From: Verrucomicrobiota bacterium
GTDB taxonomy: Bacteria > Verrucomicrobiota > Verrucomicrobiia > JADLBR01
Assembly (NCBI GenBank): GCA_029560585.1
Contig: JAKQKQ010000095.1
Location: 1-36,383, forward strand
Direction of reading: 5' to 3'
Length of the DNA: 36,383 bases
Part shown: positions 1-36,383 of the stretch, piece by piece
Layout of the letters: every line of letters starts with the position of its first letter
Position numbering within the stretch: position 1 is the first letter of the stretch
Program-made: the position numbers and the translations under genes
Notes under the pieces: generated by a model
What the model saw: only the letters and a program-made list of their open reading frames with translations
Databases searched by the model: none
What the model was told of the DNA's origin: nothing

Positions 1-112
1 GGGCGTGGGGCGCAAGTTTTGGCGCGGGATCAAGGCCCAGGGGCAGGCCACGCGAGCGGCAGCCCTGCTGGGGGCGCGGCTCGTGCCCCGACCCAGGATC
101 TGGGCCGGGAGG

Positions 113-260
113 GTTTTGGACTGCGGTGGCAGAGTCCGGCAACCGCCGGACGGCGCCACCGCTTTGGCAGGGCGCGAAGCGCGAGCCGCGACCATCGGCT
201 TCGGCTCCGCCGGAGGCAAAAGCGGTGTCGCCGCTTCGCTCTGCCACCGCAGTCCAAAAC
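113..260. repeat. 148-bp nested inverted repeat (MITE-like or hairpin element)
   Basis: The two ends are a perfect 22-bp inverted repeat: 113-134 begins GTTTTGGACTGCGGTGG and 239-260 is its exact reverse complement. A second inner pair, 152-165 and 219-232, matches over 13 of 14 bases (GGCGCCACCGCTTT against its complement). The transcript could fold into a long two-stage hairpin. No convincing protein is encoded here. The symmetry is directly visible; calling it a non-autonomous mobile element or a structured RNA is inference. Confidence 0.7.
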
Positions 261-363
261 CACAGTACAAAACGGCACCGCCCCCAGAAGTGTGATCATG
301 AATCATCCGACGCGTGGACGACTCTGGCTAGCGCCGCCCCGCCGCCCGGGGCATGGCATATCG

Positions 364-401
364 CCCGGATATTTCACAGCCTGCCGACTGTGAAATCCCG
401 G
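364..401. repeat. REP-like palindrome, copy A
   Basis: An imperfect palindrome with left arm CCCGGATATTTCACAG and right arm CTGTGAAATCCCGG around an 8-base centre. It is closely related to 23097-23140 and 36201-36243, so it belongs to a dispersed family. This copy lies in non-coding DNA about 80 bp upstream of the beta-propeller gene. The rest of 261-477 shows no gene that I can support. Confidence 0.75.
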
Positions 402-477
402 CCTCGGCAGACGCAAGTCGCAGCAACCTTGACTTGCGGACGCGGCTATCGACACTAGCCGCCAACGTCTACAACCC

Positions 478-1767
478 ATGAAAATACCCACCATCTTCTT
501 TGCTATCCTCTCCTTGGCCGCAACCGCCCTTGCCCCCACCGGCGACTGGGCCCAATTCCGCGGTCCCGGCGGCCTCGGCATAGGCGACGCCAAGGGCCTG
601 CCAACCGAATGGAGTTCCACAAAGAATGTCGCGTGGAAGACCAAACTCCCTGGCCCCGGCGCGTCGAGCCCCGTCGTCTTCGGCGGCCATGTCTTCCTCA
701 CGTGTTACACCGGATTCGGCGTGGACCCGAAGAACGCGGGCGACCCCAAGGATCTCAAGTACCATCTCGTCTGTATCGACCGCACGGGCGGCCGCATCCT
801 CTGGGAAAAGTCCATCAAATCCGACGGGCCGGTCCCGGGCTACAGTGGCCAGATTACGCTCCATGGCTATGCGTCCAGCACACCCGCCATCGACGCCGAT
901 GCGATCTATACGTTCTTTGGCGCCACCGGCGTCTGCGCATGGAAACACGATGGCTCCAAACTTTGGACCACCAAGGTCGGCGACAAGACCCACGCGTGGG
1001 GTTCTTCCAATTCCCCGCTCCTCTTCGAGAACCTCGTGATCGTCAACGCCAGCGTCGAATCCAGCGCCATCGTCGCGCTCGATCGAAAGACCGGCAAAGA
1101 GGTGTGGCGACAGACCGACATGCCGATGTCCTGGAATAGCCCGATCCTCGTCACGGTCGGCGGCAAACAGGAATTGGTCGTCAGCGTCAAGAGCCGCCTC
1201 AAAGCCTTCGACCCGGCCAGCGGCAAGCCACTCTGGGATTGCGCCGGCATCGAGGACTACGTCTGCCCGAGCATCGTCGCCCACGATGGCGTCGTGTTCG
1301 CCATCGGGGCGCGCAAATGCGCCGCGGTGGCCGTCCGGGCCGGCGGCAGCGGCGATGTCACCGAATCAAACACCGTCTGGAGGCTGGATCGCGGCAGCAA
1401 CGTCAGTTCCCCAGTCTATTATCAGGACCACCTCTACTGGGCCGATGAGAAAGGCAAGAAGGTCTTCTGCGCCGACGCCAAGACTGGAAAACTCGTCTAT
1501 GAAGAGGCCCTCCCCGCCATCCAAGATGCCGCTGGCAAGGGCGAGGGAACCCGGATCTACGCCTCGCCGGTCGTGGCCGACGGCAATCTCTTCTATCTGA
1601 ATCGGGGGGGCACGGCTTTCGTCATCAAGGCCGACCCCGCGTTCAAGCTGGTCGCACAGAACCGGATTGACGGCGACACCGGCCGCTTCAACGCCTCGCC
1701 CGCCGTCCACAAAAACCAGCTCCTCATCCGGAGCGACGAGACCCTCTACTGCATCGGAAAACGTTGA
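478..1767 (+). CDS. Secreted PQQ-binding-like beta-propeller repeat protein
   Basis: A 429-residue protein with a hydrophobic N-terminal signal sequence (about residues 1-18, ending around ATALA). It then has the WAQFRGPGG start that is typical of PVC-group outer-wall beta-propellers. Repeated blade motifs of the type LVCIDRTGGRILWEKS, IVALDRKTGKEVWRQT and LKAFDPASGKPLWDC mark at least five PQQ-like WD-type blades. I see no separate catalytic domain, so it could be a binding scaffold or a quinoprotein-like enzyme; the family alone does not tell. It is followed after 46 bp by a DUF1080 gene on the same strand, suggesting co-transcription. No strong ribosome-binding site is visible before the ATG, but the signal peptide supports this start. 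Confidence 0.9.
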   Translation: MKIPTIFFAILSLAATALAPTGDWAQFRGPGGLGIGDAKGLPTEWSSTKNVAWKTKLPGPGASSPVVFGGHVFLTCYTGFGVDPKNAGDPKDLKYHLVCIDRTGGRILWEKSIKSDGPVPGYSGQITLHGYASSTPAIDADAIYTFFGATGVCAWKHDGSKLWTTKVGDKTHAWGSSNSPLLFENLVIVNASVESSAIVALDRKTGKEVWRQTDMPMSWNSPILVTVGGKQELVVSVKSRLKAFDPASGKPLWDCAGIEDYVCPSIVAHDGVVFAIGARKCAAVAVRAGGSGDVTESNTVWRLDRGSNVSSPVYYQDHLYWADEKGKKVFCADAKTGKLVYEEALPAIQDAAGKGEGTRIYASPVVADGNLFYLNRGGTAFVIKADPAFKLVAQNRIDGDTGRFNASPAVHKNQLLIRSDETLYCIGKR

Positions 1768-1813
1768 GCGACGCACCGCACCAGCGCGCAAGACGCCCCA
1801 AGGACCTATCCCT

Positions 1814-2590
1814 ATGAAAACTGTCCTCGCCGCTATCGCCCTCCCATTGATCGCCGCCCTCACCGCCGACGCCGCAGAGCATGACCTGGGCAAAGACGGC
1901 ACCCCCGGTTACCGCGACACCGAACTGGTGCCCGGGACCCAATGGCACAAGCACGATCCCGACCGGCCCCAGCCGCCCGTTGTCACCCCCGGCAAGGCCG
2001 GCGGCGCGCCATCCGACGCGATCATCCTATTCAACGGCGGCGACCTCTCGCAGTTCGAACCCACCGAGTGGAAACTCGAGGGCGATGCGATCATCACGAC
2101 AAAGGGTAATCTCGTCACGAAACGTCCGTTCGGCGACATGCAGCTCCATCTGGAATGGTGTGGCCCGGTGGAGGCCATGGAGAAATGGAGCAACCAGGGC
2201 AACAGCGGCGTGCTCCCCATGGGCCTCTACGAGATCCAGATCTTCGATTCCCACTCCACCAAGATTTACGCGGATGGCCAGGCTGCCGCCGTGTACGGGG
2301 AAACCCCGCCGCTCGTCAACGCCACCCTCCCCCGCGGCGAATGGCAGACGTACGATATCGTCTTCAAGGCGCCGGTATACGATGGCGACAAGGTCGTTAG
2401 CCCACCACGGGCAACGGTCTTTTTCAATGGCGTCGTCGTGCAGCACGACACGGAGATCAAGGGCCGCATCGCGCACCGCAAGATCCTCCCGCTTTCGCCC
2501 CACCCCGCCAAACTTCCGCTGACGATCAGCGGCCACAATTGCCCCGTCAAATTCCGCAACATCTGGGTCCGCGAACTGGCGCTCCCCTGA
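1814..2590 (+). CDS. DUF1080 / 3-keto-disaccharide hydrolase-like exported protein
   Basis: A 258-residue protein starting at the ATG that gives a clear signal peptide (MKTVLAAIALPLIAALTADA, cleavage near residue 20). The reading frame is open further upstream, but that part overlaps the previous gene and lacks a signal. The DUF1080 concanavalin-like fold is shown by ILFNGGDLSQFE near residue 70, the NSGVLPMGLYEIQIFDS block near 130-150 and the C-terminal PVKFRNIWVREL block. Proteins of this family bind or hydrolyse 3-keto-glucosides made by Gfo/Idh/MocA oxidoreductases. That fits the oxidoreductase encoded two genes downstream. The 3' end overlaps the next gene by up to 52 bp. Confidence 0.92.
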   Translation: MKTVLAAIALPLIAALTADAAEHDLGKDGTPGYRDTELVPGTQWHKHDPDRPQPPVVTPGKAGGAPSDAIILFNGGDLSQFEPTEWKLEGDAIITTKGNLVTKRPFGDMQLHLEWCGPVEAMEKWSNQGNSGVLPMGLYEIQIFDSHSTKIYADGQAAAVYGETPPLVNATLPRGEWQTYDIVFKAPVYDGDKVVSPPRATVFFNGVVVQHDTEIKGRIAHRKILPLSPHPAKLPLTISGHNCPVKFRNIWVRELALP

Positions 2591-4248
2591 ACCCGCGGGA
2601 CACGCCCCGCTGCACCCGCCGCGGCTTCCTCGCCGCCACGGGAGGGCTCGTCCTGTCAAGGGCCATCCCCGGCCTTGGCGCCGCCACCGCCCAAGGGCAG
2701 GCCCCTGCCTCTGCGGACGACATGGCGAAGATCGCGGCCGCTGTTCCCGAAAGACCCTTTGCCACGCCACTCCGGCCGCGGCGGCTCCTCGTATTCGACC
2801 TCAATGTCGGATATGGCGGCCACGGCTCCATCCGCACCGCAAACGCCGCATTCGAGCTGATGGGCCGCAAAACCGGATGTTTCGAGACCGAGTTCCATCG
2901 AGACCCCGAGGCTTTCAGGCCGGAGAACCTCGCAAGATTCGATGCCGTGTTCTTCAACAACACGGTCGGGAACCTTTTCGAGGACCCCGCGCTGAGGCGG
3001 GCCCTCGCGGAATTCATCTATGCGGGCGGCGGACTGATGGGCGCCCACGGCACCTCCGTGGCGTTCACCCGTTGGCCCGGCGCCCACGAGGACTGGCCGG
3101 AGTTTGGCCGAATGCTCGGCGCCCGCGGTGCCAGCCACCTCGCCAGCGATGAGCCCGCCTTCATCGCGCTCGATGATCCAGCCCACCCCCTCACCCAGTG
3201 CTTTCCCGCCTCGGGATTCGAATGCCAGGACGAGTTTTTCCGTTTCCAGGACCCCTATTCGCGAAATCGGGTGCGCGTGCTCCTCCGGATCGACACAGGC
3301 CGCACGCCGCCGCCAGCCGATAGGAAGCCTTTTCGTGCCGACGGCGACTACGCCCTCGCCTGGGCCCGCCAATATGGGAGGGGCCGCGTGTTCTACTGCG
3401 CGATCGCCCACAACCCCCGCACATTCTGGGATCCGCAAATGCTACGGTTCTACCTCGCCGCAACGCAGTTCGCCCTCGGCGATCTTCCCGCCCCCACCAT
3501 CCCCAGCGCCTTGCTCACCCCAGCGATCCGCGCACAAGAAGCCATGGGCTGGCGCAAGGGCCTCGAGGCGGACGATCCCTCCTCTGTGAGCCTTCTCGAT
3601 CTCATCGATCGCGCCGCCGCCATGGGCGTCCCCTACGTCGGTGCGGCGAGCGACCAGAGGCTCGGCGCCGACATGCCCGTCAAACTCAACGAGTCCATTG
3701 ATCCCGATACGTTCGAGAAGATCCGGCTCAAGCTCGACGCGTCGGGCGTGACCCTGTTGACCTATCGCGCCATGCGCCCGCCATCCGATGCCACCGGTTG
3801 GCGCGCGCTCATGGCATTCGCGCGCAAGATGGGTGCCGAAAGCCTCATCGCGGAATCCTTGCCGACGGATCTCGACGCCGTCGGCGCGCTCTGCGCCGAA
3901 TACGACATCCGCCTTGCCTGCGCGGCCGATGACCCAAATTCAATTCTGGCCGCATGCAAGAACCGCGAACCGCGCATTGGCGCCTGCGGCGATTTCTCGC
4001 GATGGGCCCGCGCCGGCATCGATCCCACAAAAGCCATCGGCGCCCTCGGCCCCCGGTTGATCACCGTTTCCGCCAGAGGCCCGCAGTGGAGCAACAATAC
4101 CTCGGCCGAGCGAATGCTCGCCGAGATCCGCGCCATGCGGCTGAATCCCACGATGTTCGCATTTGGTTGCCCGACGACCGCCGCCCCCGCGCCCGACATC
4201 TCACTGTTTGACAACAATTGCACGAAACTCGTTCACGGTCTCAGATGA
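2539..4248 (+). CDS. Tat-exported ThuA-domain protein fused to a degenerate sugar-isomerase TIM barrel
   Basis: As drawn from a TTG at 2539 the protein has 569 residues. An in-frame CTG at 2587-2589 overlaps the upstream TGA (CTGA) and would start just before the twin-arginine signal (CTRRGFLAATGG), so the true start is uncertain. Residues about 80-315 form a ThuA (trehalose-utilisation, glutamine-amidotransferase-like) domain, with FFNNTVGN, GGGLMGAHG, HPLTQCFP and GRVFYCAIAHNPRTFWD. Residues about 330-569 resemble a xylose-isomerase-like TIM barrel (PRIGACGDFSRWARAGIDPTKAIGAL). Its usual metal-binding signatures are altered: the family DxGH is GDFSRW and the LHxKD strand is VSARG. It is probably a periplasmic carbohydrate-related protein with an inactive second domain. 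Domain calls are by recognition; function is inferred. Confidence 0.85.
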   Translation: MPRQIPQHLGPRTGAPLNPRDTPRCTRRGFLAATGGLVLSRAIPGLGAATAQGQAPASADDMAKIAAAVPERPFATPLRPRRLLVFDLNVGYGGHGSIRTANAAFELMGRKTGCFETEFHRDPEAFRPENLARFDAVFFNNTVGNLFEDPALRRALAEFIYAGGGLMGAHGTSVAFTRWPGAHEDWPEFGRMLGARGASHLASDEPAFIALDDPAHPLTQCFPASGFECQDEFFRFQDPYSRNRVRVLLRIDTGRTPPPADRKPFRADGDYALAWARQYGRGRVFYCAIAHNPRTFWDPQMLRFYLAATQFALGDLPAPTIPSALLTPAIRAQEAMGWRKGLEADDPSSVSLLDLIDRAAAMGVPYVGAASDQRLGADMPVKLNESIDPDTFEKIRLKLDASGVTLLTYRAMRPPSDATGWRALMAFARKMGAESLIAESLPTDLDAVGALCAEYDIRLACAADDPNSILAACKNREPRIGACGDFSRWARAGIDPTKAIGALGPRLITVSARGPQWSNNTSAERMLAEIRAMRLNPTMFAFGCPTTAAPAPDISLFDNNCTKLVHGLR

Positions 4249-4270
4249 ATCTGAAAGGCATCGCGCCTCA

Positions 4271-4296
4271 ACCCAAGAAACGTACCGGACTTGGGT
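4271..4296 (+). other. Short intergenic hairpin
   Basis: ACCCAAG at 4271-4277 pairs with CTTGGGT at 4290-4296 around a 12-base loop, in the 76-bp gap between the ThuA and Gfo/Idh/MocA genes. There is no T-run after it, so it is not a typical intrinsic terminator; it may be an mRNA processing or attenuation structure, or chance. Confidence 0.25.
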
Positions 4297-4324
4297 CAAC
4301 AGACTGCCCGAGAGGTAATCCGTC

Positions 4325-5713
4325 ATGATCGATATCCCGAGCGTGGCACAGGTCCAGCGCATCACCCGGCGCGCGTTTCTCGGCGCGATGACCGCGGCCT
4401 CCGCATCCCATTTCGTTCCCGCGTCAGCCCGCGGGGCCGATGGTGCCGTTGCCCCCAGCAACCGCATCACGCTCGGCCTCATCGGCCATGGCGTGATGGG
4501 CGCGGGGCACCTCGCGCATGCCGTCGGCACGAGCGCCGTCCAGGTGTTGGCCGTCTGCGACGTGGATCGCTCCAGACGCGAGGAGGCCCAGCGGCGCGTG
4601 GAGGCCGCTTACGCCGCCGCCCGCACCAGTGGAACGTATTCGGGTTGCGCCGCCTATAACGACTACCGCGAGATACTGACCCGTCCGGACATCGACGCGG
4701 TCATCATCGTCACGCCAGACCACTGGCACGCGCCCATCGCCGCCGAGGCCGCCGCCGCAGGCAAGGATATCTATTGCGAGAAACCCGTCTCGATCACCAT
4801 CGAGGAAGGCCGCAAGATGGTCTCGGCCGTCCGCCGATACGGCCGCGTTTTCCAGACGGGCAGCCAATACCGGTCCAACCAGACCATCCGGCGGGTCTGC
4901 GATTTCGTCCGGGCCGGCGGCCTGGGGAAGGTCAAGGCCGCATTCGCCCTCTGGAGCCGAATCCACGAATTCGGCGGCGCGCCCTTTCCCGTCGATCCCC
5001 CTTTGCCTGCCGAACCCATCCCCGATGGCCTGGACTGGGAACTCTGGCTTGGGCCCGCCCCGTGGCACCCGTACAATCGGCGCTATCACGTGAATCCCCC
5101 ACCCGGCGTGGTGCCATGGGCGTTCTGCGAAGATTTTGGGGCCGCCTCCGTCACCTGGCACCACTCCCACAGCGCCGACGTCATCCAATATGCCCTCGGC
5201 GTCGAGACCTCTGGACCCACCGAGATCATTCCCCCCGGCGCCGGACCATTCCCTACCCTCACCTATCGTTACGCCAACGGAACCCTGCTCCACCTCGTGG
5301 AACATTGGGGTTTGGTCAAGGAACTGTACTCCGCCGTCCCCCAGTCCGCACGCCTCGCAGGATCCTTCGGCGGAATCTTCGTCGGCGAGCGCGGCTGGGT
5401 CACGTCGATGACCACGGGCGGCCCCATCGAGGGAGAACCTGAAACGATATTCGAGGAGATGGGCCTGCGCGAACGCGAGATCACCGGTGCCAACAACCAC
5501 CACGCCAACTGGCTCGATTGCATCCGGACCCGCGCCCTGCCAAGTTCCAACGAGGAAATCGGCCACCGCGCGGCATCGCTGGGCCACCTGGCCACGATCG
5601 GTTTCAGATTGGGTCGCGCCCTGCGCTGGAATCCCAACCGCGAAGAATTCGACAACGATCCCGAGGCCAATCGCTTGCTCTCGCGCGCCATGCGAGAGTC
5701 CTGGCGCATTTAG
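4325..5713 (+). CDS. Tat-exported Gfo/Idh/MocA family NAD(P)-dependent oxidoreductase
   Basis: A 462-residue protein. The ATG is preceded by a GAGAGG-type ribosome-binding site about 9 bases upstream. The N-terminus carries a twin-arginine signal (ITRRAFLGAM, residues 13-22), so the protein should be exported folded with its cofactor, as in glucose-fructose oxidoreductase. A Rossmann fold starts at about residue 47 with LGLIGHGVMG, a variant of GxGxxG. The family EKP motif is at residues 152-154, and a catalytic-region helix contains NWLDCIRTR near 400. The size is typical of the PVC exported subfamily. With the neighbouring DUF1080 protein it fits a 3-keto-glycoside pathway (inferred). The stop overlaps the convergent SMP-30 gene by 4 bp. 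Confidence 0.93.
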   Translation: MIDIPSVAQVQRITRRAFLGAMTAASASHFVPASARGADGAVAPSNRITLGLIGHGVMGAGHLAHAVGTSAVQVLAVCDVDRSRREEAQRRVEAAYAAARTSGTYSGCAAYNDYREILTRPDIDAVIIVTPDHWHAPIAAEAAAAGKDIYCEKPVSITIEEGRKMVSAVRRYGRVFQTGSQYRSNQTIRRVCDFVRAGGLGKVKAAFALWSRIHEFGGAPFPVDPPLPAEPIPDGLDWELWLGPAPWHPYNRRYHVNPPPGVVPWAFCEDFGAASVTWHHSHSADVIQYALGVETSGPTEIIPPGAGPFPTLTYRYANGTLLHLVEHWGLVKELYSAVPQSARLAGSFGGIFVGERGWVTSMTTGGPIEGEPETIFEEMGLREREITGANNHHANWLDCIRTRALPSSNEEIGHRAASLGHLATIGFRLGRALRWNPNREEFDNDPEANRLLSRAMRESWRI

Positions 5714-6588
5714 CCCTCGAAATAATACGCCTCGACGCCAGGCACAGCCGGCCGACACCGGAAGATTCCGCCGGCCAGCGGTTGCTGCTTCAAATCGCGA
5801 TCTCGCAGCCCGGTCCGCGCCGTGGTGATGTACAGCGTCTCAAGACCCGGCCCCCCGAACGCGCAAGATGTCACCCGCGACACGGGCACCGATATGGCCT
5901 CCAACATCCGTCCGCTCGAAGGATCGAAACGGCACACCTGCCCCCCGTCCCACATGGCCACCCACAGTTTCCCTTCCGCGTCGATCGCCATCCCGTCGGG
6001 CATCCCCTCCTCCGCCGGCACTTCCACCACCACGCGCTCGTTCGTGATGTCACCAGAGTCCGCATCATAGTCGAACGCCACCACCTGCCGGGTCGGCGAA
6101 TCAATGAAATACATCACGTCCTCGTCCAGGCTCCACGCCAGACCGTTGGAAATCGAAATCCCCTCCAGTTTTCGATCAACGGAGGCATCGGTATCCAAAC
6201 AGTACAGCGCGCCAGCCCCCTTCCTACCCGTGTTGGAGGTTGTGCCAGCCCAGAACCTTCCCACCGGATCCGCCTTCCCGTCGTTGAACCGACTGTCCGG
6301 GTTGTCAGACTCCGGGTCCGCGATCCGCATCAGACGGCCCTTCCGCGGATCCAATACCCCGAAACCCTCCGCCGTGGCCGCCACCAGCTCGCCCGAGCGC
6401 GCCGGCACCACCGACCCCACTTTCATCCCAAGAGAAATCGCCCGATCCTCGAATCGCGCGGGATCGAAAAGATGTACCTCTCCCCGATCAATATCCACCC
6501 AGTAAAGAATCTGCCGGTCCACGTCCCAAACCGGACCCTCTCCCAGTTGCGCCTGCGCGTCCAAAACGCATTCCATCTCCACGACCAT
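5710..6588 (-). CDS. SMP-30/gluconolactonase/LRE-like lactonase
   Basis: About 292 residues. The family is recognised from LGEGPVWDVDRQILYWVDI at the N-terminus, RFNDGKADPVGRFWAGT in the middle, NGLAWSLDEDVMYFIDS and PDGMAIDAEGKLWVAMW, and the C-terminal RVTSCAFGG/LYITTA strands. Together these build the six-bladed metal-dependent lactonase propeller: E of LGEGP, N of RFNDG, N of NGLAWS and D of PDGMAID are the usual metal ligands and all are present. There is no signal peptide, so it is cytoplasmic. It would hydrolyse sugar lactones formed by oxidation, matching the sugar oxidoreductase facing it. The start is ambiguous: ATG at 6588 is chosen because family members begin close to the GEGP motif; a TTG at 6615 and an ATG at 6576 are also in frame. 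Confidence 0.9.
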   Translation of the reverse strand: MVVEMECVLDAQAQLGEGPVWDVDRQILYWVDIDRGEVHLFDPARFEDRAISLGMKVGSVVPARSGELVAATAEGFGVLDPRKGRLMRIADPESDNPDSRFNDGKADPVGRFWAGTTSNTGRKGAGALYCLDTDASVDRKLEGISISNGLAWSLDEDVMYFIDSPTRQVVAFDYDADSGDITNERVVVEVPAEEGMPDGMAIDAEGKLWVAMWDGGQVCRFDPSSGRMLEAISVPVSRVTSCAFGGPGLETLYITTARTGLRDRDLKQQPLAGGIFRCRPAVPGVEAYYFEG

Positions 6589-7041
6589 ACTCCAATTGCA
6601 GCCCCAGACGGCCAACTGTCAACCGACTTTGATAAATGATTTTTCAAACGCGTCGAACGCGTCGCGCTCAAGGTCACAGAAGATTTGACAACGCCGAAAG
6701 ATTCGCTCTAGCGGCTCCATGGTCTGGAGCGCTCCCGCGCCACGAAGAGGGCGCGTGACGCCAGAGTTTCCAGAACCTCCCGCGGCCCATGGCCTTTCGA
6801 TGGATGCGCCACGCGAGCATCCTGGGGAGGGCCCGCGGCCTCGCGGGCCGGGTTGGCCCGGGCGTTGCGCGGCTGGTGAATCGCGGACGCCGGGGACGGC
6901 GTCCCTCCCAACTGATACTGAGACGCCAGCGCGGAGGTGATGGTCTGGCGTTTTGAGATAGGCTCGCCCCGGCGTCCGCGTGTGACCGGCGCCCGCAACA
7001 CGGCCGGTGCGGCCCCGAGAAGCAAAGCCGCACCTTGCGGC
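6589..7041. other. Non-coding stretch with GC-rich hairpin
   Basis: About 450 bases without a supportable gene. Open frames exist on the minus strand but show only low-complexity Arg/Pro/Gly-rich sequence. It contains a perfect 7-bp hairpin, GGACGCC (6885-6891) against GGCGTCC (6898-6904), and other GC-rich symmetries, which suggests decayed repeats. I see no recognisable RNA family here. Confidence 0.4.
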
Positions 7042-7072
7042 TTGCCTTTCCACCATTGCCAGGCATCATAAT
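7042..7072 (+). promoter_or_regulatory. Possible sigma-70-type promoter of the tRNA gene
   Basis: A -10-like CATAAT at 7067-7072 lies 9 bases before the tRNA 5' end. A weak -35-like TTGCCT lies at 7042-7047, with a 19-base spacer. Position and the AT-rich -10 are suggestive, but the -35 is poor and the spacing is at the long end. Confidence 0.35.
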
Positions 7073-7081
7073 TGTTTCTCT

Positions 7082-7156
7082 GCGCGGTTAGCTTAGTGGT
7101 AGAGCGCCTGCTTCACACGCAGGAGGTCGCAGGTTCGAACCCTGCACCGCGCACCA
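7082..7156 (+). tRNA. tRNA-Val (anticodon CAC)
   Basis: A complete cloverleaf can be drawn. The acceptor stem is GCGCGGT (7082-7088) paired with ACCGCGC (7146-7152). The D-arm is 7091-7105. The anticodon stem is CCTGC/GCAGG with loop TTCACAC (7112-7118), giving anticodon CAC, which reads the valine codon GUG. The T-arm is GCAGG-TTCGAAC-CCTGC (7129-7145). The discriminator A is at 7153 and the CCA end is encoded at 7154-7156. GUG is a codon of choice in a genome this GC-rich. No integrated element is visible at its 3' end. Confidence 0.97.
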
Positions 7157-7209
7157 CCCCCGCCACAGCACGACACGCCGCCTTGCCGGCCTGGGCTAAT
7201 GGGATCTGT

Positions 7210-7692
7210 TTAGTCCTCGATGGGCGGCATCGAGCACGGGGAACTCGCATACTCCCGATACCCCGACGCCGCACAGGCCCCCGCCTCCGCGGCGAGCCGC
7301 GTTCCCTCCGCCGAGGCCGACTTAGGAAACTCCGGATCCTCCAGGATTTGCCGGAGCACCCTTGCCGCCTCCGCCTGCGAATAGTCCTCGTGCGGGCGCT
7401 TCGTGACTCCCCGATCACTCAAAACGTAGTGCTTTGTCGCCTCGATGCCATGGCGCCTCAGGATCGCGGCCACACAATTCAGCGGACAGCCGTCGATCGC
7501 GATGATTGGCCGCCCGGATTTCGCAGTCTTGACCAACGGCCTCACGTCGCCCCCCACCCCCGCGATACACGACATCTCCGCAACCCCCAATCGGTCAAGC
7601 CTCACGGCCAGATGGTTGGCCATCTGCGCGGCGCTGGAAGCACCCGAGCAAGAATAGACCAGCGGCAGCTTCGGCTTTTGGGAAGAATCCAT
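7210..7692 (-). CDS. DGC-domain putative zinc-binding protein
   Basis: About 160 residues. It has the conserved cysteine pattern of the DGC family: YSCSG near the N-terminus, CIAGVGG in the middle and DGCPLNC, the motif that names the family. The cysteines very likely bind zinc. The biochemical role of the family is not well established. The C-terminus adds a short Cys-containing tail (GACAASGYREYASSPC). I chose the ATG at 7692 because the domain begins right after it. An in-frame ATG at 7743 would add 17 residues without recognisable homology. The gene is opposite to the tRNA and to queA, so it seems to be transcribed alone. Confidence 0.82.
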   Translation of the reverse strand: MDSSQKPKLPLVYSCSGASSAAQMANHLAVRLDRLGVAEMSCIAGVGGDVRPLVKTAKSGRPIIAIDGCPLNCVAAILRRHGIEATKHYVLSDRGVTKRPHEDYSQAEAARVLRQILEDPEFPKSASAEGTRLAAEAGACAASGYREYASSPCSMPPIED

Positions 7693-7955
7693 CGGTGGGC
7701 TAATTGTTGATACTCTTATCTTCTTTTCCCGCATTTTGCGCATGTTTCGCGCCCCGTCAAGGTGGCGGCGCGGCCAGGGGTCCCGCTATCTGGCTTCTCT
7801 GCCATCACAATCCCCTTGCGGAAGCGGTTTAGCTCTCGAATCGTGCCGTTCTTGATTCCCCGGTTCCGGGGCGGGCGCCATGGGTTCACGCGGCGGCAGA
7901 AAACGTTGCAATTCCCGCGGTGCGTCCCACCCTGCCCAGCGCCCTCAGTCCCACC

Positions 7956-9008
7956 ATGCTCACCGCCGACTTCGACTTCGAACTCCCGGAAGAACTGATC
8001 GCGGCCGAGCCTGTCGCGAATCGCACGGACGCTCGCCTCTTGGTGGTGGACCGAAACTCGGGCACCTGGGAGCACCGCCGGGTGATCGATCTGCCATCGC
8101 TCGGTCGGCCGGGCGATCTCTGGCTCCTCAACAACTCGAAAGTCATTCCCGCGCGCCTGCTGGACACCGGCGCCGGCGTCGAGGCGCTGCTGCTGGAAGA
8201 AACGTCCCAGAACCACTGGCGATGTCTGACAACACCGGCCCGCAAGACCCGCCAGGACGCCAGGCTGTCGTTCGCACCCCGGACTCCCGGCGCCCCCCCC
8301 CTCGCGGCCACTGTTCTCAAAACGCTCCCTTCGGGCGAACGTATCCTTCGGTTCCACGAGCCATTCTCACCCGACGCCTACGGGCTCATGCCCGTGCCCC
8401 CCTATATCCTGAAACGCCGCAAGGCCGGCGCGGGCCCAGCCGACCCGGACGCCCTCGATCGCGAGCGCTACCAGACCGTGTTCGCCGCCCGCGACGGTTC
8501 GGTCGCCGCACCCACCGCCGGACTTCACTTCACCCCGGAACTGCTCGCGCGACTTCCCCACGCGTTCGTCACGCTCCATGTCGGCCTCGGAACTTTCCGC
8601 CCCATCAAAACCGAGCGCCTCGAGGATCATATCATGCACGAGGAGCGCTTCTGGATCCCGGAGGAAACCGCGGCCGCCGCGATGGCCGCCTCGCGCCGCA
8701 TCGCCGTCGGCACCACGGTCGCCCGCGTCCTGGAAACAGTCCGGACGCTGCACGCCGCCGGCGGCAAAACGCACCTGTTCATTCGCCCCCCCTACCATTT
8801 TCGGCACGTGCACGTCCTCATGACCAATTTCCACCTGCCACGCTCCAGCCTGCTCGTCCTCGTGGCCTCCTTCCTCGGCGACCGCGGCCCCGGCCGCGAG
8901 TCCACCCCCCATCGGAAGTCGATCGAGATGATCCGGGCCATCTATGCCGACGCCATCCGCGAGCACTACCGCTTCTACAGCTACGGCGACGCAATGCTGA
9001 TCATCTAG
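7956..9008 (+). CDS. queA: S-adenosylmethionine:tRNA ribosyltransferase-isomerase
   Basis: A 350-residue protein, the normal length for QueA, which transfers the ribosyl part of SAM to preQ1 at tRNA position 34 during queuosine synthesis. The start ATG at 7956 gives the usual N-terminus (MLTADFDFELPEELIA). Family hallmarks are DARLLVVDR, LWLLNNSKVIPARL, the AAPTAGLHFT block, HVGLGTFRPI, the MHEERFWI region, TTVARVLET and LMTNFHLPRSSLLVLVASF, ending with EHYRFYSYGDAMLII. The stop codon lies at the first base of a repeated 20-mer (TAGCAGCCCGTCGGACTTTG) that also occurs, with two changes, next to the second mobile-element copy. No other queuosine gene is in the window. Confidence 0.97.
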   Translation: MLTADFDFELPEELIAAEPVANRTDARLLVVDRNSGTWEHRRVIDLPSLGRPGDLWLLNNSKVIPARLLDTGAGVEALLLEETSQNHWRCLTTPARKTRQDARLSFAPRTPGAPPLAATVLKTLPSGERILRFHEPFSPDAYGLMPVPPYILKRRKAGAGPADPDALDRERYQTVFAARDGSVAAPTAGLHFTPELLARLPHAFVTLHVGLGTFRPIKTERLEDHIMHEERFWIPEETAAAAMAASRRIAVGTTVARVLETVRTLHAAGGKTHLFIRPPYHFRHVHVLMTNFHLPRSSLLVLVASFLGDRGPGRESTPHRKSIEMIRAIYADAIREHYRFYSYGDAMLII

Positions 9009-9026
9009 CAGCCCGTCGGACTTTGT

Positions 9027-9130
9027 GGGCCAGGGGTCATGGGCCAGGGGTCAGCCCTTGAAAATTGAATCGCCTTCATTTTGTGGGCCAGGGTTGGGCC
9101 AGGGGTCAGCCCGGGTGGGCCAGGGGTCAG
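9027..9130. repeat. Array of repeated left ends of the Y1 element
   Basis: The 9-mer GGGCCAGGG occurs five times (9027, 9041, 9085, 9096, 9117), usually continuing as GGTCA. A 33-base segment beginning GGGGTCAGCCCTTGAAAATT at 9047 is repeated at 9123, where it forms the left end of the element. It looks like repeated insertion, slippage or partial loss at the element's left end. Confidence 0.8.
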
Positions 9131-9954
9131 CCCTTGAAAATTGAATCGCCTTCATCGATCCCCAGATTTCGGTCCAAGATCCCGTCGCTCCGTCTCAACC
9201 GCTCCACCCGCTTCACCGCATGCGTCACCCCGCTGCCATTTTTGTAGCCCAAATTCCGGGCCACATCGGTCCCCTGGCCACCAGTCCCCGCAGCACGAAA
9301 TCTTTCCAGTCCTCCGGTTCAAGCGCCGTGGCCTCCCGGATGGCCTGGCGGTATCCCCGGGCCATCCCGGTCTTGCCCCGCGACCAATAGTAGGCCCAGG
9401 CCGGGGAAAGCGGAACCGGGGGCTTCTTGCGTAGCCCGGCCAGGTCCATGTGCCCGCTCCAGCGAAGAACCTCCAATTCCTTCAAACCGCCGGTGAACTC
9501 GCAGTGCCCCCCGCGGCGTCGGCGGATGGGGTTGAGGTGGATGTAGAGCACCAGATGGCGCGCGTAGCCGTCGGCATCGACGACCTCCGCCCGGTAGCGG
9601 CCCTGGAAGAGATGGCCCACCCGCCGGTAACGGCGGTTGTAGCGGGCCGTGTACGTGGTCTGCTGCCAAGCCATCCATCGGCTCAGATTGCCCCGGGGCG
9701 TGCTGGCGGCCAAGTGGTAGTGGTTGGGCATCCGCACCCACGCGTGCAGTTCAACGCCAGAGCGCGCTAGGCTTTCCCCGAGGGTCTCGACGAAGAGGAG
9801 GCAATCCGCCTCGCTCTGAAAAATCTAGGCACGGGCATTTCCTCGAGCCATGACGTGGCAGGAAGCCCCCTCCATTCCAATCGAGGCTTGCGGGCCATCC
9901 CGTCAAGTTGTCCGCTCCTCCCCGTCGGTCAATCAATATTCAAGGGCTGACCCC
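9123..9954. mobile_element. REP-associated Y1 transposase element, copy 1 (decayed)
   Basis: An 832-bp unit bounded by imperfect inverted ends. The left end at 9123 reads GGGGTCAGCCCTTGAAAATT. The right end (9932-9954) reads GGGGTCAGCCCTTGAATATT on the opposite strand. It carries one transposase gene on the minus strand whose stop codon lies inside the left end. The same ends bound 15074-15604, which defines the unit. I see no target-site duplication, as expected for Y1/HUH transposition. Confidence 0.8.
9127..9925 (-). pseudogene. Y1 (HUH) REP-associated transposase, degraded
   Basis: The family is clear from the HUH motif MPNHYHLAA, the GHLFQGRYRAEVVDADGYARHL block and the catalytic-Tyr helix LYIHLNPIRR. 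Compared with the second copy, four lesions are visible. The start codon at 9925 is ACG instead of ATG. One base is missing near 9870. An in-frame TAG near 9825 follows MARGNARA, where the other copy has Arg. A missing base before the C-terminus throws the conserved GYKNGSGVTHAVKRVERL helix-turn-helix-like tail out of frame; that tail is intact in another frame at 9141-9250. The longest surviving frame is 9225-9737. It cannot make a full transposase. Confidence 0.85.
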
Positions 9955-10273
9955 ATGTGCATTTTTGCCGCACGGGGTGCGTCTTTCAGGGCGTCAGGGG
10001 CGAATCAAACCCGCTTGTCTCCGGGACGGCGCGTTCTTTCCGATCTGGAACTCTGGAAATCAGGAGCCTGTGGCCCGCTTTCGTGCCTGCCTCAGTTCCA
10101 GATTGGACAGGGTCGGAATCCGGGCTTCTGTTCTGCCGCATCCGAAGCGATCCGTGGGCCGTCAAGGGGCGGATCTTAAACCCGACTTGAAACCGTCATC
10201 TCCATCGTAAAGTCAGGGCGAATCCGGCCTAAAACTCACTTTGGCATAAGCGCCCAAACGCCCATGGGCCTGG
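9955..10273. other. Intergenic region without recognised gene
   Basis: About 320 bases between the mobile element and thrS. Open frames are short and overlapping with no recognisable product. A small palindrome GCCCATGGGC lies at 10262-10271, just past the thrS stop; no T-run follows it. I see nothing else that I can support. Confidence 0.4.
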
Positions 10274-12166
10274 CTACACCGCCACCGTCAGCGTACGCTC
10301 CCGGTACTCCCGCGCGACCCGATCTAGGAACGCATCCAGCGCCATGCCCCCCTCGTCGCCCTTTGGGCGCGATCTGACCGACACCGTCCCGGCCGCCGCC
10401 TCCTGCTTGCCAATCACCAGCCCATACGGCACCTTGTCCAGTTGCCAGCGGCGCACCTTGGCCCCGAGCTTGTCAGAGGACGCGTCCACGGTCGCCCGCA
10501 GAGACAGTTCGCGGCACCTGCGCTCGACCCCGCGCGCGAATTCCATCTGCGCATCCGTGATCGGCAGCAGCCGCACTTGCTCGGGCGCAAGCCACAGCGG
10601 AAAATCGCCGGCAAAGTGCTCGATGAGGAACCCGATGAAACGCTCGTGGGTCCCGAGCGGCGCGCGATGGATGCAGAGCGGCGTCGCCTTGGTGTTCTCC
10701 GCCGTCACGTACTCCAACCCGAACCGCTTCGGCACCGCGAAATCCACCTGATTGGTCGCGATGGTGAACTCCCGCCCGATGGCGCTCCACACCTGGACGT
10801 CGATCTTTGGCCCGTAGAATGCCGCCTCGTTGGGCACCTCGACGAAATCGATGCCGCTGTTAACCAGCACCCGCCTCACCATCTCCTCGGTTTGGAGCCA
10901 CAGGCCCGGCTCGCCCACGAACTTTTCTCCGAGGCGCGACGGGTCATGCGTAGAGAATCGCATCCGGTATTTTCCGATGCCGAAAAGTTTGAAATAGCGC
11001 AGGTACATCTCGTTGACCGCGTTGAACTCCGCCTCGAATTGCTCCGGGGTGCAGTAGATGTGCGCGTCGTTCATCTGCATCGACCGGACGCGCATGAGAC
11101 CAAAGAGCTCTCCGCTCTGCTCGTACCGATAGCACGCGCCATACTCCGCCAGTCGCAGCGGGAGATCCCTGTAGCTGCGGGGAACCGCCTTGTAGATCTT
11201 GTGGTGGTGCGGGCAATTCATCGCCTTGATGTAGTACCGCTCGACGGGCAGATCCTTCACCAGATCCCGCGCGATGGCGATGAGCCGGTCGATCCTTTCG
11301 GGCGTCAGTTCGCCGCCGTGCAGCTCCTTCTGGAATTCCTCGCGATAACGGGGCCGTTGCTCGTCGGGCACTCCCTCCGCCGCGAGCGTCATCGGCGGGA
11401 ACATCGACTCCGCGTAATACGGAAGGTGCCCGCTCGTCAGGTACATGCTCTCCCGGGCCAGGTGCGGCGTCCGCACCCGCTCATAGCCCGCGGCGAATTC
11501 CGTCTCCTTAGCCAGCCGCTCCAGCTCTTCGACGATCACCGTGCCCTTCGGCAACCACAGCGGCAAACCGGGGCCCACGTCCTCGTCGAACGCAAAGAGC
11601 TGCATCTCGCGGCCGATCTTGCGGTGGTCCCGCTTCTTGGCCTCCTCGAGCTGGTGAAGGTGGGTCTCGAGTTCCTCGCGCGTCGGAAACGCCGTCCCAT
11701 AGAGGCGCTGCAGCTGCTTGTTGCGCTCATCGCCGCGATGGTATGCCCCGGCGATGCTCAGGAGCTTGAAGGCCTTAATCTTCCCGGTGCTCGGCACATG
11801 GGTCCCGGCACACAGGTCCACGAATTCCCCGTTCCGGTAGAACGTGATCGGCTCGCCCTCGGGAATGTCGCCCAGTCGGCTAATCTTATAGGGCTGTCCC
11901 CGCCCCTCGAAAAACGCCCGCGCCTCGTCACGCGTCACCTCCCGCCGCTCGAAAGGCTGGTCCTCCGCAACCACCTTCGCCATCTCCGCCTCGATGCGTC
12001 CCAGATCCTCGGGCGTGAACCGATGCCCGATGTCGAAGTCGTAGTAAAATCCGGTATCGGTCGGCGGTCCGATATCGAGCTTCGCCTCAGGGAAAAGCCG
12101 CACCACGGCCGTCGCCAGCACGTGCGCGGTCGAGTGTCTCAGTTCCTCCAATGGGGTCATCGCCAT
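10274..12166 (-). CDS. thrS: Threonyl-tRNA synthetase lacking the N-terminal TGS domain
   Basis: A 630-residue protein from the ATG at 12166. It opens directly with the editing domain: HSTAH (His11, His15) and DLCAGTH (Cys119, His123) supply the four-ligand editing site. The class II catalytic core follows: MNCPHH (zinc ligand Cys318), motif 2 YRYEQSGELFGLMRV, DAHIYC (zinc ligand His369) and motif 3 IHRAPLGTHERFIGFL (third zinc ligand His). The anticodon-binding domain ends with GDEGGM and YRERTLTVAV. The TGS domain found at residues 1-60 of E. coli ThrRS is absent; the upstream open frame (to 12286) encodes no TGS-like sequence. An extra segment of about 50 residues (260-308) separates YYAESMFPPM from YYIKAMNCP. 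It seems to be transcribed alone, with no strong ribosome-binding site visible. Confidence 0.96.
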   Translation of the reverse strand: MAMTPLEELRHSTAHVLATAVVRLFPEAKLDIGPPTDTGFYYDFDIGHRFTPEDLGRIEAEMAKVVAEDQPFERREVTRDEARAFFEGRGQPYKISRLGDIPEGEPITFYRNGEFVDLCAGTHVPSTGKIKAFKLLSIAGAYHRGDERNKQLQRLYGTAFPTREELETHLHQLEEAKKRDHRKIGREMQLFAFDEDVGPGLPLWLPKGTVIVEELERLAKETEFAAGYERVRTPHLARESMYLTSGHLPYYAESMFPPMTLAAEGVPDEQRPRYREEFQKELHGGELTPERIDRLIAIARDLVKDLPVERYYIKAMNCPHHHKIYKAVPRSYRDLPLRLAEYGACYRYEQSGELFGLMRVRSMQMNDAHIYCTPEQFEAEFNAVNEMYLRYFKLFGIGKYRMRFSTHDPSRLGEKFVGEPGLWLQTEEMVRRVLVNSGIDFVEVPNEAAFYGPKIDVQVWSAIGREFTIATNQVDFAVPKRFGLEYVTAENTKATPLCIHRAPLGTHERFIGFLIEHFAGDFPLWLAPEQVRLLPITDAQMEFARGVERRCRELSLRATVDASSDKLGAKVRRWQLDKVPYGLVIGKQEAAAGTVSVRSRPKGDEGGMALDAFLDRVAREYRERTLTVAV

Positions 12167-12364
12167 ACGGATAAGAATTTGATCTTGGCGGCCCTGCGGG
12201 CAGAATCGGCCCCCTTCGCCCTCCGAAGGACTACCTGCCCCGTCTGAATCGGTCCCATCATGTGAATAGGGTAGCTGTCGGGCCACCGGAGGTCGAGCGG
12301 GAATGCCGACGGCGCCGGCCCATCCCGATTGCCGATGGCAGAGTAATAATTTGGAACCCTTCGA

Positions 12365-12607
12365 TCAGCAGTCGTCCATCGAGAATCGGCGATCCTTACG
12401 CGGGTCGGCCTCGTAGACATTGCGGATCAGCCGTTGCCAGTGGACGCTGGTGCGGGAAGGAGGCTCGGGCGCGCCGATGGTATCGCCGTTGCGCACATGG
12501 CCGACGCGCTGGGCCCGCCGACCCCTCATCTTGTTCGAATACCAGCCGTGGTCGCGCAGCAGGTGATAGCTTGCCGCCACCGCCACATTGAACATCCGCC
12601 ATTTCAT
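12365..12607 (-). pseudogene. Remnant of an IS91-type transposase C-terminal region
   Basis: An 80-residue open frame. Two short blocks match my memory of IS91-family transposase C-termini: HGWYSNKMRGRRAQR (family pattern YYGWYSNxxRGxR) and WQRLIRNVYEADP (family pattern WxxLIxxVYExDPLxCPxC). The cysteine pair that should follow is missing, and the frame ends in unrelated residues (RKDRRFSMDDC). The catalytic N-terminal part is absent, so this is a fragment. Recognition is by motif only; a chance small gene is the alternative. Confidence 0.55.
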
Positions 12608-12620
12608 TGCATTGCTGGGG

Positions 12621-13211
12621 CTACCTTGTTACGTGCGCCGCGATGGCCTTCAGCCCCTTTTCATACCTTCCCTGCATGCCCGCTCCACCGATCTGTTTGA
12701 TTCCGCTCTTGCCGATGTCCGGCAGGCGTTCGCGCATCAGAGGCACAAGTTCCTTCAGGCTGATGATTGCCCCGAATTGCATGCCGAGAAGGTTCAAGAC
12801 CTGCCGGTTCGCCTCGGTCACTTCCTTCACCACGACCGGGTCTTCGGCGCTGGGGCAGGTATGGTGGCGCCCCCAGACCGATCCGGTCGGACTGGGTTTC
12901 CGCCGTTCACAATACTGGCAGATGTCGTCGTAGCATTCCACGAACTCAACCTCGACATCTGGGTTGTTCTGGATGGCCTGGACCACGCGGTTCATCCCCA
13001 CACGAGTATAACCTTTCTTGGAACCGCCTTCCCCGAAACACGCGATGACATAAGTCGGATGATACGGTCGCAAACGGATGAGCCTGACCTTCGCCGCGTC
13101 TGGTTCTTCTTCAGCGCAAGAGGCCGGTCGGGGCCGCGCCATGCCTGCTCCTCCGGCGAGGATGCTCATCAACCCCAGAAATCTTCGACGATGGATGGAT
13201 GCCAAACGCAT
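12621..13211 (-). CDS. Tat-exported DUF1284-like cysteine-rich protein
   Basis: A 196-residue protein. ATG 13211 is preceded by GGAAG at 5-base spacing, which favours it over an upstream ATG at 13244. The N-terminus is a twin-arginine signal (HRRRFLGLMSILAGG). The mature part has RLIRLRPYHPTYVIACFGEGG near the start, KKGYTRVGMNRVVQAI, ECYDDICQYC and a later HTC, then EANRQVLNLLGM. This order resembles DUF1284 (IRLRPHH..., GYSPEFVxNM, DDICxxC, RDRxVLxLLG), a small family of likely metal-binding proteins of unknown function. The cysteines suggest a metal or Fe-S site; Tat export suggests the cofactor is loaded before export. Assignment is moderately sure; function is unknown. Confidence 0.75.
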   Translation of the reverse strand: MRLASIHRRRFLGLMSILAGGAGMARPRPASCAEEEPDAAKVRLIRLRPYHPTYVIACFGEGGSKKGYTRVGMNRVVQAIQNNPDVEVEFVECYDDICQYCERRKPSPTGSVWGRHHTCPSAEDPVVVKEVTEANRQVLNLLGMQFGAIISLKELVPLMRERLPDIGKSGIKQIGGAGMQGRYEKGLKAIAAHVTR

Positions 13212-13285
13212 GGGAACTTCCGATGTGACCTTGAGCGTTGCCATGGCGAGACTATAGCTACCATGACGGTGCGTCTCAACGCAAC

Positions 13286-13336
13286 ATCACCACTCGCCAG
13301 TCACCAGTCACGAATCACGAGTCACCAGTTACTAAT
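13286..13336. repeat. Degenerate 7-8-bp tandem repeat
   Basis: Imperfect tandem units of the form CCAGTCA / CGAATCA / CGAGTCA / CCAGTTA follow each other. They lie in the spacer between the DUF1284-like gene and the molybdoenzyme gene. Such arrays are often variable in length; no function is apparent. Confidence 0.6.
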
Positions 13337-13664
13337 CCCGCCTCCGAACTCTTAGCTTCCGTTTTTCCGCAGCGGCAGACACTGCAACTGGGGAGAATCC
13401 GTCCAGAGTCAGGAGTTGCCCCCAATGACCCAATGACCCTCGACATCGAGCGGTCGGAAGCGGGAAGGTTCTCGCTTGCGGCGGCTTTGCGACAGCGGAT
13501 AATGCCGCACAAACCACCGATGAGCACAACCACAATCCCCACGGTGCCAGTGCGAACAGCGGAGCGTGGATTTTGCCTCGGTGGATCCACTCGGCCTGCT
13601 TACCGCCGGTGGGCTGAAATCGAAATTCCTATCACCTAAATTCCTATTTCTCCAAGAGGCCCCG
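13337..13664. other. Spacer upstream of the molybdoenzyme gene
   Basis: About 330 bases with no recognised gene. On the minus strand 13315-13590 an open frame contains one hydrophobic stretch (TVGIVVVLIGGLCGIIRC) and a few cysteines, but it has no recognisable start or homology. The end of the region holds an AAGAGG ribosome-binding site at 13654-13659 for the next gene. Confidence 0.4.
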
Positions 13665-14924
13665 ATGCACAACTTCAATCAGCTTCACGACCACTGCCAC
13701 CTCACGCGCCGCTACTTCCTGCAACTCGGCTCCCTCGCCGCTGCAGCGTGGAGCGAGTCCCCGCTGGCCGCGGCGGGCGCTACCCCCGACCACCCGCTCC
13801 TGAAAGACGCCATCGCCAAGCTCGAATACCTGGCCCCGCTTGATCGCATACACATCGCCGACAAAGGCCGCACGGGCGTCCTCAAGTTCTCGCCCGAAAA
13901 ACTCCGCGAGGTCGGTCTCGTTCCCGAAACTTGGTCGCTCGAAGTCGTCGCCGACACGGAGAGCACAAGCGCCGTTGAGCAGCCTTTCACCCGGGCACAA
14001 GGAAACGCCCTGGACTGGAAGTGCCTTATGAAACTGGCCGAGCGCCACGCCGTCCGCTTCCTCCACCCCTGCATCTGCGCCTTTGGCGACGATCCATTTC
14101 ACAACAGCCTCTGGGAAGGCATCCCCTTGCGCGAAATCATCTGGATGGCCAAGCCCAAAGCCAACATCCGCCGCGTTGTCTATCAAAGCTATCACCCTGA
14201 AGGCATGCCTCCGTTCCAAGCCTCTCTGCCCCTGGCCCAAGTCCTCGAGACCCCGCCGGGCCAAGTCCCCCCTGTCCTCGCCTACAAGATGAACGGCGAA
14301 CTCATCCCTGCCGCCCACGGCGGGCCGACCCGCGTCGTCGTCCCCGGCATGTATGGCGACAAGGCCATCAAGTGGATCCAACGCATCGTCCTCACCAACG
14401 ACTTCAAGGCCAGCGATTCCGACGCCGCCGTCCATAACGCCGACACCGAAAGCCCCATGAAGACCAAGGCCCGTTTCGTCAACGCCCCCACGGAGCTGAA
14501 GCCCGGATCCCCCGCCGCCCTCACCGGCTACGCCCTGGTCGGCATCTCTGGCCTGGCCAAGGTCCAATACTGCGTCCACTCGCGCAACGAGCCACGGCCC
14601 TCCGACGACCCCTACTGGACGAAGGCCGACTGGCACGACGCCACCATCCTGCCCGCGCCCACGAACTGGGGTCGCGGAATTGCCGGCGGAAAGCTTCCGC
14701 CCAACACGAGCCACATGGACCCCGCCAAGGGCACGCCCCTGGAGTGGCCCATCCGCTTCACCCTCACCCACTGGGCGGCCCTGCTCCCCGGCCTCCCGGA
14801 GGGCGAATACGACATCTGCTGCCGCACCATAGACCACAACGGCATCGCCCAACCCATGCCCCGCCCATTCCCCCGCTCTGGAAACAACGGCATCCACCGC
14901 GTCACGCTGACGGTGAAGGTGTGA
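13665..14924 (+). CDS. Tat-exported sulfite-oxidase-like molybdopterin oxidoreductase
   Basis: A 419-residue protein. ATG 13665 follows AAGAGG by 5 bases; the upstream extension of the frame is rejected because the twin-arginine signal (LTRRYFLQLGSLAAAAW, about residues 13-29) starts from this ATG. The oxidoreductase molybdopterin-binding domain covers about residues 85-270, with WSLEVV, the FLHPCICAFGD segment, PLREIIWMAKP and KMNGELIPAAHGGPTRVVVPGMYGDKAIKWI. The last is the hallmark of sulfite oxidase-type folds. A Mo-co dimerisation-like beta domain follows (about 290-419). The molybdenum-ligating cysteine is probably in the CIC pair. The electron donor and acceptor cannot be told; no cytochrome gene is adjacent. 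Confidence 0.9.
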   Translation: MHNFNQLHDHCHLTRRYFLQLGSLAAAAWSESPLAAAGATPDHPLLKDAIAKLEYLAPLDRIHIADKGRTGVLKFSPEKLREVGLVPETWSLEVVADTESTSAVEQPFTRAQGNALDWKCLMKLAERHAVRFLHPCICAFGDDPFHNSLWEGIPLREIIWMAKPKANIRRVVYQSYHPEGMPPFQASLPLAQVLETPPGQVPPVLAYKMNGELIPAAHGGPTRVVVPGMYGDKAIKWIQRIVLTNDFKASDSDAAVHNADTESPMKTKARFVNAPTELKPGSPAALTGYALVGISGLAKVQYCVHSRNEPRPSDDPYWTKADWHDATILPAPTNWGRGIAGGKLPPNTSHMDPAKGTPLEWPIRFTLTHWAALLPGLPEGEYDICCRTIDHNGIAQPMPRPFPRSGNNGIHRVTLTVKV

Positions 14925-15073
14925 GCCTGGAATTGAACCTCATGGCCTCCATCCATGGCTAGGGGTTTGGCTATCCAGAAATGGGGTCAGTCGATGATTT
15001 AGGTTGGCTAGCAGCGTGTCGGACTTTGCCGCAAGACGAGCCGATGTGGTAGGATCGGGCATGTTATTGGCTA

Positions 15074-15604
15074 GGGGTCAGCCCTTGAAAATTGAATCGC
15101 CCTCATAGATCCCCAGATTTCGGTCCAAGATCCCGTCGCTCCGTCTCAACCGCTCCACCCGCTTCACCGCATGCGTCACCCCGCTGCCATCTTTGTAGCC
15201 CAGATGGCGCGCGTAGCCGTCGGCATCGACGACCTCCGCCCGGTAGCGGCCCTGGAAGAGATGGCCCACCCGCCGGTGGCGGCGGTTGTAGCGAGCCGTG
15301 TAGGTGGTCTGCTGCCAGGCCATCCATCGGCTCAGATTGCCCCGGGGCGTGCTGGCGGCCAAGTGGTAGTGGTTGGGCATCAGCACCCACGCGTGCAGTT
15401 CAACGCCAAAGCGCGCGAGGCCTTCCTCGAGGGTTTCGACGAAGAGGAGGTAATCCTCCTCGCCCTCGAAGATCCGGGCGCGGGCATTTCCTCGGGCCAT
15501 GATGTGGTAGCAGGCCCCTTCCCATTCCAATCGCGGCTTGCGGGCCACGCCGTCAAGTTGCCCCGCCCTCCCCATCGGTCAATCAATATTCAAGGGCTGA
15601 CCCC
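15074..15604. mobile_element. REP-associated Y1 transposase element, copy 2 (internally deleted)
   Basis: A 531-bp unit with the same inverted ends as 9123-9954: left GGGGTCAGCCCTTGAAAATT at 15074; right end at 15582-15604. Alignment by eye to copy 1 shows one deletion of 302 bp, corresponding to 9252-9553. It is flanked by CCA in copy 1, so a micro-homology deletion is likely. The length difference of 301 bp is fully explained by this deletion plus one missing base in copy 1. A 20-mer related to the end of queA (TAGCAGCGTGTCGGACTTTG) lies just outside the left end at 15009. Confidence 0.82.
15078..15575 (-). pseudogene. Truncated Y1 transposase with HUH motif but no catalytic Tyr
   Basis: An uninterrupted 165-residue frame from ATG 15575 to a TGA inside the element's left end. 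It keeps the N-terminus (LEWEGACYHIMARGNARARIF), the HUH motif MPNHYHLAA and GHLFQGRYRAEVVDADGYARHL. It then jumps to the C-terminal helix-turn-helix-like tail GYKDGSGVTHAVKRVERL. The missing segment includes the YIHLNP helix with the expected nucleophilic tyrosine, so the product could bind its DNA ends but not cut them. Relative to a reconstructed ancestor the deletion is in frame (101 codons). Whether it is expressed is unknown; I class it as a pseudogene with reserve. Confidence 0.8.
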
Positions 15605-15655
15605 TTGCGTCCCCTTGCGTGTTCCCCTTGCGTGTTGCTGACCCCCTGCGTGTTG
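15601..15655. repeat. Tandem CCCCTTGCGT repeat beside the element's right end
   Basis: CCCCTTGCGT occurs at 15601, 15611 and 15624, with a fourth variant (CCCCCTGCGT) at 15642; the later units are followed by GTT. The first unit includes the last four bases of the mobile element, so the array grew from the element junction. Confidence 0.75.
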
Positions 15656-15821
15656 CGGGACCGCGTCGCACGCCATCTGCACCCGAACAAACCGCCCCGG
15701 TGACGTGCTGCTCGCGCGCGGATGTTCGGGTTCATCCGCCAACTTGCAAGGAACGGTCTTGAGTGTGCGAAACGCCGAAAATGTCTAAGGGAGCAAGCCC
15801 CTCGCTACTCTCGCAGCCGCC

Positions 15822-16526
15822 TCACTTGATGGCGGCGAGATCCTGGAGCCGGATGTTCCGCCATCTGACCTCGAGGCCCGCCTCCGCGTGGCTGTGGACC
15901 TGAAGGGCGATGAATCCGGATAGGGTCGTGGAATCGGAGAAATCCGCGCGGGGTTCACCGTTGAGCCATGTCTTGATCGAGGGTCCTCGCGCCTCAATCC
16001 GGACCCGGTTCCAGTCGGCCCGCTTAAAAATCTTGCGTCCTTGTTCGGTGAACTGCTTGGCATCGCCCCCGCAGATGCCCGGGAATAGCCACCCCCGGCG
16101 CCCCTCGTCGTAGATCCCCGCCGTCCACCAGCGGTCTCGGACCAGATCCGGATCGATCTCGCACTGGTATCCGTGAACCCGCCCCGCCGGAATCTTGACC
16201 GGCTTCCCGGCGTGCTCGAACTCCGTGTCCTTATCGAAGCACTGGCTCCTGATCTGGACGCCAGAATTCAGCTTCGGATCGACTCTGAATTCAAACTCCA
16301 AAATGAAATCCGCGTAGTCCTTCGCCGTGCAAAGGAAACTGTTTGGGGTCTTGATAACCGTCTTGCCCACGATGCACCCACCCTCAACCCGATACTCCGC
16401 TTGTCCGCCCTTCTGCACCCAACCGTTCAGAGTCTTGCCATCGAAGATCGGCTTGAGGTCATCCGCCGCAACCGCGATCGGCACCCCAACAACAAAACAG
16501 ACGGCAATCAAAAGCACACTTCGCAT
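15822..16526 (-). CDS. DUF1080 / 3-keto-disaccharide hydrolase-like exported protein (second copy)
   Basis: A 234-residue protein from ATG 16526, which follows GGAGA at 5-base spacing; the longer open frame upstream is not supported. The signal peptide is MRSVLLIAVCFVVGVPIAVA. DUF1080 hallmarks are PIFDGKTLNGWVQKGG, FILEFEFRVDPKLNSGVQIRS, GYQCEIDP, GIYDEGRRGWL, WNRVRIEARGPSIKTWLNG, GFIALQVHS and WRNIRLQDL. It belongs to a different subgroup from the protein at 1814-2590: it has the classical FDGKTLNGW start and only shared key blocks. It is isolated from the sugar genes at the left end. The 200 bases past its stop hold only the tandem repeat and no gene. Confidence 0.94.
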   Translation of the reverse strand: MRSVLLIAVCFVVGVPIAVAADDLKPIFDGKTLNGWVQKGGQAEYRVEGGCIVGKTVIKTPNSFLCTAKDYADFILEFEFRVDPKLNSGVQIRSQCFDKDTEFEHAGKPVKIPAGRVHGYQCEIDPDLVRDRWWTAGIYDEGRRGWLFPGICGGDAKQFTEQGRKIFKRADWNRVRIEARGPSIKTWLNGEPRADFSDSTTLSGFIALQVHSHAEAGLEVRWRNIRLQDLAAIK

Positions 16527-16668
16527 GCGAATCTCCTTAAAACCACCCGATGTCCCGGTCCAATTCCAGTGGCCCAAGATGGATCTCACGCAACATATAA
16601 CCCAGTTTCGTCCTCGCCGAAAGTCCAATGCATCGGGCTGGACTCGAAAATTCGACGGAAAAGGAGTG

Positions 16669-16756
16669 TAGCGAAGGGCTTGCGCCCTTCGGGCCGTCGG
16701 ACCAGCACCGAAGCCGGAATGTTGGTAAAATCGCCTCTGGCGATCGGCTTCGCTAC
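16669..16756. repeat. REP-like paired hairpin element 1
   Basis: GTAGCGAAG at 16669 recurs inverted as CTTCGCTAC at 16748-16756. Inside lies a tight hairpin GAAGGGC-TTGC-GCCCTTC (16674-16691 region). It lies in the spacer between the DUF1080 gene and hisD. The layout resembles bacterial interspersed mosaic elements. Confidence 0.65.
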
Positions 16757-16823
16757 GAATTCTCCGCTCCGGTGGTCCGGCAGCCGCCGGATGGGATCTA
16801 GCTCGAGAATTCAGATGCCGAAT

Positions 16824-16874
16824 TGTAGGAGCCTGCTTGCAGGCGATTCGAATCGCGCGCGAGCGCGCTCCTAC
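16824..16874. repeat. REP-like hairpin element 2
   Basis: TGTAGGAGC at 16824 pairs with GCTCCTACG at the other end. In between are GCCTGC-TT-GCAGGC (16831-16844) and a self-complementary GATTCGAATC. The sequence TGTAGGAGCxxGCTTGCxxGC is close in form to the REP units known from Pseudomonas; that comparison is from memory. The rest of 16527-17007 has no gene. Confidence 0.65.
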
Positions 16875-17007
16875 GGCCCATTTCCTCCCCGGTGCTGGTC
16901 CGCGCCGCGTCACTGTCGCAACCCCTTCGCCTTGAGCCTATTGTCATTCGTCTCCGCGCCTGCCTGAAGGCTTCCCAAAGCCCGCCCAACTGCTACTATT
17001 TTCAGGA

Positions 17008-18264
17008 ATGCGCCTCATCAGCTACCGCGATCCAGACTATGAAGCCTGGCGACAGGCCATGGGGCGCAAGGCAACCCCCGATGCCACCGTTGCCGCCGCC
17101 GTCGCACAGATCATCCTGCGGGTCCGATCCGAGGGCGACGAGGCGCTGCGTGCTCTCACAAGGCAGTTCGACGGTGTCGATGTGGATGGCATCAGACTGA
17201 CCGACGCACCCCCGAGGCCGCCGCGGCAGGTTGCAGCCGCCCTCGCGGACGCCAAGGCCAACATCGCCCGCTTCGCCGGCCGCCAGCTCCCAAAAGACTG
17301 GCGCGCCCGCAATCGGCATGGCGCATCGGTCGGAGAACTGTTCCGGCCTTTCGAGCGGGTCGGCGTCTATGTGCCCGGCGGCACGGCTCCCCTGGTCTCC
17401 ACCGCCCTGATGACCGTCACCCTCGCCAAGGTCGCCGGCTGCCGCCAGATCGCCGTCGTCACGCCCCCGCCCGTCAATCCCATCCTCCATTATGCCATCC
17501 GCCTCGCCGGCGCGTCAGAGATCTATCAGGTTGGCGGCGCGCAGGCCATCGCGGCGCTGGCGTTTGGCACCCGGACCGTGCCACCGGTGCAGAAGATCGT
17601 CGGGCCTGGCAATCGATACGTTATCGAAGCAAAGCGTCAGATCCTCGGCACCGTGGCGATCGACCAGTTGCCGGGACCCAGCGAGGCCATGGTCATCGCC
17701 GACGCCAGCGCCAATCCGGCCCTCGTCGCCTCCGACCTCCTGGCGCAATCGGAGCACGGCCCGGACAGTTCTGGCATCCTGCTCACGCCCTCCCTCGCGC
17801 TCAGGGACGCCGTCGGGGCACAGATCCAGGCACAGCTCGCCACGCTGACCCGCCGCGCGATCCTTGAGCGCTCGTTGTCCGCCGGCTGTTCTTTGGCCCA
17901 CGTCCGCACCCTGGCCCAGGCCATCGAGATCGCCAACGACTACGCCCCCGAGCACATTTCCCTGCAGGTTCGCCGCCCCGCCGCCCTCCTGTCGCGGATC
18001 CGCAATGCCGGCGCCATCTTCCTCGGCGCCTATTCGCCCATCGTCGCGGGCGATTTCATCGCGGGCCCCAGCCACACGTTGCCCACCGGAGGCGCGGCCA
18101 AGTCCTTCAGCGGCCTCACCGCCGGCGAGTTCTTCCGCCGGACGTCGATCATCGAGTACTCCGCCCCCTCGCTCCGGCGCGCGCTGCCCTCCATTGCCAC
18201 GTTCTCATCCGTCGAAGGACTCGACGCCCACGGCCGCTCCGCCGCCATCCGATTTGAAAGGTGA
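17008..18264 (+). CDS. hisD: Histidinol dehydrogenase
   Basis: A 418-residue protein of normal HisD length; it catalyses the last two NAD-dependent oxidations of histidine synthesis. Diagnostic stretches are GVYVPGGTAPLVSTALM, VGGAQAIAALAFGT, IVGPGNRYVIEAKRQ, VAIDQLPGPSEAMVIAD, LLAQSEHGPDSSGILLT, DYAPEHISLQV (catalytic Glu-His pair) and GDFIAGPSHTLPTGGAAKSFSGL. The zinc ligands (Gln/His of LLAQSEHG, and the Asp and His further on) are present. The next gene, hisB, begins two bases after the stop, so the pair is co-transcribed and probably translationally coupled. Confidence 0.98.
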   Translation: MRLISYRDPDYEAWRQAMGRKATPDATVAAAVAQIILRVRSEGDEALRALTRQFDGVDVDGIRLTDAPPRPPRQVAAALADAKANIARFAGRQLPKDWRARNRHGASVGELFRPFERVGVYVPGGTAPLVSTALMTVTLAKVAGCRQIAVVTPPPVNPILHYAIRLAGASEIYQVGGAQAIAALAFGTRTVPPVQKIVGPGNRYVIEAKRQILGTVAIDQLPGPSEAMVIADASANPALVASDLLAQSEHGPDSSGILLTPSLALRDAVGAQIQAQLATLTRRAILERSLSAGCSLAHVRTLAQAIEIANDYAPEHISLQVRRPAALLSRIRNAGAIFLGAYSPIVAGDFIAGPSHTLPTGGAAKSFSGLTAGEFFRRTSIIEYSAPSLRRALPSIATFSSVEGLDAHGRSAAIRFER

Positions 18265-18265
18265 T

Positions 18266-18862
18266 ATGCCAAGGAAGAAACGCACAGCCAGGGTGATCCG
18301 AAAAACCACCGAGACCGATATCCGCCTGACGCTCGCCATCGACGGGTCGGGACGCGCGCGCGCACACACCCGCATCCCGTTCTTCGATCACATGCTGGCG
18401 CTCTTCTCCAAGCACTCCCTCATGGATCTCGATGTGTCCTGCCATGGCGATGTCGAGGTAGACTTCCATCACACCGTCGAGGACGTCGGCATATGCCTGG
18501 GGCAGGCGCTCGCCCGCGCCCTTGGGGATAAGCGCGGCATCCGCCGCTACGGGTGCGCACACCTGCCAATGGACGAGACCCTCGCCCGCGTTGTCACCGA
18601 TCTCAGCGGCCGCCCTTTCTTGGAGTACCGCGTCCGGACGCGCCGCCTCAAGGCCGGCGACTTCCCCATCCAGCTCGTCGAAGAATTCTGCCGCGCTTTC
18701 GCCATGAATGCGGCCTGCAACCTCCACATCGAACTCATCTATGGCAGAGACCCGCACCATATCGCGGAGGCGATCTTCAAGGGCCTTGCCAGAGCCCTCG
18801 ATGCCGCCTGTGCCATGGACCCGCGCGTGAGAGGCCTGCCCAGCACGAAGAACCTCCTGTAG
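18266..18862 (+). CDS. hisB: Imidazoleglycerol-phosphate dehydratase
   Basis: A 198-residue, single-domain enzyme without the phosphatase domain fused in E. coli HisB; it catalyses the sixth step of histidine synthesis. Metal-binding and family blocks are all visible: HTRIPFFDHMLALFSKHS, DVEVDFHHTVEDVGICLGQAL, RRYGCAHLPMDETLARV, DLSGRPFLEY, LVEEFCRAFA, NLHIELIYGRDPHHIAEAIFKGLARAL and PSTKNLL. The start ATG at 18266 lies two bases after the hisD stop, with an AAGG ribosome-binding site inside hisD. Other his genes are not in the window, so the pathway is split. Confidence 0.98.
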   Translation: MPRKKRTARVIRKTTETDIRLTLAIDGSGRARAHTRIPFFDHMLALFSKHSLMDLDVSCHGDVEVDFHHTVEDVGICLGQALARALGDKRGIRRYGCAHLPMDETLARVVTDLSGRPFLEYRVRTRRLKAGDFPIQLVEEFCRAFAMNAACNLHIELIYGRDPHHIAEAIFKGLARALDAACAMDPRVRGLPSTKNLL

Positions 18863-18868
18863 CCACTT

Positions 18869-18910
18869 CCCCCCCCACCCAATACTGGTCACATCATTGA
18901 CAGGGGGGGG
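18869..18910. other. C8/G8 long-stem hairpin downstream of hisB
   Basis: Eight Cs (18869-18876) and eight Gs (18903-18910) face each other across 26 bases, just after the hisB stop and 25 bases before the next start. On the plus strand this could form a strong hairpin. It could act as a terminator or insulator, but no T-run follows. Homopolymer runs of this length are also prone to slippage. Confidence 0.5.
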
Positions 18911-18934
18911 CACGAAAGGCCATCCTTACTTCAA

Positions 18935-19972
18935 ATGGAATGGATCCAGCCAGCCCCGAGGGTCAAGAACCCGGTCTGGAAGTTTACCTTGTGGTTCTTG
19001 GTGATGGTCGTCCTCGGCCAACTCCTCTGGATCGTCTTCTCCATCCCCGTCTTCCGCCACACCGTCAGTGTCGAAACTCAGCTCGCGCGCGAGAACAACA
19101 CCCGCCAGCGCAACCAGATAACAACCCAGCTGAGGGAATTGCCTCCCGACATGCGCCCCGACCCGATCGCCCAGGCCCTCCAGCAGACCCCCGCCGCACC
19201 CTCCGCCCCGCCCGTCGCGCCCAACCTCGCCCTCCGCCTGCGCCCCCCAGAACCCGAAAGCCATACCAGAGAGGTCGAATCGCTCCTTCAAGATGCCAAG
19301 GAGTTCCGCCAGTTTAACGACATCATCTTCGCGAAAGCCAAACTCCTGGAGGCCCAGCGCCTCGAGCCCAAGCACCCCGAGGTGCTTCGCGAACTCGGCC
19401 TGCTCTACGAGTCGATGAACGACTGGGGATCCGCGAAGCAGACATGGCAGGACCTCCGCTCCCTCGGCGAAGCGGCCGGCCCCCTCGCCCTCTTCGCTCG
19501 GGATCGCCTCCTCGACATCGAGCGCCGGGAAACCCAGTTGGCCATGGAGCGCCAGAGCCGCACGCGCCAGAACCTTCCCCGCGACCTAACCATCGCCAAC
19601 GTCGAACCGCAGCAGGACCAGCAAGGCTTCAAATCCCTGCGCATCACAATCGCCGCCAACCTGACCCAGGGCGCCGTGGCCGTGCGCGATGTCAAGTTCC
19701 AGATCTATTTCTTCGAGGCTGACGACGAGAAGATCTACCCCGTTCCAGGAGAGTCGGTGCGATACGACTTCCTCACGGTGCCCATCAACTGGGCCGGTGG
19801 CGAACCGGAGCAAATCCTGATCCGTGCCGGCCCGTTCAGCGCCCCGCCGCTCAACTACTACGGGTACCTCATCCGCGTCTTTCACCGCGGCCAACTGCAG
19901 GATGAGGTCTCGGAACCGCCCCAGCTGGCACCTCTCTTTTCAAGCAACCCGAAGGCCGGCCCACAACCATGA
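18935..19972 (+). CDS. Membrane-anchored TPR-like protein, partner of the downstream pseudo-signalling protein
   Basis: A 345-residue protein of unknown family. Residues about 15-37 form one strong membrane segment (FTLWFLVMVVLGQLLWIVFSI), with a short N-terminal tail rich in positive charge. A Pro/Ala-rich linker (about 83-110) follows. Residues about 112-205 are helical, with TPR-type features (AKAKLLEAQRLEPKHPEVLRELGLLYES). A beta-rich C-terminal domain occupies about 215-335 (SLRITIAANL, VKFQIYFFEADDEKIYPVP, NYYGYLIRVFHRGQLQDEVSEP). The last codon overlaps the next start as ATGA, so the two products are made together and probably interact. No enzyme motif is visible. The ribosome-binding site is weak. 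Confidence 0.85.
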   Translation: MEWIQPAPRVKNPVWKFTLWFLVMVVLGQLLWIVFSIPVFRHTVSVETQLARENNTRQRNQITTQLRELPPDMRPDPIAQALQQTPAAPSAPPVAPNLALRLRPPEPESHTREVESLLQDAKEFRQFNDIIFAKAKLLEAQRLEPKHPEVLRELGLLYESMNDWGSAKQTWQDLRSLGEAAGPLALFARDRLLDIERRETQLAMERQSRTRQNLPRDLTIANVEPQQDQQGFKSLRITIAANLTQGAVAVRDVKFQIYFFEADDEKIYPVPGESVRYDFLTVPINWAGGEPEQILIRAGPFSAPPLNYYGYLIRVFHRGQLQDEVSEPPQLAPLFSSNPKAGPQP

Positions 19973-22900
19973 CCGAAAACCTGGAAATCTTCATCACCGA
20001 ACCCAGTCAGGACCTGCAGTACACGCTGCGTGAGGCCCTACGCGGTTTTGAGGGACTCCACATCCACACCTATACCGATAGCGCCGAGGCCCTCCACCGG
20101 ATGCGGGCCAGCCAACGCGTCGACCTCGTCATCGCTGAAGCCATCATGCCCACCATCGACGGCGTGAACTTGGTGGCCAAGATCATCCAACAGTTTCCCA
20201 AGGTCAAGACCATCATCCTGACCGAATACGATCTCAGCGATTACCTCCAGTATCTCGGGACGGCGCGCCTCGTTCCCAAGCCGTTCACACAAAACGACCT
20301 CACTCAGACTTTCCGATCCCTCTTCCCAAACATTCGAGAGTCGATCATGCCAATGCCCCACGCCGCCGAACCGGGGCTCGACTCGCTCAACGTCACCCAG
20401 CCGATGGGCACAGGCGCCCGTCCCCAGCCAGGCCTTGACAACCTACTGGTCACGCAACCCATGAGCGCCACACCCACGCCCGCGCGACCACCGGCGATGG
20501 CGGCAACGCCGCTCCCCGTCCCCGTCATGGCCAGCTACCGTGCACCCGCCTTCGCGCCGACCGCCCCGCAGTCGGCCACATCCGCCACCGATCGCGGCCT
20601 GGATGACCTGGACATCACCCAGCCCATGAATCAGCGGCAGATCCAGGCCCATCTGCCGGCTCACGCGAATCTCACCCCTGTCATTGCACCGAGCACCCCG
20701 CGACCCAGTTCGCAAATTCGCCCCTCCGGCCCACTCGTGCTGCCAGCGACAGTTCCCCCATCCACCATGGTCGCCGATCAGGGACTTGACGACTTGCTCG
20801 TGACTCAGCCCTTGGAACGCCGCCCCGCGCCAATGCCAGAACCAGCGCCCGCGGCCCAATTCAGCGCGTCAGCAACGCCCGTTCCTCCCCCGGGACCTCA
20901 CTTCCCAACGCCAACACCGCAACCAGCGACCCCCATGGCGTCCTCGCCTTTCAGCGGTGGTCCCTTCGGACCCGCTCCCGGAACGCCAACCCCCGCGGTG
21001 CCACCCGCATATCCGTTCGCCGCATCGGCCATGCCACCTGTGATCGGCGGCCCCATTTCGCCCGACGCACCAACCTCCGTCATCGGGGGGCCCTATCCAG
21101 CCCCCGACGCACCGCCACCCCAAGCTTTCATTCCCCAGCCAAACCCGATACCCCCTCTCCAGCAACAACCCTATCCACAGTATCCCTCCATGACACCCCC
21201 ATACCCGCCCAGTTCTCCTGTTCCCCCCATTCCACCGGTGCCGCAGCCACAGATGCCGCCACCCCCACAGAACATCCCGGCCAACGCCGGCTACCCCCCG
21301 CCACCCGGCGCGCCCCCTCCGCCTCCGAGCGCCCCCACGCCGTCCTTCCAGGCCAGCCCACCGCCGCCACCCCCGCCCGCGCCGCAGGCGCCGCCGGCCC
21401 AGTTCGAAACCGCTGGCCGCACGACGCAGTTCCGGCGTGGTCTCATGAACACCGCCGTTCCAGATCGACTCACGCTCCACCAACTCGCCGCAGGCTTGGC
21501 CGTCGGCAGTTATACGCTCTCCAAGCAGTTGCCCGACACCGAATGGGGCCCGTGCTGGATCGGGACCCAGGCCGGCGTCAATCGGCGCGTCCGATTGACG
21601 TTCTTCTCCAGCGTCGGCCCCTACAGCCAAAACGAATTCGTCACCTACTTCCAGCGCCGGGCCGCACAACCGCACCCGAACCTCCTCACGATCTTTGAGG
21701 TCGCACAGATACAGGGCCTCACCTTCGTCGCCGATGAATACTGGACCGGCGGCGACATGAGCCAGTGGCTCGCCTCTGGACACACGATCGACGCCCGCTC
21801 CGCAAACGGAATCCTCTCACAGACGTTGGCCGCCCTCCGGCACCTCTCCAACGAGCCCTGCCGGGCCATCAAGCCCAACGACCTCTTCATCTCCGAAACC
21901 GGCGTGGTGAAGCTCAATCATCTGCACCCCACCCTGGGTTCACCTGAGGCCGACAAGGGCGGCCAGATGGCCCTGATCGCCAGCTACCTCTCCCAGACGC
22001 TCGACCCACAGGCAAAACAGGTGCCCTCCCTCCACAGCCTCTTGGAGCAGATGCTCTTCAAGTCACTCTCCGTCGATCAGGCCATCAATCTCTGCAACCA
22101 GCTCGAGATCCAGCTGGCCCCGGAACGCCGCCTCGTGGAATCCCACGAGCACGCCGTCGCCGTCAAAGCCGCACAGGACGCCGAGCGAAAACACAAGCGC
22201 TTCGTCGCCATGGCCCTCACCGGCACCGCCATCGTCGTCGTCGTCGCGGGCGCCCTGCTGGGCTTCACCCTGCTCCATCGCCCCTATAAGGATTTCAAGG
22301 TCATGGTCCAGGTCCCCGCCAGCGAGTTCATCAACTCCAAAGGCCAAAAGTCGACAACGAAGACATTCTGGGCGGACGAATACGAGGTCACGATCTACCA
22401 GTACGCGCAGTTTCTCATCGACGTGAAGAAACGCGGCAACTTTCGCGACTATGCCCACCCGGACATGCCCAAGACCAAGAAATCCTATGAGCCCTCCAAA
22501 TGGAATGAAATCTATCGGGCCATAAAACAGAACAGGAAATACTACGGCGACGTCATCACCTACAACACCCCGGTCTTCAACGTCGATTTCTGGGACGCCT
22601 ACGCGTACGCAAAATGGGCGGGCAAGCGATTGCCCACCGAAGACGAGTGGGACCACATGGCCATGGGCCGCAGCGGCAGACCCTACCCCTGGGGCAACGA
22701 GCCCCAGAAGAAGTTTGCCAATACCGGCGAGGATTACTTCGCTGGCGACCCGACGCTCGGCGGTAATATCGACGGTTTCCGCGGCTGGAGCGACGTCGAC
22801 AAGACGCCCCTCGATGCCTCTGAGAACGGCGTCAAGAACCTGGAGGGCAACGTCAGCGAATGGACGATGTCCCCAGGACCGGATAAGCTTGGCCTTCCGA

Positions 22901-23046
22901 CAATGGTCGTCAAAGGCGGCAACTTTGCCGGCTCGATGAAGACCCTGAAAGAGGACTTTCCCCAACCCCAACTGCGCGATGCAACCCAGCTCTGGCTCGG
23001 CTTCCGCTGCGTCTCCGATCAGCCCCCGCCAGAATCCGCCAAGTGA
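19969..23046 (+). CDS. Fusion of pseudo-receiver, TQP-repeat linker, pseudokinase, membrane span and SUMF1 domain
   Basis: A 1025-residue protein. Residues 5-118 have the shape of a response-regulator receiver domain: T85 and K104 are kept, but the phospho-acceptor is Glu57 (DLVIAEAIMP) and the acidic pair is altered (ITEPS). Residues 120-480 are proline-rich and contain four repeats GLDxLx(V/I)TQP(M/L) at 136-146, 155-165, 210-220 and 272-282. Residues about 500-720 resemble a Ser/Thr kinase with no glycine-rich loop, CRAIKPND in place of HRDIKPxN and no DFG, so it is probably inactive. One membrane segment lies at about 746-768. Residues about 778-1015 are a SUMF1/FGE-type domain (RLPTEDEWDHMA, PYPWGNE, NLEGNVSEWT, VVKGGNF, LGFRCV) without the FGE cysteine pair. 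Topology would put the SUMF1 domain outside. Role unknown. Confidence 0.93.
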   Translation: MTENLEIFITEPSQDLQYTLREALRGFEGLHIHTYTDSAEALHRMRASQRVDLVIAEAIMPTIDGVNLVAKIIQQFPKVKTIILTEYDLSDYLQYLGTARLVPKPFTQNDLTQTFRSLFPNIRESIMPMPHAAEPGLDSLNVTQPMGTGARPQPGLDNLLVTQPMSATPTPARPPAMAATPLPVPVMASYRAPAFAPTAPQSATSATDRGLDDLDITQPMNQRQIQAHLPAHANLTPVIAPSTPRPSSQIRPSGPLVLPATVPPSTMVADQGLDDLLVTQPLERRPAPMPEPAPAAQFSASATPVPPPGPHFPTPTPQPATPMASSPFSGGPFGPAPGTPTPAVPPAYPFAASAMPPVIGGPISPDAPTSVIGGPYPAPDAPPPQAFIPQPNPIPPLQQQPYPQYPSMTPPYPPSSPVPPIPPVPQPQMPPPPQNIPANAGYPPPPGAPPPPPSAPTPSFQASPPPPPPPAPQAPPAQFETAGRTTQFRRGLMNTAVPDRLTLHQLAAGLAVGSYTLSKQLPDTEWGPCWIGTQAGVNRRVRLTFFSSVGPYSQNEFVTYFQRRAAQPHPNLLTIFEVAQIQGLTFVADEYWTGGDMSQWLASGHTIDARSANGILSQTLAALRHLSNEPCRAIKPNDLFISETGVVKLNHLHPTLGSPEADKGGQMALIASYLSQTLDPQAKQVPSLHSLLEQMLFKSLSVDQAINLCNQLEIQLAPERRLVESHEHAVAVKAAQDAERKHKRFVAMALTGTAIVVVVAGALLGFTLLHRPYKDFKVMVQVPASEFINSKGQKSTTKTFWADEYEVTIYQYAQFLIDVKKRGNFRDYAHPDMPKTKKSYEPSKWNEIYRAIKQNRKYYGDVITYNTPVFNVDFWDAYAYAKWAGKRLPTEDEWDHMAMGRSGRPYPWGNEPQKKFANTGEDYFAGDPTLGGNIDGFRGWSDVDKTPLDASENGVKNLEGNVSEWTMSPGPDKLGLPTMVVKGGNFAGSMKTLKEDFPQPQLRDATQLWLGFRCVSDQPPPESAK

Positions 23047-23096
23047 GCGCCGCACTCCGACTCATCGGAAGAGATCGCTGTTTGGAGTGCCACCTT

Positions 23097-23140
23097 TAGC
23101 CCGGGATCTCACAGCCTGACGGCTGCGAAATCCCGGGCTC
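23097..23140. repeat. REP-like palindrome, copy B
   Basis: AGCCCGGGATCTCACAGCC pairs with GGCTGCGAAATCCCGGGCT around TGAC, giving a nearly perfect 19-bp stem. It lies between two convergent genes, so it could serve as a bidirectional terminator. It also encodes the last nine residues and the stop codon of the ATPase gene. Same family as 364-401 and 36201-36243. Confidence 0.85.
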
Positions 23141-25142
23141 CGGCCTTCAATGGATCCATCGCCTGATCGTCGGCACGCGATTCCTTCAGCGCCTCGCCAA
23201 AACGCAGCGCCCTCCAGCTCACCGTGACGCTCGAAACCAGCATCAGCACGGCTGCCGCGACCGGGTGCAATACGCCCCCCGCCGCAAGACCAATCCCAAG
23301 AAGATTGTAAACGGCCGCGAATAACAGATTCGCGCGAATCCCGCCCACGACCCGTCTGCCGATACGCACTGCCCCGGCCACCGCCTCTAGATCGCCGCCG
23401 TATAGCGCAGCGTCCGCGACTTCGCGCGGCAGCGCCGCCCCACCCGACATCGCCACTGAAGCGAATGCCGTTGCCATAGCGGGCGCATCGTTGACGCCAT
23501 CCCCCACAAACAGCACCCGGGCACCGCCATCTTGAGACGCGGCCACGCGGCGTGCTTTCTCCTCCGCCGTAAGGCCCGCCTCACAATCGGCCAACTCCAG
23601 CACCGAGGCACTGTCGGCACGATCGCCCGTCATGACCTTCACCGCCATGCCCATCTCCGCGAGCGCCTGGCGCGCGCGGGCCACCGAATCCCTCATCCTC
23701 TCCCTCACCAGCGCCACCGCCACCAGGCGCCCGTCCACCACCACGAAGATCTCGTGCAGATGGCCCGCCGGACGCTTCAGCCCCGCAAGCAACGCCGAGG
23801 AATCTCCAGCAGCCACTCCCTCCAGCACACCACGATTGCCCACGGCCAGCGACATTTCCCGCCCTTTGGATAGGATCCCGGCCCGGACCCCGACGCCGGG
23901 GATCGTCGCCACCGCCGCTACCTCCACCCGCGCCCCACCGCCCCACTCCCGAAACGCCGCCGCGACCGGATGCCGACTCCGTTCTTCGATCGCCGCCACC
24001 CACGCCCGAATTTCCTCCCTGTCACATCCCTCCACAACGGCGAAATCCACCGCCGAAAATGCCTCGTCACTCAGGGTCCCGGTCTTGTCGAACACGACCG
24101 TGTCTACTCGCGCCAATCGCTCGAGGAAGGAACCCGAGAACGCCGCAATCCCCCGCTCCGCCAGCGCATTCAGCCCGCTCCAGATGCCGATCGGTGTCGC
24201 CAAACCCATTGCACAGGGACACGCCACCACCAGGACCGCCAACCCGTTGAACAGCCCCGTGCGCCATCCCGACGCTAGCGTCCAGCACACAAAAACCAGG
24301 ACCGCCGCCGCCATCACCGCCGGCAGGAACCATCCCACGATCTTGTCCGCCTCCCGCTGCAAGTCCGATGGCCTGGCCACCGCTGCCTCCACAACTCCCA
24401 GCAGCCGGTCCAGTTGCCTCTCGCCGCCTGAGGCAGTCGCCCGGACCACCAGCGGATCGTCCATCACGTGCGCTCCCGCCAAGATCCGGTCGCCGGGGCG
24501 TTTCACCACCGGAAACGGTTCCCCCGTCATTGGCGTCTCCCGCACGAACGCCACGCCTTCCTCCACCAGCCCATCCACAGGAACCCCATCCCCGGCACCC
24601 ACCCAAACCCGATCACCCTCCATCACGTCAGCCGTCGGACATGCCTCCCTCTTGCCGCAGCATGTCAGCCTCACGCACCGTCCAAACTCCCTCCGCAGCC
24701 GATCGGCGCTCGCCAGAGCCGCGTGCCTCCGGTTCCGCCCTATCACAGTGCCGAGCGTGTAGATCGCCACCAGCACCGCCACCACCTCGTAGTACACGTC
24801 CCCGTGCCCCGTCAGCGTCGCGTGTACCGAAGCCCCGAACGCCCCCGCGATCCCTGCCAGAAATAACTGCTCCACTACCACCCGACCCGCATGCGCCTGC
24901 CGCCACGCCTCCCGCACGATCGGCAGGCCCGCCAAGAGAAAAACGCCCAGCGCCGAGGCCCCCAGCACTCCGTGCAACACCCACCTCTCCACCCCCGTCG
25001 GCGGCGACACATTCGCCGCAATGCCAAACGCCATCCCCTGCCCCGCCAACACCGCCGCCACCCCGAGACGCACCCACTCCATCGACCCGGTCCGTGCAAC
25101 CGCGCCACCTTCGCCACCCGATGCGTGACAACAACCCGCCAT
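23109..25142 (-). CDS. P1B-type heavy-metal ATPase, copper-like
   Basis: A 677-residue protein from ATG 25142, which follows AGGTGA by 6 bases; an upstream open extension to 25214 is unsupported. P-type hallmarks are MTGEP (205-209), CPC metal site in ACPCAMGLATP (308-310), DKTGT (phospho-Asp352), SRHPVA, MTGDRADSA and GDGVNDAP. The late membrane segments have VYNLLG and MLVSSVTVS, which match the YN and MxxSS signatures of Cu(I) exporters (P1B-1). There is no N-terminal HMA domain; instead a short MAGCCHAS start and a Cys cluster (Cys156, 161, 162, 168) sit around the actuator domain. The C-terminal nine residues come from palindrome copy B, so the tail is not ancestral. Confidence 0.93.
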   Translation of the reverse strand: MAGCCHASGGEGGAVARTGSMEWVRLGVAAVLAGQGMAFGIAANVSPPTGVERWVLHGVLGASALGVFLLAGLPIVREAWRQAHAGRVVVEQLFLAGIAGAFGASVHATLTGHGDVYYEVVAVLVAIYTLGTVIGRNRRHAALASADRLRREFGRCVRLTCCGKREACPTADVMEGDRVWVGAGDGVPVDGLVEEGVAFVRETPMTGEPFPVVKRPGDRILAGAHVMDDPLVVRATASGGERQLDRLLGVVEAAVARPSDLQREADKIVGWFLPAVMAAAVLVFVCWTLASGWRTGLFNGLAVLVVACPCAMGLATPIGIWSGLNALAERGIAAFSGSFLERLARVDTVVFDKTGTLSDEAFSAVDFAVVEGCDREEIRAWVAAIEERSRHPVAAAFREWGGGARVEVAAVATIPGVGVRAGILSKGREMSLAVGNRGVLEGVAAGDSSALLAGLKRPAGHLHEIFVVVDGRLVAVALVRERMRDSVARARQALAEMGMAVKVMTGDRADSASVLELADCEAGLTAEEKARRVAASQDGGARVLFVGDGVNDAPAMATAFASVAMSGGAALPREVADAALYGGDLEAVAGAVRIGRRVVGGIRANLLFAAVYNLLGIGLAAGGVLHPVAAAVLMLVSSVTVSWRALRFGEALKESRADDQAMDPLKAGARDFAAVRL

Positions 25143-25259
25143 GCACTTCACCTGAAGCACCAATTCTGCTCCTGTCACCCAAAAAGAATGTCGTCCGCAT
25201 CGACTTTCCCACAACCTCGACTTGACCGACCGCTCGACACCACACCACCATCGGGACCG
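25143..25259. promoter_or_regulatory. Divergent promoter region between ATPase and isomerase genes
   Basis: A 117-bp gap between two genes read in opposite directions must hold both promoters unless either gene is read from further away. No clear operator or -10/-35 pair stands out. The minus-strand ribosome-binding site AGGTGA for the ATPase is visible at its left edge. Confidence 0.4.
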
Positions 25260-26156
25260 ATGAAACTCGGTCTCTTCTCAGTCGGCTACGCGGGATTCTG
25301 GGGACAGGCGAAACTGACGCTCCCCGACTTCATCGCTCGCGCCGGCCGACTCGGCTACGCCTCCGTTATGCTCGTGGGCAAACGCCCACATCTCTCGCCG
25401 CTGGACGCCACCCCGGACTTCCTCCAATCGGTCAAGAGCGCACTTCGCGCGGCGGGCGTGAGCTGCGATGTCATCGCCGCTTACACGAACCTCGCGCAAG
25501 ATGACCCCGCCGAAGTGCCCGCGATCGACTTCCAGATCGCCTATGTGGACTCACTCGTCCGCTCCGCTGCCGAGCTGGGTGCCCGCTTCGTCCGCATCTT
25601 CACAGCCTACGATGCCGACGGCCTGAACCCCCAGGCGCAATGGGATCGCGTCGTCGGCGCCATTCGCGAGATGTGCGACCGCGCCGCGGCTCACGGAGTC
25701 ACCATCGCCATCCAAAACCATCACGATATAGGCCTCCACACCGAAGCGCTCCTGGAACTCCTCGCGGAAATCGATCGGCCCAATTGCAGGCTCGGATTCG
25801 ACGCCTGGTCGCCCGCCCTCCGCGGCGAGAATCTCTACGAGGCCGCGCGGCGCGCCGCGCCCCACGCGGCCATCACGACAAACGCCGATTACATCCATGC
25901 CCCCCGCTACCGCTATCGGCCCGCGCTCGTGAATTACGAGCGGCAGTCCCCCGACTGGGTGCGCGCCGTCCCCTTTGGCTCCGGCTTTATCGATTATGCC
26001 GCCTTTTTCAAGGGCCTGCGCGATGGCGGCTTCGATGGTGTGGCCACGTATGAGATGTGCTCGCCACTCCGCGGCGGCGGATCCTTGGAAAACCTCGATG
26101 CCTGTGCCACGAAATACCTGACATGGATGCGCGAGAACAATCACCTCGCACGATAG
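25260..26156 (+). CDS. Sugar phosphate isomerase/epimerase-type TIM barrel protein
   Basis: A 298-residue cytoplasmic protein from ATG 25260; the frame is open further upstream but that part shadows the ATPase gene. It has the AP-endonuclease-2/xylose-isomerase-like barrel: MKLGLFSVGYAGFWGQ, the ARAGRLGYASVML strand-helix, LGARFVRIFTAY, TIAIQNHHD (metal-site strand), CRLGFDAWSPAL, and the final GFDGVATYEMCSPLRGGG with the usual Glu ligand. The DxxH strand near TTNADYIH is slightly unusual. Substrate cannot be told. It is followed after 38 bp by an exported FAD oxidoreductase, so the two are probably in one operon. Confidence 0.9.
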   Translation: MKLGLFSVGYAGFWGQAKLTLPDFIARAGRLGYASVMLVGKRPHLSPLDATPDFLQSVKSALRAAGVSCDVIAAYTNLAQDDPAEVPAIDFQIAYVDSLVRSAAELGARFVRIFTAYDADGLNPQAQWDRVVGAIREMCDRAAAHGVTIAIQNHHDIGLHTEALLELLAEIDRPNCRLGFDAWSPALRGENLYEAARRAAPHAAITTNADYIHAPRYRYRPALVNYERQSPDWVRAVPFGSGFIDYAAFFKGLRDGGFDGVATYEMCSPLRGGGSLENLDACATKYLTWMRENNHLAR

Positions 26157-26194
26157 CAATTCCCCCGCAGAGAGCACCATGGTAGGCTTTTGTC

Positions 26195-27586
<1,392 letters not shown>

Positions 27587-27617
27587 TCTCGGACGATTGA
27601 TGCGGACACGGGCCCGC

Positions 27618-28664
27618 TCATCGCCGCAAGAACGCCCTCACCTGCTCCAACTTGCGCCACGCCGCCCGGCTGTCGATGGCCTCCCGCGCCATCCCAAGCA
27701 GCATGGCCCAATCCTCGCCTCGCCCCGCGACGCGCATCGCGGCGGCCGCGTTGAGTTCCACGATCTCCCGACTCGGTCCGCGCTCCTCCCCGCAGAGGAT
27801 CGCCCGGATCACTTCTGCCGATCCTGCCGCATCCGCCACCGAGAATACCGCCGAATCGCATGGCGAAAAACCGAGCGTGACGGGATCCATCTGGAAAGTC
27901 TCCACGCGCCCCTCCATCCACTCCGCGGCATCCGTAAGCCCTATGGTGGAGAACTCATCCATCGGCGCACCCGTTTCTGTCCGCCCGCAGGCGGCAACCG
28001 CGCGACGCAATCCCATCCTGCCCAGGACGGCAGCGTACTTCGGCGGCAGCGCCAAATCTGGCACCCCCACCACCTGGGCCTGTGGGCGCGCCGGATTCAG
28101 CAGCGGGCCCAGGAAATTGAATATGGTCCTCGATTGCCGCTCGGCCGCCAACTTGCGCACCGGGGCCAGTTGCTTGAACGCGGGGTGATAGAGGGGGGCG
28201 AATAGGAAACACATCCCCGTCTCGGCCAGACACGCCGCCGCCACGTCAGGCCCGGCATCGATCCGGAACCCCATCACTTCCAAAACATCAAACCCGCCAG
28301 ACTTCGACGTCGCACCCCGATTGCCGTGCTTGGCCACGCGAATGCCACTCCCCGCAACCACGAAGCTCGCGCACGTCGAGACATTGAATGTCTGGCGCCC
28401 ATCCCCCCCGGTACCACAGAGATCCACCAGCGGCCCGCCAGCCGAATCCGCCACCGCCGGCACCGGCACCGCCATCTCCCGCAGGGCAAGGGCGAGCGCC
28501 GCCATCTCCTCGATCGTCTCGCCGCGCGCCGCCCACGCCATGAGCGCGTCCGCCTTCGAGCCCGCAGAAACTGCGCCATCAAGCAACCAGGTGAGAAATC
28601 CCCCCACTTCGGCGACATCCAGTTCCCCGGTGCGCAACCTCCCGACCCATTCCCCAGTTTCCAT
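27618..28664 (-). CDS. trpD: Anthranilate phosphoribosyltransferase
   Basis: A 348-residue protein of the normal length; it joins anthranilate to PRPP in tryptophan synthesis. ATG 28664 follows GGAG by 5 bases, better than ATG 28685. Signatures: DLCGTGGDGRQTFNVST (PRPP loop), VAKHGNRGATSKSGGFDVLE, GMCFLFAPLYHPAFK (in many homologues GxxFLFAPxxHPAMK), RTIFNFLGPLLNPA, QVVGV, and GAPMDEFSTIG. The family AVLG/ASSxx region is conserved. No other trp gene is in the window. It is the last gene of a minus-strand run and starts 48 bp after the pilT-like gene, with which it has no obvious functional link. Confidence 0.97.
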   Translation of the reverse strand: METGEWVGRLRTGELDVAEVGGFLTWLLDGAVSAGSKADALMAWAARGETIEEMAALALALREMAVPVPAVADSAGGPLVDLCGTGGDGRQTFNVSTCASFVVAGSGIRVAKHGNRGATSKSGGFDVLEVMGFRIDAGPDVAAACLAETGMCFLFAPLYHPAFKQLAPVRKLAAERQSRTIFNFLGPLLNPARPQAQVVGVPDLALPPKYAAVLGRMGLRRAVAACGRTETGAPMDEFSTIGLTDAAEWMEGRVETFQMDPVTLGFSPCDSAVFSVADAAGSAEVIRAILCGEERGPSREIVELNAAAAMRVAGRGEDWAMLLGMAREAIDSRAAWRKLEQVRAFLRR

Positions 28665-28712
28665 CACCGCTCCGCGCGAGCGCATCCCGCCTGCCCCAAC
28701 AGACCCGGCCCG

Positions 28713-29771
28713 CTACTGCTTCAGGTATTGTATGAAGCGGTCCTTCTCGATCGCCTTCATATACGCCTCGTTCCCGGAAACCCGGCCCGCCTTCAGGTTC
28801 TCCATGATCGAGTCATCCATGAACTGCATCCCCTCTCCACGGCCACCGATGATCACGTCCTGGAGCTTCTGGGTCTGCCCTTCGCGGATGATCGACGCGG
28901 CCGCCTGGTTCGCGAACAGGATCTCGTTGACCGCCAGCCGCCCCGGTTTGTCCGAGCGCTTCAGCAGCAACTGCGCCACCACCCCGCGGAGCGATGCCGC
29001 CAGCATCGTCCGAACCTGCTGCTGCTGGTCGGAGGGAAACACGTCGATCAGCCGATCGATCGTCTTGCGCGCGTTGTTCGTGTGCAGCGTGCCGAACACC
29101 AGCTGCCCCGTCTCCGCGGCGGTCAGCGCCAGCGAGATAGTCTCCAGGTCGCGCATCTCGCCCAGCAGCACGATGTCCGCATCCTCGCGCAGCGCCGCCT
29201 TCAGGCCGCGCGCGAACGTCGGCGTGTGGTCCGGCACCTCGCGCTGCGTGATGATGCACATCTTGTTGGAGTGCACGAACTCGATCGGTTCCTCGATCGT
29301 CACGATGTGCCGAGAAAAACTCGTGTTGATGTAGTCGATCAGCGCCGCCAGCGTCGTCGACTTGCCCGACCCCGTCGGCCCCGTCACCAGAACCAGGCCG
29401 CTGCGCAGGTGACCGAACTGCTTGATCACCGGCGGCAGCCCCAGTTCCTCGAGCGACGAAATCTTCGTAGGAATCAGCCGGAAGACCGCGCCGAGGCCGT
29501 TGGTGTGCTTCATGTAGTTGCAGCGGAATCTGGAGTTCTCGTCCATCTCATAGGCGAAATCCAGATCGCCCGTCTCCATGTACCTCTGCCAGCGCCTCTC
29601 ACCGCAGATTTCGATCAGCAGACCCTGCATCTCCTCCTGGGTCAACACCGCCTCGCGGATCGGCCCGACATCGCCGTGCACACGGATCTTCGGCGGTTGG
29701 CCCTCGCTGATGTGCAGATCCGAGCCGCCGGAATCAATCAGGATCCGGAACAAGGCGTCGATCTTAGCCAT
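28713..29771 (-). CDS. pilT: PilT-type twitching-motility ATPase
   Basis: A 352-residue hexameric retraction ATPase of type IV pili. The N-terminal PAS-like part holds GGSDLHISEGQPPKIRVHG. The RecA-like core has Walker A GPTGSGKST, the Asp box (VTIEEPIEF), Walker B with VLLGEMRDLETISLALTAAETG, the His box GQLVFGTLHTN, and the PilT-specific Arg-rich region with ASIIREGQT (equivalent to AIRNLIRE). The C-terminus ends MEAIEKD-like (MKAIEKDRFIQYLKQ). The start overlaps the stop of the upstream paralogue by 8 bp, so the two are made together. No pilin or pilus assembly gene is present, so its partners lie elsewhere. Confidence 0.93.
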   Translation of the reverse strand: MAKIDALFRILIDSGGSDLHISEGQPPKIRVHGDVGPIREAVLTQEEMQGLLIEICGERRWQRYMETGDLDFAYEMDENSRFRCNYMKHTNGLGAVFRLIPTKISSLEELGLPPVIKQFGHLRSGLVLVTGPTGSGKSTTLAALIDYINTSFSRHIVTIEEPIEFVHSNKMCIITQREVPDHTPTFARGLKAALREDADIVLLGEMRDLETISLALTAAETGQLVFGTLHTNNARKTIDRLIDVFPSDQQQQVRTMLAASLRGVVAQLLLKRSDKPGRLAVNEILFANQAAASIIREGQTQKLQDVIIGGRGEGMQFMDDSIMENLKAGRVSGNEAYMKAIEKDRFIQYLKQ

Positions 29772-31167
29772 GGCGCCCCCCCTTCAGCAGAGCCTCAAAC
29801 TGCCTCTTGTTCTCGGCGCGCTCGAATCCCTCGGACGGTGAAATGACCCCACCCTCGACCAGTTGCCGCAACGAGTCGTCCATGAGCCGCATGCCCTGCC
29901 GACGCGCCGTCTGCATCACCCCAGGCAGCATATACGTCTTGCCATCGCGAATCAGTGCGCCGACCGCCGGATTGTGCAACAGCACCTCCAGCGCGAGGAT
30001 GCGCCCCTGCCCGTCGGCACGCGGCACGAGCTGCTGGCTGATCACCCCGCGCAACGACTCGCTGACCATGACCCGGATCTGATCCTGCTGGTCCGTCGGA
30101 AACACGTCCAGTATCCGGTCCAGCGTCCTCGCCGCCGAGGCGGTGTGCAGCGTCGCAAGCACGAGGTGCCCCGTCTCGGACGCGGTGATCGCCAGCGAGA
30201 TCGTCTCAAGGTCGCGCATCTCACCGACCATGATGACGTCCGGATCCTCACGCAGGGAGGCGCGCAGCGCCGTCGCGAAGCTCCGCGTGTGGGTATTCAC
30301 CTCGCGCTGCGTCACCTGGCAACCCTTGCTCACAAACTGGTATTCGATCGGATCTTCCAGCGTGATGATATGGTCCCGACGGGTCTTATTCACCTCGTCC
30401 ACCAGCGCCGCCAGCGTCGTGGACTTGCCCGAGCCCGCCGGTCCCGTGACCAGCACCAGGCCGTTGTGGAACTGCGTGAGGCGCTTGAGCTCTGGCGGCA
30501 GACCGAGTTCATCCATCGTCCGCACCCGCTCGGTGATGATCCGGAACTCCATGTCCACGCCGCGGCGCTGCTTCACCACGCTCGCGCGGAAGCGCCCCAT
30601 GCCCGGCCGCGCGTAGCAAAAATCCGCGTCGCCGCGCTCCTCAAAGAACCCCTTCTGCGTCTCGTCAAGGAAGCCCATCGCCAGCCGTTCGGTCTCGGCC
30701 GCCTTCAGCGGCTCGAACGGATGCCACATTGGCTGCAGCACGCCGTAGCGCCTCATGAATGGCACCATCCCGACGCTCAGGTGAACATCGGAGGCGTCGC
30801 ATTCCTGGCCCAGCAACAGATAGTCGTCAACGTGCTTGAATTCCCTCTCCCGGACCACGGCCGCCGCGCGCGCCGCCACCTGGGCCGCCGCCCCGGTCGC
30901 CGGCACCGCGGGGTGCGCCGCGTGGGGCTGTTCCCCGACGCCCTTGTAGGGCTCTTCCGGGTGCGCCCTGTGCTCCGCGGCCGATATCGCGCGCTGGAAA
31001 AGATCGACCTGCCAGGGGGCCAAGAGTTCGTTGTGCGAAAGGACATCCAGGGCGAATGTGCCCGGATGCTCGTGGAGCAATTGCTCCACTTTCACCCGTC
31101 TCTCAGGCGTGATCCAGCCCTGCTGGACCGCCGTCGCGAGGACATACTCGTTATACTGCTCGAGCAC
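29764..31167 (-). CDS. PilT/PilU-like ATPase with extra N-terminal domain
   Basis: A 467-residue protein, about 110 residues longer than PilT. Residues 1-70 form a small helical domain (YVLATAVQQGWITPERRVKVEQLL, LSHNELLAPWQVDLFQRAI) unknown to me. A flexible Ala/Pro-rich linker (about 70-105) follows. The PilT core then has CDASDVHLSVGMVPFMRRYG, Walker A GPAGSGKST, LEDPIEYQF (Asp box), PDVIMVGEMRDLETISLAIT (Walker B) and LVLATLHTAS (His box). The C-terminal part keeps PAVGALIRDGKTYMLPGVM. All ATPase residues are present. In species with two, PilU-like proteins assist retraction; a similar division is possible here. Coupled to the next gene by an 8-bp overlap. Confidence 0.9.
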   Translation of the reverse strand: MLEQYNEYVLATAVQQGWITPERRVKVEQLLHEHPGTFALDVLSHNELLAPWQVDLFQRAISAAEHRAHPEEPYKGVGEQPHAAHPAVPATGAAAQVAARAAAVVREREFKHVDDYLLLGQECDASDVHLSVGMVPFMRRYGVLQPMWHPFEPLKAAETERLAMGFLDETQKGFFEERGDADFCYARPGMGRFRASVVKQRRGVDMEFRIITERVRTMDELGLPPELKRLTQFHNGLVLVTGPAGSGKSTTLAALVDEVNKTRRDHIITLEDPIEYQFVSKGCQVTQREVNTHTRSFATALRASLREDPDVIMVGEMRDLETISLAITASETGHLVLATLHTASAARTLDRILDVFPTDQQDQIRVMVSESLRGVISQQLVPRADGQGRILALEVLLHNPAVGALIRDGKTYMLPGVMQTARRQGMRLMDDSLRQLVEGGVISPSEGFERAENKRQFEALLKGGRHG

Positions 31168-31232
31168 CGCGAAAACCTAACCGTATCTCAGCACTAGTCA
31201 CGCGAAATTATATCGCCTCTCTCGCCCCGCGC

Positions 31233-32570
31233 TCACTCGTAGCGCAGCGCCTCGATCGGGCTGAGCTTCGCCGCCCGCCATGCCGGATAAAGGCCCGCCA
31301 GGACCCCGACCCCCACCGCGAACGTCAGGCTCATGATGACCGCCGACATATGCACCACCGGCCGATTCTGCACCGGCGAGATCGCCACCAGAAGCTTCAT
31401 CAGGAGCAGTGCCGCCCCCAGGCCGGCCACGCCCCCGAGGGCCGCCAGCACCGTGCTCTCGATCACGATCTGCCCAAAGATGTCCCCCGATCGCGCGCCC
31501 ACCGCCCGACGGATGCCGATCTCGCGGATCCGCTCCGAGATGCTCGCGAGCATGATATTCATGATGCCTATGCCGCCCACCAGCAGGCTGATGCCGGCGA
31601 TGATCCCGAAGCTCATGTGGAGATTCCTCATTGCCGCGTTCATCTCGTCGAACATCTCCTGCCGCGTCTCCACGCTGAAGTCCTCAATGCCCCGGTGCGT
31701 GACCATCAGGATCTGACGGATCTGGGCGAGCGCCTCCTCGAACATGTTGAGGTCCGCCACTTGCACGTTGAGGTCGTCGAGCTTCAGCTCGGCCCCCTCA
31801 TCGGGTGTCCCCGCCTGCTTGGTGTTCTTGAACACCGTCGTAAAGGTCGTTATGGGCACCACCACCACGTCGTTCTTGAACCGAAATGTCGACCATCGGC
31901 TGCGCTTGCCGGTCTTGGCCCCCGGGCCCTGGGCCGGCGGGGCCTCTTTCGCCCGAAGCTCCCGCTTCTTCTTGTCCCGCTCGCTCTCGTAGCGCTGGAA
32001 TATGCCCACGATCCGAAAAAACTCGTTGCCGATCCGCACGCTCTCGCCCAGCGGGACCGCCTCAGGATCCTCCCAGAGCCGCTCGATCACCCCCCGGCCA
32101 ATAACGCACACGCGATTGTGATCCCGCCTGTCGATATCTGTCAGGAACCGGCCGTACTCCAGATTGTGTCGCTCGGTGTGGAGGTAATCTTCCTCAATGC
32201 CGATCACCTCGAAAGTCTCGGCCTTGTCGCCCCGCCGCACCGCCAGATACAGATCCAGTTCCGGCGAGACCCAGGAGAGCAGGGGCGCATTCATCCGAAG
32301 CGCCAGGGCATCCTTGTACGTCCTGCCGGGGCTCAGCTCCCGGATCGATTCCTGATGCGCCGGGACGGGCTCGACCCTCACCTTGACCCGCTCGAGGCCC
32401 CCCATCTGGCTCATCACCTCGCGGTACCCCGTCGCGATACCCTCGGTCAGGGCAAACATCGCCAGCAGCGAGGCCACGCCAAGCACCACTCCCAGCATCG
32501 TCAGGAAAGAGCGAAACTTGTGCGCCCGGATCTCCCGGAAGCCTTCGCCGATGCCCATCAGGAACTTCAT
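31233..32570 (-). CDS. MacB/FtsX-type ABC transporter permease
   Basis: A 445-residue inner-membrane protein. One membrane segment lies near residues 18-42 (FRSFLTMLGVVLGVASLLAMFAL). A large periplasmic domain (about 45-315) follows, and three C-terminal segments: FGIIAGISLLVGGIGIMNIMLAS, VLAALGGVAGLGAALLLMKLL and MSLTFAVGVGVLAGLYPAWRAAKLSPIEALRYE. These are the MacB_PCD plus FtsX arrangement. The ISERIREIGIRRAVGA coupling helix contacts the ATPase. The periplasmic part contains a Lys/Arg/Pro-rich insert near residues 200-225 that is not usual for the family. It ends a three-gene exporter set with the ATPase and HlyD-type adaptor upstream. Confidence 0.93.
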   Translation of the reverse strand: MKFLMGIGEGFREIRAHKFRSFLTMLGVVLGVASLLAMFALTEGIATGYREVMSQMGGLERVKVRVEPVPAHQESIRELSPGRTYKDALALRMNAPLLSWVSPELDLYLAVRRGDKAETFEVIGIEEDYLHTERHNLEYGRFLTDIDRRDHNRVCVIGRGVIERLWEDPEAVPLGESVRIGNEFFRIVGIFQRYESERDKKKRELRAKEAPPAQGPGAKTGKRSRWSTFRFKNDVVVVPITTFTTVFKNTKQAGTPDEGAELKLDDLNVQVADLNMFEEALAQIRQILMVTHRGIEDFSVETRQEMFDEMNAAMRNLHMSFGIIAGISLLVGGIGIMNIMLASISERIREIGIRRAVGARSGDIFGQIVIESTVLAALGGVAGLGAALLLMKLLVAISPVQNRPVVHMSAVIMSLTFAVGVGVLAGLYPAWRAAKLSPIEALRYE

Positions 32571-32582
32571 GCCGCCCGAACC

Positions 32583-33248
32583 TCAGACGATCTTGCCATC
32601 GCGGATGACGATCTGTCTCCGCGCCTCCGCCGCCACGTTCGCGTCATGGGTCACCAGGGCCACCGTGTGCCCCCGCTGGCTCAATTCCCGAAAAAGGTCC
32701 AGGATGGTTCGTCCTGTTTTTGAATCGAGCGCACCCGTCGGCTCGTCGGCGAGAATGATGCGGGGGTTGTTCACCAGGGCACGGGCAATCGCAACCCGCT
32801 GGCATTGTCCGCCCGAAAGCTGATTCGGTTTGTTGTGCGTGCGGTCCGAAAGTCCCACGGCGCCCACCGCCTCCAGCGCCCGGGACCGCCGCTCCGCCCT
32901 GCTGACCCCCGAATACACCAGCGGCAGCTCCACATTCTCCAGCACATTCAGCCGCGGCAGGAGGTTGAACGACTGGAACACGAACCCGATCTTCTCGTTG
33001 CGCGTCCTCGCCAGGCGGTCCCCGCCCGCACGGCTCACGTCCACGTCATCGATCCTCACGTACCCTTCGGTCACCCGGTCCAGGCAACCCAGGATGTGCA
33101 TCAGGGTCGATTTCCCGCTGCCCGAAGGCCCCACGATGGCCGCGTACTCCCCCTCGTGGATCTCCAGCGATACACCGTCCAGTGCCCGGATCTCAATCTC
33201 GCCGAGGCGGTAGATCTTCCGCACGTCTCGAAGTTCGATGAGCGACAT
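32583..33248 (-). CDS. ABC transporter ATP-binding protein (MacB/LolD type)
   Basis: A 221-residue ATPase of the family that pairs with FtsX-type permeases. Motifs: Walker A GPSGSGKST (residues 40-48), Q-loop FVFQSFNLLPRL, signature LSGGQCQRVAIARAL, Walker B IILADEPTGALD, and the switch His in ALVTHDANVAAEA. The N-terminal MSLIELRDVRKIYRLGEIEIRALDGVSL is typical of the family. It stands 12 bp before the permease gene, so they are translated as a unit. Substrate is not identifiable; lipoproteins, antibiotics or surface polymers are common in the family. Confidence 0.95.
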   Translation of the reverse strand: MSLIELRDVRKIYRLGEIEIRALDGVSLEIHEGEYAAIVGPSGSGKSTLMHILGCLDRVTEGYVRIDDVDVSRAGGDRLARTRNEKIGFVFQSFNLLPRLNVLENVELPLVYSGVSRAERRSRALEAVGAVGLSDRTHNKPNQLSGGQCQRVAIARALVNNPRIILADEPTGALDSKTGRTILDLFRELSQRGHTVALVTHDANVAAEARRQIVIRDGKIV

Positions 33249-33268
33249 GGGTCTGCCACCCCGGGGCC

Positions 33269-34372
33269 TTAGCTGCGCCTCCGCTCGCCAAGCATGGTCG
33301 GTTTCACGAGCATGACCCTTTCGCCGCCCACCAGGCCCGACCGGATTTCCGTGAACTCAAATGTGCTGAGCCCGACCTCCACCTCCCGCCGCTCGGCCCC
33401 GTCATCCGATTCGACGTACACGACGGTCCGATCATTCTCCTCGGTGAATACCGCGCTGATCGGCACGGTCAGGGCGTTCTTCACCTCCGCCACCGGGATC
33501 TTGACGTTCGACGACATCCCCGGCCGCAGGCGCTCGTCGCTCTGCGTGATGAGCACCCGCACCTCGAATCCCTTGATGTTGTACTTGTAGGTCGCTATCG
33601 GCGCAATGAGCTCCACCCGCCCCTTCAGCTCCAGCCCGGGAAGCGAATCGACCGTAAAAGTCACGGGCTGGCCCTGCCGCACCTTGATGACATCGACCTG
33701 ATTGACGTGCGTCTTGATCTGCATCTGGGACAGATCCGCCAGAGCCGTGAGGATCGTGCCCGAGTTCACGCTCACCGCCCCCACGACCAGCTGGCCCACC
33801 GACACCGGCCGCGTCAGCACCGTCGCGGCCACGGGCGAGCAGATCACGGTCTTGGCCACCTTGTCGTTCGAGATCTTGAGCCGCCTCTCCGCTTTCACCA
33901 GAGTGTTCTGTGCGACATCCAGATCGGTCAGTGCCTTCTCGTATATTTCGCGCGAGACCAGCTTCCTCTCAAACAGCTGCTTGGCCCGGTCAAAATCGCG
34001 TTGCTGCTGCGCCAGGGTGAGCTTGGCGCCGTCCACGTCGGTCTCGGCGCTGGCCTGTTCCGCGCGCACGTCGGTCTCATCGAGGCGAATCAGCACCTGG
34101 CCCTGCTTGACGATGTCCCCAATCTCAAAATTGATCTCCTCGATCTTGGCGGTCACCTCGGGCTTCACGTCCACTTGCACCAGAGGCTCGATATCCCCCG
34201 AAACCTCGATGTTGTATTTCAAATCCCGCCGCTCGGCCATCGCCACCAGATTGTCCGACCGCCGCCCTGCCACATACTCCGTCGTCGGCTCGGGTCGGCC
34301 CTTCCACCACCACCAGCCGACACCGGCACCGACGCCCAGCAGAACCAGCAAAACTAGCAAGAACTTACCCAT
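33269..34372 (-). CDS. HlyD/MacA-type periplasmic adaptor
   Basis: A 367-residue protein from ATG 34372, which has CCGGAG 5 bases upstream; the upstream open extension is rejected because the membrane anchor starts here (MGKFLLVLLVLLGVGAGVGWWWW). The order is the membrane fusion protein standard: a beta-barrel/lipoyl part (VQVDVKPEVTAKIEEINFEIGDIVKQGQVLIRLD), a long coiled hairpin (about 105-190; EQASAETDVDGAKLTLAQQQRDFDRAKQL), the second lipoyl half (VICSPVAATVLTRPVSVGQLV) and the C-terminal barrel (LRPGMSSNVKIPVAEVKNALTVPISAVF). It links an inner-membrane exporter to an outer-membrane channel; no TolC-like gene is in the window. First gene of the minus-strand run, its start facing the PolX gene. 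Confidence 0.93.
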   Translation of the reverse strand: MGKFLLVLLVLLGVGAGVGWWWWKGRPEPTTEYVAGRRSDNLVAMAERRDLKYNIEVSGDIEPLVQVDVKPEVTAKIEEINFEIGDIVKQGQVLIRLDETDVRAEQASAETDVDGAKLTLAQQQRDFDRAKQLFERKLVSREIYEKALTDLDVAQNTLVKAERRLKISNDKVAKTVICSPVAATVLTRPVSVGQLVVGAVSVNSGTILTALADLSQMQIKTHVNQVDVIKVRQGQPVTFTVDSLPGLELKGRVELIAPIATYKYNIKGFEVRVLITQSDERLRPGMSSNVKIPVAEVKNALTVPISAVFTEENDRTVVYVESDDGAERREVEVGLSTFEFTEIRSGLVGGERVMLVKPTMLGERRRS

Positions 34373-34481
34373 GATGCTCCGGCGGAATTCCACCAGAAAG
34401 TTAAGGATAACGCCGGACTTTTGGCGTTCAACCCCGATTCCACAGTTGCGTCCACACGCCCAGCTCCGGTTCAATCGTCGG
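34373..34481. promoter_or_regulatory. Divergent promoter region, exporter set and PolX/PHP gene
   Basis: A 109-bp gap between diverging genes. It should contain the promoter of the six-gene minus-strand run and that of the PolX-like gene. I see the GGAG site for the adaptor at the left edge, but no confident -10/-35 pair or operator. Confidence 0.4.
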
Positions 34482-36263
34482 ATGGACAAGGAGTCGGCTG
34501 CAGCCATCCTCGACGAGATTGCCCTGCTCCTGGAGCTGAAGGGGGAAAATCCCTTCAAGGCCCGCGCCTACACGCGCGCGGCCCGTGCCCTGGATTCGTT
34601 CCCCGGAGACCTGACATCGCTGGCCCGCGCCGGTCGGCTCAAAGAGCTTCCCGGCATCGGAACGGCCATCCTCGCAAAACTCACCGAGCTGCTGGAGACC
34701 GGCCACCTGGCGTATCATGACCGATTGCGCGCGGAATTCCCGCCGGGCATCTTCGAGCTGCTGCGAATCCAAGGCCTTGGGCCGCGCAAGCTGGCCGCGC
34801 TCCGCGGAGAACTGGGCATCGACTCACCCGAGGCGCTCGAGCGCGCCTGCATCGAGGGCAGGGTGGCGGGATTGAAGGGGTTCGGGCCCGCCACCCAAGC
34901 CAAGCTGCTGGCGGGCATCGGTCGCCTGCGCCAATACCAGGGCCTTTTCCGTCTGGGTGACGTCCAAGCCGCGGCCGAGTCGATCCGCTCGACGCTGCGA
35001 GAGTGGCCCGAAATCTCGCAGCTCGAACCCGCGGGCGACCTGAGGCGCGGCTGCGAGGTCATCCGCGAGACCGTTCTGGTCGCTTCCACCCGCTCGGCCC
35101 ACGATGTCTTAGATCGGTTCTGCTCCCTGCCCACGACAAGAGTGCTGTCGCGCGAGCCCACCAGCGCCCTGATCGCCCCGCATGGGGGCCCCCCTTGCCG
35201 ACTCCACGTGACCACGGACAAGGAATTCCCCTTCCAACTGCTCTGGCTGACCGGTGGCCCGGGGCACTTGCGCGATCTCGCCGCCCACGCCGCCGATCAT
35301 GGCTTCGAACTCCGGCACGACGGCCTCCGCCCAAGCCCCCCGCAACCCGTTCCCTGCGAGGCGGAAATCTACGCGCAACTGGGCCTTCCCACCATTGCCC
35401 CCGAATTGCGCGAGGGTCTCGGAGAGATCCAGGCGGCAAAAACAGGCGCTCTCCCCCGGCTCCTGGAGTGGACCGACCTTCGCGGCACCTTCCATAACCA
35501 CACGATCGCCAGCGATGGCCGCGACTCCCTGCTCCAGATGGCTGACGCCGCCCGCGACCTTGGGATGGAATATCTCGGCATCGCAGACCACAGCCGGTCC
35601 TCCGCACAGGCAGGAGGCCTCGACGAGCGGCGCCTCCTCGCGCAAGTCGACGAGATCCTCGAGTTCAACAAAGAGTCGAGTGGCCTCCGCCTGCTGGCCG
35701 GCTGCGAGGTCGATATCCTCAAGGATGGTTCCCTGGATTTCCCCGACGAGATCCTCGCGCGCCTGGACTACGCCGTCGCTTCGATCCACGCCCATTTCGG
35801 CCTCGACGAGGCCCACATGACCCGACGCATCATCCGTGCCGCCGAAAATCCGCACGTCACCATGCTCGGGCACCTGACCGGTCGGCTTCTCCTCGATCGC
35901 CCACCCTACGCCCTGGATGCAGAGAAGGTCATCGACGCATGCGCCGCCACCGGCACCTGGATTGAACTCAACTGTAACCCGCGCCGCCTGGACATGGATT
36001 GGCGGCTATGGAAGCATGCCCGCGACAAAGGCGTCATCGCGGTCCTCAATCCAGACGCGCACAGCCACCGGCAATTCGCATACCTGCGCCTTGGCGCCAC
36101 CATCGCCCGCAAGGGCTGGCTCCGAAAATCCGATGTGGCCAATACCCGGCCCCTCCCCGAGCTGCTCGACATGCTCTCCGCCAAGCGACGGAACCACTCT
36201 AGCCCGGATATTTCACAGCCTGTCGGCTGTGAAAATCCGGGCTCTGGGAAAACCGCGCCATGA
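34482..36263 (+). CDS. PolX-type protein: helix-hairpin-helix, degenerate polymerase palm, PHP domain
   Basis: A 593-residue protein. Residues about 1-160 carry the 8-kDa/HhH DNA-binding parts (NPFKARAYTRAARAL, KELPGIGTAILAKLTEL, IQGLGPRKLAALRGELG). The palm (about 160-310) starts with AGDLRRGCE (184-192), but the catalytic GDID motif is replaced by RETV (195-198), and the third carboxylate region reads CRLHV. A polymerase activity is unlikely. Residues about 333-560 are a PHP phosphoesterase domain with metal ligands in place: H338/H340 (FHNH), D369-H370 (ADH), E409 (CEVDI), H436 and H438 (SIHAH), H464 (LGHLTGR), D525/H527 (NPDAHS). The start ATG 34482 gives the family N-terminus. The C-terminal tail from residue 574 is read from palindrome copy C. 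Likely a DNA-repair nuclease. Confidence 0.92.
   Translation: MDKESAAAILDEIALLLELKGENPFKARAYTRAARALDSFPGDLTSLARAGRLKELPGIGTAILAKLTELLETGHLAYHDRLRAEFPPGIFELLRIQGLGPRKLAALRGELGIDSPEALERACIEGRVAGLKGFGPATQAKLLAGIGRLRQYQGLFRLGDVQAAAESIRSTLREWPEISQLEPAGDLRRGCEVIRETVLVASTRSAHDVLDRFCSLPTTRVLSREPTSALIAPHGGPPCRLHVTTDKEFPFQLLWLTGGPGHLRDLAAHAADHGFELRHDGLRPSPPQPVPCEAEIYAQLGLPTIAPELREGLGEIQAAKTGALPRLLEWTDLRGTFHNHTIASDGRDSLLQMADAARDLGMEYLGIADHSRSSAQAGGLDERRLLAQVDEILEFNKESSGLRLLAGCEVDILKDGSLDFPDEILARLDYAVASIHAHFGLDEAHMTRRIIRAAENPHVTMLGHLTGRLLLDRPPYALDAEKVIDACAATGTWIELNCNPRRLDMDWRLWKHARDKGVIAVLNPDAHSHRQFAYLRLGATIARKGWLRKSDVANTRPLPELLDMLSAKRRNHSSPDISQPVGCENPGSGKTAP
36201..36243. repeat. REP-like palindrome, copy C
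   Basis: AGCCCGGATATTTCACAGCC pairs with GGCTGTGAAAATCCGGGCT around TGTC. It lies within the 3' end of the PolX/PHP gene and encodes residues about 574-588 (SPDISQPVGCENPG). Its left half is identical to copy A over CCCGGATATTTCACAGCCTG, so the three copies are clearly one family. Confidence 0.85.
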
Positions 36264-36383
36264 AAGCCATTTATTGGAAAAGGTCAGGCAAAGACTGGGT
36301 CTTTTCGCGGTTGCGGAGTGTGTTTCGCGGACCGGTGGCCCCAGACCCTTCAAAGTCGCGTTCTTCGGAGCGCGGTTTTCCTT
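36260..36383 (+). CDS. Possible start of a gene cut off by the window end
   Basis: An ATG at 36260 overlaps the previous stop as ATGA and the frame stays open for 41 codons to the end (MKAIYWKRSGKDWVFSRLRS...). I recognise no family, and the tail after about residue 24 looks like low-complexity repeat sequence. It may be chance. Confidence 0.25.
   Translation, partial: MKAIYWKRSGKDWVFSRLRSVFRGPVAPDPSKSRSSERGFP

Follow-up and report, generated by a model that had tools for sequence, protein, structure and literature searches.

A ThuA-barrel fusion protein of PVC bacteria whose barrel half has lost its metal site

The window, the whole 36,383-nucleotide stretch of DNA that we analysed, encodes a ThuA domain fused to a degenerate isomerase-type barrel, and this fusion constitutes a protein family of PVC bacteria. 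The metal site of the barrel has been lost in the window protein and elsewhere in the family, the barrel keeps its predicted fold and remains under constraint, and the fusion is paired with a Gfo/Idh/MocA oxidoreductase. With moderate confidence, we propose that ThuA and the oxidoreductase form a module for C3-oxidised sugars, and that the barrel descends from a metal enzyme and has become in this protein a pseudoenzyme serving as a structural or docking part. The contrast is more interesting than an inactive barrel alone: the family is mostly intact, the site has been lost repeatedly, and ThuA, barrel and partner have been retained.

The fusion gene, its two halves and its family

The fusion ORF extends from 2539 to 4248 on the forward strand (569 codons) and is open throughout (Table 1). 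Its first 17 codons overlap the 3' end of the upstream gene, which stops at 2588-2590, and the true start is probably near that stop; one candidate is the CTG at 2587, which precedes the twin-arginine motif. Of 53 family members, 35 match a simple RR motif pattern. The ThuA half exceeded the curated PF06283 cut-off (118.9 bits vs. 33.4) over profile positions 1-209 of 209, and it retains 102 of the 104 ThuA columns conserved in the family.

The second half had been read by eye as an isomerase-type barrel, and the prediction of its structure bore this out. PF01261 was absent at E<=1 from a Pfam search of the second half, and NCBIfam profiles gave only weak matches; PF01261 was matched at E<=0.1 by 23 of the 26 aligned family members. 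Using phmmer, residues 336-507 aligned with 4kw2 (E 1.4e-13) and residues 334-510 with 3p6l (E 2.9e-11). When the window barrel was aligned by hhalign with a profile built from intact barrels, both fused and solo, the probability was 100. An AlphaFold2 model of the window protein, built with 26 family rows, had a mean pLDDT of 79.8 and a pTM of 0.82. Its barrel contains eight strands, with block pLDDT values mostly of 86-95 and dips to 69-78. The closest structure is 3p6l, a (beta/alpha)8 barrel, on which model residues 329-565 superposed with a Z of 28.3 and an rmsd of 2.1 over 234 aligned residues; the model of an intact relative (L018) gave a Z of 33.3 against the same structure. The predicted model and this superposition rule out a different fold for the second half.

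Table 1. Features of the fusion gene and its neighbours, in window coordinates (intact, 40 proteins; lost, 10 proteins)
Feature	Position	Strand	Evidence
3-keto-disaccharide hydrolase PF06439, overlaps fusion ORF	1808..2590	+	PF06439 E 1.8e-31
Twin-arginine export signal, motif RRGFL (residues 27-31), likely true start region	2587..2700	+	Direct sequence reading
ThuA domain, residues 82-312	2782..3474	+	PF06283 E 4.9e-34; structural match 4jqs Z 20.9
Degenerate xylose-isomerase-like barrel, residues 326-569	3514..4245	+	phmmer, predicted fold, 3p6l match
Gln373	3655..3657	+	39/40 intact, 10/10 lost; solo barrels L, V, L, H, Q, one without data
Arg396	3724..3726	+	40/40 intact, 10/10 lost; solo barrels K, K, K, 4kw2 R, 3p6l K, one without data
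Glu439, beta-4 site Glu, kept	3853..3855	+	E in 40/40 intact relatives; D in L017
A462-A463-D464 replacing beta-5 H-N-H	3922..3930	+	H, N, H in 40/40 intact relatives
Asp485, beta-6 metal-ligand position, kept	3991..3993	+	D in 40/40 intact; as aligned, in 7/10 lost
S511-A512-R513-G514 replacing beta-7 Q-x-H-D	4069..4080	+	Intact: Q 39/40, H 40/40, D 40/40
G543 replacing beta-8 Glu	4165..4167	+	E in 40/40 intact relatives
Gfo/Idh/MocA oxidoreductase, next gene	4325..5713	+	PF01408 E 2.4e-20, PF19051 E 1.2e-19

The initial annotation had called the fusion with an inactive barrel unusual; the census does not support the view that the fusion as such is unusual. A collection scan with the whole window protein yielded 70 stretches matching a pattern, 28 of which encode a relative; these come from Planctomycetota, Verrucomicrobia, Lentisphaerae and one uncultured bacterium. 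Both halves are present in 26 of the 28, while L042 and L044 end at a contig edge. Among 384 genomes of the window's class there were 18 matches at E<=1e-60, 17 of them the fusion; G135 (L060) has a ThuA domain without a fusion-type barrel. Matches were also found in 2 of 3, 10 of 14 and 5 of 7 genomes in family-level searches, which are overlapping sets, and in 6 of 387 genomes of a phylum sample at 1e-100, which overlaps the other sets as well. No account of a ThuA-barrel fusion was found among the titles and abstract openings of the papers listed from the open-licence PMC library.

The alignment used below comprised 53 proteins after rows had been dropped. Those left out were L042 and L044 (contig end), L043 (a run of N within ThuA) and L060 (ThuA lacking this barrel). 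L008 was counted as the same contig as L017, and the distant ThuA-only or barrel-only matches (L002-L007 and L009-L016) lie outside the 53-row set. In the dropped L043 row the barrel has the site.

State of the metal site

Proteins were labelled lost, partial or intact from the site columns before any tree was built. This gave 40 intact proteins, 3 partial ones and 10 in which the site is lost. Invariant in the intact proteins are the beta-4 Glu, the beta-5 His-Asn-His, the beta-6 Asp, the beta-7 His and Asp, and the beta-8 Glu. They differ from the solo barrels in having Q-x-H-D for H-x-K-D on beta-7 (Q in 39 of 40) and G-Y-W for G-H-W on beta-6 (Y in all 40). Because 39 of 40 have Gln in place of the canonical beta-7 His, catalysis by the intact fusions is an assumption. 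Within the family, inactive barrels are in the minority (40 of 53 intact).

The window barrel does not have a complete set of metal ligands on strands beta-4 to beta-8. Glu439 and Asp485 are the only site residues kept; positions 462, 464, 513 and 543 are A, D, R and G, such that the beta-5 H-N-H, the beta-7 His and the beta-8 Glu have all been replaced. The initial annotation had arrived at the same loss from two motifs, GDFSRW in place of DxGH and VSARG in place of LHxKD, and these readings held in part. GDFSRW retains the metal-ligand Asp (D485) and has lost the GH as claimed, yet all 40 intact fusion relatives read GY at this position. VSARG has indeed lost the beta-7 His, although the corresponding strand of intact relatives is QMHD or near it, not LHxKD. 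Losses beyond these two motifs comprise the beta-5 H-N-H, with a deletion close by, as well as the beta-8 Glu and the loop DVPWGTG, both of which are gone in the window protein and in its congener L017.

Relocation of the metal ligands was ruled out, as there is no His anywhere in residues 331-560 and, of 13 D/E/H/C residues common to the window protein and L017, only D485 stands at a site column. The loss is real, since L017, which is 64% identical, is without the same beta-5, beta-7 and beta-8 residues, and a sequencing error or frameshift is thereby ruled out as its cause. Loss of these residues would be expected to abolish catalysis by the window barrel, and a weak or altered metal site may persist given that Glu439 and Asp485 are kept.

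The ten lost members are the window protein, L017, L040, L054/L055, L056/L058, L068 and L071/L072. Among the partial members, the beta-4 Glu and the second beta-5 His are absent from L047/L048, and the first beta-5 His is absent from L041. The 17 fusion genomes of the class sample divide into 9 intact, 6 lost and 2 partial, and loss is therefore common within the window's class; the 25 collection-scan rows divide into 22 intact, 2 lost and 1 partial. We take the intact site as ancestral because two solo barrels of the window's own genome (L003 and L005) keep the site, as do 3p6l and 4kw2; the same observation rules out the intact site as the derived state.

In a maximum-likelihood tree built from ThuA columns only (residues 55-333), the lost state needs five changes, at least three of which are forced by starred branches. 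Forcing the ten lost rows into one clade against the 40 intact rows cost 80.4 log-likelihood units, and the AU test rejected a single clade for all losses (p-AU 0.000565), although long branches weaken such tests. The placement of L041, L070, L068 and L035, all on long end branches, is uncertain. An unstarred branch (86/91), without resolution inside, unites the window pair with L071/L072 and L041, and the losses in the window and in L071/L072 may represent a single event or two.

Constraint on the lost barrels and the oxidoreductase partner

We defined conserved columns as those conserved in at least 38 of the 40 intact proteins, which gave 104 columns in ThuA and 93 in the barrel. Lost members keep 89-104 of the former and 20-49 of the latter. 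The window barrel keeps 47, and the L071/L072 barrels keep 20. L040 has a large internal deletion, and the beta-5 to beta-7 site region is absent from it.

Ratios of dN/dS were calculated by the Nei-Gojobori method for 16 pairs (4 lost, 1 partial and 11 intact), a subset of the possible pairs that we chose ourselves, and the values are rough because dS is near 1 in several of them. In the site half of the barrel the four lost pairs gave 0.38, 0.27, 0.41 and 0.60, compared to 0.08-0.26 in 9 of the 11 intact pairs (2 were saturated) and 0.57 in the partial pair. ThuA itself gave 0.02-0.14 across the lost pairs; among the intact pairs, 10 of 11 lay at 0.05-0.18. The values of the N-terminal barrel half overlapped (0.10-0.50 in lost vs. 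0.04-0.31 in intact pairs). As the values for the lost site half are raised but remain below 1, we conclude that constraint on it is relaxed, not gone. A neutral simulation at about the observed dS produced a mean of 7-15 stops per pair, and stop-free runs numbered 0 of 400 in each of the four lost pairs under two mutation models. The real lost barrels contain no in-frame stops.

Five residues are identical in all ten lost barrels: Pro328, Trp338, Gln373, Arg396 and Gly432. Trp338 and Gly432 are frequent in solo barrels too, and Pro537 is found in 9 of 10 lost barrels and is mostly Gly in solo barrels. Gln373 and Pro537 are more family-specific than Arg396 and Arg429, which are weaker marks of the family because most solo barrels have Lys or Arg there. 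The kept residues could resemble a retained structural or docking face, of which Gln373, Arg396 and Arg429 are candidate marks.

The persistence of constraint in the dN/dS values and the neutral simulation, together with the predicted fold, the kept Glu/Asp pair and the sugar genes nearby, would also fit a non-catalytic, sugar-holding domain for binding or sensing, be it a carbohydrate-binding module or a regulatory domain that binds an effector. We consider such a role unlikely. The position of the first beta-5 His diverges among the lost barrels (A, A, K, K, R, R, R or gap), the beta-1 Tyr is gone in 10 of 10, and L040 is without the entire site region; divergent pocket positions and loss of the Tyr do not look like one conserved new pocket. 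The earlier suggestion that the barrel is a carbohydrate-binding module evolved from an enzyme thus found no specific support, as the lost barrels converge on no new pocket and have in common a few residues that are structural or specific to the family.

A vestigial barrel, decaying and with nothing dependent on it, would account for the raised site-half dN/dS in 4 of 4 lost pairs (0.27-0.60), for the large internal deletion in L040 and for the 20 of 93 conserved columns left in L071/L072. This explanation is improbable, however, because dN/dS is below 1, in-frame stops are missing where neutrality predicts 7-15 per pair, five positions are the same in all ten lost barrels, and the fold is predicted with confidence. 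Even more doubtful is continued catalysis by the barrel through a rearranged or metal-free active site: the site can vary, as intact fusions show with Q-x-H instead of H-x-K, and the window protein retains Glu439 and Asp485, but it has no His in residues 331-560, L017 has Asp for Glu439, and the DVPWGTG loop and beta-8 Glu are gone from both.

An ortholog of the oxidoreductase adjoins the fusion in 10 of 10 lost members. It lies upstream of the fusion in L054, L055 and L068, and in L017 it is a 57-residue fragment before the contig end. The partner in the window has its own twin-arginine motif, as seen by eye. At the 40 intact loci, a match of at least 55% identity was present in 24, including L030, where it is about 3 kb off, and L037, where it is a 50-residue fragment. 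Weaker matches (46% and 36%) were present in 2, and the oxidoreductase was not found in the flanks examined at the remaining 14. Two of the three partial members have it in the locus. Genome-wide searches covering 12 of the 14 flank-negative members found the oxidoreductase in 10, about 1.4 kb from the fusion in G007 and G023 and elsewhere in the other genomes. Altogether 19 of 21 fusion genomes searched at E<=1e-100 contain it, while the g116 pair gave no match in this genome search.

Co-occurrence was also apparent in the 384 class genomes, where the oxidoreductase was called in 15 genomes at E<=1e-150. Both genes were present in 14 genomes, the fusion only in 3, the oxidoreductase only in 1 (G134, which has no fusion match) and neither in 366; that is, the oxidoreductase is present in 14 of 17 fusion genomes compared to 1 of 367 others (Fisher p 7.4e-22, with differing cut-offs for the two genes and shared ancestry uncorrected). 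The fusion genomes without an oxidoreductase match are G227, G262 and G001, and the contig of G001 ends inside the gene. The PF06439 gene beside the fusion gave a BLAST match only in the window and L017 among the loci examined, many of which are short-flanked. Since it was seen there in the window's genus only, we regard this gene as context and not as general evidence.

The explanation that we favour, a ThuA-oxidoreductase module with a pseudoenzyme barrel, would begin with an ancestral fusion of ThuA, often carrying an export signal, to a metal-dependent TIM barrel of the 3-keto-sugar type. Together with one particular Gfo/Idh/MocA oxidoreductase, the fusion would act on sugars or glycosides oxidised at C3, a substrate class suggested by neighbours and relatives. 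In the window lineage the former metal-dependent step of the barrel would be impossible, and the lost barrel would now provide structure or docking for ThuA, the oxidoreductase or both. The former reaction would be unnecessary or would be carried out by a separate barrel enzyme; the window's genome contains site-intact solo barrels.

More tentatively, the barrel may have a second, non-catalytic job, namely keeping ThuA and its Gfo/Idh/MocA partner together in one complex, that predates the site losses. Owing to this job, catalysis could be lost repeatedly but the domain could not; if this is true, the family is a replicated natural experiment in pseudoenzyme formation. One active site has been lost several separate times in a conserved two-domain protein with intact sisters and a conserved partner, and the purpose of a pseudoenzyme domain is therefore testable by comparison. 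The tie between ThuA and one oxidoreductase in many PVC genomes also provides a concrete protein pair for finding the reaction of ThuA.

Comparison with known systems

The window barrel belongs to the family of three Parabacteroides distasonis structures, 3p6l (BDI_1903), 4kw2 (BDI_1873) and 3lmz (Z 28.3, 22.1 and 24.1, respectively). These solo barrels were deposited as chains of 240-262 residues without a ThuA half, under entry titles that name no reaction. Unlike the window barrel, 3p6l and 4kw2 keep the E, HNH, D-GH, HxKD/HLKD and E residues. Other structural neighbours of the barrel include AtHYD (8ro4), the 2-hydroxy-3-keto-glucal hydratase of Agrobacterium, YcjR of E. coli (6wn6), C-glycoside deglycosidases and many isomerases/epimerases; AtHYD, YcjR and the deglycosidases are of the same fold class as the window barrel.

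In AtOGE, a 3-keto-glycoside beta-eliminase of Agrobacterium, Mn2+ is held by His132, Asp163, His189 and, weakly, Glu233, and His134 is catalytic (PMC10628242). When mapped by strand order, unaligned, the H-x-H of beta-5, the D of beta-6 and the E of beta-8 in the intact fusions follow the AtOGE order given there, with the difference that 39 of 40 have Gln at the usual beta-7 His position, a His following two residues later in 40 of 40. By the same strand-order mapping, the window protein has no equivalents of the His132, His134, His189 and Glu233 described there and keeps only the Asp. Because the comparison is by strand order only and the beta-7 position is non-equivalent, the likeness to AtOGE is a lead to the chemistry, not evidence of membership; AtOGE was absent among the structural and sequence matches listed. 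The family of the hydrolase gene upstream of the fusion, DUF1080/PF06439, includes the 3-ketotrehalose hydrolase BT2157 (PMC9007349), and following up BT2156-BT2160 yielded no function for the barrel.

The ThuA half of the window protein has its fold in common with 4jqs/4pxy of Bacteroides uniformis and 1t0b of Bacillus stearothermophilus. The chains of these structures are about 240 residues long and, unlike the window protein, are without a barrel.

Pairing of ThuA with a Gfo/Idh/MocA dehydrogenase defines the rhizobial ThuA/ThuB pathway, in which we take ThuB to be Gfo/Idh/MocA-like. Genetic pairing of ThuA with such a dehydrogenase was found in the fusion family, both in the counts from 384 genomes and in the adjacency of the genes. 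The rhizobial thuAB genes are described as forming 3-keto derivatives of trehalose and maltitol (PMC6515357). The window ThuA has an export signal and a fused barrel, unlike rhizobial ThuA, and we draw the likeness without a claim of orthology: as in the window, the rhizobial system consists of a ThuA protein and a partner gene.

ThuA sequences without the barrel, and a possible further case

The ThuA domain of locus L060, in genome G135, is 38-41% identical to that of the window protein; the open frame that begins with it runs to 811 residues or more and lacks the fusion-type barrel. On another contig of the window genome, a 28-residue stretch (L007) that contains a stop is 82% identical to residues 172-199 of the window protein, within its ThuA domain, with no match beyond those 28 residues. 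This stretch may be a short remnant left by a second copy or by recombination. Genome G134 carries an ortholog of the partner Gfo/Idh/MocA oxidoreductase (60% identical), and no fusion match was found in that genome at E<=1e-60. G134 is a candidate genome for a ThuA protein from which the barrel has been lost.

Other genes of the window

The window also encodes further sugar-related proteins and a receiver/FGE-sulfatase protein, in which the receiver domain is N-terminal and the FGE-sulfatase (sulfatase-modifying-factor-like) domain is C-terminal.

Coordinates of the features discussed
Feature	Location	Strand	Match
Unusual beta-7/beta-6 site (likewise in other intact fusions)	L018, an intact fusion, residues 494-497 and 471
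Partner oxidoreductase ortholog	G134 contig C71, 1892-3316
Second 3-keto-disaccharide hydrolase gene	window 15822-16913	(-)	PF06439, E 5.2e-40
Response-regulator receiver + FGE-sulfatase domains, 1025 aa	window 19969-23046	(+)
Solo xylose-isomerase-like barrel beside FAD-dependent oxidoreductase	window 24891-27586	(+)	PF01261, E 1.2e-30

Site of the fused barrels

The fused barrel of L040 (Phycisphaerales bin164) has lost the beta-5 to beta-7 site region through an internal deletion; its ThuA half retains 104/104 conserved columns despite this deletion.

Judged from sequence, the site of the intact fused barrels is conserved yet itself unusual. When the intact fusion proteins were aligned, Q-x-H-D was found at beta-7 (Q in 39 of 40) in place of the H-x-K-D of solo barrels, and at beta-6 all 40 had G-Y-W rather than the solo-barrel G-H-W.
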